Of a DNA stretch of 64,000 nt, positions 1-64,000 are shown in pieces. The stretch is taken from positions 1-64,000 of the forward strand of contig VGBZ01000004.1 in the NCBI GenBank assembly GCA_016870275.1, written 5' to 3'. This DNA comes from Actinomycetota bacterium. GTDB taxonomy: Bacteria > Actinomycetota > Acidimicrobiia > Acidimicrobiales > Microtrichaceae. A program made the translations under genes and the position numbers. Below the pieces are notes generated by a model, which had not been told where the DNA came from, ran no database searches, and saw nothing but the letters and a program-made list of their open reading frames with translations. The number at the start of each line of letters is the position of its first letter. Positions within the stretch are counted from its first letter, which is position 1.

Positions 1-120
1 TACAGCGCCTCCCAGAACGCCACCGTCACCCGGGTCGGCGACATCGCCGAGCGGCCCGACCCCGGTACCGGTCCGCTCACCGGGCACCCCGCAACAGGCG
101 GCCCGGCTCCTCACCGGTGA
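1..120 (+). CDS. possible 3' end of an upstream gene
   Basis: Reading frame 1 is open from the window edge to a TGA at 118-120, giving 39 residues that begin YSASQNATVTRVGD. The composition looks more like real protein than the other frames do, but no domain can be recognised in so short a piece. If real, it overlaps the end of the convergent amidohydrolase gene by 44 bases. It could equally be noncoding. Confidence 0.3.
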   Translation, partial: YSASQNATVTRVGDIAERPDPGTGPLTGHPATGGPAPHR

Positions 121-1798
121 GAACGCCGTCGAGCACCGTGACGACACCCGACTTCACCGTCGCCACATACCCCTCGGAACGCTGCACCAGACGGCCTGCG
201 CCACCGGGTAGGTCCTCCACCCGTTCCGGCCGACGCAACCGCAACCGGTCGAGATCGATCACGTTGACATCTCCGACCATGCCGGGGACGAGCCGACCCC
301 GATCGCCGAGGCCGTACAGGTCGGCGGTGGCGCTCGTCATCCTCCGCACTGCGTCGGTGAGCTCGAGTCGGTGGCCGTCGCGACCGTTCACCCAGTGCGT
401 GAGCACGAACGTCGGTGTCGACGCATCACAGGTCTGATTGGCGTGCGCACCGCCGTCACCCAGACCGACCACCGTCCACGGGTCGGTGAGCATGGCGTGG
501 GCGGCATCGAGGTTCCCGTCGCTGTAGTTGAGCACGGGCGCATTCAGCAGTTCCCGGCCGTCGTCGCCGAGCAACAGGTCGTAGAGCACCTCCCAGTGGT
601 TCCTTTCCTCAGCTGCTGCCAGTCCGAGGACCGAGCGTTCCGGACCGGGCTCGTAGTTCGGCGGATCTCCCAACAGGTACGTGCGAGCCGGATCCATGAA
701 CCCCATCACGATCGGGTCAGCGTCCAACGACGCCACGTCGCGCAACACCACATTGCGCACCTGCGGATCCCGGAGTCGTTCAGCCTGCTCGCGCCAGCCC
801 AGCAACCCGAGGCCGATCTCGTTCCATCCGCTCGTGAACTGCAGAGCGTGGAACGTCTGCAGACCGAGCAGCAACGACACGGTCCGGCCGTGGACCTGCG
901 GCCGGACGTTCGCTCCGGCACCGTTGGCGGCCCCGACCAGATCGAGCAGGCGTCGCCACTGCGTGGGCTCAGCGTTGTTCTGCGTGAGGGCGAAACTCAC
1001 CGGCCGGCCGGTGGACCGTGAGAGGCGGACCATCCAGTCGACCTCCCGATCAGGTGCTGCGAGATCCTCGCCGAGTGCCCCGGCGGGGGCGAGTTCGAAC
1101 ACGCCCGTGCCCAACTCCCCGAGGACAGCCCCGATCCCGAACAGCTCGGCCTCGGCTGCGAACGTCCCCGGAACAGGCTCCCCATCGATCGCCCGGTGCG
1201 CCAGCGTCCGACTGGTCGTGAACCCGAGCGCCCCGGCGAGCAACCCCTCGCGCACGATCGCAGCCATGGCCTCGATGTCTCCGGCGGAGGCCGGCTCGTT
1301 GGCCGCACCACGCTCGCCCATCACGTAGGCCCGCACAGCGCCGTGGGGGACCTGGGCGCCCACGTCGAGCACGAGTGGCAGGCCGTCGAGGGTGTCGAGG
1401 TACTCGGGGAAGGACTCCCACGACCAACGGATACCGGCCGACAGCGCCGCACCGGGGATGTCCTCGACCCCTTCCATGAGCCCGATCAACCAGTCGTGAC
1501 GCTCGGGCGCCACCGGAGCGAAACCCACTCCGCAGTTGCCGAACACCGTCGTGGTGACCCCGTGCCAACACGACGGCGTCAGGGCCGGGTCCCACGTCAC
1601 CTGTCCGTCGTAGTGGGTGTGCACATCGACGAAACCCGGGGTGACCACGGCGCCATCGGCGTCGATCTCCTGTCGCCCGCGGCCTACTTCCGGGCCGACC
1701 TCGACGACGATGCCGTCGGTCACCGCCACGTCGGCGTGACGAGCTGGCGCTCCGGTCCCGTCGACGACCAGTCCACCTCGGACCACCAGATCGTGCAC
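77..1798 (-). CDS. N-acyl-D-amino-acid deacylase-like amidohydrolase
   Basis: This is a 573-residue metal-dependent amidohydrolase of the D-aminoacylase/dihydroorotase type. It probably hydrolyses an N-acyl or cyclic amide bond in the cytoplasm; the true substrate is unknown. The N-terminus has the beta-sandwich pattern of the superfamily (LVVRGGLVVDGTG). The metal-binding HxH lies in VDVHTHYDGQ near residue 60, and the C-terminus returns to the sandwich with GMVGDVNVID. The frame is open further upstream into the acyl-CoA dehydrogenase gene. I chose the GTG at 1798 because the superfamily fold starts there and a G-rich ribosome site (GAGGACGGGGG) precedes it. The upstream acyl-CoA dehydrogenase gene ends about 105 bases earlier on the same strand, so the two may be cotranscribed. 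Confidence 0.85.
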   Translation of the reverse strand: MHDLVVRGGLVVDGTGAPARHADVAVTDGIVVEVGPEVGRGRQEIDADGAVVTPGFVDVHTHYDGQVTWDPALTPSCWHGVTTTVFGNCGVGFAPVAPERHDWLIGLMEGVEDIPGAALSAGIRWSWESFPEYLDTLDGLPLVLDVGAQVPHGAVRAYVMGERGAANEPASAGDIEAMAAIVREGLLAGALGFTTSRTLAHRAIDGEPVPGTFAAEAELFGIGAVLGELGTGVFELAPAGALGEDLAAPDREVDWMVRLSRSTGRPVSFALTQNNAEPTQWRRLLDLVGAANGAGANVRPQVHGRTVSLLLGLQTFHALQFTSGWNEIGLGLLGWREQAERLRDPQVRNVVLRDVASLDADPIVMGFMDPARTYLLGDPPNYEPGPERSVLGLAAAEERNHWEVLYDLLLGDDGRELLNAPVLNYSDGNLDAAHAMLTDPWTVVGLGDGGAHANQTCDASTPTFVLTHWVNGRDGHRLELTDAVRRMTSATADLYGLGDRGRLVPGMVGDVNVIDLDRLRLRRPERVEDLPGGAGRLVQRSEGYVATVKSGVVTVLDGVLTGEEPGRLLRGAR

Positions 1799-1904
1799 GT
1801 GCGCACCCCCGTCCTCGACGACGCAACGATCGGCAGGGGATCCCGGTGTGCCGCGACGTCCTCGTCCGGACCCTACCGGCTGACGGGCACCGCCCGTCCG
1901 GCGA

Positions 1905-3221
1905 TCAGGCGTTCTTGGGAAGCTCTGCGAACGGCAGCGTCTTGTCGTTGTTCGGCTCCTTGGGGAGACCGAGTACCCGCTCGCCGATGATGTTCTTCTG
2001 GATCTGATCGGTGCCACCGTAGATGGGCGGTGCCTGAGCCCACAGGGCCATGCCGGTCACCATGCCGAGGAACGGATTGCCGGTGGCGTCGCTGATCGCG
2101 GCCTGATCCTCGTTGCGGTAGGCGTGGAGCATGCCCGCTGCACCGACGATCCGCAGGCTGAGGTCCCTCGAGAGGCGCATCTGATCGCTCATGCCGAGCT
2201 TGGCGAGATTGCCGAGGCCGGGTACCTCACCGCCGATGGCCCTGAGTGCCTTGGCCCGGAGGTTCGTGAACCGGCCGAGTTCGCCGAGCGTGTAAAGACG
2301 CATCAGCTCCTGGCGGATGACCGGGTCCTCGATGGTTCCGTTGCTCTTCGCTAGGTCGATGAGGAGCTTGGCGCCGCCGAGCGATGGGACCGTGCCGGTG
2401 CTGCGCTGCTTCGGACGGTCCGAGACGAAGTCGCCCGCCCGCCGCTCGAGTTGACCGGCGATCGTTCCCGGCATCGCAGAGCCGGCCGCAGCACTGCCAC
2501 CACCGGAACCGAGCCCGGCCCGCTCGAATGCCAGCGTCGTGTTGGCCACGGCCCATCCCTGGTTCAAGCCACCGACGACAGCATCATCGCCAACACGCGC
2601 ATCAGTCATGAACACCTCGTTGAACATGGCGTGCCCGGTCATCTCCACGAGCGGTCGAACGTCGAGTCCGGACTGCTGCATCGGAATAGCGAACCACGTG
2701 ATGCCCTGGTGCTTGGGCACGTCGACGTCGGTGCGGGCGATCAGCATCCCCATGTCGGCGATGTGACCGAGCGAAGTCCACACCTTCTGGCCGTTGACGA
2801 TCCACTCGTCGCCGTCCCGCTCAGCCCGCGCACCGAGACTCGCCAGGTCCGATCCGGCACCTGGTTCGCTGAACAGCTGGCACCAGGAGTCGAGCCCGGT
2901 CACGATCCGCCGCACGTAGAGGTCGATCTGCTCCTGGGTGCCGTGGGTGGCGATCGTCGGGGCTGCGAGCAGCAACCCGAGTCCGCCGGGCGCTCCGAGC
3001 GCACCGTGCTCGGCGATCGCCGTCTGCACCGCCACCACATCGTTGCGGGCCAGTCCCCGTCCGTAGGCGTGTTCGGGGAGACCCGGTGCGGCCCACCCGG
3101 CCAGACCGAGCAGCTCCCACCACTCGCCGACGGTCAGTTCCGGATCCCAGTGCTCCTCGAGCCACGAGGTCACCTCGGCAACCACGTCTCCCGCAGCGCT
3201 GCTCTCAATCGTGTCGGTCAT
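1905..3221 (-). CDS. acyl-CoA dehydrogenase family protein
   Basis: This 438-residue FAD flavoprotein of the acyl-CoA dehydrogenase family would introduce the alpha-beta double bond in an acyl-CoA. The family signatures are clear: FSEPGAGSDLAS in the flavin and substrate region and VNGQKVWTSLGHIADMG. Near the C-terminus PPIYGGTDQIQKNIIGERVLG forms the usual end of the helical domain. The ATG at 3221 is preceded by GGGACGAG. The substrate cannot be read from the sequence; chain-length class and sterol versus fatty-acid side-chain use are open. It precedes the amidohydrolase gene on the same strand. Confidence 0.92.
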   Translation of the reverse strand: MTDTIESSAAGDVVAEVTSWLEEHWDPELTVGEWWELLGLAGWAAPGLPEHAYGRGLARNDVVAVQTAIAEHGALGAPGGLGLLLAAPTIATHGTQEQIDLYVRRIVTGLDSWCQLFSEPGAGSDLASLGARAERDGDEWIVNGQKVWTSLGHIADMGMLIARTDVDVPKHQGITWFAIPMQQSGLDVRPLVEMTGHAMFNEVFMTDARVGDDAVVGGLNQGWAVANTTLAFERAGLGSGGGSAAAGSAMPGTIAGQLERRAGDFVSDRPKQRSTGTVPSLGGAKLLIDLAKSNGTIEDPVIRQELMRLYTLGELGRFTNLRAKALRAIGGEVPGLGNLAKLGMSDQMRLSRDLSLRIVGAAGMLHAYRNEDQAAISDATGNPFLGMVTGMALWAQAPPIYGGTDQIQKNIIGERVLGLPKEPNNDKTLPFAELPKNA

Positions 3222-3297
3222 CTCGTCCCCTGATCTGGTTTCGGTCGACTCGTTCCGGCAGAGCCATGCTCCCCCATCGACCCGCTGACCGCCAAGC

Positions 3298-3315
3298 CGT
3301 TGCGCCCCCGCAACG
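3298..3315 (-). terminator. hairpin downstream of the peptidoglycan hydrolase gene
   Basis: CGTTGCG and CGCAACG form a perfect 7-bp stem with a CCCC loop, 45 bases past the stop of the minus-strand gene at 3360. There is no T-run, as is common for putative actinobacterial terminators. A sequence with the same CGTTGCG arms occurs at 10907-10922. Confidence 0.45.
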
Positions 3316-3359
3316 CCGACGACGATCCAGCAGGCATCGGTGCCTCACCCGCACCGACA

Positions 3360-4967
3360 TCAGCTCGACGGCGGTACCACGGTGGAGGGGCCGGCGGCCG
3401 CAGCCGACGCCTGACGCTGGGCACTGAACCTGAGGAGGTCGTCGTAGAGAGTGAGGATCTTCACTCCGTACTCCTGGTTGGTCGCCCACACCCCGGCGAG
3501 TGCCATCCACGTGGAGCAGCACCCGCGAACCGAGAGGCGCTCCGGGGGGCGTAGCACCGACGGTCGAGCGAGCGAAGCCGCTGTCGTGGTGGGATCGGCG
3601 TAGGCCTTGAGCAACTGCATCTGGGCCCGGGCACCGAGTTGCGGTGTGTCGAAGATGAATCCTCGGCTGCACGAGTCACACGCACCCACCCCGGCGTAGT
3701 TGTGGTCAGCCGGGTAGACCATCGAGTTGGCGAAGCTGAACCAGCCGGTCTCGAGGATGGACTGGACCCACGCCAGATCAGCGCGGATCCCCTCGGCTCC
3801 CCCCTCGTCGAGGAAGAACACCGCGAGTTCCTCGACGTTCACCGTCGGGTGCGGACGACCTCGTGCCCGCACGAACGCTGCGAGGTCCTCCGCTCCGACG
3901 AGCGACTCGCCGAGGAGCGTCGGTCCGGTCGCTTCGAGGAGGGACGCCACGTTGGCGGTGACCTGCGCTTCGATGGGGCGGTTCCGGATTGCAACCTCTG
4001 TGGCCTCGAGGGCCGCCACGACTGCGGTCCGCTGATCAACCAGGGCGGTTCGGTCGGTGACACTGCGGTCCGCCTGCTGCTGCTCCTCGACGGCCGCAGC
4101 GAGGTCCCGCTCACCCTGTTGGAGGTCGGTTCTCGTTGCGGCGAGGGCCTGATCGGCGAACACCTTGGTCTGCTGGGCGTCGACGTAGCCCGGATCGGTG
4201 CCACCGGAACCGATCCGGAGTCGCGACAAGACGTCGTCGCGGTCGGTCCCGACACGCATGTAGGCGTCGGCGGCGATCCCGGCGATTCGCTGCCTGGCGG
4301 ATTCAGTGACCTGTCGTCGCTCGGCGGTGATGGCCGCTGCGGTCTCAGCGAGGGCGCCGGCACTGTCGAGATCGGCCTGCGCAGTCGCTCGTTCACCTCG
4401 AGCCGCCTCGGTCGCCGCCACAGCTGCAGCGAGGTCGGCATCCCGGGCCAGTTCGGCGAACCGCCGGGCCTCGACAGTCAACTGCTGAATCGACGCCAGA
4501 TCGAGTTGAACCGTTGAGATGGGCGGCGGCTTCGGTCGACTCGGCGGAACGGATCCGCCGACACGTCCCGCCCGGCCGGGGTCGGGAACACTCGGTGACG
4601 GCACGCCGGGCTCCGAGGGCGGCGGCACACTCGAGGGCGGCGGCACACTCGACGGCGGCGCACTCGACGGCGGCGCACTCGACGGCGGCGCACTCGACGG
4701 CGGCGCACTCGACGGCGGCGCACTCGGGACCGTCGTCGACGGGTTCCCCGGTTGGCCGGGCCCATCCTGGATCGATGCCGCCCCGGCGGGGAGCGCCGCT
4801 CCAAGGTGCGCCAGCGCGACTGCGACGACAGCGGTGAGCGACAGTGCGGCCCGGCCCGGCCTGCGCCGACTCACGCGGTCAGGCCGCAAGCGGACGCGAC
4901 CCGACCGCCGGCGATCAGGTGCTCCGACACGCTCGGTGCCGTCGGGGCGGGGGGTCGACGTCGTCAT
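3360..4967 (-). CDS. secreted coiled-coil peptidoglycan hydrolase (glucosaminidase-like)
   Basis: The protein has 535 residues from the ATG at 4967, which is preceded by CCAGGATC. A basic N-terminus and a hydrophobic stretch near residues 40-62 (ALSLTAVVAVALAHLGAALP) indicate a secretion signal. A Pro/Ser-rich spacer with a repeated SAPPS unit follows, then a long Ala/Glu/Arg coiled coil. The C-terminal domain contains VQSILETGWFSF, NYAGVGACDSC and GARAQMQLLKAYADP. This pattern is that of Glucosaminidase (PF01832) domains, with the Glu of ETGWF as the likely catalytic acid. It probably cleaves cell-wall glycan outside the membrane. The coiled coil before the lytic domain recalls RipA/FtsX-regulated hydrolases (inference). 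Confidence 0.8.
   Translation of the reverse strand: MTTSTPRPDGTERVGAPDRRRSGRVRLRPDRVSRRRPGRAALSLTAVVAVALAHLGAALPAGAASIQDGPGQPGNPSTTVPSAPPSSAPPSSAPPSSAPPSSAPPSSVPPPSSVPPPSEPGVPSPSVPDPGRAGRVGGSVPPSRPKPPPISTVQLDLASIQQLTVEARRFAELARDADLAAAVAATEAARGERATAQADLDSAGALAETAAAITAERRQVTESARQRIAGIAADAYMRVGTDRDDVLSRLRIGSGGTDPGYVDAQQTKVFADQALAATRTDLQQGERDLAAAVEEQQQADRSVTDRTALVDQRTAVVAALEATEVAIRNRPIEAQVTANVASLLEATGPTLLGESLVGAEDLAAFVRARGRPHPTVNVEELAVFFLDEGGAEGIRADLAWVQSILETGWFSFANSMVYPADHNYAGVGACDSCSRGFIFDTPQLGARAQMQLLKAYADPTTTAASLARPSVLRPPERLSVRGCCSTWMALAGVWATNQEYGVKILTLYDDLLRFSAQRQASAAAAGPSTVVPPSS
4651..4725. repeat. five perfect 15-bp tandem repeats inside the hydrolase gene
   Basis: Five exact copies of GACGGCGGCGCACTC lie head to tail, with imperfect 18-bp relatives just to the left (about 4614-4650). 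On the minus strand they encode the Pro/Ser linker, so the unit length keeps the reading frame. Copy number is likely to vary between strains by slippage. Confidence 0.9.
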
Positions 4968-5017
4968 GATCCTGGGTGGGACCGCATGTTTTAGCGACCC
5001 AAGACCATCCACGCTAG

Positions 5018-5129
5018 GGGGGGATCCCCCCGGTCGGGCCCCGCCCGCTTCCGCGGAAGCCCGTCGGTCACTCACCGAGGCCGCTCCGACGATCCTGCCC
5101 ACGCAGAGTGGGAACAGCACTTCCGCGGA
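5018..5129. promoter_or_regulatory. palindromes in the divergent intergenic region 4968-5200
   Basis: This is the 233-bp gap between the divergently transcribed hydrolase and hydroxylase genes. It holds a 14-bp palindrome GGGGGGATCCCCCC at 5018-5031, a 14-bp palindrome GCTTCCGCGGAAGC at 5047-5060, and a second copy of its core CTTCCGCGGA at 5120-5129. A repeated dyad between divergent genes is typical of an operator, but no regulator can be named. Confidence 0.4.
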
Positions 5130-5200
5130 GGCACCCCGGGCCGGGCCCCGACCGTCAGCGGCCACCGTTGTCCACCCCGGCGGCCCATGGCTACGTTTTC

Positions 5201-5863
5201 ATGGTGCCGTCCGTGCCGTTCCTGAACGCCGTGGCCACCGTCGCCGTGTTCGCGCTGACCATCGGCGTCGGCATGATGCTGTGGTTCCTCGCCGAGTACC
5301 TGCTCCACCGCTTCGCCATGCACCATCTCGACGGCAGAGGGATCATGAGTCGCGAACACCTCGAACACCACGTTCACTCAAGCTGGTCCTTCGACGTCAC
5401 CCATCTTCTGTCGTGGACGGGTGTGGCGGTGGTCGGTGCCGCACTCTGGTTCCCAGTCGGGTGGTGGCTCGTCTCGGCCACGACCGGAGTCCTGCTCGCC
5501 GTCGGCTGGGCACTCGGCTATGCGTTCTACGAGTACCACCACGCCCGCTGCCATCTGGCCCCGCCGCGAGGACGCTACGGACGCTGGGTCCGGCGTCACC
5601 ACTTCCAGCACCACTTCGGGGCACCCATGTCCAATCACGGGGTCTCCATGCCGTTGTGGGACCTGGTGTTCCGGACCCACCAGTCCCCCGGCGTGATTCG
5701 AGTCCCCCGCCGGCTTGCGCTGCCGTGGATGCTGGACGAACACGGCGAACTGCGGGCGGAGTTCGCCGATGACTACGAACTCGTCGGACGTGACGTGCTC
5801 GACGCCCGGCAGGCGGGCATCGACCGGGCCCGGGCGTTCGCCTCTGAGGCACCGACCGACTGA
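5201..5863 (+). CDS. fatty acid hydroxylase / sterol desaturase family membrane protein
   Basis: This 220-residue integral membrane protein carries the histidine clusters of the di-iron fatty-acid hydroxylase superfamily (PF04116): EYLLHRFAMHH, HLEHHVHSSW, YEYHHARCH and HHFQHHFGAP. Hydrophobic segments separate the clusters. Such enzymes hydroxylate or desaturate lipid chains using two irons and oxygen; the substrate is unknown. The ATG at 5201 is the first Met before the conserved part. It has no Shine-Dalgarno sequence, and a TACGTT box ends only three bases upstream, so the mRNA may be leaderless or the spacing imperfect. Confidence 0.85.
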   Translation: MVPSVPFLNAVATVAVFALTIGVGMMLWFLAEYLLHRFAMHHLDGRGIMSREHLEHHVHSSWSFDVTHLLSWTGVAVVGAALWFPVGWWLVSATTGVLLAVGWALGYAFYEYHHARCHLAPPRGRYGRWVRRHHFQHHFGAPMSNHGVSMPLWDLVFRTHQSPGVIRVPRRLALPWMLDEHGELRAEFADDYELVGRDVLDARQAGIDRARAFASEAPTD

Positions 5864-5879
5864 CTCGAACCGGGTGGCG

Positions 5880-6710
5880 TCAGCGACGACCGAGACGGAG
5901 CAACACCTCTTGGGCGAACGTCGCCACGTGCAGTCCCTCCAGCGTGAACACGTGGCCGATCGCCAGCCCCCTCCCCCCGACGAAGGTGTGGCAGGACACG
6001 TCGTGGAGATGCCACTCATCGGCCCGGAACGGACGATGGAACCACATGGTGTGATCCAGGCTGGCGGTGAACACGGAGTGGTCGGCATCGAGCCCGACGG
6101 TGCGACACAACGGGTGGGATCGGACCACGGCGTCTGTCGGGAGGTCGTCTGACATGTAGGCGAGTGCGGCGGCGTGATCCACCTGCCGCTCGCCCGGCGA
6201 GCCGACGGATCGGAACCACCCCATGGCTCGACCAGCACCGTCACGGCTCTCCCAGTCAGCCTCGCCGCCGGCTGGAACCATCGCCCGTTCGAACACCGGA
6301 CTCCACGAGCCCAGATCGAGTTGGTCAGGATCGAACATCGAGAATGGCGCAGCGACCGTCTCGATGTCGACTGATTCCTCGGGCCGTTGGAAACTCGCCT
6401 CGAGGTTCAAGATCGCTCCAGCTGCCTGGTGCGCCACGACACGTCGGGTCGTGAACGACCGCCCGTCCCGAAGTGGGTCGACCTCGTACAACACGGCGTG
6501 CTCGTGATCACCCCGACGGATGAAATATGCGCGCAAGGAGTGCACGGCGAACTCGTCGTTCACCCCGGCAGCGGCTGCCGACAGCGCCTGGGCCACGATC
6601 TGCCCCCCGTAGAGCCCGCCCCACGGATACTGAGGGCCCCGTCCGATCCACGTCCCGCTGTCACCCGGCTCGAGGCGGAGGATGTCTCCGACCTCGGTGA
6701 TCTCACCCAC
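5880..6710 (-). CDS. acyl-CoA thioesterase, TesB-like double hotdog
   Basis: The protein has 276 residues, the size of a TesB acyl-CoA thioesterase II. It would release free fatty acid and CoA in the cytoplasm. The first hotdog has WGGLYGGQIVAQAL and HSLRAYFIRRGD. The second has SLDHTMWFHRPFRADEWHL, the usual signature in which Asp, Thr and Gln residues form the active site. It converges on the hydroxylase gene with 16 bases between the stops. Confidence 0.9.
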   Translation of the reverse strand: MGEITEVGDILRLEPGDSGTWIGRGPQYPWGGLYGGQIVAQALSAAAAGVNDEFAVHSLRAYFIRRGDHEHAVLYEVDPLRDGRSFTTRRVVAHQAAGAILNLEASFQRPEESVDIETVAAPFSMFDPDQLDLGSWSPVFERAMVPAGGEADWESRDGAGRAMGWFRSVGSPGERQVDHAAALAYMSDDLPTDAVVRSHPLCRTVGLDADHSVFTASLDHTMWFHRPFRADEWHLHDVSCHTFVGGRGLAIGHVFTLEGLHVATFAQEVLLRLGRR

Positions 6711-6953
6711 GGCTGATCTCCCGCGAGAACGCCGGACCCCCAGCTGACGTCGGCACCGGCGTCACCACGAACGGGCCGAGCGACAAGTCAGCAGCGAGTC
6801 CATCCCTACATGATCGCAGGCGTCCGGTCCCGGGACAGGGTTGTGACCAACGACCCGTTCCCGAGGGTCCTTGACGGCCAGCGTGAGTGTCTCCCGGGAA
6901 CAAGCAGGGATCCCGGCGACGTTCCCCATGACGTGACTCTCCGGGTGATTCAG

Positions 6954-7562
6954 ATGAACGGAACGATCTCGTCGTGTGGATTCGCATCGGGTGACCGCTT
7001 CGTCGTCGGTGTCTGGCGGGAGTCCCCTATCGGTCCCACCGCCGACGTGATGTGGGCACTCCCAGACGGCACCCGGGTCCTCCTCGCTCCGGACGTCGAG
7101 ACCGCAGAGTTCGTGACGTCGGTGTACGGATTCGACGAGGTTCGCATCACCGACCTCTCGGTGACCGCCTCGGAACGGCACCTCCGGCTCACCTGCGATC
7201 AACTCGAACTCCGCTTCGCTGCGAACGGGCTCTCCTTTGCACTGCCACCGACACCGAGGTGGTTCACCAAATACGTCGAGCGTCCCGTCGCCTACGCCCT
7301 GATGGGGGTTCGGACCTGGGGCGTGAGCCCGACCGGGGTTCAGGAGTGGTACCAGGCTCGGCGGTGTTCGTTCATCACCTCCGCCCGGGCCGCAGTGGAC
7401 GGAGTCGATCTGGGCGAGCAGCGGAAACTCGAGCCGGCCTGCGGCTTCGGGTTCTCGGAATCTCCGCCGTGGCCGTCGATCGTGGAGGTACGGCCGTCCC
7501 TCGGGGTCACCGACTCGTGGATCGCCGAGCGCCATCCCCGCATGGTCGACACCATCTGGTAA
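6954..7562 (+). CDS. conserved hypothetical protein
   Basis: This is a 202-residue protein I cannot assign to a family. The composition is that of a folded, soluble, mixed alpha/beta protein, with no signal peptide, membrane helix or metal-binding cluster. Notable stretches are ADVMWALPDGTRVLL and RWFTKYVERPVAYALMGVR. The plus-strand frame is preferred over the long open frame on the other strand, which is shadow-like and rich in Arg/His/Gly. The ATG at 6954 has no good ribosome site, and an in-frame start at 6810 is possible but would add unlikely sequence. The 243-bp gap to the divergent thioesterase gene has no other visible feature. Confidence 0.6.
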   Translation: MNGTISSCGFASGDRFVVGVWRESPIGPTADVMWALPDGTRVLLAPDVETAEFVTSVYGFDEVRITDLSVTASERHLRLTCDQLELRFAANGLSFALPPTPRWFTKYVERPVAYALMGVRTWGVSPTGVQEWYQARRCSFITSARAAVDGVDLGEQRKLEPACGFGFSESPPWPSIVEVRPSLGVTDSWIAERHPRMVDTIW

Positions 7563-7609
7563 GCCCGTCGGGCTGGCGCACCGCTGGCGATCGTGGTCAG
7601 ATTCACGGG

Positions 7610-8419
7610 GTGATCGAATCCGACAGCAGTACTCCGCCACCCGTGCACTCCGATCTCCTCGAGCAGGCCGTCGAATGGAGTGTTGCCGCAGGTGATCTGA
7701 CGCTCGGATGGTTCAACCACCCCGAGTTGAGGGTCCAGCACAAGCACGACGGCTCGCCAGTCACCGAGGCCGACCGAGCCGCTGAACATCTCCTGCGTGA
7801 ACTCATCTCCGGCGCCCACCCCGACGACACGATCCGGGGCGAGGAACACGACGACCGCGTCGGGACCTCCGGACGAACCTGGGTGATCGATCCGATCGAC
7901 GGAACCCGGGCGTTCAGTCGGGGCGTGGGCACGTACTCCAACCTGTTGTTCATGGCCGACGAGCACGGTCCTGCCATCGGGGTGATCAACCTCCCGGCGC
8001 TCGGTGAGACCATCGCTGCCGGGCGAGGTCTGGGCTGCTTCTCCGGCGGCGTGCGCTGCGGCGTCTCCGACACCGATCACCTCGAGGGTGCCCACCTCTC
8101 CTGCACCAGCCTCGAGGGATGGTCAGCCGGTCGTCTCGACCGGGTCGTCGAGGCCGGCGTCGAACTGCGGACCTGGGGTGACGCCTACGGTTACGCCCTC
8201 GTGGCCTCGGGCCGCATCGACGCCATGTGCGACCCGGCGTTGGCCTGGTGGGACATCGCCCCCCTCCTCGTCATCCTGCCGGAGGCCGGGGGACGAATCA
8301 CCTCCTGGGGCGGACACGATGCCGCCACCCCGAGCATCGACCACCCCGAGTACGAGTTCTCAGCCGTGGCCTCCAACGGGATCCTGCACGACCAGCTCCT
8401 GGATCTGCTCGCCCACTGA
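7610..8419 (+). CDS. inositol monophosphatase family phosphatase (histidinol-phosphatase-like)
   Basis: This 269-residue Mg-dependent phosphatase shows the metal-binding motifs GEEHDD, WVIDPIDGTRAFSRG and WGDAYGYALVASGRIDA followed by LAWWDIAP. In actinobacteria, members with these motifs near this length often act as histidinol-phosphatase (HisN), but inositol monophosphatase and related sugar-phosphate substrates are alternatives. The start is the GTG at 7610. The gene follows the hypothetical gene at 6954 by 47 bases on the same strand and may share its transcript. Confidence 0.85.
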   Translation: MIESDSSTPPPVHSDLLEQAVEWSVAAGDLTLGWFNHPELRVQHKHDGSPVTEADRAAEHLLRELISGAHPDDTIRGEEHDDRVGTSGRTWVIDPIDGTRAFSRGVGTYSNLLFMADEHGPAIGVINLPALGETIAAGRGLGCFSGGVRCGVSDTDHLEGAHLSCTSLEGWSAGRLDRVVEAGVELRTWGDAYGYALVASGRIDAMCDPALAWWDIAPLLVILPEAGGRITSWGGHDAATPSIDHPEYEFSAVASNGILHDQLLDLLAH

Positions 8420-8450
8420 CTCCGGTATCCGGCTCGCCCGAAGCCGGTAC

Positions 8451-9368
8451 TCAGATCCCGGCGACGATCCTGCGGAACTCGAGGTCGGTGGTGTCCTCGG
8501 GAAGCGGGAGTTTCGTCGCCGACACTCGGATCGACGCCTCGTACGCCGCCCGACGTCGTTCCACGACACCAGGTCGAGGCGATCCCTCGGACTCATCCGC
8601 TGGGTCCTCGGATCGGTACTGCGCCTCGATTCCCCGACGCATGGTCGCCAGCGCCTCGCTGCGGAGCTGCGACACACGTGAAACGGTGACTCCGAGGTCC
8701 GCTGCGAGCTCCTGTGAGGACCGCTGCTCGATGAAGTACCCGACGACGACCTCCCGGTGCCGGTCCGAGAGGAATGCCACTGCGCTCCGGACGTACGCGT
8801 AGAGCTCCCGACGTTCGATCTCCTCGCTCGGATCAGCTGAGGTGTCGTCGGCGAGGTCGTCGGTCACCCATCGCGAGTCAGCCTCGGTCGACGGCGACTC
8901 GAGTCCGAGCAACGCCGCTCGAACCACTCCGTCCTTGACCCGCTGGAGGTCACGACGGTCCATGCCCAGGTGATCGGCGGTCTCCATCTCGGTGGGCGCT
9001 CGATGCAGGCGCGTGGCGAGCTCGGACTGGGTCCGCTCGACCTCGCGGGCCCGCTGGCGCAACGACCGGGGAGCCCAGTCCGCTGACCGCACCGCATCGA
9101 GGACCGCTCCGTGGATCCGCCGTGCAGCGAACCGGGCAAAGGGAATGGCTCGGGATGCGTCGTAACGCTGTGCCGCCTCGACCAGCCCGAGCGCCCCGGC
9201 CCGGAGCAGTTCCTCGCGCTCGACGTGCGCCGGGAACCGCACCGCTACCTGATGCACCACCTGTGCCACCAGGTCGAGGTGCTCCTCGACCAACTGGTCG
9301 ACTCGGCGCGTCGGCGAGACGTCGCCGCGCGTGGTCGATCGCGGGGACCGTCCGCTCGATGTCATCAT
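8451..9368 (-). CDS. sigma-70 family sigma factor, FliA/WhiG type
   Basis: This 305-residue sigma factor has regions 2, 3 and 4. Region 2 has the FliA/WhiG pattern QRYDASRAIPFARFAARRI, followed by AVRSADWAPRSLRQRAREV in region 3. Region 4 has the helix-turn-helix SSQELAADLGVTVSRVSQ. The last 50 residues are an extra tail. No flagellar genes are nearby, so it may control development or a stress regulon as WhiG does in Streptomyces (inference). The start codon is the first of two consecutive ATGs (9368), with AGGGG seven bases upstream. Confidence 0.88.
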   Translation of the reverse strand: MMTSSGRSPRSTTRGDVSPTRRVDQLVEEHLDLVAQVVHQVAVRFPAHVEREELLRAGALGLVEAAQRYDASRAIPFARFAARRIHGAVLDAVRSADWAPRSLRQRAREVERTQSELATRLHRAPTEMETADHLGMDRRDLQRVKDGVVRAALLGLESPSTEADSRWVTDDLADDTSADPSEEIERRELYAYVRSAVAFLSDRHREVVVGYFIEQRSSQELAADLGVTVSRVSQLRSEALATMRRGIEAQYRSEDPADESEGSPRPGVVERRRAAYEASIRVSATKLPLPEDTTDLEFRRIVAGI

Positions 9369-9389
9369 TCACTACCCCTGTTCGCCCGG

Positions 9390-9470
9390 CCGGTTCCCTG
9401 GGTGGAACCGGTCCCGCCGCGGCCCAGCGACACGAGTTCATCGGCACACAACCCCTCCCACCTTGAGGGG
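9390..9470 (-). promoter_or_regulatory. two hairpins in the leader of the sigma-factor gene
   Basis: The 198-bp gap upstream of the sigma gene holds two perfect inverted repeats. At 9390-9411, CCGGTTCC pairs with GGAACCGG; at 9452-9470, CCCCTC pairs with GAGGGG. To their right is an unusually AT-rich stretch (9471-9500) that likely includes the promoter. The hairpins would lie in the 5' leader and could affect translation or decay; the role is inferred. Confidence 0.35.
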
Positions 9471-9566
9471 AAATCCGAAATAATCCCAAATTGTTTTCCG
9501 CCACGGCGAGTGACGTCCATCCCGCAGGATTGGTGGCTATTGGCCATTCACGTCGCCGTCTCGCCA

Positions 9567-10625
9567 CTACGGGTGTTGTTGCTCCTCCGACGGTTCGTCG
9601 ATCCCGAACTCCCGGCTGCCCACGAACGTCGCTGCTCGAACCCCCCGACGCGCCAGTTCCCTGAGCATCACGACCGGATTTTCGACCGCCGCCAGTCCAT
9701 GCGCCCCATGAGGGAGGTCTCCCCGGGCCGCTGCGAGGGCCGCCACCGCAGCCGTCGCAGCTCCGGCCACCGCCGGCCGGTCGAACACCCCGTAGACGAC
9801 GTCGTGCCGCTCGCCGTTGCGTTGACCTCGAACCTCCACCCGAACAGCACCGGGCGCCCCCTCCGCTGGCGGCCCGATGAACATCGGCATCCAGAACGTC
9901 CCCCGATCGACTCGGGACGCAGCCATCCTGGCGCTCGCTCGGCGGAGGCCAAACACTGCGTCAACGATCAGGACCGGATCAGCGAGCGCCGCCCGGTAGC
10001 AGTCAGCGCCACCGATCGGATCCGGGAACCACACGAGTTCCCGGCCACTGAAGCCCGGACGTTCCAACCACTCCCCGTCTCGGTACTCAACACCAGTTCC
10101 CCGGAGCGCACGACGCCGCTGGCGGGCACACGACGGGCCTCCCGCACCGACCCGAGCGACATGGATCTCGTCGACCCCGTCGAACAGAGCCGTGGCGTGG
10201 CGAGCGAGCAGACAACTGAGCCCCGGCGCCATCGCCACACCGACTGCAACCGACCGAGCGGCTGAGATGGCCACGGACGAGAGCTTCAACAGGGACCGGC
10301 ACTCCTCGAGGTCATCGGAGGTGGCAACGACGTGAGCTCCCGCAGAAACCGCCCGGGTGGCGACTGACAACTGGTCCCCGGCTGCACGGGCGATCACGAC
10401 CACATCGGCTTCACCGAGCACGTCGGCCGGGGGCTCGTCGGCCTCGATCATCCGGACAGGAGTCCCGTTCGGCCCGGAGAGCTCAGCGAGGCGAGCCGGA
10501 CGTCGTCCCACCAGCGTGAGCCGGTCGACTGCCGGGGTGCCGTCGCTGTTGAACCCGAGCAACTCACGGGTGACCCGCGCTCCGAGCACTCCCGCTCCGA
10601 CGACGACGACTGACGGCGCACTCAT
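9567..10625 (-). CDS. saccharopine dehydrogenase-like NAD(P)-binding protein
   Basis: The protein has 352 residues. The N-terminus is a Rossmann fold, VVVVGAGVLGARVTRELLG, followed by LTLVGRRPARLAEL and ADVVVIARAAGDQ as in saccharopine dehydrogenase-like reductases. The second half (FPDPIGGADCYRAALADP) resembles the dimerisation domain of that group. The substrate is unknown and no lysine-degradation gene is nearby. Its ATG overlaps the stop of the small upstream gene (ATGA), so the two are likely coupled in translation. Confidence 0.7.
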   Translation of the reverse strand: MSAPSVVVVGAGVLGARVTRELLGFNSDGTPAVDRLTLVGRRPARLAELSGPNGTPVRMIEADEPPADVLGEADVVVIARAAGDQLSVATRAVSAGAHVVATSDDLEECRSLLKLSSVAISAARSVAVGVAMAPGLSCLLARHATALFDGVDEIHVARVGAGGPSCARQRRRALRGTGVEYRDGEWLERPGFSGRELVWFPDPIGGADCYRAALADPVLIVDAVFGLRRASARMAASRVDRGTFWMPMFIGPPAEGAPGAVRVEVRGQRNGERHDVVYGVFDRPAVAGAATAAVAALAAARGDLPHGAHGLAAVENPVVMLRELARRGVRAATFVGSREFGIDEPSEEQQHP

Positions 10626-10759
10626 CGGAGGTCGGTGCCGGCGAGTTCACGCCAACCGCCCTGCTCGGGAACGGTCGCAGTCCCACCGGCCAGGCGGAGG
10701 ATCACAGCCCCGGCCAACCCGAAGCACACAGCGAGGACCGCCCGTCGCACCGCTCGCAC
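10622..10759 (-). CDS. 45-residue single-pass membrane peptide
   Basis: A short reading frame starts at GTG 10759, with an ideal GGAGG seven bases upstream, and ends in a TGA that overlaps the ATG of the next gene (ATGA). It encodes a basic N-terminus (MRAVRR), one hydrophobic helix (AVLAVCFGLAGAVI) and a short polar tail ending AGTDLR. The strong ribosome site, the coupling overlap and the protein-like composition argue that it is real. I know no family for it. It lies between tRNA-Ile and the saccharopine-dehydrogenase-like gene. Confidence 0.65.
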   Translation of the reverse strand: MRAVRRAVLAVCFGLAGAVILRLAGGTATVPEQGGWRELAGTDLR

Positions 10760-10829
10760 AGATCGCCTCCGATGGTCTCCACCCGGTGTCTTGCGGACCG
10801 GCGTCCGCCGCTACCGCAGCGCCGGTCAG

Positions 10830-10903
<74 letters not shown>

Positions 10904-10906
10904 GAG

Positions 10907-10936
10907 CGTTGCGGCCGCAACGGGACCGTCAGCGTA
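10907..10936 (-). promoter_or_regulatory. palindrome and -10 box before tRNA-Ile
   Basis: A TACGCT box (minus strand, 10936-10931) is a plausible -10 element for the tRNA. Between it and the tRNA lies a perfect 16-bp palindrome CGTTGCGGCCGCAACG at 10907-10922. This could be a terminator for the upstream DUF3566 gene or a hairpin in the tRNA precursor leader. Confidence 0.4.
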
Positions 10937-11018
10937 ACCGACCACCGAGAACGGCTCGCAAGCCACCGAAGATGCCGCCGACGGCCCCAACGACGGGACC
11001 GCTGCCGCCGCTGCGACC

Positions 11019-11873
11019 TCACATCGGCCGGGCGGTCTCCTCCTCGATCACGGAGATCCACACACCGCCGATGACGTCACTGATCAGGTTGAACACCAGG
11101 GTCGATACCACGGTCGCCACAGCGAGTCCCAAGTACCCCAACATGCTCACCAGGGCGAACTGACGGAAGAGGAACTCCCCATCGAGCTTCCAGTCCTGGA
11201 GGGAGAAGGTGGAGTTGACGAACTCCTCCAAACTGGCGACCGTCCCGGCGTTGCGAGCAACCGTCCAGAGGATCACTGCGGAGATCATCGTGATCAACCA
11301 CAGCGACAACGACACGAGGACTGCGAGTTTGAGCGCCGACCACGGATCGATGTGACGGACCAGTCGCCGGACCTTGCGGGCTTCGAAACGTTGGCGGCGA
11401 TACCCCATGATCCGCCGACTCGACTCGGCCGCTGGATCCGCCCCAGTGCCGACAGGGGTCTGGACCGCCGATCGCGCTGCTGTAGCTGCGACTGCTGCAG
11501 TAGCCGCCGTGGGGCCGCTCGGAGCTGGCTGCGGCCCGCTGCGAGACGGAGCGGGCCGGGGCTGCGTCGCTGGACCTGCTCCTGACGCAGGCGGATCCGA
11601 AGCCCGAGATGGACTGGAACCCCGACCTCCGGTCGCTTGCGGCTTGGCTTTCGCTGCGGGCTTGGGTCCAGCTGCGGGCTTGGGTCCAGCTGCGGGCTTG
11701 GCCCCAGCTGCGGGCTTGGCCCCAGCTGCGGGCTTGGCTCTCGTGTCCGGCTTCGCAGAGGGCCGGGCCGACTCTGTGTTCGACGGTTCCTTGGGAGAAC
11801 CAGAGGCGGGAGCGTCAACCACTTCGAGGAGCCTACCGAAGCGTGACGGTGCGCTGCGGAACTGACGGATCAC
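11019..11873 (-). CDS. DUF3566 transmembrane protein
   Basis: This 284-residue protein has a long Ala/Pro/Lys/Ser-rich N-terminal half, with repeated GPKPAA units, followed by a conserved C-terminal membrane domain. RRLVRHIDPWSALKLAVL starts the DUF3566 (PF12089) domain, which has two predicted helices. The ending FNLISDVIGGVWISVIEEE is typical of the family. Its position after gyrA and before tRNA-Ile is conserved in actinobacteria (Rv0007 in M. tuberculosis). The function is not established; the neighbourhood suggests a link to chromosome maintenance or the envelope. Confidence 0.85.
   Translation of the reverse strand: MIRQFRSAPSRFGRLLEVVDAPASGSPKEPSNTESARPSAKPDTRAKPAAGAKPAAGAKPAAGPKPAAGPKPAAKAKPQATGGRGSSPSRASDPPASGAGPATQPRPAPSRSGPQPAPSGPTAATAAVAATAARSAVQTPVGTGADPAAESSRRIMGYRRQRFEARKVRRLVRHIDPWSALKLAVLVSLSLWLITMISAVILWTVARNAGTVASLEEFVNSTFSLQDWKLDGEFLFRQFALVSMLGYLGLAVATVVSTLVFNLISDVIGGVWISVIEEETARPM
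11652..11737. repeat. 18-bp tandem repeats in the DUF3566 gene
   Basis: Nearly five copies of an 18-bp unit (GCTGCGGGCTTGGGTCCA, with two-base variants from the third copy on) encode repeated six-residue GPKPAA or GAKPAA units on the minus strand. Repeat number can change without shifting frame. Confidence 0.85.
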
Positions 11874-11951
11874 AGCACGGTCGAACGACAGACATCGCGA
11901 GGTACTCCGATCAACACAGACACCGGCGAATCCGGCTCCCCGGTTGCCGAC

Positions 11952-12347
11952 TCACGGAGCGCCCGGGGAGGCTGTCGGCTCGGCCGGACGAGCAGTCGCC
12001 GATCGGCTGATGCCCCCGGCTGTCACGGCGACTGTGACCACATCACCAGAGGAACGCACGCCGGCGAGGGTGGCGCCGTTTGCAGCGGCAACACGTCGAG
12101 CACCATCGGTATCGGCGACGACCGCAGCACCGGCGACGAGGTCTGCCACCGCCTGCACCCGAGCCACCTGCCGGGTGGCTCCGGCAGCACGACCCAGCCC
12201 TGCGGCTGCGACGACGGCCACGACCGCCACACCGGCCAACAGGACCACGCTCACGGACCCACGCTCCTCACGGCCTCGTTCCGGCCGGGGTGCTCCACCG
12301 GGCACAACGCACCGATTCCGGCGCCCGGGACGACAGAGGCGGCTCAT
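11952..12347 (-). CDS. TadE-like protein coupled to gyrA
   Basis: The protein has 131 residues. After a basic N-terminus, [20 protein letters not shown] is the prepilin-like membrane helix seen in TadE/TadG-type proteins and in the mycobacterial Rv3654c group (GS-rich entry, one helix). Next comes a stretch like [18 protein letters not shown], matching the AQAAADLAALA motif of that family, and [20 protein letters not shown] at the end. Its ATG overlaps the gyrA stop (ATGA), so it is translated with gyrA. No other tad or pilus gene is visible. The family is inferred from pattern only. Confidence 0.65.
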
Positions 12348-15058
12348 CCCTGCTCGGTGTCAGCCACTGGATCCACTTCAGTGCCAGTCGTCGGCACCAC
12401 TGCGCCAGCCAGGTCGCCGACCGGGGCCTCTTCGGTCGCCGGAACCCGAGCGACCGCCGCCACGCGGGTGTCCTCTCCGACGTTCATGACCCTGACCCCG
12501 GTGGCGTCCCGACCTTGCAACGAGATCTCCATGGCGCTGGTGCGAATGATCACCCCAGCGTCACTGATCATGAGCAGATGGTCGTCGTCATCGACGAGCA
12601 ACGCCGTCACGACACGGCCACGGCCGCCACGGATCCGATGCAGCCGCATGCCCTGACCCCCACGACCCTGTCGAGTCAACGCCGAGACCATCGTCCGCTT
12701 GCCGTATCCGCCGTCGGTCACCGTGAGGATCATCGGGCTGTCGGTGTCCTCCACCAGACCGCCGGTGTCCTCCACCGGTTTCGGCGTGACCACGGCATCG
12801 GCCCCGACGACCCGGTCGTCGTCGACGAGCCGCATCCCCCGTACACCCGTCGTGGCCCGACCCATCTCCCGCACGTCACTCTGGGCGAAACGAATTGCCT
12901 TACCCGATTCCGACACGATCACCACATCGACGATCTGGTCATCGGTGTCAGCCGGGATCGGGAGCACGCGTACGAGCTCATCGCCGTCTCGCAGGGCAAT
13001 GGCGATCAGACCCGCACGCAACGAGGAGTCGTACGCCGTGAAACGGGTCTTCTTCACGGTTCCGGATCGGGTGACGAACAACAGATACCGGTTGGTCTCG
13101 TAGTCACGGGTGTCGATGACGGTCTGGATCCGCTCATCGGGAGCGAGGTTCAACAGGTTGACGAGCGCAGTCCCCTGGGCTGTTCGGTCACGCATCGGAA
13201 TCCGGTGGGCCTTGAGACGGTAGACACGGCCCAGGTTGGAGAAGAACAAGAGGTAGGCGTGTGCAGAGGTGTGGATCAACTCCGTCACGTAGTCCTCATC
13301 ACGCAGCTTCGCGCCAGCCACACCCACGCCACCTCGGCCCTGTGCCCGGAACTCGGTGGCAGCAACGGTCTTGATGTAACCGCGTGAGGACATGACGACG
13401 ACGACCTCCTCGTCATCGATCAGATCCTCGATGTCGAGATCGCCTTCGTCGACCTCGAGTGACGAGCGGCGCTCTGTCGCATAGGTACTGCGGATCTCGC
13501 CGAGCTCAGCGATGATCACACCTCGCAGGACTCCGTCATCCGAGAGGATCTCCTCGAGTTCAGCGATCGTCTGCCGGAGCTGTGCCAACTCCTCCTCGAG
13601 TCGCTCACGACCGAGTCTGGTCAACGTGGAGAGCCGCATGTCCACGATCTCCGTCGCCTGGATCTCGGAGAACCCGAACGTATCGTCGCTCAGGGCAACG
13701 ATCGCCGCTGCACGGTCATCAGAAGCTCGAATGGCAACGATGATGCGATCGATCAGGTCGAGGGCGGCGAGGAACCCCTCGACGATGTGGGCCCGCCGCT
13801 GAGCCTTGGCGAGACGGAACTCCGACCGTCGGCGGATCACCTCGACCTGATGGGCCACGTAGTGCATCAGGGCGTCGCGCAACGTGAGCGTGTGGGGGAC
13901 ACCGTCGACGAGCGCCACCATGTTCACCGGGAAAGAGGTCTGCAGTGGCGTGTGCTTGAACAAGTTGTTCAACACCACGTTGGCCGCTGCATCCCGCTTC
14001 AACTCGATGATGAACCGGGTGGCCCCACGAGCGCTCTCATTGCGGAGCTCACGGATGCCATCGAGGACCTTGGAGTTCACCAGTTCGGCGATCTTCTCCT
14101 CGATCTGCTCGACAGAGGTCTGGTAGGGGATCTCCGTGACGACGATCCGCGAGTTCTTCGGGCCCTCCTCGATCTCTGCGAGAGCCCGCATCTTGATGGA
14201 CCCACGGCCGGTCCGAAACGCTGAGACCAATCCGGCTCGGCCCATGATCTGCGCACCGGTGGGGAAGTCCGGACCCAGTACGAACGCCATCAACTCGTCG
14301 GTCGTGGCGTCGGGGTGCTCGATCAGATGGACCGTCGCATCGATGATCTCCCCGAGATTGTGCGGAGGGATGCTGGTCGCCATCCCGACTGCAATTCCCT
14401 GCGATCCGTTGACCAAGAGATTCGGGAACCGCGCCGGGAGCACCGTGGGCTCCTCGGTCGAGCCATCGAAGTTGGCGGCGAAGTCGACGGTCTCCTCGTC
14501 GATGTCCGCAAGCATCTCGCCGGCGAGGGCCGTCAAACGGCACTCGGTGTAGCGATACGCCGCTGGGGGGTCCGACGGCGAACCGAAGTTGCCGTGGGGG
14601 TCCACGAGTGGATGCCGCAGGGAGAAGTTCTGCCCCATGCGAACCAGGGCGTCGTAGACCGCAGAGTCGCCGTGCGGGTGGTACTTACCGATCACGTCCC
14701 CGACGACGGTTGCGCACTTGCGGTGGTTCCTGTCGGGCCGAAGCCCTCCCTCGTGCATGGCCCAGAGGATCCGGCGGTGAACCGGCTTGAGACCGTCACG
14801 CACATCCGGGAGTGCCCGGGACACGATGACGGACATGGCGTAGTCGAGGAACGACTGCTCCATCTCCTGTTGGATCTCGATGGGCTCGATCGCCCCACCC
14901 GCTTCCGGGTCACTCCCGGCATCGGAGCCGGCACCGGGCGTTCCGTCATCACCGGCGCCGTTTCCTGCGGTCGGACGTTCGCTCGCTTCGACGTCTCCGG
15001 CTTCACCGCCTCCCGCCTCATCGGAGTCGGACGGAGGGCCAGTTGGATCATCGGTCAC
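12344..15058 (-). CDS. gyrA: DNA gyrase subunit A
   Basis: The protein has 904 residues. An acidic, low-complexity N-terminal extension of about 55 residues precedes the usual start ([20 protein letters not shown]). The catalytic tyrosine is Y170 in [10 protein letters not shown]. The quinolone-determining positions are Ser132 and Asp136 (HGDSAVYD), that is, sensitive-type residues. The C-terminal beta-pinwheel carries a diverged GyrA box, QGRGGVG. GyrA cleaves and religates DNA and with GyrB introduces negative supercoils. The GTG start at 15058 has GAGG upstream. The gene lies 30 bases after gyrB and overlaps the TadE-like gene downstream. Confidence 0.98.
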
Positions 15059-15088
15059 GGTCGTACCTCGATCGGTGTTGGTCGGCGG

Positions 15089-17539
<2,451 letters not shown>

Positions 17540-17562
<23 letters not shown>

Positions 17563-18640
17563 CGCCGGTCACCAACTCGAACACCGCATCCGGTTCGACC
17601 CCGCTGGGCGACCCAACGGCTGAGGTGATGATGGTCTGTCCCGCAGGAAGCGATGCCACGAGCGCCGCCGATCGAACGGGGTCGAGTTCGGAGAACACAT
17701 CGTCGAGGACGAGAATCGGCGGCGTCCCCCTTGCGGTGGTGACGAACTCGTGGACGCCGAGGCGCAGCGCCAGAGCCAGACACCGTTGCTCTCCTTGAGA
17801 AGCATGGGTTCGAGCAGCGAGCCCGTTGAGGTCTATCCGGAGATCGTCCCGGTGCGGACCGACCGTGGTGACACCCCGCCGCAGGTCATCAACCCGGGCT
17901 GCAGCCACCGCCTCGGTGAGATCCGCCCCCTCCCAACCGGGCTGCAGTGACAACGTCACATCGGACCGGTCCCCGGCCACGTTCCGGTACGCCGCTGCCA
18001 CGAACGGCCCAAGTCGACCGACGACCACTGCTCGCAGCCCGTGGAGCGCCGTTCCGAGTTGGATGAGCTTGTCATCCCAGACATCCAGAGTGATCGAAGC
18101 CGAGTCGTCGAGTCCCCGTCGCCCAGCCGATGGTCCCACCTGCTTGAGAAAGGCGTTCCGTTGACGCAGCACACGTTCCCAGTCACTCACGATCAGTTCG
18201 TCCACCGGACGGATCTGCACAACGGCATCGTCGAGGAGTTCCCGGCGCACGCCCGGCCCGCCCTTGACCAGTTCGAGATCATCAGGACCGAATACCGTTA
18301 CCTGGGCGACCTCAAGGAGATCGCGGCGGCGTGAGAGCCGGTTGCGATTGACCAGTACCCGGGTTCTCCCCCGTTCTGGGATCTCGATCTCGATCAGATG
18401 GGTTCGAGCCTCGCTGAGAACCTCCCCGCGAACGGTTCCCGAAGAAGCACCGGCGCGAACGAGTGCGTCTGCCGGAACACCCCGGAAGGACCTCAGCGAC
18501 ACGAGGAACCCGACGGCTTCGGCGAGGTTGGTCTTGCCGGAACCATTCGGTCCCGTGAGCAGGTTCACGCCGGGATCCAGCCTGACATCGGTCGCGACGT
18601 GCGACCGGATGTCGCGCAACCAGAGTTGCTGGAGTTCCAC
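17540..18640 (-). CDS. recF: DNA replication and repair protein RecF
   Basis: This 366-residue SMC-like ATPase loads RecA at gaps with RecO and RecR. The Walker A motif is GPNGSGKT at residues 30-37. The signature and Walker B region reads ILVLDDVFSELDPVRSAALV near the C-terminus, followed by the switch region TIITSAV. The N-terminus LWLRDIRSHVATDVRLDPG is typical. The gene follows dnaN by five bases and overlaps the DciA-like gene, so the dnaN-recF-dciA-like genes form an operon. Confidence 0.97.
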
Positions 18641-18645
18641 CAGCC

Positions 18646-19737
18646 TCAGGAAACTCGAACCGGCATCAGCAGGTAGAGAAGGTCCTCGGAGTCTGTCGGC
18701 CGAATCACCGCCGGCTTCTGGGGATCACGCGTCTGCAACACCACTTCCTCACCGGGGATCACCTCGAGACCATCAATGAGGTACTCCGGATTGAACGCCA
18801 CGGTGAGTTCGGTCCCGACGAACTTGGCGTCGACTTCCTCGGTGGCTTCGCCGTCCTCTGGATTCTGCGCCGAGAGACGCACCAACTGATCCTGCATCTC
18901 GAGACGGATCGGGCTGTTGTTCCGTGCCATGAGCCTGACCCGGCGGATAGCATCAAGGAAGACCTGCCGGTCGATCGTCAACTCGTTCGGCATGTCGTTG
19001 GGGATGAGCTTGGCATAGTCCGGGAACTCGTCACGGATCAGCCAGGAGGAGAGCACGAAGCCGCCGAAGCTGAACGACACCATCGTCTCAGCCAAGGTGA
19101 TCTCGAGATCGGCGTCCGGATCGAGGGAACGGGTGAGTTCAGCGAGAGCACGCGACGGTACGTTCACCCGTTGGCCGGCCTGGAGCACTGATGACCCCGG
19201 GAACTCCCGGAACGACAACCGGTAGGAATCGGTCGCGACCATTCGGAGACCGTCGGTCTCAGCAGCAAGGAGCACACCGGTGAGCACCTTTCGTGACTCG
19301 TCGGTCGATGCCGCTCCCACGACCTGACGAAGACCTTCGGCGAACTCCGCAGCGGCAACAGTGACCCGTTCACCATCGAGATCGGGAGGATTGGGGAACT
19401 CATCGGGTGGAATCGGGAGGAGGGAGAACTCCGACCGGCCACTCGACACCAACGACCGTTCCGCTGTCGTTTCCACCTCAACTGCTCCTGGTTCGAGATG
19501 GCGGACGATCTCAGTGACGAGCTTGGCCGGCAGTACCGCAGTACCGTCCTCTGAGCCGGCGACCTCGAGGGTGCGGCTGATCGTCAACTCCAAGTCCGAA
19601 CCGGTCACGACGAGTTGGTTTCCTCGCAGATCCAGGCGGAGGCCGGACAGGACACGCAGTTGCGCCTTGGGGTTCGCCGCACGACTCGCCGCGGTCAGCG
19701 CATCGGTCAGGACGTCTCGTTCACAGCGGAACTTCAC
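18646..19737 (-). CDS. dnaN: DNA polymerase III sliding clamp (beta subunit)
   Basis: This 363-residue clamp has the three repeated domains of the family. It starts MKFRCERDVLTDALTAASRA from a GTG at 19737. Domain 3 ends in LLYLLMPVRVS, the usual clamp C-terminus (LMPVRL). It forms a ring dimer that holds polymerase III on DNA. It is the second gene of the dnaA-dnaN block and is separated from dnaA by 271 bases that may contain part of the origin. Confidence 0.98.
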   Translation of the reverse strand: MKFRCERDVLTDALTAASRAANPKAQLRVLSGLRLDLRGNQLVVTGSDLELTISRTLEVAGSEDGTAVLPAKLVTEIVRHLEPGAVEVETTAERSLVSSGRSEFSLLPIPPDEFPNPPDLDGERVTVAAAEFAEGLRQVVGAASTDESRKVLTGVLLAAETDGLRMVATDSYRLSFREFPGSSVLQAGQRVNVPSRALAELTRSLDPDADLEITLAETMVSFSFGGFVLSSWLIRDEFPDYAKLIPNDMPNELTIDRQVFLDAIRRVRLMARNNSPIRLEMQDQLVRLSAQNPEDGEATEEVDAKFVGTELTVAFNPEYLIDGLEVIPGEEVVLQTRDPQKPAVIRPTDSEDLLYLLMPVRVS

Positions 19738-20008
19738 TGTTTCTCACTTTCCCCACTACTGGAGCTCATCTGGTGTATCTCCGGCAGCAGAAGTAGTAGG
19801 CGCTGTGGATTGTGGGAAACCTAGCGCAGGCCCGTCATGACGCTCATCGGTCGTCCCCAAGTGGTGTTCGGAATCCCCAGCAGTTCTGTGTCGAGACCGT
19901 GGGGATGTGGACGGATGAGCCTCGGTGGTCATGATCTCCCCCGGTCGATCCGGTCGCGATCAGAATCCTTTCCAGTCGCGACCCATCTCTCCGGCGGTGC
20001 CAGGGTCA
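19738..20008. other. dnaA-dnaN intergenic region with DnaA-box-like sites
   Basis: No gene is visible in this 271-bp stretch. TGTGGATTG at 19804-19812 and TGTGGACGG at 19906-19914 resemble the complement of the DnaA box (TTNTCCACA) with one or two mismatches. In Streptomyces and Mycobacterium oriC sits in this gap, so it is one of two candidate origin positions here. The dnaN promoter must also lie here or further upstream. Confidence 0.4.
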
Positions 20009-21397
20009 TCAATCGGCGTTGAGGATGTGCTGAATGAGTGCAGTCACATCGTCGTAGGTCTTCTGCTTGTCGGCCATGCGTGTCGAGACCTTCTCGTAGG
20101 CGTGGATGACCGTGGTGTGGTCGCGGCCACCGAACTGCTTGGCGATCTGGGGATACGAGAGATCGGTCAGCTCTCGGCAGACGTACATACCGACCTGTCG
20201 AGCGTGGACGAGGTCTCGAGTTCGGCTCCGGGAGATCAGCTGTTCGACGTTGAGGCCGAACATCTGTGCGGTCTGTTCGAGAATCAGGCCCGGCGTGATG
20301 GTCTTAGGCTTGGACGAGGCAATGGTGTCGGCGAGTACCTCTCTGGCGACATCCACGGTGAGAGGGGTCCCGCTGAGCGTTGCGTAGGCATTCACGCGGA
20401 TCAGGGCACCCTCGAGTTCTCTGATGTTGTCCAAGACGTTTGCTGCAATGAAGTCGAGAACCTCGGGTGGAGCGGCGGTTCCGGCCTGTTCGGACTTCTT
20501 CTGGAGAATGGCCAGACGCGTTTCGAAGTCCGGGGGTTGGATGTCGGTGATGAGTCCCCATTTGAAGCGACTGCGTAGGCGGTCCTCGAGGGTGGCGATG
20601 TTGTCGGGCGAACGATCGGACGAGAGAACGATCTGACGATTCTCACCGTGCAGTGTGTTGAATGTGTGGAAGAACTCTTCCTGAAGTTGCTCTTTTCCTT
20701 CGATGAACTGGATGTCGTCGACGAGGAGGACGTCAATTTCCCGGTAGCGCTGTTTGAAATCCTGTTGAGTGTTGTTCCGAATAGCGGCAAGGAATTCATT
20801 CAGCAGGGTTTCGGAGGACAAGTAGCGGACGACGTAGCCCGGGTAGTTCAGGGTGGTGTAGGAACCGATGGCTTGGAGGAGGTGCGTCTTACCCAGGCCG
20901 GCCTGGCCGTAGATGAACAGTGGGTTGTAGCTCCGGCCCGGTGTCTCGGCCACAGCGAGCGCCGCGGCGTGGGCGAAGCGGTTGGATGGTCCGGTGACGA
21001 ACGTGTCGAAGGTGAGCGTGGACCGAATCGAGGCCGATGACCGTTGTTGTGATTCCGGGTTGATGGCGTCTCTCGATGAGTTCTGGGCGTCGTCAACTCC
21101 ACTTGGTGAGTCGGTGAGTGCCAGGTCGTCGACAGGTGCGTGATCGATCTCGACTTCGACCACGACCTTGATCTCGTTGTGTCCACTCATCTCGAGTGCG
21201 TCATCGATGAGGCCGCCGAATTTCCGTTCGATTCGCCCTCGGGCCACTTGACTAGGAACCGATATCGTCAAAGTGTCATCAGTGAGATCAACAACACGAG
21301 CGTCTTCGAAAAGTCCTCTCCATGTTCCTGGTTGAAGTTGGGAACTGAGAGTACTCGAGACGGTCCTCCAAATCTCTTCTGCTTCATCGTTCGACAT
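20009..21397 (-). CDS. dnaA: chromosomal replication initiator DnaA
   Basis: This 462-residue initiator has an N-terminal helicase-interaction domain (EEIWRTVSSTLSSQLQPG), a short linker and an AAA+ domain. Walker A is GQAGLGKT (residues 164-171) and Walker B is LLVDDIQ (224-230). The C-terminal DNA-binding domain carries the family signature FGGRDHTTVIHAYEKV. I chose the ATG at 21397 because it starts the conserved N-terminus and follows a GGAGAGG site; the frame is open 22 codons further, up to the DnaA-box region. Expression may be controlled by the hairpin and DnaA boxes in its leader. Confidence 0.98.
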   Translation of the reverse strand: MSNDEAEEIWRTVSSTLSSQLQPGTWRGLFEDARVVDLTDDTLTISVPSQVARGRIERKFGGLIDDALEMSGHNEIKVVVEVEIDHAPVDDLALTDSPSGVDDAQNSSRDAINPESQQRSSASIRSTLTFDTFVTGPSNRFAHAAALAVAETPGRSYNPLFIYGQAGLGKTHLLQAIGSYTTLNYPGYVVRYLSSETLLNEFLAAIRNNTQQDFKQRYREIDVLLVDDIQFIEGKEQLQEEFFHTFNTLHGENRQIVLSSDRSPDNIATLEDRLRSRFKWGLITDIQPPDFETRLAILQKKSEQAGTAAPPEVLDFIAANVLDNIRELEGALIRVNAYATLSGTPLTVDVAREVLADTIASSKPKTITPGLILEQTAQMFGLNVEQLISRSRTRDLVHARQVGMYVCRELTDLSYPQIAKQFGGRDHTTVIHAYEKVSTRMADKQKTYDDVTALIQHILNAD

Positions 21398-21467
21398 CTG
21401 TGAGATCCTCTCCGGGACAACTCGATTGAGTTCTTGTTCTCGCTGGATGCGCTGGTTCCACATGTGC

Positions 21468-21485
21468 GTCCACAGTTGTGGACAA
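21468..21485. promoter_or_regulatory. paired inverted DnaA boxes
   Basis: GTCCACA and TGTGGAC form a perfect inverted repeat at 21468-21483. The right half, TGTGGACAA (21477-21485), is an exact match to the complement of the actinobacterial DnaA box TTGTCCACA. A third site, CTGTCCACA, with one mismatch, is at 21650-21658. The pair sits 71 bp upstream of the dnaA start codon, suitable for autoregulation. Confidence 0.6.
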
Positions 21486-21509
21486 CGCCGATCGCACGAC
21501 GGAGATGTG

Positions 21510-21540
21510 AAAAAGCCCCGTTTGCCGCTTGTTGGCGGGG
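21510..21540 (-). terminator. terminator-like hairpin in the dnaA leader
   Basis: On the minus strand CCCCG (21540-21536) pairs with CGGGG (21520-21516). The stem can be extended by an inner GCC/GGC pairing, and it is followed by C and five T residues. Such a hairpin plus U-tract pointing into dnaA looks like an attenuator or a 5' stabilising stem, because it begins almost at the predicted transcription start. Confidence 0.4.
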
Positions 21541-21548
21541 ATCTTCGG

Positions 21549-21578
21549 AACCTACCGTCTGGTACTCCAACTGATCAA
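21549..21578 (-). promoter_or_regulatory. predicted dnaA promoter
   Basis: On the minus strand TTGATC (21578-21573) and TAGGTT (21554-21549) are separated by 18 bases, a good sigma-70-type spacing. Transcription would begin near 21542, about 145 bases before the chosen dnaA start codon. Confidence 0.45.
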
Positions 21579-21734
21579 ACAGGTGAGGTGACCGGCGACA
21601 CACCTCTTTTCGTGGTGAATTGACCACTTTTAGTAAGCTCCCACGGCGTCTGTCCACAGAGGGCCTGGTGGGCGCACCACCGGGTCCTCGGGGATGAGCG
21701 CACAACTTCCAGTCATGACCTCCCGGTCGAGGAA

Positions 21735-21763
21735 TGGCAGCCGACCCGGTAGTGGCGTAGTGT
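21735..21763 (+). promoter_or_regulatory. possible rpmH promoter
   Basis: TGGCAG at 21735-21740 and TAGTGT at 21758-21763 are spaced by 17 bases upstream of the rpmH-rnpA-yidD-yidC operon. The -35 match is partial. Confidence 0.35.
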
Positions 21764-21867
21764 CTGCAGCGGCTTGGTGCCTCTGTCAGCTCTCGCCATG
21801 TTTTCCCATCGGGTGGATCAGGCCCTGGAGTCAGTTTCGGTCGTTGCGCCGAGGGTCGGAGGTCGTC

Positions 21868-22002
21868 GTGAAGCGTACGTATCAGCCAAAGAAACGCCGG
21901 CGAGCGCGGAAGCACGGCTTTCGGCACCGCATGTCGACCCGGGCTGGGCGGGCGATCATCAAGAACCGCCGCCGTAAAGGCCGCCAGCGTTTGGCAGCTT
22001 GA
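21868..22002 (+). CDS. rpmH: 50S ribosomal protein L34
   Basis: This 44-residue basic protein starts [19 protein letters not shown], the L34 signature, and has the usual [15 protein letters not shown] ending. It is a structural protein of the large ribosomal subunit. The start is GTG at 21868 with GGAGG six bases before it; the longer open frame upstream is not protein-like. Its stop overlaps the TTG start of rnpA. Confidence 0.97.
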
Positions 22003-22355
22003 TCCATCGCATCTCCACCCGTGCTGCGTTCCGCTCTCTCAGTCGCTCTCGCCAACGGGCCTCGAGTGATCTGTTCACCGTGGTTCACTCTGCAGGCCCA
22101 CCGGACCCACCGGATTCCGGGATCGGGTTGGCCTGTGCCACGCCTCGGTCCCTGGGATCCGCAGTGGTCAGAAATCGAGCCCGGAGACGCATCCGGTCGG
22201 TGGCTCGGGAGTGGGCCCGCGAGCACCCCTCGGATCGAGGTTGGTACCTCGTCGTGGCAGGCAGGAAGGCGGCAACAGCCGAGTATGGCGACGTCCGAGA
22301 CGACCTCCGAAGCTTGCTCGCCACTCTGCAGTGGACGGCTCGAGGGACGTCATGA
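21999..22355 (+). CDS. rnpA: ribonuclease P protein component
   Basis: This 118-residue basic protein assists the catalytic RNA of RNase P in removing tRNA 5' leaders. The family signature is [16 protein letters not shown] (the RNR motif), and the N-terminus [19 protein letters not shown] matches the usual F-rich cleft strand. It starts with a TTG that overlaps the rpmH stop and ends overlapping yidD, giving a tightly coupled operon. Confidence 0.93.
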
Positions 22356-22630
22356 CCGTGACTGACCAATCGTCAGTGTCTATCGTCAGTAAAGCTGCCA
22401 TAGGACTCATCAAGGGCTATCAGTACGTGTCTGCATCTCGTCCGTCGCCGTGTCGCCACGTGCCGTCGTGTTCCACCTATGCCATTGAGGCCTACGAGAT
22501 CCATGGATCCGTCCGGGGATCGTGGCTCACCGTCCGTCGACTCGGTCGGTGTCACCCATGGGGTACGCAGGGATACGATCCGGTCCCCGCTCCGGATCGC
22601 TGCACGGATCGACGCAGAGAGGAACGCTGA
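22352..22630 (+). CDS. yidD: membrane protein insertion efficiency factor YidD
   Basis: The protein has 92 residues. The conserved YidD core is intact: LIKGYQYVSASRPSPCRHVPSCSTYA in two adjoining pieces, then EIHGSVRGSWLTVRRLGRCHPW. The three conserved cysteines are present. YidD aids membrane protein insertion next to YidC. The ATG overlaps the rnpA stop, and the TGA overlaps the yidC ATG (TGATG). Confidence 0.95.
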   Translation: MTVTDQSSVSIVSKAAIGLIKGYQYVSASRPSPCRHVPSCSTYAIEAYEIHGSVRGSWLTVRRLGRCHPWGTQGYDPVPAPDRCTDRRREER

Positions 22631-23745
22631 TGTTCGAGGGATTCTTCGACCTGGTGGGTTCAATCCTCAACTTCTTCTACACGTTGATTCCCAACTACGG
22701 AATCTCGATCATCCTCCTGACGATCCTGGTCATGGTCCTGATCACGCCGCTCACCGTGAAGAGCACGAAGTCGATGTTGCAGATGCAACGACTTCAGCCG
22801 GAGATGAAACGCATCCAGGCCAAGTACAAGAACGACCGGGAGAAGCAGAACGAAGAGATGGTGAAGTTCTACAAGGAGAACTCCATCAATCCGCTCGGCG
22901 GGTGTCTCCCTCTGCTCGCTCAGATGCCCGTGTTCATCATCATGTACCAGTTGCTGCAAGGGCTGACGAATCGTGTCGGCGGGTCCGGGAGCGGTGTCGG
23001 GCAACTCGCTGGGGAGTTCCAACAGGGCCTCGAGTTGACGCCGTGGATCTACGAGCAGCAGAACTTTCGACCGCTCCATTTGAACCCCGATACGAAGTTG
23101 TACCAATCGCTGTCGGACACGAACACCATGCAGTTCCTCGGGATGGACCTGGCCCTGTCACCGAGTCAGGCGTTGAAGATCGGACTTCTGACAGCTCTTC
23201 CTTTCTTCCTGCTCCTCGCCCTCATGCTGGGAACGGGCTTGTATCAGAACCGCCAGCTGCGGAGTCGCAACAAGGACGCTGCTGTGAATCCACAACAGCA
23301 GATGATCATGAAGGTGATGCCGTTCTTCCTCCCGGTGTTCTCCTTCGGGTTTCCCGCCGGCCTCTCGGTCTACTGGTGTACGCAAAACTTCTGTCGGATC
23401 GGGACGAACGCCTACATCACCCGATCCATCTACGCCAAGCAGGACAAGGAGACGCCGTCGGGAGGGTCAGCCGAGCAGCGAAACGTGAAGAAAGGCGCTT
23501 CGGTCGACGGTGATGGCGACGAGTCCACTGCACCTGTCCCGAAGAACGGCGCTGCGAAGAACGGCTCGACCTCGGCTGGTACGCCCAAACAGAAGAAGGG
23601 CGGCTCCGGAAAGGCCAGCTCAGCCAACAAGGGCAACGGAACGAACAAGAAGAAGTCATCCACCGGTCGAAAGTCTGGAGCCGGCAGTAGTCGCCGCTCC
23701 GGAGATCCTCGTCCGAGTGGTTCAGCCGATGGCGAAGTCAGGTGA
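22630..23745 (+). CDS. yidC: membrane protein insertase YidC
   Basis: This 371-residue Oxa1/YidC-family insertase is the short form without the Gram-negative periplasmic domain. The first helix is followed by PLTVKSTKSMLQMQRLQPEM and KNDREKQNEEMVKFYKE, the cytosolic hairpin, then NPLGGCLPLLAQMPVFIIMY. The last helices end with FGFPAGLSVYWCTQN. A Lys/Gly/Ser-rich cytosolic tail of about 90 residues follows, which may contact the ribosome. The ATG at 22630 overlaps the yidD stop. Confidence 0.97.
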   Translation: MFEGFFDLVGSILNFFYTLIPNYGISIILLTILVMVLITPLTVKSTKSMLQMQRLQPEMKRIQAKYKNDREKQNEEMVKFYKENSINPLGGCLPLLAQMPVFIIMYQLLQGLTNRVGGSGSGVGQLAGEFQQGLELTPWIYEQQNFRPLHLNPDTKLYQSLSDTNTMQFLGMDLALSPSQALKIGLLTALPFFLLLALMLGTGLYQNRQLRSRNKDAAVNPQQQMIMKVMPFFLPVFSFGFPAGLSVYWCTQNFCRIGTNAYITRSIYAKQDKETPSGGSAEQRNVKKGASVDGDGDESTAPVPKNGAAKNGSTSAGTPKQKKGGSGKASSANKGNGTNKKKSSTGRKSGAGSSRRSGDPRPSGSADGEVR

Positions 23746-23763
23746 GCGCAGTGAGGGGACAGC

Positions 23764-24621
23764 GTGGAGTGGATTGAGATCAGTGCGAGCAGCGTGGCCG
23801 AGGCTCGTGAACGGGCACTCGACGAGCTCGGTATCGACGACGCGGATGCGGAGTTCGAGGTGCTCGAAGAGCCCCGGTCGGGCCTCTTTGGCCGTACTCG
23901 CGGGGTGGCTCGCATTCGAGCCAGGGTCGTCCCGAAAGGCCCGCGTCCCAAGTCGGAACGCCCGCGCCGGCGTGAGGATCGGGGCGGGTCTGGAAAGTCG
24001 AACAATCGGCGGAGACCGCCGAAGTCGGCGACCGCTACCGACGCGAATGATCGAGTCGACGACGCCAGGAAACCAACGAATTCGGCCAGTCGTGTCCCGC
24101 AGGAACCGGCACGACCACGGCAGTCTGAGAAGTCGCAACGACAGGAGAGAGCACCGATGGATGCAGCAGAGCAGGAGGCAGTGGCCCGGGAGTTCCTCGA
24201 AGGACTCTCCGATGCGATCGGCCTCGAGACGACCGTCTCGGCGGTCCTCACTGACGACAACGACCTCCGGATCGAGGTTGACGGTAGCGAGGTCGGACTC
24301 TTCATCGGACCGGGTCTCCAGACTCTCGACTCCATCCAGGAGATCACTCGCCACGTCGTCCAGCGTGAAGCAGGCGACCGGGAGTACGGCCGGGTGCTCG
24401 TGGATGTGGCCGGGGTGCGGGAAGCGCGTCGGACTGCCCTCGAGGCGTTCGTGAAGACGACAGCGGAACAGGTGGTCCGCGATGGGGTGGCGGTGCCGTT
24501 CGAGCCCATGTCGAGTCCGGACCGCAAAGTCGTTCATGACACCATCGCCGAGATTGATGGAGTCGAGTCGGTCTCTGATGGTGAGGAGCCGAACCGACGG
24601 GTGGTCGTTCGACCGTCGTGA
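23764..24621 (+). CDS. KhpB/Jag RNA-binding protein
   Basis: The 285-residue protein starts with GTG at 23764. An N-terminal Jag-N domain (MEWIEISASSVAEARERALD) is joined by a charged linker of about 80 residues to a KH domain (LFIGPGLQTLDSIQEITRHV). An R3H domain follows with the R-x3-H motif in SSPDRKVVHDTIAEIDG. KhpB binds RNA together with KhpA and influences cell elongation and sRNA function in Gram-positive bacteria. Its place after yidC is conserved. Confidence 0.92.
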   Translation: MEWIEISASSVAEARERALDELGIDDADAEFEVLEEPRSGLFGRTRGVARIRARVVPKGPRPKSERPRRREDRGGSGKSNNRRRPPKSATATDANDRVDDARKPTNSASRVPQEPARPRQSEKSQRQERAPMDAAEQEAVAREFLEGLSDAIGLETTVSAVLTDDNDLRIEVDGSEVGLFIGPGLQTLDSIQEITRHVVQREAGDREYGRVLVDVAGVREARRTALEAFVKTTAEQVVRDGVAVPFEPMSSPDRKVVHDTIAEIDGVESVSDGEEPNRRVVVRPS

Positions 24622-25247
24622 GCCGACCGGATCCCGAGTCGGCGGTCGACGGGGAACCGCTCGAGGAGTATCTCGAGTCGGCTCGGACCAGTCGGCTCAC
24701 CGGGCCGGCTCCCTCCTCGACGCATCTGGCCAATGCTGAGCTCTTCGCCTCCGCAGTGCCGGTGGGCGCATCGGTACTCGACCTGGGATCTGGAGCGGGT
24801 CTTCCCGGCCTGATTGTTGCTCATCTTCGCCCGGATGTTCACATGACGCTGTTGGAGGCAAGTGAACGACGGTGTTGCTTCCTCGAGGAGTGGGTGCCGA
24901 GGGTGGCACCCACTGCCAGTGTCCTGCATGGACGGGCAGAGACGCTGGCCCGAGATGAACGGTATCGCCAGAGGTTCGAGACGGTCGTCTCTCGCTCGTT
25001 CGGGCCGCCCGCTGTGACAGCGGAGTGCGCTGCCGGATTCCTGGCGCCGGGTGGCCTGCTCCTGGTCAGCGAGCCCCCAACGGAAGACACTGATCGTTGG
25101 CCTACTGCGGGCCTGTTGCGCCTGGGGCTCGTTGCGGAGGACCATCTTCGGGGTCTGGAGTCGGGCATACGCCTGCTTCGATGCGTCGCCTCGATCGACG
25201 CCGTTCCCCGGGCCGATGGCGAACCACGTCAGCGGCCAATGTTCTGA
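24618..25247 (+). CDS. rsmG: 16S rRNA (guanine-N7-527) methyltransferase
   Basis: The 209-residue SAM-dependent methyltransferase modifies G527 of 16S rRNA (E. coli numbering); loss gives low-level streptomycin resistance in other bacteria. The SAM-binding motif is VLDLGSGAGLPGLIVAH, followed by MTLLEASERRCCFLEEW, both characteristic of RsmG (GidB). It starts with GTG overlapping the jag stop (GTGA). The parAB genes follow after a 377-bp gap with parS sites. Confidence 0.94.
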   Translation: MSRPDPESAVDGEPLEEYLESARTSRLTGPAPSSTHLANAELFASAVPVGASVLDLGSGAGLPGLIVAHLRPDVHMTLLEASERRCCFLEEWVPRVAPTASVLHGRAETLARDERYRQRFETVVSRSFGPPAVTAECAAGFLAPGGLLLVSEPPTEDTDRWPTAGLLRLGLVAEDHLRGLESGIRLLRCVASIDAVPRADGEPRQRPMF

Positions 25248-25346
25248 CGCCTATCGCTTGCCCGGCAGGTTCGGGTGACCTCGAGCAACGAGTAGTGATC
25301 AGCAGTCCTCCAGCGAGGGTTCCAGCCGGGACGGGTTGGAGTGTGT

Positions 25347-25362
25347 GTTCCACGTGGAACAT
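25347..25362. promoter_or_regulatory. parS site 1
   Basis: TGTTCCACGTGGAACA is a perfect 16-bp palindrome matching the bacterial parS consensus (TGTTTCACGTGAAACA) in its actinobacterial form. It is the loading site for ParB and lies upstream of parA. Confidence 0.92.
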
Positions 25363-25380
25363 GCCGAGGGAGCGAAGGAG

Positions 25381-25396
25381 AGTTCCACGTGGAACA
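25381..25396. promoter_or_regulatory. parS site 2
   Basis: AGTTCCACGTGGAACA matches site 1 except for the first base. It lies 34 bp centre to centre from site 1, about three helical turns, so both face the same side of the DNA. Confidence 0.9.
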
Positions 25397-25624
25397 TGAT
25401 CGAGCCGGTCGGATCGACCGAGTCGCTGTATCCGCCCGAAATGCTTGACCGCCGTCGAGTTGGCGGCGAGGATGACACACCTCGGACAGGCAGGTGCTGA
25501 GCCCGCTGAGGTCCGCTGTCTCCCGCTGATGTGGGAGGCGCACGAGGTCCACGATGATGGTGGTGCGGGCCGAGGAGAATCCAGAAGCGTCGAGAACGAG
25601 TTCCGAACCGGAGGAGTCGACCCA

Positions 25625-26518
25625 GTGAGCGATAGTGCGATCGATCCAGCAATGGACGTTCCAGCACCGGACCAGCCGGACACCTCCGCAGCAACGAACC
25701 CGGAGGCCGACGCGGAATTCTTGGACGGAGAGGCCTCGTCGACTTCTCCGAGGCCCACGCCCCGAGTGATCGCCATCGCCAATCAGAAGGGTGGCGTCGG
25801 AAAGACCACTACTGCGATCAACTTGGGGGCGGCGCTGGCCGAACTCGGGTTCCGGACGCTCGTGGTCGATCTCGATCCTCAGGGGAACGCCACGACCGGT
25901 CTGGGAATCAACCCGACCTCACTTGACGGGACGACGTACGAGGTGTTGATCGACGGCCTGGGACTCGAGGACTGCGTCGAACCCACTGAGGTGCGGAACC
26001 TGTACCTGGCGCCGGCGAGCCGGGACCTCGCTGGGGCCGAGGTGGAGCTGGTCCCGATGATGAGTCGGGAGACCCGGCTCAAGCGGGCCGTGGACGCCGT
26101 GCTCGACGACTACGACTACATCCTGGTCGACTGTCCACCATCGTTGGGCCTGCTCACACTCAATGGACTCGCCGCCGTCTCTGAGGTGATCGTCCCGGTC
26201 CAGTGTGAGTACTTTGCTCTCGAGGGTGTGGCGCTCCTGTCGAACAACATCGAGTTGGTCCGAACCAACCTGAACCCGAGTCTGGAAATCACCGGGGTTC
26301 TCTTGGTGATGTACGACAGCCGAACCAAGTTGGCTGACCAGGTCGCAGCGGAGATCCAAGGACACTTCGGCTCCAAGGTGTTCCGAAACAAGATTCCTCG
26401 CAACGTCCGCTTGTCCGAGGCACCGTCGCACGGGCAACCGATCACGGTGTTCGATTCGAGCTCCCGAGGCGCTGTGGCGTATCGGGAGCTGGCCCGGGAG
26501 GTGGCAGGTGTCTCGTAA
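25625..26518 (+). CDS. parA: chromosome partitioning ATPase ParA
   Basis: The 297-residue protein starts at GTG 25625, eight bases after GGAGGAG. It has a flexible acidic N-terminal extension of about 45 residues, then a deviant Walker A NQKGGVGKTTTAINLG. The later motifs are LVVDLDPQGNATTGLG, YILVDCPPSLGLLTLN and PSHGQPITVFD. ParA is the DNA-binding ATPase that moves ParB-parS complexes to segregate the origin. The end overlaps parB by 11 bases. The open frame upstream, to 25445, covers no conserved sequence. Confidence 0.96.
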   Translation: MSDSAIDPAMDVPAPDQPDTSAATNPEADAEFLDGEASSTSPRPTPRVIAIANQKGGVGKTTTAINLGAALAELGFRTLVVDLDPQGNATTGLGINPTSLDGTTYEVLIDGLGLEDCVEPTEVRNLYLAPASRDLAGAEVELVPMMSRETRLKRAVDAVLDDYDYILVDCPPSLGLLTLNGLAAVSEVIVPVQCEYFALEGVALLSNNIELVRTNLNPSLEITGVLLVMYDSRTKLADQVAAEIQGHFGSKVFRNKIPRNVRLSEAPSHGQPITVFDSSSRGAVAYRELAREVAGVS

Positions 26519-27443
26519 GTCAGGCCTCGGTCGTGGGATCAGTTCCCTGATCCCGGCCGGAACCGACGCTGTGGAGGCTTCGACCGGTTACACGTTTCTC
26601 CCGATCGACCAGATTGCTCCTAATCTGCACCAGCCCCGACGGAGTTTCGACGAGGAGACCCTCGTCGGACTAGCAGACTCGATCCGCGAGGTCGGGGTGC
26701 TTCAACCACTGCTCGTGCGGGCCTCAGGAGAGCAGTTCGAGTTGATCGCTGGGGAGCGACGACTGCGGGCGGCGAAGCGAGCGGGCCTGACGGAGGTGCC
26801 AGTGGTGATTCGTACCGCAGATGATCTCGCTTCACTCGAACAGGCGCTCGTCGAGAACCTCCACCGACAGGACCTCAACCCGCTCGACGAGGCCGCGGCG
26901 TACCAGCAACTCATCGAGGACTTCGGATACACCCAGGATCAGGTAGCGCAGCGGGTTGGCCGGAGCCGGGCCACGGTGGCCAACCTGCTCCGTCTGTTCC
27001 AGTTGACTCCGGCAGTTCAGAAACTCGTTGGAGACGAGTTGCTCACTGCCGGCCACGCCAAGGCATTGTTGGGCCACCCGGATCGGGCCTACCAGGAGGC
27101 TCTGGCGAGACGTGCGGTGGCCGAGGGGCTGAGTGTCCGTGACGTGGAGCAACTCGTTCGTGAGCGTCTGGATCTGGAACGTGGACCGGCGGAACCGGCA
27201 TCCAGCGGTGCATCCGGGGACGAGTCAGCCCGAGACGACTCCACAGACACCGGCTCTTCGAAGGGGTCGGCCGACCGGCCGAAACTCCGTCCACCTGGTC
27301 TCCTCGAACTCGAGGAACTGCTCGCCGATCGACTCGACACCAAGGTCGCCATCTCCATGACCGCTCGGCGGGGCAAGGTCGTCGTCGACTTCGCCAACCT
27401 CGAGGATCTCGAGCGGATCTACCGCCTGATCATCGCCGATTGA
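26508..27443 (+). CDS. parB: chromosome partitioning protein ParB
   Basis: This 311-residue CTPase and DNA-binding protein starts with GTG inside the parA end. It begins with [12 protein letters not shown], the ParA-contacting N-terminus. It has the CTP-binding motif [15 protein letters not shown] and the following [17 protein letters not shown]. The helix-turn-helix [18 protein letters not shown] and a C-terminal dimerisation domain complete the protein. It loads at the two parS sites just upstream and spreads along the DNA. Confidence 0.97.
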
Positions 27444-27509
27444 TCGACGTAGGTGATTGGAGTCGATCTACCACCGTGAGGCTCGATCACGGGTTCCACC
27501 CCGACTTGA

Positions 27510-27537
27510 AGGTTTGTCCCCAAGTGGGGATAAACCT
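27510..27537. terminator. long hairpin between convergent parB and cwlM-like genes
   Basis: AGGTTTGTCCCC and GGGGATAAACCT form a 12-bp stem (one G-T pair) with an AAGT loop. It lies 66 bases past the parB stop and 12 bases past the end of the convergent minus-strand gene. It can serve as a bidirectional terminator although no T-run follows. Confidence 0.6.
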
Positions 27538-27549
27538 GTGAGGATGATC

Positions 27550-28569
27550 TCACGCCGAGGTCGAGGGTTCAGAGGAGCGATGAGTGGTGCGCCAGGTCCG
27601 GAGCACGGACGAGATGAGCTCAGCGAGCTCGTGGGCGGGGACCGCAACGATCTGTGAGCGAGTGAGGCTGAGTTCTACCGCCGGGCAGCGGGTACCTCGG
27701 AGTCGGATTCCTGAGCCGCCGGTGGTGTGGACCGGCGGGCCGTCGCCGGCGATTCGGTTGACCCCTGCGGCGAGCGCCTCGGCGAGTTGTCGACCGGCCA
27801 CCGAAACGAACCCTCCGGAAGTTTCGTAGTACCTGACCTCGGCTGAATCCGAGCAGGTCACGTGGATGAAGACCTCGAGACCGAGGTCGTTGCAGACCTG
27901 GATCTGAGCGGCGGGCTCACCGGCGACGAGTCGGATGCGCCCGTCGGCGTCGACGAGGTGTCGGTGGACGCTGCGGCCGAGTGACTCTGCGTCGTCACCG
28001 GCGATCACGCCGATCCCGTACTCGAGGTCGTCGGTCGGTACGAGGAGGAGGAACTCACTCTCCCAGACCTCGGCGAGTGAGCGGCCCGATGGGACACGGG
28101 AAGTGAGGTCGACGAGCAACTCGCGGGTTTCGGGACCACACACCCGGTCCTCGATCAGTCCGGTGTTCCGCTGGAACGCACCCACTGAGGATTCCGTTTC
28201 CGGCCCGAAGATTCCGTCGATCCGACTGCGGTGGAACCCGAGCACGCTGAGTCGCTGTTGCAACTCCTCCACGTCGGCGCCTTCGAGAACGGGCCACTGG
28301 AGGTACAGCAGGCGCTCGTCGTTTCGTCGGTCCGGGTCGAACAGCGGATGCCCGAGGTCGGCGAGCGATGTCCATGTCTCGGGGTCGACCGCCCCCGACG
28401 GCTCGACGCCGATCGACCTTTGGAACGCTTCGACTCCGGCACGCGTTCGTGGACCGAAGGAGCTGTCGACCACTCCGTCGTAGAGCGAACGGGACCTCAG
28501 CAACCGCTGGATCCGGGCGACCGTGTCCCCCTCGTCCCCTACCGCAACGGGAAGGAGCGGTCCGTCCAC
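27550..28569 (-). CDS. CwlM-like peptidoglycan amidase homologue
   Basis: The 339-residue protein has two peptidoglycan-binding repeats (RIQRLLRSRSLYDGVVDSSFG and ELQQRLSVLGFHRSRIDGIFG, each with FGP.T...V.AFQ). An Amidase_3-like domain follows. The order trxB-trxA-cwlM beside parAB is the same as in mycobacteria. Zinc ligands look lost: the DPGHGG motif reads VPTDDLEYG, and the FISIHAN motif reads FIHVTCS; the late Glu (CPAVE) remains. I infer a regulatory pseudo-amidase, as proposed for mycobacterial CwlM, which activates MurA when phosphorylated. The GTG at 28569, 25 bases after the trxA stop, is the first plausible start. Confidence 0.8.
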   Translation of the reverse strand: MDGPLLPVAVGDEGDTVARIQRLLRSRSLYDGVVDSSFGPRTRAGVEAFQRSIGVEPSGAVDPETWTSLADLGHPLFDPDRRNDERLLYLQWPVLEGADVEELQQRLSVLGFHRSRIDGIFGPETESSVGAFQRNTGLIEDRVCGPETRELLVDLTSRVPSGRSLAEVWESEFLLLVPTDDLEYGIGVIAGDDAESLGRSVHRHLVDADGRIRLVAGEPAAQIQVCNDLGLEVFIHVTCSDSAEVRYYETSGGFVSVAGRQLAEALAAGVNRIAGDGPPVHTTGGSGIRLRGTRCPAVELSLTRSQIVAVPAHELAELISSVLRTWRTTHRSSEPSTSA

Positions 28570-28594
28570 GACGTGCTGGCTGACGAGATGTCGT

Positions 28595-28915
28595 TCAGGA
28601 GAGTTTGGCGAGGACGTCGAGGAATGTCTGCTTCGGGTGGGCGCCGACGAGCGAGTTGACGATCTCCCCATCTTTGAAAACGATGAAAAATGGGATACTC
28701 GACACATTGAACGATCGTGCGAGATCCGGGTACGTGTCCACGTTCAACTTGGCGATCGTGACCGTCTGCGGGTTCTCCTCGGCGATCTCGGCGAGTGTGG
28801 GAGCGACCATGCGGCACGGTCCGCACCATTCGGCCCAGAAGTCGACGAGGACGGGTACGTCGGATCCCTTGACGACCTCGTCGAAGGTGTCGGCGGTGAG
28901 TTCAATGACGGTCAT
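28595..28915 (-). CDS. trxA: thioredoxin
   Basis: This 106-residue thioredoxin has active site WCGPC (Cys31 and Cys34) in FWAEWCGPCRMVAPTL and the cis-Pro motif VSSIPFFIVFKDG. It reduces disulfides in the cytoplasm and is recycled by the thioredoxin reductase encoded upstream. The ATG has AAAGG nine bases before it. The CwlM-like gene follows closely on the same strand. Confidence 0.97.
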   Translation of the reverse strand: MTVIELTADTFDEVVKGSDVPVLVDFWAEWCGPCRMVAPTLAEIAEENPQTVTIAKLNVDTYPDLARSFNVSSIPFFIVFKDGEIVNSLVGAHPKQTFLDVLAKLS

Positions 28916-29007
28916 GGTTGGAGCCTTTCACATTTTCTCAGCGACGGTGCTGACTGGAGCGGATCGTGAGAACCGCCGTGACCGCTCGTAAATTCCGAAA
29001 CTCGGGG

Positions 29008-29982
29008 TCAGTGCCCCTTGGACTCGAGCCAACGTTCGGCATCGATCGCAGCCATGCAACCGCTCCCGGCGGATGTGATGGCCTGACGGTACCAGTCGTC
29101 CTGCACGTCGCCGCATGCGAAGACTCCCTCCACGCTCGTGTGGGTCCGATCGTCGAAGGTACGCAGGTAACCGTTGTCCAGGAGCTCAAGTTGTCCGACG
29201 AACAGGTCGGTGTTGGGTCGATGTCCGATGGCCACGAAGATCCCCGTGAACGGCCTGGTGGTTCGTTCACCGCTGCCGAGGTCCTCAGTGACGACGCCTT
29301 CGAGGCGTTCCTCGCCGAGAAGGTCGATCACCACGTTGTTCCAGAGGAACTCGATCCGCTCGTTGTCGAATGCGCGTTGTTGCATGATCTTCGAGGCCCT
29401 CAAGGTGTCACGGCGGTGGATGACGGTGACCGACCGGGCGAACCGGCTGAGGAACAGGGCCTCTTCGAGGGCTGAGTCGCCGCCCCCGACGACGCAGATG
29501 TCCTGGTCCCGGAAGAAGAAACCATCACAGGTGGCACACGTCGAGAGGCCGTGACCGAGCAGTCGCTGCTCTGCGGGCAGGCCGAGCATGAGTGACGACG
29601 CACCCGTGGCGACGATCAATGCCCGAGTCGTGTAGGTCGGGTCCGCCTGGGGATCCCCAATCCACACCGCAAAGGGCCGCTCCGACAGGTCGACCCGGCT
29701 CACCCGTGCGGTCTGGATCTCAGCGCCGAATCGAACTGCCTGGGCCCGGAAGGCGGCCATCAGGTCGGGCCCGGTGATGCCGTCGGGGAATCCGGGGTAG
29801 TTCTCGACGTCGGTGGTCAACATGAGTTGACCACCGGGTTGGTCGCTCGTCGATGACGGCTCGCCCTCAATGACGAGAGGTTCGAGCGTCGCGCGGGCGG
29901 TGTAGATGGCGGCGGTGAGGCCACCGGGGCCCGATCCGATGATCGTGACGTTTCGGATGTCGGTCGTGGAGGACGGAGTCAT
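29008..29982 (-). CDS. trxB: thioredoxin reductase
   Basis: The 324-residue FAD/NADPH flavoprotein has the FAD site [20 protein letters not shown] and the redox motif CATC (Cys149, Cys152). It also has the NADPH site [17 protein letters not shown] and the terminal FAD motif [16 protein letters not shown]. It transfers electrons from NADPH to the thioredoxin encoded next to it. The ATG at 29982 follows GAGG; the 44-codon extension upstream is Arg/Pro-rich and not conserved. Confidence 0.97.
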
Positions 29983-30071
29983 GGCATACCTCGAAGGGTC
30001 GGGAGGAGGTGGGATACGCAACGTCCGGCGGGGGTGTGCGCCCGACGGGGCCGGGGACCGTCGGGGAGCCG

Positions 30072-30410
30072 TCAGGGGGAGCGATCGCTGAGTCGGTCTC
30101 GTCGCTGGTGCCACAGGAGGGCGCCGATCACGATGAACAGCACCGCCATGGCGGCGTAGGAGACCCAGATCCCGCCCGGGAGCAGCCAGTGGAGGAATCG
30201 AGTCAGACCGACCGTCACGATGACGAGCACGGGAACCACCACGATGATCGCCACCAGGGCGAGCACCCCGGCCCGACTGGCCTCGAGCAGCGGCCCCGTG
30301 GTCCGGGCCCGAACCTTGTCGACGGAGTCCACGATCAGATCAGTGACCTGATCGGTCCAGTCAGGGTCGCTCGGACTGGTCGGGAAGCCGTCCGGTTCGG
30401 TCGTTGACAT
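30072..30410 (-). CDS. small membrane protein
   Basis: This 112-residue protein has an acidic, Ser/Pro-rich N-terminus, an amphipathic segment ([20 protein letters not shown]) and two membrane helices ([20 protein letters not shown] and [15 protein letters not shown]). It resembles phage-holin/DUF-type small actinobacterial membrane proteins, but I cannot name the family. It sits between the anti-sigma and trxB genes. A TAGTCT box eight bases before the ATG suggests its own leaderless transcript. Confidence 0.7.
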
Positions 30411-30418
30411 CGACGCAG

Positions 30419-30424
30419 AGACTA
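30419..30424 (-). promoter_or_regulatory. -10 box of a likely leaderless gene (30410)
   Basis: TAGTCT on the minus strand ends eight bases before the ATG at 30410, and no Shine-Dalgarno sequence is present. Confidence 0.4.
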
Positions 30425-30478
30425 GATCCTTCGTTCGCTCCCCTGCGCACTGTCGAACTGTCCGGTCCGGTGAAGGGT

Positions 30479-31402
30479 TCACAGAGGTCGGCACGAGACC
30501 GAGTCGTACAGGATGACGGCTCCTCCGGCATCGAGGACCACGAGCACGGGCACGACCCGGTCACTCACCGTCACCAATCCGGTTGCCGACCCGAGTGAGG
30601 ACAGGGATGGACACTTCGACTTGGCGTCTCCGGGACCACTCCCCACCCCGAGCGAGGCAATGACCGGCGGCGTGGGCGATGAGGAGCCGGAGACCACGAG
30701 GTCATTGAGTCGCTCGGACAGAACGCCTGCAGTCACGACCGGAACTGCGAGCGGGCCACACGGCGTCGACCCGGTCGTGACCCACCGGCTGTCAGGGAGT
30801 ACTGCGATCATGAAGCAGTCGGAGAGTGCACCGCGAGCGGATCCACTCAGGGCGGTTCCCTCGGTTGCCTCCCCGGGCACCGCCTCACCGGACATGCCAG
30901 AGACCTCGATCGCCGTCGTCGGGGGGTTCGTCGATGGGGCGCTGGCGCTCGACTTGGCCGGACCTCCGTCGGGCGCCAACGCATCGACTTCGCCCCGTGC
31001 CGGCCCCGCAGCGGTGTTCGTGTTCGAGTTCTCGGTCGCAGCCGAGCCCGTGGCGAGCACGTCACCCTGGTCGGAGGTGCGAAACAGCGACAGCGATCCG
31101 ACCACGATCAGGGAGATCGCAGCAACGGCACCGATGGCTCCGACCACCTGCCGGTTTCGATCCCTCCGGCGAGCGGCGAGCGACTCGATCTCCGTGGCCA
31201 CGTCGGCGTGCGGATCGGGGTCGGTTGCGAGCACGGCCCTGACTCCGGCGAACTCCTCGAGTCGGGAGCGGAGTGCCGGATCTCCAGCGACTTGTTCGAG
31301 TTCTGCAGGTGTGGCCTCACCGTCGAGGACGGCGGAGACGGCTTCGTCGTCGGCACGATCGGCGTCGTCGTCCCGGGGCGGCTGAGGTGGTGGCGTGGTC
31401 AT
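30479..31402 (-). CDS. probable membrane anti-sigma factor
   Basis: The protein has 307 residues. The cytosolic N-terminus (DEAVSAVLDGEATPAELEQV) looks like the short sigma-binding domain of the actinobacterial SigM anti-sigma proteins. One membrane helix (VVGAIGAVAAISLIVVGSL) leads to an extracellular region rich in Ala/Ser/Thr/Gly, which ends in VVPVLVVLDAGGAVILYDS. The ATG overlaps the sigma-factor stop (ATGA). This pairing, as in Rv3911-Rv3912, is the main reason for the call. No HxxxCxxC zinc motif is present. Confidence 0.75.
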   Translation of the reverse strand: MTTPPPQPPRDDDADRADDEAVSAVLDGEATPAELEQVAGDPALRSRLEEFAGVRAVLATDPDPHADVATEIESLAARRRDRNRQVVGAIGAVAAISLIVVGSLSLFRTSDQGDVLATGSAATENSNTNTAAGPARGEVDALAPDGGPAKSSASAPSTNPPTTAIEVSGMSGEAVPGEATEGTALSGSARGALSDCFMIAVLPDSRWVTTGSTPCGPLAVPVVTAGVLSERLNDLVVSGSSSPTPPVIASLGVGSGPGDAKSKCPSLSSLGSATGLVTVSDRVVPVLVVLDAGGAVILYDSVSCRPL

Positions 31403-32061
31403 GCTGGGGTGTCGTCCGGTTCGGGGAGCAGGTTCGCTCCAGGGTGTGGGACGAACGCCGACCCGGGATGGTTCCATCCCGGTGTGTTCCGCAGGACCTC
31501 GGCGAGACGAGAGCGGCCCCGTGCGATGCGTGAGCGCACGGTTCCCACCGGGACGCCGAGTTCAGCGGCGATCGTGGCGTAGTCGAGGTCGGCGACGTCA
31601 CGCAGCACCACTGCTTCGGCGAGCGCCTCCGGGAGTTGGCCGAGGGCCGTGATCAACTCCGTCCGAGTCTCCTGATCCTCCGAGGTTCGTTCCGGGCCGG
31701 CTCCGGGATCGACCCGCCGCTCGTCGACCATGGACTCAGCGGCGTCCTCGACGGGCACCGGCCGTCGGCTGCGGCGTCGGAGTTCGTCGAGGGCACGGTT
31801 GGTGGCGATCCGGTGGATCCACGTGCTCAGTGAGGATCGCCCGTCGAATGTCCGGAGGCCGACGTTGATCGACGCCAAGGCGTCCTGTGCAGCGTCCTCG
31901 GCATCATGAGGCGATCGGCAGACCTGGCGACAGACCCGTCGGACCTGCGGCTGGTAACGCCGGAGGATCTCTGCGGCGGCCAGGGCGTCACCGCTGCGAG
32001 CACGTTCGATCAGATGATCGTCGCCGAGGTTCTCCAGGGCCGCTCGGCTCCGACGGCGCAT
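31399..32061 (-). CDS. ECF sigma factor, SigM-like
   Basis: The 220-residue sigma factor has regions 2 and 4 only. Region 2 includes DAEDAAQDALASI and FDGRSSLSTWIHRIATNRALDELR. Region 4 has DLDYATIAAELGVPVGTVRSRIARGR. The position after the kinase gene and before an anti-sigma gene, trxB and trxA is that of mycobacterial sigM. It probably answers envelope or redox stress, with the downstream membrane protein as its inhibitor (inference). Confidence 0.92.
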   Translation of the reverse strand: MRRRSRAALENLGDDHLIERARSGDALAAAEILRRYQPQVRRVCRQVCRSPHDAEDAAQDALASINVGLRTFDGRSSLSTWIHRIATNRALDELRRRSRRPVPVEDAAESMVDERRVDPGAGPERTSEDQETRTELITALGQLPEALAEAVVLRDVADLDYATIAAELGVPVGTVRSRIARGRSRLAEVLRNTPGWNHPGSAFVPHPGANLLPEPDDTPA

Positions 32062-32072
32062 CGTGGGCCGAC

Positions 32073-33635
32073 TCAGCCCTGAGCCGGTCGCCCAGCAGCG
32101 GAGAACTCGTCGATCTGGACTCGGTGTCCGCCGTCGGCCGGGTCACCGAGTTGGGTGATCCACAACAGGATGATCCTCCCGGTCGCTCCGCCGGTGGCCA
32201 GGTCGAGCGTGCCACGAACGTCCTGGACAACGGCCGCAGGGCTGATGGTCCCGAGGTCGATCGATTCGGCGGCCTCGCCGTCGATCACGTAGATCGAACC
32301 GTTCCAACCGTTGTCGCTCGACTCGATTCGCACACGTTCGACCTCTGAGCGTGACTCGAGCACCAGCGCCACGCCGACACCCGACTTGGTGCCGAAGAAT
32401 CCTGGTTCGTCGTAGATCTCGGTTCGCCAGCCGGTGGTTGGATCGCCGTCGGCGGCATTTGCAGCCAGGTCGTCGTTCTCGCCCTTGGTGCCGCTGCCCT
32501 GGGGGTCGAACGTCGCCACTCGGGCCACAGCGAGAGGGTCGAGCTCGTCTGGAGGCGGTGCCTGCGTCACCGACGTCACGGGTCCGGTCGACCGGGACTC
32601 GTTGACGAGGAGTCCGGCCACGGTGACTGCCGCAGCGACGATCAGGATCAACAGGGTCGGAAGGAGCCAACCTCGCTCCGACCGGGAGAACGACTTCGGC
32701 GGTTCCTCGATCAGCTGCACTGCGGTGGCCGGCTCGAACCCGGTCGGCGGTCCGGGGATGTGGATGTTGCCCCCCATCAGAGCCGCTCGAAAGTCCGCCG
32801 CAGAGGCGAAGCGGGCGGTCCGGTCGACGGCGAGCGCCGTCACGAGGACCTCGGCGAGATGCGGTGGTACGTCGACGCGGAGTTGGCGGGGGTCGACCGG
32901 GGCCGAGTGGAGCCGGGCGATCGCCACCGCAGCAGGGCTGTCGCCGGCGAACGGGATCCGACCGGTGGTGCACTCGTAGAGCACGACGGCGAGCGAGTAG
33001 AGGTCGGACCGTCCGTCGAGTTCCTCGCCCTGCACCTGTTCAGGCGAGAGGTACGACGCCGTTCCGATGAGCGACCCCTCCTGGGTGAGATCGGTGTGCC
33101 CCTCGGCGAGGGCGATTCCGAAGTCGGCGAGCTTCACCCGACCGTCGCGGCAGAGCAGGATGTTCGACGGCTTGATGTCGCGGTGCACGATCTCGGCGCG
33201 GTGCGCCGCTTCGAGGGCATCGAGGACGCGGAGTCCGATGCGCTCGGTGGTGGCGGCGTCGAGCGTGGAGTTGGCATCGAGCAGATCGCGCAGCGTCGTT
33301 GCATCGAGCAACTCCATGATGATCGCTTCGTGGTCCTCATCGGTGAACGTGTCGAAGACCCCGACGACTCCCGGATCGTTGATCTGCGCCGCAGCCTTGG
33401 CCTCACGCCGGAAACGCTCGACGAACAGAGGATCGCAGGCCAGGTGCGGATGGAGCAGCTTCACTGCGACCCGGCGTGCGAGCAGGGTGTCGGTTCCTTC
33501 CCAGACCTGCGCCATCCCACCGGATCCGATGAGCCGATCGAGGCGGTAGCGCGACCCCAGGACGAGACCGGCGAGTCCAGCGGCCGACGAAGCAATCGGG
33601 ACGTTGCCGGACTCCCCGACGCGCGTCTCATCCAC
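32073..33635 (-). CDS. membrane Ser/Thr protein kinase with extracellular domain
   Basis: The 520-residue protein has an N-terminal Hanks-type kinase: GSGGMAQVW glycine loop, VAVK lysine, HRDIKPSN catalytic loop, DFGIA and SPEQ. All key residues are kept, so it should be active. A single membrane helix (LLPTLLILIVAAAVTVAGLLV) precedes an extracellular domain. That domain has the F5/8-type, galactose-binding-like pattern (DGDPTTGWRTEIYDEPGF ... VERVRIESSDNGWNGSIYV). The same kinase-like plus extracellular layout forms the C-terminal half of mycobacterial MurJ/MviN (Rv3910). Here the MurJ part is absent. The GTG start overlaps the DUF6049 gene by eight bases. Confidence 0.92.
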   Translation of the reverse strand: MDETRVGESGNVPIASSAAGLAGLVLGSRYRLDRLIGSGGMAQVWEGTDTLLARRVAVKLLHPHLACDPLFVERFRREAKAAAQINDPGVVGVFDTFTDEDHEAIIMELLDATTLRDLLDANSTLDAATTERIGLRVLDALEAAHRAEIVHRDIKPSNILLCRDGRVKLADFGIALAEGHTDLTQEGSLIGTASYLSPEQVQGEELDGRSDLYSLAVVLYECTTGRIPFAGDSPAAVAIARLHSAPVDPRQLRVDVPPHLAEVLVTALAVDRTARFASAADFRAALMGGNIHIPGPPTGFEPATAVQLIEEPPKSFSRSERGWLLPTLLILIVAAAVTVAGLLVNESRSTGPVTSVTQAPPPDELDPLAVARVATFDPQGSGTKGENDDLAANAADGDPTTGWRTEIYDEPGFFGTKSGVGVALVLESRSEVERVRIESSDNGWNGSIYVIDGEAAESIDLGTISPAAVVQDVRGTLDLATGGATGRIILLWITQLGDPADGGHRVQIDEFSAAGRPAQG

Positions 33636-35742
33636 GGGCGTCGACGCTATCTTCGCTGCGGGAGTCGGTGGATGTCACCGACTCGCTCGGATGGCGGCCC
33701 TCGGTCCGACGGGCACGTCGGCGGCGCTTGCGGATCGTCGAGATCCACCACCCGGCGAGTATGACGAGCGAGATGATCGACAGAGCGGCACCGACACCCG
33801 AGAACCGGGTCGCCTGAACCTGACGCTCGAACGAGGCGATCCCGACGCTGCCGTCCGGCGAGATCACATCGAAGCGGATCGTTGACTCGCCGCTCGCTCG
33901 CACGGTGACCGGGAGCTCGATCACGTTGTCGCCCGGTTCGAGTCGCAACAGTTGACGGTCGCCGTCGTCGAACTCGATCCGGTTGCTGCGGATCCGGAGT
34001 TCCACGTCGACGGGGTAGGGGAGCGTGTTGTCGAAACGCAGGGGAATGGCGGACTGCTGGCTGCCGAGGACGAGCGACGAGTCTCCCGGAGAGATGATCC
34101 GGTCGAGGATGACTCGCGACTGCGAAGCGATTGCGGAGTGGGTCGCGCTGCGGGTCGCCGCATCCATTGACTCGGACATGCTCTGGGTGTTGAGCAGCGT
34201 CCAGGTGTCGACGATCGGCTCGGAGATCCCGACGACGCTGCGCACACCGTCGATGGTCGTGAGCGAGGAACGGAATGCCGCCAAGGCCGGGGACTGATCG
34301 GGGGGTTCGGTCCCGGGCACGTTCGCCACTGCGTACTCGCCATCGATCGGGACCGCTGGTGGAGGTGCAGCTCGAGGTTCGGAACGCAGGACACCGCTTC
34401 CGTCGAGCGCCGGAGCGAGGGCGAGGAGGATCGCCGGGTCGATCATCGGTGGGACGAACATGAACGCCTGGGGTCCGGGGAACGCCGTTGGATCCAGGTC
34501 GACGACGCTGAACCACTGTGCGGCGAGTTCGGTCGAGACGCGGTTTGCGGCCACACCCGGGTCAGCTGCGGTGTCGAGTGATTGAAGGGCGAGGAGGGGA
34601 TCCTCGGCGATCACGGTGAGTGGCGTGAACGGTGGCTCCTCGGTGACGTCCGGTTGGGCATTGGCGAGCACCATGGTTCGCCAGAGGGCCTCAGGGTCGT
34701 CCACGTCGCCGGGCCGGATGATTCGATCTGCGGGCAGCACGATCCGTCGGACGCCGAGTCCGTCGAGGGCCGGGAGCGACTCCGGGGAGAGCGAGTCGTC
34801 AAGAACCCACGTGTGGTCGACCGGTATCTGCAGCGTCCCGCTCTCCAGCACCTCGCTGCCGACGACGAGCAGATCCTCGAGCACGTCGAGTCCGTTGGCG
34901 GCAATGATTCCGCCGGTGTCGACCGGGACGTCGGTCCGGCGGACGCTCACGCCCCGCAGGCCCGGCTGTTGCAGCGCAGATGCCAGCGCCACCGCTGAGG
35001 GTGTCTCGGATCGGTCGAGGCCGGAGAGCAGGTTCGGTTCGATCGCCAGGGTGAAGGGGAAGTCGGGAACGGCCTCGAGCAGTCCGCTCACGGCGTTGAT
35101 GTTCGGGATGATGTCCTCAGGGATGTCAGCTCGTCCGTCCGGTGCGAGTGTGGGCGGGCTGTCGAGAGCCAGAGCGACGGTGACGGCGAGTTCGGCGGGC
35201 CGGCCGTCACGGCCGATTGGACGCTCACTCGGGGGTCGCACCAGGAACACGGTCCGGTTCCACAGGTCGCTGCCATCGGGACCCACCAGATCGAGTGACA
35301 CCGGGATGATGCCGTCGGTCGGGAGGACGATCGCCTGCGGATCGCCCTCGTCGCTGTCGGTCACCGGGAGGGTCACCGCCCAACCGGCGAGCGGGTTGCC
35401 GAGCAGTCCGTCGGGAATCCTCACGGGTCGGCGGATTGTGTTACCGGGTGCTGCTCCCGCCGAGATCCGGTTGACCCTGTCCCGCAGGTTCGCTCGGCCG
35501 CTGATCAGGCGGTGGAAGCGGATCTCGAGCACCGATCCCGGAGGAACGGCATCGGTCGGTTCGAACCGGAGTTCGAAGGAACCGACCGGGGGGACGAAGG
35601 GGGAGACCGAACGCAGACGGAGGCCGACGGCGTCGGCCGGAGCTGCTGGAGAATCCTGGGCGCCGACACCTTCGGCTCCCGCAATGGCGAAGATGCCCAG
35701 GGCGACGAGGAGGCTGAGCCGCAGAACGGTCGAGCGGATCAC
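33628..35742 (-). CDS. DUF6049-type large secreted/membrane protein
   Basis: This 704-residue protein has a signal sequence (VLRLSLLVALGIFAIAGAEGVGAQ), a long extracellular part, and a C-terminal membrane helix (AALSIISLVILAGWWIS) followed by a basic tail. This layout and its place match the conserved actinobacterial Rv3909 group (DUF6049). The middle region has alternating beta-like and alpha-like stretches such as VALALDSPPTLAPDG and DFPFTLAIEPNLLSGL, reminiscent of polysaccharide-deacetylase-type barrels, but no catalytic motif is evident. The GTG at 35742 overlaps the stop of the GNAT gene (GTGA). Confidence 0.75.
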   Translation of the reverse strand: MIRSTVLRLSLLVALGIFAIAGAEGVGAQDSPAAPADAVGLRLRSVSPFVPPVGSFELRFEPTDAVPPGSVLEIRFHRLISGRANLRDRVNRISAGAAPGNTIRRPVRIPDGLLGNPLAGWAVTLPVTDSDEGDPQAIVLPTDGIIPVSLDLVGPDGSDLWNRTVFLVRPPSERPIGRDGRPAELAVTVALALDSPPTLAPDGRADIPEDIIPNINAVSGLLEAVPDFPFTLAIEPNLLSGLDRSETPSAVALASALQQPGLRGVSVRRTDVPVDTGGIIAANGLDVLEDLLVVGSEVLESGTLQIPVDHTWVLDDSLSPESLPALDGLGVRRIVLPADRIIRPGDVDDPEALWRTMVLANAQPDVTEEPPFTPLTVIAEDPLLALQSLDTAADPGVAANRVSTELAAQWFSVVDLDPTAFPGPQAFMFVPPMIDPAILLALAPALDGSGVLRSEPRAAPPPAVPIDGEYAVANVPGTEPPDQSPALAAFRSSLTTIDGVRSVVGISEPIVDTWTLLNTQSMSESMDAATRSATHSAIASQSRVILDRIISPGDSSLVLGSQQSAIPLRFDNTLPYPVDVELRIRSNRIEFDDGDRQLLRLEPGDNVIELPVTVRASGESTIRFDVISPDGSVGIASFERQVQATRFSGVGAALSIISLVILAGWWISTIRKRRRRARRTEGRHPSESVTSTDSRSEDSVDARG

Positions 35743-36452
35743 GACAGGATGAGACGGAGGACGACGAGATCGCTCGGCGTGGTTTGGAAACCGAGGTGTC
35801 GGTACAGGGCGAGCGCTCGCTCGTTGTCGACCTGAGTGTTCACGAGGAGCCGCCGGCAGCGCCGGTGTGCCCAGACCATGGCGTCGACGCACAGCGCCGT
35901 GGCGAGACCGCGACCCTGGTGGTCGGGGTCGGTGGCGAGACGCTGGAGAAAGGCCTGGTTTCCGCTGCGCCCGGTGATGGCGTACGCAGCCACTCCGTCG
36001 GGAGCGTCGATCACCCGGAACCGGACCGAGGGGGTGGCTGACTCGGCGTCGCCCAGCGTGGTCTCGTCGAGTTGCCAGAAGTCGGGGAACGCCCGACGGT
36101 CGACCTGCAGCGCCACTGGCCGGTCACCTCGACGGGCGCGTCGCATTCGGTACCCCGGCGGGACCACCGGGTCGGCCCGGGAGCCGGAGAGCTCGACGGA
36201 GAGAACGCAGAGGCGGTCGAATTCCTCGAATCCGCACCGGAGGAACGGACCGGTCTCATCGACGTGCAGCGCAGAGGTGATGATCGATTGGTACCCCGAC
36301 CGGGCGAGTTGTTCCACGCACGCGCGCAGGCCGTCCTCCCGAACACGTGACGTGGACGGAGTGAGGGCCAGGTACGCCGTCTCCGGGTCGGCGTGCCACG
36401 GGCCGACTCGGTAACGATCACGCCCCAGAGTGAGGGTGGCTCGAGATGTCAT
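35739..36452 (-). CDS. GNAT family N-acetyltransferase
   Basis: The 237-residue protein has a C-terminal GNAT fold: LATDPDHQGRGLATALCVDA is the acetyl-CoA-binding motif A, and NTQVDNERALALYRHLGFQ is motif B. The N-terminal 100 residues are family-specific and may form a second, diverged GNAT half. The acceptor is unknown; proteins and small amines are both possible. It heads the minus-strand operon with DUF6049 and the kinase. A TACGCT box lies 18 bases before the ATG. Confidence 0.85.
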   Translation of the reverse strand: MTSRATLTLGRDRYRVGPWHADPETAYLALTPSTSRVREDGLRACVEQLARSGYQSIITSALHVDETGPFLRCGFEEFDRLCVLSVELSGSRADPVVPPGYRMRRARRGDRPVALQVDRRAFPDFWQLDETTLGDAESATPSVRFRVIDAPDGVAAYAITGRSGNQAFLQRLATDPDHQGRGLATALCVDAMVWAHRRCRRLLVNTQVDNERALALYRHLGFQTTPSDLVVLRLILS

Positions 36453-36538
36453 GGAGGGTCTGCCCCAGAGAGCGTACGGGGCGAGGACGCCACAGTGCTG
36501 CCGCAGTAACGCCTCGGTGCGACTCGGGTGACCCTCGC

Positions 36539-36544
36539 TACCAT
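36539..36544 (+). promoter_or_regulatory. -10 box of the HDAC-family gene
   Basis: TACCAT ends six bases before the GTG start at 36551, and there is no ribosome-binding site. This is the geometry of a leaderless mRNA. Confidence 0.5.
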
Positions 36545-36550
36545 CATTTC

Positions 36551-37561
36551 GTGACCGTGCTCGTGTGTACCGACACCCGGTTCGCTGAACACGACACCGG
36601 TCCGCAGCATCCGGAACACCCGGACCGGCTCGCAGCTGTCGAGGCCGGGCTCGATGAGTTCGACCGGGCGGGAGCGCTCGTTCGCTTCGATGCGGTCCCG
36701 GCGGCCGACGTCGACCTGCAGCGGGTCCATCCTGCGGAGCACGTGGCGGCCCTTGAGCGGGCCTGTGCTGCCGGGGCGACGCATCTCGATGCCGACACCG
36801 CAGTGTGCGAGCGGTCCGCAGATGCAGCCCGGTTGGCCTCGGGGGCGACCATCGACGGGATCAATCGGCTCCGACGGTCCGAGGCCCGAGCGGCGTTCCT
36901 CGCAGTGCGGCCCCCCGGGCACCACGCCTCAGGGACCCGGGTGATGGGGTTCTGTCTGTTCAACCACGTCGCTGTGGCCGCAGCGCACCTGGTCGCTGTC
37001 GGAGAGCGTGTCGCCGTCGTCGACATCGACGCCCACCACGGCAACGGAACCCAGGAGATCTTCGAGGCGTCTGCGGAGGTGCTCTACGTGTCGTGGCACC
37101 AGTGGCCGTTCTACCCGGGTACCGGAGCGGCGACCGAGGTAGGGGTCGGTGCCGGACGGGGCACGACGGTCAACGTCCCCGTCCCAGCCGGCGCCACCGG
37201 CGACCGGTACCTCGAGACCTTCGACCGCGTCGTCGGACCCGCGATCGAGCACCACCGCCCGGACTGGTTGATTCTCTCCGCCGGGTTCGACGCCCATCGT
37301 CGTGATCCGCTCACGAACCTGGGGCTGAGTTCCGGTGACGTCGGAACGCTCGTGGCCCGGATCTGTTCACTCGTCCCGACCTCGAGGTCGATCGCCGTGC
37401 TCGAGGGCGGTTACGACCTCGAGGCGCTGGCCCTCTGCACGCAGGCGACCGTCGGGGCGCTGCTCGGTGAGGGAACCTCCCCCGAGGCGCCCACGACTGG
37501 CGGACCGGGCGAGCGAACTGCCGCCGAGGTCCTCCAACTACGCTCGGCCCGTGACGCCTGA
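36551..37561 (+). CDS. histone deacetylase / acetoin-utilisation family hydrolase
   Basis: The 336-residue zinc-dependent deacylase has the family motifs HPEHPDRL, RPPGHHASGTRVMGFCLFN, VVDIDAHHGNGTQEIF (zinc ligands Asp and His) and LSAGFDAHRRDP. All catalytic residues are kept. It probably removes acetyl or longer acyl groups from protein lysines or polyamines. A GNAT acetyltransferase is encoded divergently 98 bp away, an appealing acetylation-deacetylation pair, though the link is only inferred from proximity. The end overlaps pcnA by 11 bases. Confidence 0.92.
   Translation: MTVLVCTDTRFAEHDTGPQHPEHPDRLAAVEAGLDEFDRAGALVRFDAVPAADVDLQRVHPAEHVAALERACAAGATHLDADTAVCERSADAARLASGATIDGINRLRRSEARAAFLAVRPPGHHASGTRVMGFCLFNHVAVAAAHLVAVGERVAVVDIDAHHGNGTQEIFEASAEVLYVSWHQWPFYPGTGAATEVGVGAGRGTTVNVPVPAGATGDRYLETFDRVVGPAIEHHRPDWLILSAGFDAHRRDPLTNLGLSSGDVGTLVARICSLVPTSRSIAVLEGGYDLEALALCTQATVGALLGEGTSPEAPTTGGPGERTAAEVLQLRSARDA
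37539..37544 (+). promoter_or_regulatory. -10 box of pcnA inside the HDAC gene
   Basis: TACGCT ends six bases before the GTG of pcnA at 37551. It could give the CCA-adding enzyme its own leaderless transcript in addition to read-through. Confidence 0.4.
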
Positions 37562-39002
37562 ACGGGTTCAACAACTCATCGGGACAGCATCCCCGCTCAG
37601 CGAGGCGTTCTCTGCGGCTGGTCGGCGGCTCTACCTGGTTGGTGGAAGCGTTCGCGACATCTTCGCTGTTCCGGCCACCGCTCCGCTGTCGACCGACAAC
37701 GACGCCGACATCGCCTCGGACGACGTCGCTTGGGACGACATCGACTTCACCACCGATGCCGAACCCGGAGAGATCAAGTCGATCGTCGGTCCCTTGGCCG
37801 ACGCCGTGTGGACCACCGGCGAGCGGTTCGGAACGATCGGCATCAAGATCGGCGAGCGGCGGTTCGAGATCACGACCCACCGGGCCGAGTTCTACCGGCC
37901 CGACAGCCGCAACCCCGAGGTGCGCTTCAGCACGAACATCGATGACGACCTGAGTCGTCGGGACTTCACTGTCAACGCCATGGCGCTGGAGGTGACGAGT
38001 TCCAGCCCGAAGCTCATTGACCCCTACGACGGTCTGGCCGATCTCCAGAACCGGATCCTGCGGACCCCCCTGGATCCGGAGGTGTCGTTCTCCGACGATC
38101 CGCTGCGGATGCTCCGGGCCGCTCGCTTCGCGGCCCGTTTCGAGCTCACTCCAACCGCCGAGGTGGTCGCAGCAGTGCGTGAAGGGGCCGAGCGCTTGTC
38201 GATCGTCTCCCCGGAACGGATTCGAGACGAACTCTGCAAGCTCGTCGTCGTGGACGACCCGAGTCCCGGGCTCTGGTTCATCAGCGACACCGGTCTGGCG
38301 ACGGTGTTCCTGCCCGAACTGACCGACATGCGCGTCGAGCAGGATCCGATCCACCGGCACAAGGACGTGCTGTCCCACACGATTGCGGTGGTGGCACAGT
38401 CGGCGTGCCGGCTCGAGGTGCGGCTCTCGGCGCTGTTCCACGACGTCGGCAAGCCGAAGACCCGGGCGATCGGACCCAAGGGGGTCTCGTTCCACCACCA
38501 CGAGGTGGTGGGAGCCCGCATGACCCGTGACCGCATGCGGGCACTGCGGTTCTCCAGGCAACTCGTCGACGACGTGACGCAGCTCGTCTACCTGCACCTT
38601 CGCTTCCACACCTACCAGATGGGTTGGACCGATGCGGCGGTGCGGCGATTCGTCCGTGACGCCGGCCCGCAGCTCGACGATCTTCTGGCACTGACCCGGG
38701 CGGACTGCACCACCCGCAACCGGAGGAAGGCCGAGCAGCTGTCCCGGCGGATCGATGAACTCGAGGCTCGGATCGCAGCGCTGCAGGAGGCCGAGGCGGT
38801 TCGCTCGATCCGTCCGGACCTCGACGGAGCGGCAGTGATGGAGCACCTCGGCATCCCGCCGGGTCCGGTGGTCGGTGCGGCGCTGGCGCACCTGCTCGAG
38901 CTCCGACTCGAGAACGGGCCGCTCTCCCGGGAGGAGGCGATCGCTGCTCTCGACGACTGGTACGCCGTGTCGGGATACGATTCCCGACCGACTGGGGCAT
39001 GA
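37551..39002 (+). CDS. CCA tRNA nucleotidyltransferase (PcnA-like)
   Basis: The 483-residue protein has a class II nucleotidyltransferase head, LYLVGGSVRDIF and the metal-binding DDIDFTTDA, followed by RRDFTVNAMAL. An HD phosphohydrolase-type domain follows: HKDVLSHTIAVV and ALFHDVGKPKTRA. It adds or repairs the CCA end of tRNAs; this matters because at least tRNA-Ile here does not encode CCA. The place next to the DUF6049-sigM block matches Rv3907c. The GTG start at 37551 lies in the end of the HDAC gene. Confidence 0.95.
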   Translation: MTPERVQQLIGTASPLSEAFSAAGRRLYLVGGSVRDIFAVPATAPLSTDNDADIASDDVAWDDIDFTTDAEPGEIKSIVGPLADAVWTTGERFGTIGIKIGERRFEITTHRAEFYRPDSRNPEVRFSTNIDDDLSRRDFTVNAMALEVTSSSPKLIDPYDGLADLQNRILRTPLDPEVSFSDDPLRMLRAARFAARFELTPTAEVVAAVREGAERLSIVSPERIRDELCKLVVVDDPSPGLWFISDTGLATVFLPELTDMRVEQDPIHRHKDVLSHTIAVVAQSACRLEVRLSALFHDVGKPKTRAIGPKGVSFHHHEVVGARMTRDRMRALRFSRQLVDDVTQLVYLHLRFHTYQMGWTDAAVRRFVRDAGPQLDDLLALTRADCTTRNRRKAEQLSRRIDELEARIAALQEAEAVRSIRPDLDGAAVMEHLGIPPGPVVGAALAHLLELRLENGPLSREEAIAALDDWYAVSGYDSRPTGA

Positions 39003-39012
39003 GGAGCACGAG

Positions 39013-39480
39013 TTGACGAAGGACGGAACCGAAGGTGGTGGCGGGCGCACCGGGGTGATCGTCGTCGGAGTCGACGGCTCAGAGCACTCCCTGGCGGCGC
39101 TCCGCTGGGCCGCTGAGGACGCCCGCCTCCGGGGGTGCACCCTGCGTGTTGTGGCGGCATTCACGACGCCGTTGATGACCACCGGTTACGAGATGATGGC
39201 GCCGGACCCCACGGACCTGCACAACGCCACCGATTCGATGCTCAACGCTGCGGTTGCGAGCGTTCGGGCAGAGGGGCTCCTGGAGGATCTCGAGGTGGAG
39301 GCCGAGGTGCTTGACGGCCACGCCGCTGACCGACTCATCGTCTGTTCCGAGGCAGCCGACCTGCTCGTGGTGGGATCCCGGGGTCACGGCGGATTCGTCG
39401 GAGCGCTGCTCGGGTCGGTCACGACCTACTGCGTGACCCACGCCAAGTGCCCGGTGGTGGTTGTCCGAACCAGGTCCTGA
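39013..39480 (+). CDS. universal stress protein (UspA family)
   Basis: The 155-residue protein begins at TTG 39013, six bases after GAGGAG. It has the single Usp fold: VIVVGVDGSEHSLAALRWAA at the N-terminus, and the ATP-binding motif VVGSRGHGGFVGALLGSVT (G-2x-G-9x-G-S/T), so it likely binds ATP. It ends in CPVVVVRT. Such proteins support survival under stress or dormancy. It is ten bases past pcnA on the same strand. Confidence 0.93.
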   Translation: MTKDGTEGGGGRTGVIVVGVDGSEHSLAALRWAAEDARLRGCTLRVVAAFTTPLMTTGYEMMAPDPTDLHNATDSMLNAAVASVRAEGLLEDLEVEAEVLDGHAADRLIVCSEAADLLVVGSRGHGGFVGALLGSVTTYCVTHAKCPVVVVRTRS

Positions 39481-39546
39481 TCCGAGCCGTCGGCGCAGTC
39501 GACGGCCAACTCGGCGAACGGAGGCCGGGCGGCTGAGTCGGCCCGG

Positions 39547-40356
39547 TCAGATGCCGAGTTTGCGGGCGCGCATGAGGAGCGTCTCGGGAACCCACTCGCT
39601 CAGCGATGAACGATGGGGGCTCGTTTCGGCACCGTCGGTGCGTGGTTCGAGGATGGTGTCGACCCGGAAGCTCGCACGGGTGAGTGTCGTGAAGACCTCG
39701 CCCAGGGAGTGCGGGTGGCTCACCCCCTCGTCCACACCGGCTCGCCAGGCTCGTGGCGCTTCGTGCCAGGCCGTGCGGGTCAGCGACGGCGGCTGTTGTT
39801 CAGTGTCGTCGTCCTCGAGCATGGCGGCGAATGGGTGTGGGAGCGACAGGATGAACGGCGACTCGGGCGTCAGGACCCGATGGACCTGACGGACGACCCG
39901 GCTGAGGTCCTGGACCTCGGCGAGGGCGTAGATCGAGACCACCAGGTCGACGGCGTCGGCCCGGACGAACGCCAGGTCGGCGAGGTCGCTGTGGTGGAAC
40001 TCGATGCGGACCTCGGCCCGCTCGGCTGCGGCTCGGGCCTGCGCCAGACGGGTTGTCGAGGTCTCGACGGCGATCACACGGGCGCCGCTCCGGGCGAGTG
40101 CGATGGACGCTGCACCGGTGCCGCATCCGAGGTCGAGCACGCGACGTCCGTCGACGTTGCCGATGAGCCGGTTGATCTGGTCGTGGTCGAGATCGGGGCC
40201 GAACTCGACGACCCGGCCACTGAGTTCGACACCGTGGGGGAAGCTCACCGGGGGCAGCGGCTCGGGGCGCGTGTGTTCGTCGACGAGCCCGGGCTTGACG
40301 TTCAGGTTCCCGGCAGAAGGGTGCCGTCGGACTGCGGTCGGGGCCATTGCCAACAT
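39547..40356 (-). CDS. class I SAM-dependent methyltransferase
   Basis: The 269-residue protein has SAM-binding motif I VLDLGCGTGAASIALA, motif II VIAVETSTTRLAQA and motif III-like DAVDLVVSIYALAEVQD. Its C-terminal half has EVFTTLTRASFRVDTILEP as in methyltransferase-11-type enzymes. The substrate is unknown. It converges on the universal stress gene; the 66-bp gap between them has no clear hairpin. Confidence 0.85.
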   Translation of the reverse strand: MLAMAPTAVRRHPSAGNLNVKPGLVDEHTRPEPLPPVSFPHGVELSGRVVEFGPDLDHDQINRLIGNVDGRRVLDLGCGTGAASIALARSGARVIAVETSTTRLAQARAAAERAEVRIEFHHSDLADLAFVRADAVDLVVSIYALAEVQDLSRVVRQVHRVLTPESPFILSLPHPFAAMLEDDDTEQQPPSLTRTAWHEAPRAWRAGVDEGVSHPHSLGEVFTTLTRASFRVDTILEPRTDGAETSPHRSSLSEWVPETLLMRARKLGI

Positions 40357-40442
40357 TGTCGCCGCTGGACACCCGGCGGACGCGGACCACGGGGCCAGCG
40401 GGCAGAGGGGACAATGCCGGTTGCGGCGATGCCGGTCAGGGG

Positions 40443-40448
40443 TAGCGT
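40443..40448 (+). promoter_or_regulatory. -10 box of the DUF5318 gene
   Basis: TAGCGT ends six bases before the GTG at 40455 with no ribosome-binding site between, indicating a leaderless transcript. Confidence 0.45.
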
Positions 40449-40454
40449 GACGAG

Positions 40455-40916
40455 GTGCCGCTCAGCCAACCGGACTCCACGCCTCGCCCCGGTCGTTCGC
40501 CGGGCAGCGTCGACTACCGGTTCGCCCGACGGCAGGTCCTGGGCCGGGTTCGTTCCGGAGCGATTGCCCGGAGCGAGGTCTGCGACGCCCAGCGGGAACT
40601 GATGCGGGTCGCCGAGCACTGTTCGCAGAAGGCCACGACGCCATGTCCGGTGTGCGCTGAGAACAGGCTCCGGATCGTCCGTTACGTCTTCGGTCCGCGC
40701 CTCCCGGCCGGAGGCCGGGTCGTGACGAGCCGGTCCGAGTTGCGCAAGCTCGCCTCCGGTCGTTCCGGTCTGCGGTGCTACGTCGTCGAGGTCTGCCTGG
40801 GGTGTCGCTGGAACCATCTGATCGAGGTGGTGCCTCTGGCCTCCCCTGACCGCTCGATCGCTCCGGCTGGGTCTCCCGGGGGGAGCGGGCGGTCAGCGGC
40901 GTCGGGCAAGCGCTGA
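40455..40916 (+). CDS. DUF5318 family protein
   Basis: The 153-residue protein has the core VDYRFARRQVLGRVRSGAIA, a Cys pair CPVC and a second pair CLGC, forming a likely zinc ribbon. HCSQKATTPCPVC and VVEVCLGCRWNHL are the clearest stretches. This is the actinobacterial DUF5318 family, found next to ponA in mycobacteria (Rv0049 beside Rv0050). The function is not known; conserved linkage suggests a role in wall synthesis or its control. ponA follows 98 bases downstream. Confidence 0.82.
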   Translation: MPLSQPDSTPRPGRSPGSVDYRFARRQVLGRVRSGAIARSEVCDAQRELMRVAEHCSQKATTPCPVCAENRLRIVRYVFGPRLPAGGRVVTSRSELRKLASGRSGLRCYVVEVCLGCRWNHLIEVVPLASPDRSIAPAGSPGGSGRSAASGKR

Positions 40917-41014
40917 GCCGCCCGACCGGACACGGCGGCGATCCTCGGGCAGACTCTGGCGTCCCGGTTCGTGCCGGGCCGTTGCGGATCCGAACGGACC
41001 GCAGGTGACCTGCC

Positions 41015-43270
41015 GTGGCTGAGCGAACGATCAAGAGCACCAGTCGGCCCAGTCCGACTGATCAGGACTCTCCGCCACGCCGGGGTTTTCTCTGGCGACT
41101 CCGCTACTTGGCGTTCGGGGCCGTGGTCATCGGTGTGGTGGCTGTCGGTGGGGTGTGGACAGCGCTCAACACGCTCGAGCTCCCACCCGAGAAGCGTCCC
41201 ATCGAGACGTCGTTCGTCTGCGCAGCGAACGTCGCCGCAGGCCAGTGCGGCTTCGACACGGCCATGGCGAAGCTCACAGCCGAGGAGGAGCGGGTTCTCG
41301 TCACCTACGAGCAGCTCCCGGACGTACTCGTCCAGGCCGTCCTCGCCGCTGAGGACCGCAAGTTCTTCGATCACAACGGTGTCGATCCACTCGGGATCGG
41401 TCGGGCCTTCTACCGGACGGTCTTCGGCGACGGTGACAGCCTCCAAGGTGGTTCGACCATCACCCAGCAGTACGTCAAGAACGTCTACCTCACCTCGGAC
41501 CGGACGCTCGACCGCAAGGTGCGCGAGGCCATCCTGGCGGTGAAGCTCGAACAAGAGCTCGACAAGCGCCAGATCCTCACCCGATACCTGAACGAGGTCT
41601 ACTTCGGGCGGGGTGCGTACGGGGTCGAGGCCGCCGCCCGGACGTACTTCGGCCGGGACGTGGAGCAACTCGACCTGGCCCAGGCGACCTATCTGGCCGG
41701 CCTGATCCGTTCGCCAGAGACCGCCGACGCCACGCTCGCTCCGGACGTGGCCAGTCGTCGTCGAGCCAGCGTGTTGACCGCCATGGTCGAGGAGGGGTTC
41801 ATCGACCAGGCGACTGCCGATGCCACCGCCGCCCAGCCGTGGCTGACCGAAGCTCGCATCGAGCAGGACGGACGGGTGATTCCAGCGAGCATCCTTCCCC
41901 GGCTCGAGGAACGGTCCGAGCTCGGCACGATTCGTTATGAGGAGATCGGCTCGGACTACTGGGTGGAACTGGTTCGTCGACAACTCCGGGACCGATTCGG
42001 GCCCGGAGCGGAGACGCGTGGATTCCGTGTCTACACGACGTTCGATCCGGATGTTCAGGCCGATGCCGTCGAGGCGGTCAACGGCTATGTGAACCAACCG
42101 GAGGGACCGCTGGGGTCGCTCGTCTCGGTCGACGAGGAGGGCCGGGTCGTGGCGATGGTGGCCGGACGGGACTACGCCTCGAGTCAGGTCAACCTGGCCC
42201 TCGGAGCGGAGGGTGGGGGCGCCGGTCGTTCACCGGGGTCCACGTTCAAGCCACTCGCTCTGGCTGCGTTCGTGGAGGACAATTTCTCCGTCGAGTCGCG
42301 GTTCGAGGCGCCCCCGACCACGCAGTTCCCCGGCGTGACCGACTCCGACGGGTCACCGTGGCGGCCGGCCAACTACGACCGCCGGGGCCGAGGGGTTCAG
42401 ACCGTCGAGCAGGCGACGTGGGGGTCGACCAACACCGTCTACGCGGGGATGGTCGACCAGATCACCCCGGAACGGCTAGCCAGCATGGCCGAGCGGTTGG
42501 GAGTGACCGCCGACCTCGACCCGGTCTACTCCCTCGTCCTCGGGGCCGAGGGCGTCTCGGTGATGGACATGACCTCGGCGTACTCGACGTTCGCCCGGCA
42601 CGGAGTCCGAATCGACCCGTACCTGATCGAACGCATCGAGGACTCCAACGGCAACGTGGTCTTCGATGCCGCAGTCGACGTCCCGCGTCGTCAGGTGATC
42701 GCACCCGATGTGGCCGACACGGTGACGTCGGTGCTGACCGGGGTGATCCGGCGCGGGACCGGAACGAACGCTGCGTTCGGTTCGCCTGCCGCAGGCAAGA
42801 CCGGCACGACCGACAACGCCGAGGATGCCTGGTTCGCCGGCTACACATGTCGCCTCACCTCGGTCGTGTGGATCGGTTACGAGCAGCCCAGGACCATGAC
42901 GGTCGGGGGCGGCGGACAGATGTCTGGTGGCGCAACGCCGGCACGCATCTGGAGATCGTTCATGTCGCAGGCCACCAGCGGCGACGAGGCGTGCGAGTAT
43001 GCCGATGTCGACTTCGGCGAGAAGGTGCTCAACCGCAACGTCGCCCCGTCCAGGTCGCAGTCCCCGGGCACGGGCGGCAGATCGTCGAGTTCGACGACTT
43101 CGGTTCCGGGGGGGTCGTCGACGTCGGTCCCGTCCTCGTCGACGACGGTACCGCGGCCGTCGACGACGGTGCCCCGGCCGTCGACGACGGTGCCCCGGCC
43201 GTCGACGACGGTGCCCCGGCCGTCGACGACTGCCGCTCCAGCACCTCCGACCACATCGTCGTCGCCCTGA
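41015..43270 (+). CDS. bifunctional penicillin-binding protein (transglycosylase/transpeptidase)
   Basis: The 751-residue class A PBP has a membrane anchor near residues 33-50 and a GT51 glycosyltransferase domain with catalytic EDRKFFDHNG (Glu113) and GGSTITQQYVKN. A transpeptidase domain follows: STFK (Ser409, Lys412), STN in WGSTNTVYAG, and KTGT at 595-598. The tail is Ser/Thr/Pro-rich with four TTVPRPS repeats, probably spanning the wall. It polymerises and crosslinks peptidoglycan outside the membrane, corresponding to ponA1. The GTG at 41015 follows AGGTGA. Confidence 0.96.
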   Translation: MAERTIKSTSRPSPTDQDSPPRRGFLWRLRYLAFGAVVIGVVAVGGVWTALNTLELPPEKRPIETSFVCAANVAAGQCGFDTAMAKLTAEEERVLVTYEQLPDVLVQAVLAAEDRKFFDHNGVDPLGIGRAFYRTVFGDGDSLQGGSTITQQYVKNVYLTSDRTLDRKVREAILAVKLEQELDKRQILTRYLNEVYFGRGAYGVEAAARTYFGRDVEQLDLAQATYLAGLIRSPETADATLAPDVASRRRASVLTAMVEEGFIDQATADATAAQPWLTEARIEQDGRVIPASILPRLEERSELGTIRYEEIGSDYWVELVRRQLRDRFGPGAETRGFRVYTTFDPDVQADAVEAVNGYVNQPEGPLGSLVSVDEEGRVVAMVAGRDYASSQVNLALGAEGGGAGRSPGSTFKPLALAAFVEDNFSVESRFEAPPTTQFPGVTDSDGSPWRPANYDRRGRGVQTVEQATWGSTNTVYAGMVDQITPERLASMAERLGVTADLDPVYSLVLGAEGVSVMDMTSAYSTFARHGVRIDPYLIERIEDSNGNVVFDAAVDVPRRQVIAPDVADTVTSVLTGVIRRGTGTNAAFGSPAAGKTGTTDNAEDAWFAGYTCRLTSVVWIGYEQPRTMTVGGGGQMSGGATPARIWRSFMSQATSGDEACEYADVDFGEKVLNRNVAPSRSQSPGTGGRSSSSTTSVPGGSSTSVPSSSTTVPRPSTTVPRPSTTVPRPSTTVPRPSTTAAPAPPTTSSSP
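43141..43224. repeat. four 21-bp tandem repeats at the end of the PBP gene
   Basis: Four copies of GACGACGGTGCCCCGGCCGTC (the first with two changes) encode TTVPRPS units. The period of 21 keeps the frame, so the wall-spanning tail can lengthen or shorten by slippage. Confidence 0.88.
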
Positions 43271-43414
43271 GCGCGTTCTGGGCGCCGCCGTTCGGCCGAC
43301 CCGGCTGACACCGGGCTGTCTGCGACACCTGGCGCCCCGCACCGCCGCAGAGCGGTCGAGGAGGTTCGCCGCCCGATTCCTGAGCAGGTCCTCGGTGGGG
43401 CTGGGGGCTGGTAG

Positions 43415-43444
43415 TTGCTTCCACACGGGTGCCCGTCGTACCGT
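43415..43444 (+). promoter_or_regulatory. predicted panB promoter
   Basis: TTGCTT (43415-43420) and TACCGT (43439-43444) are spaced by 18 bases, about 55 bases before the panB ATG, which has a proper GAGGAGG ribosome site. Confidence 0.5.
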
Positions 43445-43497
43445 TGGTGTGTCGGCCGGCAGCCACAGGGCGCTGGACCAACTGAGGAGGTGGGCTC

Positions 43498-44373
43498 ATG
43501 GCTCCATCTGCACCAACCGCTCCTGTCCGTCGAACGGTCCCCGCCGTTCGCTCGGCCAAGGTCCGCCAGGGTGACGCCCCGCTGGTTATGGTCACGGCCT
43601 ACGACGCGCCGGGAGCCCGAATCGCCTCGGCCGCCGGCGTCGACATGATCCTCGTCGGCGACTCCGTGGCCATGGTCGTGCTCGGCTACGACGACACGCT
43701 GCAGGTGACCGTGGAGGACCTGGCGCACCACACCGCTGCTGTGGCCCGGGCCAAGCCCGAGTGCCTGATCGTCGGAGACCTGCCGTGGCTCAGCTACCAC
43801 GTGTCGATCCCCGAGACTGTGCACAACGCTGCTGCCCTCGTCCGAGCCGGGGCGCAGTGCGTGAAGCTCGAGGGCGGACGCAAGCGGGTACCGGTGATCG
43901 AGGCGCTCGTCGATGCGGAGATCCCGGTGATGGGTCACCTCGGGCTCACACCTCAGTCGGTGCACGCCATGGGCGGGTTCCGGGTTCAGGCCAAGGAGTC
44001 AGAGGCGGCCCTGCAACTCGTCGCCGATGCCAAGGCACTCGAGCACGCCGGTTGCTTTGCGATCGTGCTCGAGGGCGTTCCGGACGAGGTCGCACGGATG
44101 GTCACCGCTGCAGTCGACGTCCCGACCATCGGCATCGGAGCGGGACGCCACTGCGACGGTCAGGTACTCGTGTTCCACGATCTGCTCGGCCTGGAGGATC
44201 GCCAACTCCCGAAGTTCGTCCGGCGTTACGCCTCGCTCGCCGACGCCGCCATCGACGCCGTGTCGGCGTTCGCTGCCGACGTCCGCTCAGGGACGTTCCC
44301 CTCGGCCGAGGAGTCGTACCACCTCGCTGCGGACGAGGCGGAGGCGCTGGCGCTCTACGGCGCAGCGCACTGA
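43498..44373 (+). CDS. panB: 3-methyl-2-oxobutanoate hydroxymethyltransferase
   Basis: This 291-residue (beta-alpha)8 enzyme transfers a hydroxymethyl group from methylenetetrahydrofolate to ketoisovalerate, the first committed step to pantothenate and CoA. The clear motifs are MVTAYDAPGARIASAAGVDM, LVGDSVAMVVLGYDDTL, VKLEGGRKR and PVMGHLGLTPQSVHAMGG. The last is the active-site loop, and IGIGAGRHCDGQVLVFHDLLG follows. No panC or panD is present, so the gene is isolated. It has a GAGGAGG site seven bases before the ATG. Confidence 0.97.
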   Translation: MAPSAPTAPVRRTVPAVRSAKVRQGDAPLVMVTAYDAPGARIASAAGVDMILVGDSVAMVVLGYDDTLQVTVEDLAHHTAAVARAKPECLIVGDLPWLSYHVSIPETVHNAAALVRAGAQCVKLEGGRKRVPVIEALVDAEIPVMGHLGLTPQSVHAMGGFRVQAKESEAALQLVADAKALEHAGCFAIVLEGVPDEVARMVTAAVDVPTIGIGAGRHCDGQVLVFHDLLGLEDRQLPKFVRRYASLADAAIDAVSAFAADVRSGTFPSAEESYHLAADEAEALALYGAAH

Positions 44374-44713
44374 TCGGATCGATCGAACCGCGCACAACCA
44401 CCTGGGCAATCACTGGGGCTTGTGCGACCTGGTCAGAACGGCCCGGCTCTCGCTGTCACACCCCCGTCGCATGATCCCGGGTGTGAACCGCAACGCTGTC
44501 ATCGTTCCCTCCGCCTCACCGACTGGACTCGGCCGCTACCGGAGTGCCTACACTCTCGGGCGCTCGGAGCGGTTTCGTCCCGGGCGCACAGCCCGGTTTC
44601 GTCCCGGGCACACAGCCCGGTTTCGTCACCGGGACCCTGTCCTGCAGATCGCAGGACCCTCGTGTCGTTCGGGCCCGCCCGGAGAGTCCCGAGGTCCGAA
44701 GGGAGGAGTCAGC
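44374..44713 (+). promoter_or_regulatory. rpsF leader region with promoter, tandem hairpin repeats and a stem-loop
   Basis: This 340-bp gap has no gene. TACACT at 44549-44554 with TGGACT at 44524-44529 is a possible promoter. Downstream, in the expected leader of the rpsF operon, are the 24-bp repeats (44571-44633), a 7-bp stem GTCCTGC-AGATC-GCAGGAC at 44639-44657, and a CCGAAGGGAGGAG stretch just before rpsF. rpsF leaders in other bacteria bind the S6:S18 complex for feedback control; a similar role here is inferred. Confidence 0.5.
44571..44633. repeat. 24-bp tandem repeats, each a hairpin
   Basis: Two full copies and one partial copy of GGTTTCGTCCCGGGCGCACAGCCC (position 16 varies) lie in tandem. 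Across copy borders GCCCGG pairs with CCGGGC around a TTTCGTC loop, giving successive 6-bp stems. No reading frame with protein-like content spans them. Confidence 0.8.
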
Positions 44714-45124
44714 GTGGCCGTACGCGTCTACGAACTCATGATCATCGTCGACCGGGACGTCGACGATTCCGCCAACACCGCCGTGCTCGACCGGGTCGGA
44801 GAACTCGTCGAGGCGGGTGGCGGCACGGTCGCCACTGTGGACAAATGGGGCCGGCGCCGGTTCGCCTACCCGATCAACCACAAGGACGAGGGCGTCTACT
44901 CGGTGCTTGAGATCGTCACTGAGGGCCCGAACCTCGACGATGTCGACCGGTACCTCCGGCTCGCGGACGACGTCGTCCGCCACAAGATCTTCCGACTTCC
45001 CGATACCGAAGCCGCTCGTCGCGGTCTGATCGGCGGTGCCACACCGGAACCGGTGAGCGCATCTGCGGGCGTTGCGGCGTCGAGTCGGCAGGCATCGGAT
45101 CAGGACGAAGAAGGAAAGGACTGA
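44714..45124 (+). CDS. rpsF: 30S ribosomal protein S6
   Basis: The 136-residue protein starts at GTG 44714 after GGGAGGAG. The S6 core is MAVRVYELMIIVDRD, then TVDKWGRRRFAYPINHKDEGVYSVL and VRHKIFRLP. About 40 residues of Ala/Ser-rich tail ending DQDEEGKD extend beyond the short form usual in actinobacteria. S6 pairs with S18 in the platform of the small subunit. ssb follows after one base. Confidence 0.97.
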   Translation: MAVRVYELMIIVDRDVDDSANTAVLDRVGELVEAGGGTVATVDKWGRRRFAYPINHKDEGVYSVLEIVTEGPNLDDVDRYLRLADDVVRHKIFRLPDTEAARRGLIGGATPEPVSASAGVAASSRQASDQDEEGKD

Positions 45125-45125
45125 C

Positions 45126-45572
45126 ATGGCAGGCAACTACGTCGAACTGATCGGAAACCTGACCCGTGACCCGGAGCTCCGGTTCATTCCCTCCGGAGCA
45201 GCGGTGGCCAACTTCGGCCTCGCAGTCAACCGGCGCTGGCGGAACCAGCAGAGCAACGAGTGGGAAGAAGAAGTCAACTTCTTCGACGTCGTCTGCTGGC
45301 GCGATCTGGCCGAGAACGTCGCTGAGTCCCTCTCCAAGGGCAACCGGGTGCTCGTCAGCGGGCGGCTCCAGTCCCGTTCGTGGGAGACCGACAACGGCGA
45401 CAAGCGAATCAAGGTCGAAGTCGTCGCCGACGAGGTCGGACCCAGTCTCCGCTGGGCCACTGCCCAGGTCACCCGGACCGAGCGTCGCGAGGGTGGCGGC
45501 GGTGGCGGCTTCGACGCCCCACCGCCAACGAACGAACCCCCGAGCTACGGACAGGACGAGGAGCCCTTCTGA
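45126..45572 (+). CDS. ssb: single-stranded DNA-binding protein
   Basis: The 148-residue SSB has an OB fold ([48 protein letters not shown]) and a Gly/Pro-rich linker. It ends in the acidic tip GQDEEPF, which recruits replication and repair proteins. It coats single-stranded DNA as a tetramer. The ATG follows the rpsF stop by one base, and the TGA overlaps the rpsR ATG. Confidence 0.97.
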
Positions 45573-46057
45573 TGGCCAAGACACAGCCCCGCCGGGGCAA
45601 GCCCAAGGACGCCGGACGCAAGGTCCGCAAGAAGGTGTCGATCCTCGACAGCGAGAACATCGACTACGTCGACTGGAAGGACGTGAACCTCATGCGGCGG
45701 TTCGTGTCCGACCGGGCCAAGATCCGAGCACGTCGGGTGAGTGGCAATGACACCCAGCAGCAGCGGGAGGTCGCCAAGGCGGTGAAGAACGCCCGTGAGA
45801 TGGCGCTCATCCCCTACACCAGTCGCGTCACCACCCAGCGGGGTCGCCGCGGTGATCGGGACGGTGACGACCGTCGTGGTCCGCGCCGAGAGGAGCGCGA
45901 GGATCGTCGCCCGCGCTCCGAGAGCGGGCCCGGCACCGATGCCACGACCGATGTGGACACCGATGTGAACGCCAATTCGGACACCGAGTTCACTCCGGTT
46001 GACGACGCTGTCGAGTCCACCACTGGGGACGCAACGGACAGCGAGGCCACGTCGTGA
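45572..46057 (+). CDS. rpsR: 30S ribosomal protein S18 with long acidic tail
   Basis: The protein has 161 residues; S18 is usually 70-90. The S18 core is in residues 1-89: [40 protein letters not shown] and [12 protein letters not shown]. After it comes an Arg/Asp/Gly-rich segment (about 90-117) and then an acidic, Thr/Ser/Asp-rich segment to the end. No stop or frameshift separates them; the codon style matches the neighbours. The ATG overlaps the ssb stop, and the end overlaps rplI (GTGA). The tail may be a disordered ribosomal extension. Confidence 0.93.
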
Positions 46058-46509
46058 GCTCGATCAAGGTCATTCTCCGAGCCGACGTCGATGGGCTCGG
46101 CAAACGGGGCGACGTCGTGTCGGTCTCCAAGGGCTATGCCCGCAACTTCCTCGAGCCGCGCCATCTGGCGCTACCCGCCTCCGACGGCTCCCTCCGGCAG
46201 GCAGAGTCCATGCGGCGGGTGCGTTCGATCAAGGACGCCAACGACCGGGCCGCCGCTGAGGAGGTCGCACGTCGCTTGGTGGCGGCGACGATCACCATCC
46301 CGGTCCGCGCCGGCGAGGGTGGCCGACTCTTCGGTTCGGTGACCGTCGCCGACGTGTCCTCTGCGGTGGCGGAGCAACAGGGAATCGAGATCGACCGACG
46401 TCTGCTCGTGCTCGACGAGCCGATCAAGGACCTCGGAACCTTCATGGTGCCGGCGAAACTGCATGCCGATGTCGAGTTCCCGATCACCGTCGAAGTCGTC
46501 GCCAACTGA
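46054..46509 (+). CDS. rplI: 50S ribosomal protein L9
   Basis: The 151-residue protein has the L9 signature [20 protein letters not shown], a long connecting helix ([20 protein letters not shown]) and the C-terminal domain [21 protein letters not shown]. It bridges the L1 stalk region on the large subunit. The GTG start overlaps the rpsR stop, and dnaB starts 111 bases downstream. Confidence 0.97.
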
Positions 46510-46620
46510 CCGGTCGCCGCTGTCCCGGTTGGATCCACAGTCCGTCCCCAGCGGATCCAGAGGAAAACTCGGGGTCGTCCTCTAGATGGCCACAGGGCGA
46601 ACCCAACAGGATGGTCGGCG

Positions 46621-49080
46621 ATGTCAGATCAATCAGCCAGCTCCGGACGCCCGGCTCGGGTCCCTCCGAGCAATCTCGATGCCGAGCAGTCGTTGCTCGG
46701 TGCGATGTTGCTCGCCGAACACGCCATCTCGGCGTCGTCGACGATCGTCCAGGCCGACGACTTCTACAAGCCCGCCCATCGGCACATCTTCGAGGCCATC
46801 CAGTCGCTGTACGGCTCGGGTCGCGGCGTCGATCCGCTCACCGTCGCCGATGAACTCGACCGGGCCGGTGTGCTCGAGGCAGTCGGAGGCCCGGCCACGC
46901 TGTTGAGCCTGCAGGCCAACACGCCCGCGATCACCAATGCCGAGCACTACGCCCGGATCGTCGAGGAGAAGGCTCTCCTCCGGAAGTTGATCGGAGCGGC
47001 CAACGACGTGGCCGAACTCGGCTACAGCCCCCTCGATGACATCGAGAAGACGATCGACACCGCTGAGAGCATGATCTTCTCGGTGGCGCAGCGGCGCACC
47101 ACCGACACCCTCGCTGAGCTCGCCCCACTGCTCGACCGGACCCTCGAACAGCTCGAGGAGCTCTACGAGCGAGGCGACGCCATCACCGGCACGCCGACTG
47201 GGTTCACCGACCTGGACTCGATCCTGTCGGGCCTGCAGCCCGGGGCACTCATCGTCGTCGGCGCCCGGCCGGCCATGGGAAAGAGCGCCCTCGCTCTGGG
47301 ACTCGCCTCACACGCCGCCGTCCGTGAGCAGCTACCGGTCATGTTCTTCTCGCTCGAGATGAGCCACCTCGAACTCACTCAGCGGCTCCTCGCCGCCGAG
47401 GCCCGGGTCGACGCGACCAAGCTCCGCACCGGGCGGCTCACCGACGCCGATTGGACCAAGATCACCAAGGCCATGGGCCGTCTCGGCGAGGCTCCGCTGT
47501 GGATCGACGACAATCCCGCCCTCACGGTCATGGAGATCCGTTCCAAGGCCCGCAGGTTGCAGGACAAGCTCGGGACCAACCTCGGACTCATCGTGGTCGA
47601 CTACCTCCAGTTGATGCAGGGCCGGGCTCGGGTCGAGACCCGGCAGGTGGAGGTCGCTGAGATCAGTCGGGGGCTCAAGGTGCTCGCCCGTGAGCTCGAG
47701 GTGCCCGTGGTGGCGTTGTCGCAGCTCTCACGCCAACTCGAACTGCGCGCCGACAAGCGCCCGATGCTGGCAGACCTCCGGGAGTCGGGTTGTCTGACCG
47801 CATCGACCAAGGTGCTGCGGGCCGATGACAACAGCGAGGTGAGCCTCGGGGACCTGCTCGCCGCAGGCGAGCGGGACGTGCCCGTGTGGAGCCTCGATGA
47901 CGACTGGAAGCTGGTTCCGGCGACCATGACCCACGTGTTCCCCAGCGGGGTCAAGGACGTGTTCCGGCTCCGGCTGTCCTCCGGACGCACCGTGGACGCA
48001 TCGGCCAACCATCCGTTCCGGTGCCTCGACCGATGGGCCCGACTCGACGAGCTCAGCGCCGGTGACCGGGTGGCCGTCCCGCGCCGTGTCGGGCGTCCCG
48101 AGTCGACCCGTGCGCTGGCCGACGTACTCGGCGCTCACCTACCGGTCGACGGACTCGAACGGGTCGAGGAGATCGCTCGGCTCGCCGATGCCGCCGCTCG
48201 TTCCGGCTTCCTCGTCGATGGGATCGAGTCGCTCGCCGATGAGGATCTGGCCGAACTGCTGGCGCACCACTGGACCCGCCTCGGTGCGATCAGCACCGGA
48301 ACCCTGCGAGGCCGACCGCTTGTTCGTCTCTACTGCACGAGTCGCCATCGGGAACTCCTGATCGAGATGCAGCGCTGTCTGCTCCGCTTCGAGGTCCATG
48401 CCCGCCTCGTGGCGGTCAGCGGCCGGGCGCGCTCCTGGAGGCTCTGGATCCACGGCGTCGACGATCAGCGCCGGTTCCTGCGTCAGGTCGGACTGGTCGG
48501 CCCGACGGTGGAGCTCGCCCGTGAGGCGCTCGGTGCCCTCAGCGACGTGGAATCCAACAGCAACGTCGACACGATCCCACCGTCGGTCCGGGACCTGATC
48601 GTCGAGGAACTCGCCCGTCTGGGGACGACTCAGCGGGAACTCGCCGCTGCGATCGGCGAGGCGTACTGCGGGAGCTACTTCCTCGGGACCGAGAGCCGGC
48701 CACGGTCGACCAGCCGGGCCCGACTCGGCCGGATTGCAGCTGCGTGTGACAGCAAGGAGCTGGCGGCGGTTTCCGAGTCCGACGTCCTCTGGGACGAGGT
48801 CGTGTCCATTGAACCGCTCGGTCCGCAACCCGTGTTCGACGCCACCGTTCTCGGCACCCACAACTTCGTCGCTGACGGTGTGATTGTGCACAACTCCATC
48901 GAGCAGGACGCCGACGTGGTGATGTTCCTCTACCGGGACGAGGTCTACCACCCCGACTCACCCGACAAGGACACCGCCGAACTCCTCATCACCAAGCACA
49001 GGTCCGGTCGCACCGGGATGGCTCGTCTGGTGTTCCTCGACTACTGCACGATGTTCGCCAACATGGCGAGCGGCGACTGA
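46621..49080 (+). CDS. dnaB: replicative DNA helicase DnaB with intein
   Basis: The precursor has 819 residues and the mature helicase would have 451. The N-terminal domain (PPSNLDAEQSLLGAMLLAEH) is followed by the RecA-like motor: Walker A GARPAMGKSALAL, then LIVVDYLQLMQGRAR, and ALSQLSRQLELRADKRPMLA. The intein sits between DLRESG and SIEQDADVV, the known DnaB intein site. DnaB unwinds DNA at the fork; the DciA-like protein at 17176 is its likely loader. Splicing must occur for function. The ATG has AGGATGG about ten bases upstream. Confidence 0.97.
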   Translation: MSDQSASSGRPARVPPSNLDAEQSLLGAMLLAEHAISASSTIVQADDFYKPAHRHIFEAIQSLYGSGRGVDPLTVADELDRAGVLEAVGGPATLLSLQANTPAITNAEHYARIVEEKALLRKLIGAANDVAELGYSPLDDIEKTIDTAESMIFSVAQRRTTDTLAELAPLLDRTLEQLEELYERGDAITGTPTGFTDLDSILSGLQPGALIVVGARPAMGKSALALGLASHAAVREQLPVMFFSLEMSHLELTQRLLAAEARVDATKLRTGRLTDADWTKITKAMGRLGEAPLWIDDNPALTVMEIRSKARRLQDKLGTNLGLIVVDYLQLMQGRARVETRQVEVAEISRGLKVLARELEVPVVALSQLSRQLELRADKRPMLADLRESGCLTASTKVLRADDNSEVSLGDLLAAGERDVPVWSLDDDWKLVPATMTHVFPSGVKDVFRLRLSSGRTVDASANHPFRCLDRWARLDELSAGDRVAVPRRVGRPESTRALADVLGAHLPVDGLERVEEIARLADAAARSGFLVDGIESLADEDLAELLAHHWTRLGAISTGTLRGRPLVRLYCTSRHRELLIEMQRCLLRFEVHARLVAVSGRARSWRLWIHGVDDQRRFLRQVGLVGPTVELAREALGALSDVESNSNVDTIPPSVRDLIVEELARLGTTQRELAAAIGEAYCGSYFLGTESRPRSTSRARLGRIAAACDSKELAAVSESDVLWDEVVSIEPLGPQPVFDATVLGTHNFVADGVIVHNSIEQDADVVMFLYRDEVYHPDSPDKDTAELLITKHRSGRTGMARLVFLDYCTMFANMASGD
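47791..48894 (+). other. DnaB intein (368 residues)
   Basis: Residues 391-758 of the DnaB precursor form the intein. Block A is CLTASTKVLRADDNSEVSLG with Cys1. Block B is DASANHPFRCLD with the catalytic His. Block F is PVFDATVLGTHNFVADG, and block G ends VIVHN before +1 Ser. The splicing parts are complete. The middle (about 480-720) has LAGLIDADG-like positions, LADVLGAHLPVDG and LAELLAHHWTRLGAIS, in which the catalytic Asp residues are not evident, so the homing endonuclease is probably dead. Confidence 0.93.
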
Positions 49081-49098
49081 GGCAGTCCGTCCACCTGC

Positions 49099-49662
49099 TC
49101 AGTCCGGGTGGAGCGCCCACTCCGGTTGGCGGGTCGGGTCGGCGGGAAAGTGCTGGACATCGCTCGGGGGTTCCTCGAGTGCCGGTGCGGGATCGCTGAT
49201 CGCCTTGAGCGCTTCGATGCGGTCGTCGTCGTCGAGCTCACGGAGGTCACAGCACCATTCCACGAGCGTTCCGTTGGGGTCGTGGGTGTAGACCGATCGA
49301 CAGAAACCATGGTTGATCTCGAACACCTCGAGACCGAGATCGGTCCACCGTGACCGTCGTCGTTGGAGGTCCTCGGCGCTCGTGGCATGGAACGCCAGGT
49401 GGTTGACCCATTCGGGGAGACCGACCGAACGTGACATCCCGTTGGTCGGGACGGGGTAGTCGCCGTGGAGATCCCAGAACGCAATCATCCCAGGGGCGCC
49501 CTCGGTGATGTCGGGGTTCCGGTAGAAGACGTGTTTGGCCCAACCTCCCTCCGGCGTGAGAGCGGTGACGCACTTGACGAGTTCGAAGCCCATGGCCTCG
49601 GTGTAGAAGCTGTCGGTGCGGTCGAGGTCCGCTGTCGCGAGTGCGATGTGATGCACACCCAT
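49099..49662 (-). CDS. VOC family dioxygenase/glyoxalase-like protein
   Basis: The 187-residue protein has two vicinal-oxygen-chelate modules. Metal ligands are visible as His in MGVHHIALATADL, His in WVNHLAFHATS and Glu in NGTLVEWCCDL, the H-H-E set of glyoxalase/extradiol dioxygenase relatives. The C-terminal 30 residues are an extra tail. The reaction is unknown. The ATG at 49662 follows AGAAGG. It converges on dnaB with 18 bases between. Confidence 0.88.
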   Translation of the reverse strand: MGVHHIALATADLDRTDSFYTEAMGFELVKCVTALTPEGGWAKHVFYRNPDITEGAPGMIAFWDLHGDYPVPTNGMSRSVGLPEWVNHLAFHATSAEDLQRRRSRWTDLGLEVFEINHGFCRSVYTHDPNGTLVEWCCDLRELDDDDRIEALKAISDPAPALEEPPSDVQHFPADPTRQPEWALHPD

Positions 49663-49745
49663 GTGGTGCCCTTCTGTTGTGTGCAGCCGGATGCGGGCCG
49701 GATGCTGTGGAGGTGATGGTAGGCGTCGATCCGACCGGCCGCCCC

Positions 49746-49751
49746 TACAAT
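49746..49751 (+). promoter_or_regulatory. -10 box of the LPG-synthase-like gene
   Basis: TACAAT is close to the ideal -10 hexamer and ends six bases before the GTG at 49758. No ribosome site is present, so the transcript is likely leaderless. Confidence 0.55.
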
Positions 49752-49757
49752 CACCTC

Positions 49758-50942
49758 GTGGGCGACAGCGGAACCGGCGCCTCCGGCGGGCACACCCCTG
49801 AGCGGGACTCACCCGACCCCACCCAGGCCGGCGGTCCCAGCTCGGTGAATGCCGCTGTGAATCCCGACGGCGGAACGCCGCCGACCTCCGGAGGTGGCCT
49901 CGACTGGCGCAAGCAGTTGCTCGCCGGGGTGATCACGCTGGCGGTCCTCGTCGTCGTCTTCTACGGGATCTTCCCCAAGTTCGCCAACTACGGCGAGGCG
50001 TGGTCGTCGATCCAGCAGATGTCGATCGTCTCGCTGGTGGCGCTGGGTGCGGCCACCGTGGTCAACATCGTCGTGTACGTCTTCCCGTACATAGCCGCCC
50101 TGCCGGGTATCCGGTTCCGGGACGCGTTCGTGGTCCGGCAGACGTCGTTCATGATCTCCAATGCCGTCCCGGCCGGTGGGGCATTCGGCCTCGGGGTCCA
50201 GTACGCCATGTTGAACGGCTACGGGTTCAGCGCTGCATCTGCCACGTCGGCGATCGCCGTCACCAGCGTGTGGAACACGCTCGTCACCCTGGCGCTCCCG
50301 GCGCTGGGCCTGACGGTTCTGCTGGTACAGGGCGACGCCAATCAGAACCAGATCCTCGGGTCGGTCCTCAGCCTGGTCGCTCTGGTGGCGATCGTCGGCG
50401 CCATGGTGGTCGTGCTCCGCAGCGAGGGCTGGGCCCGCCGTCTGGGGGGGTGGGGCGACGCCCTCGTCCACCGGGTCCGGCCGTCGACGAAGCCGGGACT
50501 GTTGGCCGACGGGTTGTCGAACTTTCGTGAACAGACCTATGACGTGGTCGCCAAGCGCTGGGGTCCCCTCACGGCGACGAACTTCGCCCAGCAGTTCAGC
50601 CAGTTCTTCGTGTTGCTCGTCGCAATCTACGGGCTGGGTGGGGCGAGTACCGGAGTGAACCCGGCAGAGATCTTCGTCGCGTTCGCAATCGCCCGACTCG
50701 CCGGCTTCATTCCGATCACCCCCGGTGGTCTCGGGACCGTCGACGCTGCGCTGGTCGGACTCCTCTCGGCGTTCGGCATGAACAAGGACGAGGCGCTCGC
50801 CGCCGACCTGCTCTGGCGGGCGGCGACGTTCGTGCCGCAGGTGGTCATCGGTGTGGTGACCTTCATCATCTGGCGGATCCAGGCCGCCCGTCGCTCAGCT
50901 GGGCACAGCGCTTCGGCAGCGACCACTTCACCCGCAGTGTGA
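49758..50942 (+). CDS. lysylphosphatidylglycerol synthase-type transmembrane protein
   Basis: This 394-residue integral membrane protein of the LPG_synthase_TM / UPF0104 group (PF03706) starts with a Gly/Pro-rich tail of about 45 residues, followed by eight or so helices. The family signature is FIPITPGGLGTVDAALVGLL near the end, with NAVPAGGAFGLGVQYAML earlier. Relatives flip or help transfer lipids, often lysyl-phosphatidylglycerol or glycolipids. There is no cytosolic aminoacyl-transfer domain, so it is not a full MprF. Confidence 0.85.
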   Translation: MGDSGTGASGGHTPERDSPDPTQAGGPSSVNAAVNPDGGTPPTSGGGLDWRKQLLAGVITLAVLVVVFYGIFPKFANYGEAWSSIQQMSIVSLVALGAATVVNIVVYVFPYIAALPGIRFRDAFVVRQTSFMISNAVPAGGAFGLGVQYAMLNGYGFSAASATSAIAVTSVWNTLVTLALPALGLTVLLVQGDANQNQILGSVLSLVALVAIVGAMVVVLRSEGWARRLGGWGDALVHRVRPSTKPGLLADGLSNFREQTYDVVAKRWGPLTATNFAQQFSQFFVLLVAIYGLGGASTGVNPAEIFVAFAIARLAGFIPITPGGLGTVDAALVGLLSAFGMNKDEALAADLLWRAATFVPQVVIGVVTFIIWRIQAARRSAGHSASAATTSPAV

Positions 50943-50971
50943 GATCGACCTGAGCCGATCCGCCCCGACCG

Positions 50972-51583
50972 CTACGGCGCCGGGTCGAGGAGGTCCACCT
51001 CCGCAGACCAGTCAGGTCCCACCGAATCGACCGCCGGGGCGAGTCGGCTCAGGTACGCCGCCCGAGAGACCTCGACGACGCCCATCATTCGCAGGTGATC
51101 CGTTGCCCACTGAACATCGAACAGCGAACCACGCACGCTCCCGACGATCCGGTCGGTGGCGATCATGGCGACCTTGGACGCTCCTGTGACCCGGTGGAAC
51201 ATCGACTCGCCGGCGAAGAACGCCCCGATGCCGACGCCGTAGAGGCCGCCGACGAGACGCTCCTCGGACCAGACCTCGACGCTGTGGGCCCAACCGAGGG
51301 CATGCAGTTCGCAGTAGGCGTCGATGATGTCACGGGTGATCCAACCACTCGGCCGACGGGGGTCCCCGCAGGACTCGACGACGTGTCGGAACTCGGTGTC
51401 CACCGTGATCCGGAAACGGGTCAGTGTGCGCCGCAGCGACCGGGCCACGTGAACGCCACCGGCGGGCAGCACCGCCCTGGGGTCGGGAGAGAACCAGGCC
51501 AGCCGACGCCGGTGCGGCATGGGGAACAGCCCCGAACGGTACGCCAGCAGCAGCGTCCCCGGAGCGAGGTCACCGCCGACCAC
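50972..51583 (-). CDS. aat: leucyl/phenylalanyl-tRNA--protein transferase
   Basis: The GTG at 51583 begins at MVGGDLAPGTLLLAYRSGLF and gives 203 residues with the Aat motifs FPMPHRRRLAWFSPDPRAVL, WITRDIIDAYCELHALGWAH and GGLYGVGIGAFFAGESMFHR. The enzyme adds Leu or Phe to proteins with N-terminal Arg or Lys, marking them for ClpS-ClpAP. Coding similarity continues upstream (EPPPSRWAFPSLSDAAADGP) to about 51670, but no standard start codon is available there. An ATC at 51670 with GAGGT upstream is the only reasonable candidate. The upstream dehydrogenase gene ends at 51683. Confidence 0.85.
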   Translation of the reverse strand: MVGGDLAPGTLLLAYRSGLFPMPHRRRLAWFSPDPRAVLPAGGVHVARSLRRTLTRFRITVDTEFRHVVESCGDPRRPSGWITRDIIDAYCELHALGWAHSVEVWSEERLVGGLYGVGIGAFFAGESMFHRVTGASKVAMIATDRIVGSVRGSLFDVQWATDHLRMMGVVEVSRAAYLSRLAPAVDSVGPDWSAEVDLLDPAP

Positions 51584-51682
51584 GAGCGGGCCGTCGGCCG
51601 CTGCGTCACTGAGCGACGGGAACGCCCACCGACTCGGGGGTGGCTCGACCGGCCCGGGCGGTGTGGGGATGACGGAGCGACC

Positions 51683-52537
51683 TCAGCGCGAGTAGTCGTA
51701 GAAGCCGGCGCCCGACTTCCGTCCGAGTTGTCCGGCGGCGACGAGTCGACGGAGGACCGGAACGGCGGCGTAGTTGGGATCCTTGAACTCCTCGTAGAGG
51801 GCATCGAGGATGGCGAGGGAGGTGTCGAGCCCGACGAGGTCGAGGAGAGCGAGCGGACCCATCGGGAAGTTGCAGCCGCCCTTCATTGCGGTGTCGATGT
51901 CCTCGGCGGACGCCGTGCCGTTCTCGAGCATCCGCACGGCGTTGTTGAGATAGGGGAACAGCAGGGCGTTGACGATGAACCCGGCACGATCCTTCACTTC
52001 GACCGGGGACTTGCCGCACGCCTCGGCAAAGGCTCGGGCAGCGGCCACGGTCTCGTCCGATGCGGTGAGCGGACGGACGATCTCGACGAGCGACATGGCC
52101 GGGGCCGGGTTGAAGAAGTGGATCCCGACGACCTTGTCGGGGCGACCCGTCGCCACGGCGAGGTCCACGACGGGGAGCGTCGAGGTGTTCGTGGCGATGA
52201 TGGCGTGATCGCCCACGATCGCATCGACTGCGGCGAAGAGCTCCCGCTTGATGTCGAGGTCCTCGACCACCGACTCGAGCACCAGATCGGCCCCAGCGAT
52301 GGCGGCGAGGTCATCGGTGGCGCTCACACGGGAGCGAACCTCATCCGCGGTGCTCTGTTCGATCTTGTTGCGCTCGACCTGCTTGGCGAGGGACTTCTCG
52401 AGCGCCGTGAGCATGGCATCGGCGGTGGCCTGCTGACGGGACCGCAGGATGACGTCGTGCCCCGACTTGGCAGCCACTTCGGCGATGCCTGAACCCATGA
52501 TGCCGCTGCCGAGAATGCCCACTGTTGAGATCGTCAT
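51683..52537 (-). CDS. 3-hydroxyacyl-CoA dehydrogenase (3-hydroxybutyryl-CoA dehydrogenase type)
   Basis: The 284-residue protein has an N-terminal NAD-binding fold, TVGILGSGIMGSGIAEVAAKSG, and the motif IIATNTSTLPVVDLA. The catalytic region is VVGIHFFNPAPAMSLVEIVR, with the His of the His-Glu pair. The C-terminal helical domain ends LGRKSGAGFYDYSR. It oxidises 3-hydroxyacyl-CoA or, in the reductive direction, acetoacetyl-CoA, in fatty-acid or butyrate metabolism. A TACAGT box seven bases before the ATG suggests a leaderless transcript. Confidence 0.94.
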   Translation of the reverse strand: MTISTVGILGSGIMGSGIAEVAAKSGHDVILRSRQQATADAMLTALEKSLAKQVERNKIEQSTADEVRSRVSATDDLAAIAGADLVLESVVEDLDIKRELFAAVDAIVGDHAIIATNTSTLPVVDLAVATGRPDKVVGIHFFNPAPAMSLVEIVRPLTASDETVAAARAFAEACGKSPVEVKDRAGFIVNALLFPYLNNAVRMLENGTASAEDIDTAMKGGCNFPMGPLALLDLVGLDTSLAILDALYEEFKDPNYAAVPVLRRLVAAGQLGRKSGAGFYDYSR

Positions 52538-52544
52538 GGCGGCG

Positions 52545-52550
52545 ACTGTA
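52545..52550 (-). promoter_or_regulatory. -10 box of the 3-hydroxyacyl-CoA dehydrogenase gene
   Basis: TACAGT on the minus strand ends seven bases before the ATG at 52537, without a ribosome site. Confidence 0.45.
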
Positions 52551-52698
52551 GCGAGCCGGGGTGACGCAGTCGCAAGTGAGCCGGCTCCGCTGCGAGGGTC
52601 CGAGATGGCCCGGAGCAGGTCGGCGTGTCAGGCTGTCGGATCGTGGGAATGCAAAGCGCCGGCAGCAGTGGTCGACCGGTCACTCCGAGAGGGGCAGC

Positions 52699-53382
52699 GT
52701 GAGCGGCACGGTGGCCCTCGTGGGCGGCGGAGAGTGGACCGATGAGGTCACGTTCGACGCGGAACTGCTTTCCGGGGTTGACGACGTGCTGGTGATTCCC
52801 GCTGCGATGGCCTACGAGCGCCCGGAGTTGGCCATCGACCGGGCCCGCAAGCACCTCGGGGCACTCGCCGCCCGCATCAACGTCCTCGACGTTTATCGAC
52901 GCGCCGAGGCGCTCGAACCCGAGGCCTCCGCAGCGGTGGCCGCCGCATCTGCGGTCTACATCTCGAGTGGCTCCCCCATGCACCTGCGCTCGGTCCTGAA
53001 GGACACACCCTTGCTCGATTCGTTGGTCGTGGCGTGGGAACGAGGGGCGCTCATCGGGATCTCCGGGGAGGCCACGGCGGTGATGTGCACCCACATGGTC
53101 GACAGCCGTGGCGGAGCGTTCACCGTCGGCCTGGAACTCGTCGACACGATGACGTTCGTGCCCCGACACAACCGGTGGTCGCCGGACAAGTGGCACCGGA
53201 CCGTGGCGTTGGCCCCACGGGATCTCCCCGTCGTCGGAATCGACGAGCACACGGCTCTTCTGCACACCGGTCCGGGTGAGTGGGAGGTCGTCGGAGCGGG
53301 GTCGGTGCACGTGTACGTCGCTGGACGCCGAGTGGATCTCGACGCTCTCCCACCCGTGTTGAACTCGACGCTGGAGCACTGA
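52699..53382 (+). CDS. peptidase S51 / cyanophycinase-like protein
   Basis: The 227-residue protein starts at GTG 52699 after GAGAGGGG. It opens with VALVGGGEW, like dipeptidase E and cyanophycinase, and has the nucleophile-elbow-like sequence GALIGISGEATAVMC, where the usual motif is G-x-SAGA. The Ser is kept but the following residues differ. The remaining catalytic pattern is not obvious, so activity is uncertain. It converges on the cyclophilin gene. Confidence 0.65.
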   Translation: MSGTVALVGGGEWTDEVTFDAELLSGVDDVLVIPAAMAYERPELAIDRARKHLGALAARINVLDVYRRAEALEPEASAAVAAASAVYISSGSPMHLRSVLKDTPLLDSLVVAWERGALIGISGEATAVMCTHMVDSRGGAFTVGLELVDTMTFVPRHNRWSPDKWHRTVALAPRDLPVVGIDEHTALLHTGPGEWEVVGAGSVHVYVAGRRVDLDALPPVLNSTLEH

Positions 53383-53440
53383 CGCCGGGCCATCACGCTG
53401 CGAGGCCCTGAGTGCGGGCAGCCGCCGAGCGGCGTTCCGA

Positions 53441-54322
53441 TCAGCCCGGCGGTGCCGGCTGGATCCTGACCGATTCGATCACCACGGCCTCGGTCGGTTC
53501 CTGGTTGGCGTTCCCGAGCGCACCGATGGCGTCGATGACTTCCCGCCCCGAGGTCACCTCGCCGAAGCGGGTGTAGTTGGCGGGGTTGAGCTGTTGTCCG
53601 CCGCCGGGGAGCACCACGAAGAACTGGCTGCCGTTGGTCGCCGGACCGGCGTTGGCCATGGCGAAGGAGTAGTCGGTGTAGGCCTCCGGTCCGGCCGGGA
53701 GTTCGTCGCCGAAGGAGTACCCCAGATCGTTGTTGCCCCACGGCTCACCGTCACCATCGCCGCCCTGGATGACGAAACCCGGGACGATCCGGTGGAACGG
53801 CACGCCGTCGAAGAACCGGTATCGACTGAGGACCACGAAGTTGTTGGCTGCGACCGGGGCGGCCTCGGAGTCGAGCGCAACGGTGAAGGTCCCCTTGGTG
53901 GTGGTGACGACCGCCTCGTAGGCCGTCCCTGGCTCGATGCAGGTCGGAGGGAGCCCGGCGAACTTCTGCACCCGCTTCGCCGAACCCTCTGCCGGAGGGC
54001 ACGGGGTGGGCTGCTCCAGCGTGACGCCGGCCGGTGGGGCCGGGAGCGTTGCTGCGGCTCCCTCGGCCGGCGGCGTGTCCGGAACGGTCGTGGTGGAGTC
54101 ATCGCTCGGTGCTGTCGTCGTGGAGCTGTCGGCGCTGCCAGAACCTGATGGCTGGACGAGGAGCGCTGCGACGCCGAGCAACAACGCAACGGCGAGGACC
54201 ACACCGACGATCGTGACGATTCGCCGTTTGCGTTCCTCGCTGCGGACCTGTTTCCTGGCGTCGGCGACCCGGGTGGTTCGTCCCTGCTTCTGGCGTGCGT
54301 GCTTCTCGGAGCTTGTTCCCAC
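53441..54322 (-). CDS. membrane-anchored cyclophilin-type peptidyl-prolyl isomerase
   Basis: The 293-residue protein has a basic N-terminus (KQGRTTRVADARKQVRSEE), a membrane helix (IVTIVGVVLAVALLLGVAALL) and a Thr/Ser/Pro-rich linker. The cyclophilin domain is outside the membrane: FTVALDSEAAPVAANNFVVL, FFDGVPFHRIVPGFVIQGGD, YSFAMANAGPATNGSQFFVV and RFGEVTSGREVIDAI. It probably helps fold exported proteins. The start is GTG 54322, eight bases after a TACGCT box. Confidence 0.93.
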   Translation of the reverse strand: MGTSSEKHARQKQGRTTRVADARKQVRSEERKRRIVTIVGVVLAVALLLGVAALLVQPSGSGSADSSTTTAPSDDSTTTVPDTPPAEGAAATLPAPPAGVTLEQPTPCPPAEGSAKRVQKFAGLPPTCIEPGTAYEAVVTTTKGTFTVALDSEAAPVAANNFVVLSRYRFFDGVPFHRIVPGFVIQGGDGDGEPWGNNDLGYSFGDELPAGPEAYTDYSFAMANAGPATNGSQFFVVLPGGGQQLNPANYTRFGEVTSGREVIDAIGALGNANQEPTEAVVIESVRIQPAPPG

Positions 54323-54330
54323 GGCGGGGG

Positions 54331-54336
54331 AGCGTA
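54331..54336 (-). promoter_or_regulatory. -10 box of the cyclophilin gene
   Basis: TACGCT on the minus strand ends eight bases before the GTG at 54322. The intervening bases are CCCCCGCC, so no ribosome site exists. Confidence 0.4.
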
Positions 54337-54423
54337 GCGGCGGTCACGTGCCGGACCGCATCGCCGGGTACATGGTTCGGGTGCGTGGCCGAAACCGGGT
54401 GAGGGGGCCCTCAGGTACCCGTG

Positions 54424-54429
54424 TAGCGT
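54424..54429 (+). promoter_or_regulatory. -10 box of lysC
   Basis: TAGCGT ends seven bases before the GTG at 54437 with TCCCGGG between, consistent with a leaderless transcript. Confidence 0.45.
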
Positions 54430-54436
54430 TCCCGGG

Positions 54437-55660
54437 GTGGCGCTGCTGGTCCAGAAGTTCGGCGGGACCTCGGTGGCGGACGCCGATCGCATTCGGGCCG
54501 TGGCCGAGCAGGTCGCCCGCCGCCGTCGGCAGGGGGATCAGATCGTCCTGGTGGTCTCGGCCATGGGCAAGGAGACCGACGACCTCTTGCGGATCGCTGC
54601 CGAGGTCGCCGGTGAGCCATCCGGCCGGGAGATGGACATGCTCGTGACCGCCGGCGAGCGCAAGGCCGTGGCCTTGGTCGCCATGGCCATCGAGGGGTTC
54701 GGCGTACCGGCGCAGAGCTTCACCGGGAGCCAGGCCGGGTTCCTGACCGATGGAACCCACCGGAACGCCCGGATCCTCGAGGTCGGGGCGGAACGGATCC
54801 GGGCGGCGATCGACTCCGGATCGGTCCCTGTCGTGGCCGGAGCGCAGGGAGTGTCCGCTGAGAAGGACGTCACCTTTCTCGGCCGGGGCGGATCCGACAC
54901 GACTGCAGTGGCCCTCGCAGAGGCGCTCGGGGCGGATGCGTGCGAGCTCTACACCGACGTCTCGGGTGTGTTCACCACCGATCCACGAGTCGTCAGCACT
55001 GCTCGACGGATGCACAGCATCACGTTCGACGAAATGCTCGAGATGGCCGCGGCCGGTTGTCCCAAACCGGCCATGCGGTCGGTGGAGTTCGCCCACCGGC
55101 ACGGGGTTCGTCTGCACGTACGTTCGGCATTCACCTGGGAACCGGGAACCTGGGTCGTCGAGGAAGGACCAGACATGGAAGCAGCTCTGATTCGCTCAGT
55201 GGTCGCCGATCTCTCCGAGGCCAAGGTCACCGTCGCTGGAGTACCCGACCGGCCGGGGGTGGCGGCGCAGTTGTTCCGCGACCTCGCCACCGCCGAGGTG
55301 AACGTCGACATGATCGTGCAGAACGTCTCCGCTGCGGGCGTGACCGACATCTCCTTCACCGTGCCGCACACCGACCTGCCGACTGCGGTCTCCGTGTCCG
55401 AGAAGCGGATCGCTGCGAGCGGCGCCACGGCGGTGCTCTCCGACGACTCGATCGCCAAGGTGTCGGTCATCGGTGCCGGGATGAAGTCCAATCCCGGAGT
55501 CGCCGCCACCATGTTCGAGGTGCTCGCCCGCAACGAGATCAACATCGAGATGATCTCCACCTCAGCGATCCGGATCTCGTGCGTGATCGCCGAGGAGGCT
55601 GCCGATCGGGCGGTCACGGTGTTGCACGAGGCTTTCGAGCTCGACCGGACGACGTTCTGA
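54437..55660 (+). CDS. lysC: aspartate kinase
   Basis: The 407-residue protein phosphorylates aspartate, the entry to lysine, threonine, methionine and diaminopimelate. The kinase domain has VQKFGGTSVADADRI, FLGRGGSDTTAVALAEALGA and CELYTDVSGVFTTDPR. Two ACT domains follow: VTVAGVPDRPGVAAQLFRDL and VSVIGAGMKSNPGVAATMFE. The second half can also be made on its own from an internal ATG at 55175. asd, its usual operon partner, is 1.35 kb away, with hemW on the other strand between them. Confidence 0.97.
   Translation: MALLVQKFGGTSVADADRIRAVAEQVARRRRQGDQIVLVVSAMGKETDDLLRIAAEVAGEPSGREMDMLVTAGERKAVALVAMAIEGFGVPAQSFTGSQAGFLTDGTHRNARILEVGAERIRAAIDSGSVPVVAGAQGVSAEKDVTFLGRGGSDTTAVALAEALGADACELYTDVSGVFTTDPRVVSTARRMHSITFDEMLEMAAAGCPKPAMRSVEFAHRHGVRLHVRSAFTWEPGTWVVEEGPDMEAALIRSVVADLSEAKVTVAGVPDRPGVAAQLFRDLATAEVNVDMIVQNVSAAGVTDISFTVPHTDLPTAVSVSEKRIAASGATAVLSDDSIAKVSVIGAGMKSNPGVAATMFEVLARNEINIEMISTSAIRISCVIAEEAADRAVTVLHEAFELDRTTF
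55161..55177 (+). promoter_or_regulatory. internal ribosome site and start for an aspartate kinase beta subunit
   Basis: AGGAAGGA (55161-55168) lies six bases before an in-frame ATG at 55175 (Met247). Starting here gives 161 residues with both ACT domains. Bacillus and Corynebacterium lysC make alpha and beta subunits from just such an internal start at nearly the same place. Confidence 0.65.
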
Positions 55661-55707
55661 GTTCCCGTCACGGGAGGATCGACTGAGCGTCGGAAGCGAG
55701 TCGGCGC

Positions 55708-58313
<2,606 letters not shown>

Positions 58314-58422
58314 GGGAGGAGGTTCCCACAGCACGGCGGGTCGAGCGTGGCTCCGAGGTGGAGATTCGCCGCTGGCGGTGGGGTCGTTCACGAACGGCGC
58401 GCTCCGAAGGGCGCCGCTGGGA

Positions 58423-58944
58423 TCACTTCATGAACTCCTGCACGGTGAAGACCGTCCGGAACCCACCGCAGTTCCCCCAGACCGCCCCGGTGCCGACCTG
58501 GGTGAACACCGGGTCGAGGATGTTCTTCCGGTGCGACGGCGAGTTCAGGTACGCCTCGTGGATCTGGGGGATCGTGCCGCCACGTCCGACGTTCTCACCG
58601 AGTTTGCGCCATCCGGGAGGGGCGCCGTCGGCGAGTTGGGAGTGCTTGAGGGCGCAGATGTTGCGGAGGTTCTGGGCCCACATGTCCGCCTTGAGATCGA
58701 GGATCGGGTTGGGACTCAGGGACCGGAGACCGTTCTGGTTCCGGGACAGGTTGATCAGGTACCTGACCTCTGCCCGGTCGGCGTCGTTGCTCTCGAGTTG
58801 CGCCCGGGCGCCAGCTTCCGGGGCACCTGCGGTGGCGAACGAACCGCCCGTGAGCGAGAGCACCACGAGGGCGGCCACAACCCCGAGGCGGCGACGTGCC
58901 TGCAACGACGAGTCGCTGGGTGCTGGTTCGCGGTCTACTGGCAT
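58423..58944 (-). CDS. secreted CAP/SCP-domain protein
   Basis: The 173-residue protein has a signal peptide (RLGVVAALVVLSLTGGSFATAGA) and a CAP domain (PF00188). The characteristic sequences are ICALKHSQL with His, WRKLGENVGRGG, and HEAYLNSPSHRKNILDPVF. One Cys pair is likely (ICALK and WGNCGG). CAP proteins of bacteria are secreted and of unknown activity. The ATG at 58944 is the first Met before the signal peptide; no ribosome site is visible. Confidence 0.88.
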   Translation of the reverse strand: MPVDREPAPSDSSLQARRRLGVVAALVVLSLTGGSFATAGAPEAGARAQLESNDADRAEVRYLINLSRNQNGLRSLSPNPILDLKADMWAQNLRNICALKHSQLADGAPPGWRKLGENVGRGGTIPQIHEAYLNSPSHRKNILDPVFTQVGTGAVWGNCGGFRTVFTVQEFMK

Positions 58945-58990
58945 GCAGGAGTATCGGTCCGCAATCGGGGTCGACTTGAGATTGGCGCTC

Positions 58991-59037
58991 CCGGTCCGGC
59001 CCCGGCCCGCCCCCGGGACGGGCCGGGGCCGGACCGG
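58991..59037 (-). terminator. 19-bp perfect GC hairpin after tRNA-Pro
   Basis: Two 19-base arms (58991-59009 and 59019-59037) are exact reverse complements around a 9-base loop. All but one of the stem pairs are G-C. It starts seven bases past the encoded CCA of tRNA-Pro and has no T-run, so it is likely a strong terminator or processing signal of the tRNA transcript. Confidence 0.7.
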
Positions 59038-59044
59038 GGAGGCT

Positions 59045-59121
59045 TGGTCGGGTGGGGGAGATTTGAACTCCCGGCCTCCTCGTCCCGAACGAGGCGCGCT
59101 GCCAAACTGCGCCACCACCCG
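59045..59121 (-). tRNA. tRNA-Pro (CGG)
   Basis: The minus strand folds as a cloverleaf with a CGGGTGG/CCACCCG acceptor stem. The anticodon arm is CCTCG-TTCGGGA-CGAGG with anticodon CGG, and GAGTTCAAATCTC forms the T arm. The discriminator is A and CCA is encoded at the 3' end (59047-59045). Confidence 0.97.
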
Positions 59122-59131
59122 TGGCCGGTTG

Positions 59132-59137
59132 ATCGTA
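59132..59137 (-). promoter_or_regulatory. -10 box of tRNA-Pro
   Basis: TACGAT on the minus strand ends ten bases before the tRNA 5' end. Confidence 0.4.
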
Positions 59138-59172
59138 CTCGGGGCGTCCCGACACCGAAAACGGGGACGGGC

Positions 59173-59544
59173 TCAGGTGGGGGCGAGCAGCTCGGCGACT
59201 ACGTGTTGCAGGCCCAGCGAGTCGAGGGGCTTGACGAGGTGGGCATCGGCCTCTGCGGACTCGGCGAGGAACGCATCGGCGTCCCGGTCGAGCAGCAGCA
59301 CGATCCGTTGGTCGTCGATGCGCCCGGCACCCGCTTCGAGGCGGAGGTTCCGGCAGGTGGCCATCCCGCCCATGTTGCCGATCTGCAGGTCGAGTAGCAC
59401 GAGGTCCGGGTCGACCTCGCCCACGGCTCCGAGCACGTCACGGCCGGCACGCACCACGGCCACCTGTGTGTCTCGGTCGACCAGGGCGGCGTCGATCTCG
59501 GCAATGAGGTCGTCGTCGTCGCACGCCAGGAGGATCGTCGTCAC
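59173..59544 (-). CDS. single-domain response regulator receiver
   Basis: The 123-residue receiver domain has the acidic pair in ILLACDDDDLIAEID, the phosphoacceptor Asp in DLVLLDLQIGNMGG and the conserved Lys in DAHLVKPLD. No output domain follows, so it may act by protein contact, like CheY or DivK-type regulators. No histidine kinase gene is near. The GTG start is eight bases after TACCCT. Confidence 0.88.
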   Translation of the reverse strand: MTTILLACDDDDLIAEIDAALVDRDTQVAVVRAGRDVLGAVGEVDPDLVLLDLQIGNMGGMATCRNLRLEAGAGRIDDQRIVLLLDRDADAFLAESAEADAHLVKPLDSLGLQHVVAELLAPT

Positions 59545-59552
59545 AGCCCGTG

Positions 59553-59558
59553 AGGGTA
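59553..59558 (-). promoter_or_regulatory. -10 box of the response regulator gene
   Basis: TACCCT on the minus strand ends eight bases before the GTG at 59544. Confidence 0.4.
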
Positions 59559-59596
59559 GTGGCGTGCGAGGCGCCCTTTCGCATCATTGGCCGGGT

Positions 59597-60703
59597 TCAT
59601 CCGTTCGGAACGGTCCCGAGGATGAGATCTGCGAGGTGATCGAGTGCCACGAGGTCGTTGACCTCGCCCGGCTGGATCGGCACCCGCACCACCGGCGCCG
59701 GTGCGACCTGTTCGGCGATGCCGACGAGATGCCCCTCCTCTGCCGCTGCGAGTTGTCTGGCGTCGGCCAGTGCCGTGTAGAGGTCGCCGAGGGGTGTGCC
59801 GGCGAGGGTCTCGGCGCGAGCGCGCACGGCGATACCGGCGAGCTCCGGTCGATCGGTGGTGAACTCGAACGCCGGCTGCATCCGGTTGACGACCAGACCC
59901 TTGACATCGATTCCGAGCTCACCGAGACGGTCGGCGAAGTACCCCGCCTCGACGACGGTGTCGGCCTTGGGTGAGGCCACGAGGATGAACGAGGTCGTCG
60001 ACTCCCGCATGAGGGCGTCGACCCGGTCGGCGCGACGGGCGAACCCTTCTTCCATCCCGTCGAAGGCCCGGAAGAACTCGATGGCGTCGCCGATGACGTC
60101 GGCTCCGACCACCTTGGCCAACGACCGGGTCACCGCCGCCGCTGCCAGGTTCACCGCTCGGATCGGTCCCTTGGACGGGTTGATGAGCACCTTGTAGATA
60201 CGGTGGTCGAGGAACCGAGCGAGGCGCTGGGGCGAGTCGATGAAGTCGAGGGCGTTGCGTGACGGGGGTGTGTCGACGACCACCAGGTCGTAGTCGTCCT
60301 CGATGGCGAGTTCGTAGAGCCGCTCCGAGGCCATGTACTCCTGAGTGCCCGACAACGACCCCGAGATGTTGGCGTAGAAGCGGTTCGTGAGGATCCGTTC
60401 GGCCTGAGTCCGGTCGGCGGCGTAGCGCTGCACGAGCCCGTCGAACGTGGCCTTGGTGTCGAGCATCAGAGCGTGCATCTCGCCGGGCCACGGACCGGGG
60501 ATCACCGACGCCTGGTCGCTCAGGTGGTCGAGTCCGAGTGCGTTGGCCAGTCGACGGGCCGGGTCGATCGTCACGACGACCGATCGTCGGCCTTCCCGGG
60601 CGGCGTGCAGAGCGACCAGTGCCGCAGTCGTGGTCTTGCCGACCCCGCCCGATCCGCAACAGACCACGACCCGGCTGGACGCCACGACCTCGGAGAGGCT
60701 CAT
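59597..60703 (-). CDS. ArsA/Get3-like ATPase, second of a pair
   Basis: The 368-residue ATPase has deviant Walker A GSGGVGKTTTAALVALHA, switch VTIDPARRLANALG and Walker B-like VVVDTPPSRNALDF. It resembles Get3/ArsA but lacks arsenite-binding cysteines. In mycobacteria the equivalent tandem pair (Rv3679-Rv3680) has been studied as bacterial Get3-like BagA/BagB. The ATG overlaps the stop of the partner gene (ATGA), which indicates a heteromeric product. Confidence 0.9.
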   Translation of the reverse strand: MSLSEVVASSRVVVCCGSGGVGKTTTAALVALHAAREGRRSVVVTIDPARRLANALGLDHLSDQASVIPGPWPGEMHALMLDTKATFDGLVQRYAADRTQAERILTNRFYANISGSLSGTQEYMASERLYELAIEDDYDLVVVDTPPSRNALDFIDSPQRLARFLDHRIYKVLINPSKGPIRAVNLAAAAVTRSLAKVVGADVIGDAIEFFRAFDGMEEGFARRADRVDALMRESTTSFILVASPKADTVVEAGYFADRLGELGIDVKGLVVNRMQPAFEFTTDRPELAGIAVRARAETLAGTPLGDLYTALADARQLAAAEEGHLVGIAEQVAPAPVVRVPIQPGEVNDLVALDHLADLILGTVPNG

Positions 60704-61689
60704 CGTCGTCCCCGGGCGTCGTCGGCGATGAACTGCTCGGAGAGGGCTGCGGCGAGGACGTCGACCTCGGCCCGGCCGAGTGTCGAGGTGAACAGATCGG
60801 GGAGCCGGAGTTGGGGGAGCGGGAGTTCGTTGGCGAGCCGGTCGAGTTGCTCCTGTTGCACGGCGGTCCGGGCCAGGCGGAACTCAGCAGCGGAGCTCAG
60901 GGCCTCCGCCTCGCCGGCCACGAGCGCCACGCCCGCCTGATCGGCAGCGGTCTCCGGGTCGTCGTGCAGTCCGGGCAGGTCGGGGTGCACCCCGTTGATG
61001 ATGACCGGGCCGAGCGCCACGCCCACCCGGTCCTCGAGGTTGTAGGCGGTTTCGATCAACTCGTTGACCGGTGTCTCCTCGGGAATGGTGACGAGCAGGA
61101 CGCGACAACGGTCGGAGTCGGTGAGCAGGTTCTGGACCTCCTGGGCCTGGGCGTTGATGGGGCCGCCACCGACGGCGTCGAGCAGTCCGCTCGCCGACCG
61201 CAGGAACGTGATGGCGTGGCCGGCCGCCGGAGCGTCGACGATCACCAGGTCGAACAGGCCGGAACGCTCGATCTGCTTGACCTTGCCGAGCACCAGGATG
61301 TCCTTGATCCCGGGAATCGCCGTGGCGATCACATCGAGCAGCCCGGTACTGACGAGCCGCCTCGAAAGTCGCTGAAGCCCCCGTTCGTTGAGGTAGTCGA
61401 GGAGGGCGTCGTCGGGTGTCACGGTCCGGGCGTACACGCCGGCGTGGTCGGAAGCGGCGTCGACGAGCGCTCGTTCCTCGTACGTGAGTGGATCCGTGCC
61501 GAACGCCGCCGGCATGGAGGCCCGGCCTTCCACATCGACGATCAGTACGCGAAGACCAGCCGCCGACGCCGCCACGGCGAGGGCCGCAGCCACCGTCGTC
61601 TTGCCCACCCCGCCCTTACCGGCGACGATGAGCACGCTGGCCGAGGTGAGAAGCTGAGGTGGAGTCACGGTTGTCCTTCGGTGGGTCAT
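60700..61689 (-). CDS. ArsA/Get3-like ATPase, first of a pair
   Basis: The 329-residue partner has LIVAGKGGVGKTTVAAALAV as Walker A, VLIVDVEGRASMPAAFG and LVIVDAPAAGHAITFLR. The sequence differs from its neighbour mainly in the helical insertion (LVSTGLLDVIATAIPGIKDI). A GTG at 61668 (VTPPQLL) is an alternative start. The pair and the nearby whiB gene match the mycobacterial Rv3679-Rv3681c layout. Confidence 0.9.
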   Translation of the reverse strand: MTHRRTTVTPPQLLTSASVLIVAGKGGVGKTTVAAALAVAASAAGLRVLIVDVEGRASMPAAFGTDPLTYEERALVDAASDHAGVYARTVTPDDALLDYLNERGLQRLSRRLVSTGLLDVIATAIPGIKDILVLGKVKQIERSGLFDLVIVDAPAAGHAITFLRSASGLLDAVGGGPINAQAQEVQNLLTDSDRCRVLLVTIPEETPVNELIETAYNLEDRVGVALGPVIINGVHPDLPGLHDDPETAADQAGVALVAGEAEALSSAAEFRLARTAVQQEQLDRLANELPLPQLRLPDLFTSTLGRAEVDVLAAALSEQFIADDARGRR

Positions 61690-61716
61690 CCGGAGGTCGA
61701 GGTCGGAGGTAGGCCG

Positions 61717-63111
61717 TTGAGACAGCGATTCGACGCCACCGTGAGGCTACCGGCGTGGTCCCGTCGTGTCGGGTTCGCTCTGCTGGTTCTGGTGGTGCTG
61801 CTCGCCGGCGTGATCCCGGCGTTGGCGGCGGGGGCTCAGGAGCCGCTGCCGACAGGAGACGGCGATGCTCCCGCAGGGGAGTCCCCGGCCCCGGAGGGCA
61901 CCCCACCGACATGTGCTGAGGTCGGCTGCCTCGACGTCGTGGCGGTCGACGGCCTGATCGACGGCATCGAGGTCGAGTTCGTCATCGATGCGCTCGCCCG
62001 GGCCAAGCGTGCCGATGGTCTGGTCGGCGTGGTGCTGCAGGTGGACAGCCCCGGTGTGGTGGTCTCCGACGACGAACTCACCGAGGTGGCACGGGCGATC
62101 ACCGACGCAGATGTCCCGGTGTCCCTGTGGGTCGGCCCGTCAGGATCCACAGCGAGGGGCGGCGTGGTCGAACTGGTGCAGGTGGCGGACTCCTCCGGGA
62201 TCGCTCCGGGGTCGAGCATCGGCGACGCCGGGATTCAGGTGCTCGACATCGACGAGTTCGGCGAGTTGCTCGTCGGCAGCGCTGCGGTCGCTCGAACCGA
62301 GTTGCTCGACGGTCAGGCGGCGGTGGACGTTGGGGTCGTGGACCGGTTCTCGCCCACGGTGCTCGAGCACATCTTCGGGCTCGAGGGAGTGAAGACCGAG
62401 GTCAGCACCGTCGACGGGCAGCGCCGCGAGGTTCCCGTGACGATCGTCCGATTCTCCAAGCTGCCGCTGGGCCTGCAGTTGCTGCACACCGCTGCGAGTC
62501 CATCGGTGGCCTACCTGCTGCTCGTGGTGGCGCTTGGCTTGTTGTTGTTCGAGTTCTTCACCGCCGGAGTGGGGATCGCCGGCGTCGTCGGAGCGGTCTC
62601 GGCGGTGCTCGCCGGGTTCGGCCTCGGCGAGTTGCCGGTGAACCTGTGGGCGCTCGTGCTCGTGGTGCTCGGAGTGATCGCCGTAGCCATCGACGTGCAG
62701 ACGGGGATTCCGCGCGCCTGGACGGTGATCGGCATGACGGCGTTCACGATCGGATCGGTGTTCATGCTGACGGAGTTCCGACCCACTTGGATCGCTCTGG
62801 TCGCCGGCATCGGCGTGTTCGCAGTGGTGGCCTTCTCGGGGATGCCCGCCATGGTGCGGACTCGATTCGGCACGCCGACGATCGGCCGGGAGCAACTCGT
62901 CGACGAGATGGGGACGGCTGTCGAGGCCGTCGACCCGGAGGGCACCGTGGAGGTCCTCGGCGGGTTGTGGCGGGCCCGAACCAATCGGGCCACACCCATT
63001 CCGCTGGGCGACGAGGTCCGCGTGGTGTCGATCGACGGACTCGTGTTGGAGGTCGAACCGGCGACGGGCGGCGCCAAGGACTACCGGGAGATGCGCAAGC
63101 GGAGCCGCTGA
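61717..63111 (+). CDS. NfeD-type membrane protein with diverged ClpP-like domain
   Basis: The 464-residue protein starts at TTG 61717, seven bases after GGAGG. It has a signal/anchor segment, a ClpP/S49-like domain (VVLQVDSPGVVVSDDELTEV ... SSGIAPGSSIGDAG), several membrane helices (YLLLVVALGLLLFEFFTAGVG onward) and a C-terminal OB-like NfeD domain (EVLGGLWRARTNRATPIPLG). Family members form membrane complexes with flotillin/stomatin-type proteins. The usual Ser-Ala-Gly catalytic loop reads TARGG here, so peptidase activity is doubtful. Confidence 0.87.
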   Translation: MRQRFDATVRLPAWSRRVGFALLVLVVLLAGVIPALAAGAQEPLPTGDGDAPAGESPAPEGTPPTCAEVGCLDVVAVDGLIDGIEVEFVIDALARAKRADGLVGVVLQVDSPGVVVSDDELTEVARAITDADVPVSLWVGPSGSTARGGVVELVQVADSSGIAPGSSIGDAGIQVLDIDEFGELLVGSAAVARTELLDGQAAVDVGVVDRFSPTVLEHIFGLEGVKTEVSTVDGQRREVPVTIVRFSKLPLGLQLLHTAASPSVAYLLLVVALGLLLFEFFTAGVGIAGVVGAVSAVLAGFGLGELPVNLWALVLVVLGVIAVAIDVQTGIPRAWTVIGMTAFTIGSVFMLTEFRPTWIALVAGIGVFAVVAFSGMPAMVRTRFGTPTIGREQLVDEMGTAVEAVDPEGTVEVLGGLWRARTNRATPIPLGDEVRVVSIDGLVLEVEPATGGAKDYREMRKRSR

Positions 63112-63115
63112 GACC

Positions 63116-63133
63116 TGCTTGCTTCAGCAAGCA
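63116..63133 (+). terminator. hairpin after nfeD
   Basis: TGCTTGC and GCAAGCA form a perfect 7-bp stem with a TTCA loop, five bases past the nfeD stop. No T-run follows. Confidence 0.45.
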
Positions 63134-63153
63134 TGATGCTCGCAAATTGATGT

Positions 63154-63183
63154 TTGCCCGATGTCACACCTTCTGCCTAGCGT
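63154..63183 (+). promoter_or_regulatory. predicted whiB promoter
   Basis: TTGCCC (63154-63159) and TAGCGT (63178-63183) are spaced by 18 bases. Transcription would start about 23 bases before the whiB GTG. Confidence 0.45.
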
Positions 63184-63212
63184 GTCGCACTGCCGAGACT
63201 GGGGGTTCTTTG

Positions 63213-63473
63213 GTGAGCGCACAACCATCACGTATCACCTGGCAGGACCGAGCTGCATGCCGCGGACCGCAGGCCATCGTCTTCTTCCCGCCGCCGAGCT
63301 TCGAGCGAAAGAGCGACCGGATCGAACGGGAGCGCCGGGCAAAGGCCATCTGCGGCGAGTGCAATGCCCGGACCGACTGCCTCGACTACGCCCTCGAGAT
63401 CCGCGAGCCGCACGGTGTCTGGGGTGGCCTGAACGAGGCCGAACGCTCGTACCTCCTCCAACAAGCCGGCTGA
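63213..63473 (+). CDS. WhiB-family iron-sulfur transcription factor
   Basis: The 86-residue protein has the four conserved Cys of WhiB: ACRG, then ICGEC (CxxC) and TDCLDYAL, which bind a [4Fe-4S] cluster. The turn GVWGGLNEAER binds sigma factor region 4. It probably senses oxygen or nitric oxide and controls promoters together with the main sigma factor. Closeness to the Get3-like pair recalls whiB4 of mycobacteria. The GTG at 63213 has GGGGG upstream. Confidence 0.93.
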   Translation: MSAQPSRITWQDRAACRGPQAIVFFPPPSFERKSDRIERERRAKAICGECNARTDCLDYALEIREPHGVWGGLNEAERSYLLQQAG

Positions 63474-63549
63474 TCCGCCGCACCGGTGCCCCTTCTCAGG
63501 GGCCGCCCGCACACGGGCCTCCCGAGTCCCGGCCCTGATCGGTGCCACG

Positions 63550-63555
63550 TAATCT
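63550..63555 (+). promoter_or_regulatory. -10 box of the FxsA gene
   Basis: TAATCT ends seven bases before the GTG at 63563, with no ribosome site. Confidence 0.45.
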
Positions 63556-63562
63556 CGTCTCC

Positions 63563-64000
63563 GTGAAAGCAGTCGTCGTCGTGGTTGCGCTGGTGGCGCT
63601 CGCTTGGGCGCAGGTCTGGTCAATCGTGACCGTCGCCGGGTTGATCGGGGTGGGCTGGACGCTGTTCGCCATGGTGGGGTGCATCGTCGGTGGCCTCTGG
63701 TTGGTCGGCCGTCAGGGGGCTTCGGTGGCTCGTCGTGCACGTCTCGACCTCGTCGAGGGCCGCCCGGCGTCCGAGGCTGCCGTCGATGGACTCCTGATCC
63801 TCGCCGCCGGGGCGCTCCTCATCGTTCCCGGGTTCGCCACTGCGGCGCTCGGGTTCGTGGCGTTGTTCCCGCCGGTCCGGGCGCTCCTTCGTCCTGCGTT
63901 GCTGCGCTGGTGGTCCCGCCGCATCGAGTCGGCGACTCGCCCCGGCGGGTTCGACGCCACCCCGTTCGGCGGATTCGGACACTTCACGGTCCGGACGGTC
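63563..64000 (+). CDS. FxsA family membrane protein, cut by the window end
   Basis: The frame from GTG 63563 is open to the last base, 146 codons. It begins with a hydrophobic segment (MKAVVVVVALVALAWAQ) and has further helices (VAGLIGVGWTLFAMVGCIV and LILAAGALLIVPGFATAALG). It then has the family-typical FPPVRALLRPALL. LLIVPGF followed by PPVR is the FxsA (PF04186) signature; E. coli FxsA eases phage T7 exclusion by the F plasmid. The stop is beyond the window. The start geometry is leaderless. Confidence 0.85.
   Translation, partial: MKAVVVVVALVALAWAQVWSIVTVAGLIGVGWTLFAMVGCIVGGLWLVGRQGASVARRARLDLVEGRPASEAAVDGLLILAAGALLIVPGFATAALGFVALFPPVRALLRPALLRWWSRRIESATRPGGFDATPFGGFGHFTVRTV

What the first reader, a model, noticed from the sequence alone, without database searches (positions are those of the whole stretch)
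32073..35742. MurJ is missing where a kinase with MurJ-tail architecture remains
In mycobacteria the gene between the DUF6049 gene and sigM encodes MurJ fused to a pseudokinase and an extracellular sugar-binding-like domain. Here the DUF6049 gene overlaps directly with a stand-alone protein that has only the kinase, one helix and the extracellular domain. The kinase motifs (VAVK, HRD, DFG) are intact. The lipid II flippase must be elsewhere or replaced, and the kinase may be an active regulator instead of a scaffold.
Basis: partly seen in the sequence, partly recalled or inferred. Interest (0 to 1): 0.62.

Follow-up and report, generated by a model that had tools for sequence, protein, structure and literature searches.

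The report
Free-standing active-looking cousin of MurJ's tail
In this uncultured actinobacterium the wall-building flippase MurJ has simply moved to another place in the genome, while the kinase that mycobacteria carry as a dead, fused tail on MurJ stays behind as its own gene with an intact catalytic centre, and being a separate gene is the usual state outside a few lineages.

Summary
At 32,073-33,635 (minus strand) a 520-aa protein (kinase, one helix, extracellular domain) starts inside the stop of a DUF6049 gene, all catalytic residues are present, and no MurJ lies between DUF6049 and sigM. The reading needs changing. (1) MurJ is not missing: the genome has two MurJ-family genes; the one beside obg-proB belongs to the clade of the MurJ found between DUF6049 and the kinase in other Acidimicrobiia, so it relocated. 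(2) Separate is normal: in sampled class (60) and order (98) genomes the kinase was never fused to MurJ, and it is a separate murJ neighbour in Nocardiopsis, Amycolatopsis, Aeromicrobium and others. Fusion looks derived (Mycobacteriales, a few other lineages). (3) Homology to the MurJ tail is real: a profile of the acidimicrobial ectodomain finds mycobacterial MurJ tails at 78-89 bits, not PASTA kinases. (4) The kinase looks active in Acidimicrobiia and dead in Actinomycetes, fused or not. The ectodomain models as a CBM32/F5-8C fold. Best reading: a single-copy transmembrane Ser/Thr receptor kinase for wall glycan, sharing ancestry with the mycobacterial MurJ pseudokinase tail. Activity, ligand and substrates are untested.

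The parts
32073..33635 (-). Stand-alone transmembrane Ser/Thr kinase, 520 aa: kinase about 25-290, helix 322-347, CBM32-like ectodomain about 371-515
   Evidence: PF00069 146 bits; NF033483 PknB type 342 bits, below its 450 cut-off; catalytic residues; helix; AlphaFold pLDDT 81.9 whole, 93.5 for the ectodomain
32766..33563 (-). Kinase domain, residues 25-290
   Evidence: Profile match to residues 25-290; Foldseek: PknB/PknA kinase domains, E to 3.6e-28, about 40% identity; dN/dS 0.14-0.17 against the three nearest relatives, 0.29 against a fourth
32076..32540 (-). Extracellular domain, residues 366-520, F5/8 type C (CBM32) fold
   Evidence: VIA-align Z 16.1, rmsd 2.1 over 126 residues to a chitosan-binding module; profile finds mycobacterial MurJ tails at 78-89 bits
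33628..35892 (-). DUF6049 protein, 754 aa, upstream partner in the operon
   Evidence: PF19516 36.3 bits; overlaps the kinase start by 8 nt
31399..32061 (-). ECF sigma factor, SigM-like
   Evidence: Best NCBIfam match SigM PRK09643, 120.6 bits, below its cut-off of 190; starts 11 nt after the kinase stop
30479..31477 (-). Putative anti-sigma protein, overlapping sigM
   Evidence: Position and sequence only; no Pfam or NCBIfam match
35739..36452 (-). GNAT acetyltransferase, conserved neighbour of DUF6049
   Evidence: PF00583 50.8 bits; same position in most class loci

Best explanation
This is a single-copy transmembrane Ser/Thr receptor kinase of the cell-wall operon DUF6049-(murJ)-(degV)-kinase-sigM. 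It is the free-standing, catalytically intact relative of the pseudokinase-plus-ectodomain tail of mycobacterial MurJ (MviN). Shown here: the architecture, homology of the ectodomain, conserved catalytic residues under purifying selection, its never being fused in the class or order genomes sampled, and relocation of the orthologous murJ to the obg-proB site with no degV found in this genome. Inferred: the CBM32-like ectodomain binds a peptidoglycan or other wall glycan outside the cell, which dimerises or stabilises the kinase, and the kinase phosphorylates wall-synthesis partners in trans (candidates: MurJ, FhaA, the CwlM-like protein, the SigM/anti-sigma pair). In Actinomycetes the same gene lost catalysis, and in Mycobacteriales and a few other lineages it was fused to murJ, leaving a docking scaffold that PknB phosphorylates.
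For: Ectodomain profile built only from acidimicrobial kinases scores 78-89 bits on mycobacterial MurJ tails, 56-97 bits on separate homologues elsewhere in the phylum, and 2 bits or less on PASTA-type kinases. K, E, HRD, N, DFG and the PknB T171-equivalent are intact in 22 of 23 acidimicrobial site kinases including this one; they are lost in the Actinomycete copies, separate and fused. Site kinases and MurJ-tail pseudokinases fall together apart from PASTA-type kinases, 99/100. dN/dS is lowest in the kinase domain, 0.14-0.17 for three relatives. One ectodomain copy in 64 of 98 order genomes, never in a MurJ ORF. MurJ at obg-proB nests in the clade of DUF6049-site MurJ, SH-aLRT 95, apart from the mctB-site paralogue, 99. 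FhaA_N and a PknB-type locus are present in the genome. Separate kinase-ectodomain genes next to MurJ in named Nocardiopsis, Streptomonospora, Amycolatopsis, Prauserella, Aeromicrobium and Marmoricola.
Against: No activity, ligand or substrate was measured. 34 of 98 order genomes show no such gene, so it is not an essential part of flipping lipid II. MurJ and the kinase are uncoupled in position in 38 of 86 order genomes, which weakens a one-to-one kinase-MurJ pairing. The direction active to dead rests on parsimony and an outgroup; the dead kinases are long branches and the deep nodes are unresolved.
Confidence: 0.5

Rival explanations
1. The kinase is active but its output is the adjacent SigM/anti-sigma pair (a wall-stress switch), and MurJ is not a substrate; its past linkage to murJ is only shared wall-gene neighbourhood.
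For: Kinase and sigM are directly adjacent in most loci, also where murJ has left; 11 nt gap here; position is uncoupled from murJ in 38 of 86 order genomes.
Against: In Actinomycetes the homologue is next to murJ or fused to it in many genera, which points to a functional tie with MurJ. Some loci keep the kinase with no sigM match beside it (low sensitivity).
Confidence: 0.22
2. It works as in mycobacteria: a scaffold that is phosphorylated by PknB after the kinase domain and recruits FhaA, with catalysis incidental.
For: FhaA_N and a PknB-type locus are encoded; threonines follow the kinase domain (PPTGFEP).
Against: Every catalytic residue including the activation-loop threonine is retained over the class, and purifying selection is strongest in the kinase domain; a pure scaffold would not need that, as Actinomycete homologues show.
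Confidence: 0.15
3. MurJ was truly lost and replaced by another flippase (Amj type).
For: No murJ in this operon.
Against: Two PF03023 genes in the same genome, the C26 one at obg-proB being the relocated orthologue; its intact copy in a congener matches solved MurJ structures, E 1.1e-33.
Confidence: 0.02
4. Assembly artefact or gene-loss remnant without function.
For: Draft genome in 137 contigs.
Against: Same layout in four genomes of the family, no N in the window, dN/dS well below 1.
Confidence: 0.02

Closest known systems
MviN/MurJ tail of Mycobacterium tuberculosis (Rv3910; ActPs3 pseudokinase plus ectodomain)
   Same: Kinase fold, one helix, homologous ectodomain; same chromosomal site before sigM, trxB, trxA, cwlM, parB in mycobacterial relatives
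   Different: Here a separate protein with all catalytic motifs kept; the mycobacterial one reads VALT, has no HRD or DFG and is fused to MurJ (PMC12599244)
PASTA-type PknB kinases (NF033483)
   Same: Nearest active kinase domain, about 40% identity to PknA/PknB structures; single-helix receptor layout
   Different: CBM32-like ectodomain in place of PASTA repeats; scores 342 bits against a cut-off of 450; separate branch; a PknB-type kinase is encoded elsewhere, at C8
Separate pseudokinase-ectodomain genes next to murJ in Nocardiopsis, Amycolatopsis, Aeromicrobium and other Actinomycetes
   Same: Separate gene, same site, same ectodomain
   Different: Catalytic motifs lost there
Family 32 carbohydrate-binding modules (F5/8 type C fold)
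   Same: Fold of the ectodomain, Z 16.1 to a chitosan-binding module
   Different: About 18% identity; ligand unknown; the window domain itself is below Pfam cut-offs

Membership tests
MviN-tail pseudokinases (ActPs3) | Degraded VAIK, HRD and DFG motifs | tested here: not met
   VAVK, HRDIKPSN and DFGIA all present
MviN-tail pseudokinases (ActPs3) | Fused C-terminal to MurJ (as in M. tuberculosis) | tested here: not met
   Separate ORF overlapping DUF6049; never fused in the order genomes sampled
MviN-tail pseudokinases (ActPs3) | Helix plus homologous ectodomain after the kinase | tested here: met
   Ectodomain profile finds mycobacterial tails at 78-89 bits
MviN-tail pseudokinases (ActPs3) | PknB-phosphorylated Thr that binds the FhaA FHA domain | not testable with these tools
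   Needs phosphopeptide binding; FhaA_N is encoded
PASTA Ser/Thr kinase (Stk1/PknB) | PknB-like catalytic domain | tested here: met
PASTA Ser/Thr kinase (Stk1/PknB) | Extracellular PASTA repeats | tested here: not met
   No PASTA match; the ectodomain is a CBM32-like sandwich
F5/8 type C / CBM32 domain | Galactose-binding-like beta sandwich | tested here: met
   Model pLDDT 93.5; Z 16.1
F5/8 type C / CBM32 domain | Sequence above a Pfam cut-off | tested here: inconclusive
   27 of 32 homologues match F5_F8_type_C with E up to 1; the window itself matches only CBM_AftD at E 0.04, 13.9 bits against a cut-off of 27
MurJ lipid II flippase (gene on C26) | PF03023 over its cut-off and match to solved MurJ | tested here: met
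   140.6 bits for the larger part; congener copy E 1.1e-33 to MurJ 7waw
MurJ lipid II flippase (gene on C26) | Conserved essential arginines of the cavity | not tested
   Part of the gene reads N in this genome

The most novel reading that the evidence does not exclude
The acidimicrobial kinase is an active wall-glycan receptor kinase that phosphorylates MurJ or its regulators in trans, the ancestral control circuit from which the mycobacterial MurJ pseudokinase scaffold evolved by catalytic decay and repeated fusion to murJ.
Probability: 0.3. Interest if true: 0.65.

Novelty: new variant of a known kind. Interest (0 to 1): 0.42.

Why it matters
The MurJ pseudokinase tail is a regulator of wall synthesis in mycobacteria, and a recent study states that the extended domain appears only in organisms with arabinogalactan (PMC10166564). 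The module is in fact spread over the phylum as a separate gene and, in Acidimicrobiia and a few other lineages, keeps a complete catalytic centre. That gives a testable origin for the pseudokinase and a set of natural unfused, active-looking versions for finding its ligand and partners.

Tried and rejected
Rejected: MurJ loss or replacement; assembly artefact; PknB orthologue (no PASTA, separate branch, PknB-type kinase present elsewhere). PADLOC kinase hits (PD-T4-6 and others) are kinase-domain similarity only and the gene sits in a conserved housekeeping operon, so a defence role was not pursued. A genome-contig scan with a nine-row ectodomain alignment failed for lack of a conserved stretch; a four-row alignment worked. 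In the first order-level layout count the kinase threshold missed divergent copies; the count was redone with the ectodomain profile. A simple motif search labels G010 as lacking HRD, but the alignment shows it intact. Library searches gave no paper on a stand-alone MviN-tail homologue; the library is open-licence only, and the Gee 2012 paper itself is not held.

Full report
What is there. On the minus strand from 36,452 down to 30,479 the window holds GNAT - DUF6049 - kinase - SigM-like factor - putative anti-sigma protein, followed by trxB, trxA and a cwlM-like gene, with parB and parA beyond. The kinase start and the DUF6049 stop overlap in GTGGATGA. The kinase has 520 residues: a complete Pkinase domain, a hydrophobic helix at about 322-347 and a C-terminal domain. 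AlphaFold gives pLDDT 81.9 for the whole protein and 93.5 for the C-terminal domain alone.

MurJ is not missing from the genome. PF03023 finds two genes: C18, between mctB and a glycosyltransferase in the recN-steA-pyrG neighbourhood, and C26, beside obg, proB and pspA (these neighbour names are my reading of the ORFs). The C26 copy carries a 390-base N run that keeps the frame; the congener G246 has the same gene intact with 610 aa, and it matches solved MurJ structures with E to 1.1e-33. In a tree of 65 MurJ proteins the mctB-site genes form one clade (SH-aLRT 99), and all obg-site genes fall with the MurJ genes that sit right after DUF6049 in other Acidimicrobiia (95). So the flippase that once lay between DUF6049 and the kinase most likely moved to obg-proB. 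A degV gene, which lies between MurJ and the kinase in most relatives (naming by sequence), was not found anywhere in this genome.

The separate kinase is the rule. In the 60 class genomes, ORF-level maps of the site show three layouts: DUF6049-MurJ-DegV-kinase-sigM, DUF6049-(DegV)-kinase-sigM with MurJ elsewhere, and DUF6049-MurJ-DegV-sigM without kinase. No ORF holds both MurJ and kinase. In the order (98 genomes) DUF6049 was found in 86: 38 have the kinase but not MurJ after it, 13 have both, 27 have MurJ only (21 of them with no such kinase in the genome) and 8 have neither. All four genomes of the window's family, among them two that match named Microthrixaceae MAG contigs by length, share the window's layout. 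The ectodomain occurs once per genome in 64 of 98 and always in a frame of about 420-790 aa.

Relation to the mycobacterial MurJ tail. A profile of the ectodomain built from acidimicrobial kinases only scores 78-89 bits on mycobacterial-type MurJ C-termini and 2 bits or less on PASTA-type kinases. Phylum loci show MurJ and a kinase-ectodomain protein as separate neighbours in several families, and fused in family f47, which holds the mycobacterial-type layout. A named scan repeats this: separate in Nocardiopsis, Streptomonospora, Amycolatopsis, Prauserella, Aeromicrobium and Marmoricola; fused in Mycobacterium, Mycolicibacterium, Prescottella, Tomitella, a Tessaracoccus MAG, Winkia and a MAG titled Bifidobacterium breve. 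On an ectodomain tree the fused label needs four changes, three of them forced by well-supported branches, so fusion or fission happened more than once. This does not agree with the statement that the extended domain is confined to bacteria with arabinogalactan (PMC10166564, read), if the separate gene is counted.

Active or dead. In the alignment, beta-3 Lys, alpha-C Glu, HRD, the catalytic-loop Asn, DFG and the activation-loop Thr that matches PknB T171 are present in 22 of 23 acidimicrobial site kinases including this one; the exception is G009. Two genomes of another family (f37) have kept Lys but lost parts of HRD and DFG. The Actinomycete copies, separate or fused, have lost the motifs. 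Named loci with intact motifs also include a Solirubrobacterales MAG. In the kinase tree the site kinases and pseudokinases are separated from PASTA-type kinases (99/100), but the order within the group is poorly resolved and the pseudokinases are long branches. Between this protein and close relatives dN/dS is 0.14-0.17 in the kinase domain and 0.19-0.25 in the ectodomain for three relatives, and 0.29 and 0.43 for a fourth. That the active form is ancestral is an inference.

How it may work. The ectodomain is a F5/8 type C (CBM32) sandwich, closest in structure to chitosan-binding modules (Z 16.1, 126 residues, rmsd 2.1), and many homologues show weak Pfam matches to F5_F8_type_C and to an arabinofuranosyltransferase CBM. 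The fold suggests, but does not show, glycan binding. The kinase domain resembles PknB and PknA (about 40% identity). FhaA_N and a PknB-type locus with FHA, RodA-like and PBP-like genes are encoded on C8 (ORF names there are my reading apart from FhaA_N). In mycobacteria PknB phosphorylates the pseudokinase tail, which then binds FhaA and restrains wall synthesis (PMC12599244, PMC10166564). The best reading is a receptor kinase that senses wall glycan and signals to wall synthesis or to the adjacent SigM; which of the two is open.

Judgement. The surprise named in the finding (MurJ absent, kinase left over) dissolves: relocation of murJ, and a gene that is separate by default. What remains of interest is that the well-studied MurJ pseudokinase tail has a free-standing, single-copy, catalytically complete relative across Acidimicrobiia, which I found no paper describing in the open library searched.

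Noticed in passing
27550-28707: The cwlM-position protein has two peptidoglycan-binding domains, but its C-terminal part gives no amidase match, so it may be a diverged non-catalytic CwlM.
   Followed up: no
L260:4813-6423: A genome titled Mycolicibacterium iranicum has a stand-alone pseudokinase-ectodomain gene, 43% identical to a mycobacterial MurJ tail, with no MurJ sequence in the 12.4 kb locus: a possible paralogue of the tail.
   Followed up: partly
L190:6743-8242 and L192:5921-7447: In family f37 the separate kinase keeps Lys but has HGS or HRN for HRD and DFS for DFG, an intermediate between the active and dead forms.
   Followed up: partly
L124:2148-3224: G009 (same class) has a strongly decayed kinase at the site, apparently an independent loss of catalysis inside Acidimicrobiia.
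   Followed up: partly
L227:6674-7885: The obg-site MurJ of G274 (same family) was reported with one in-frame TAA in its match, perhaps a sequencing error.
   Followed up: no
L108:6275-10081: In G004 one open frame of 1268 aa spans the DUF6049 and MurJ regions, a possible DUF6049-MurJ fusion.
   Followed up: no
30479-31477: The protein after sigM, by position an anti-sigma factor, has no match in Pfam or NCBIfam.
   Followed up: no
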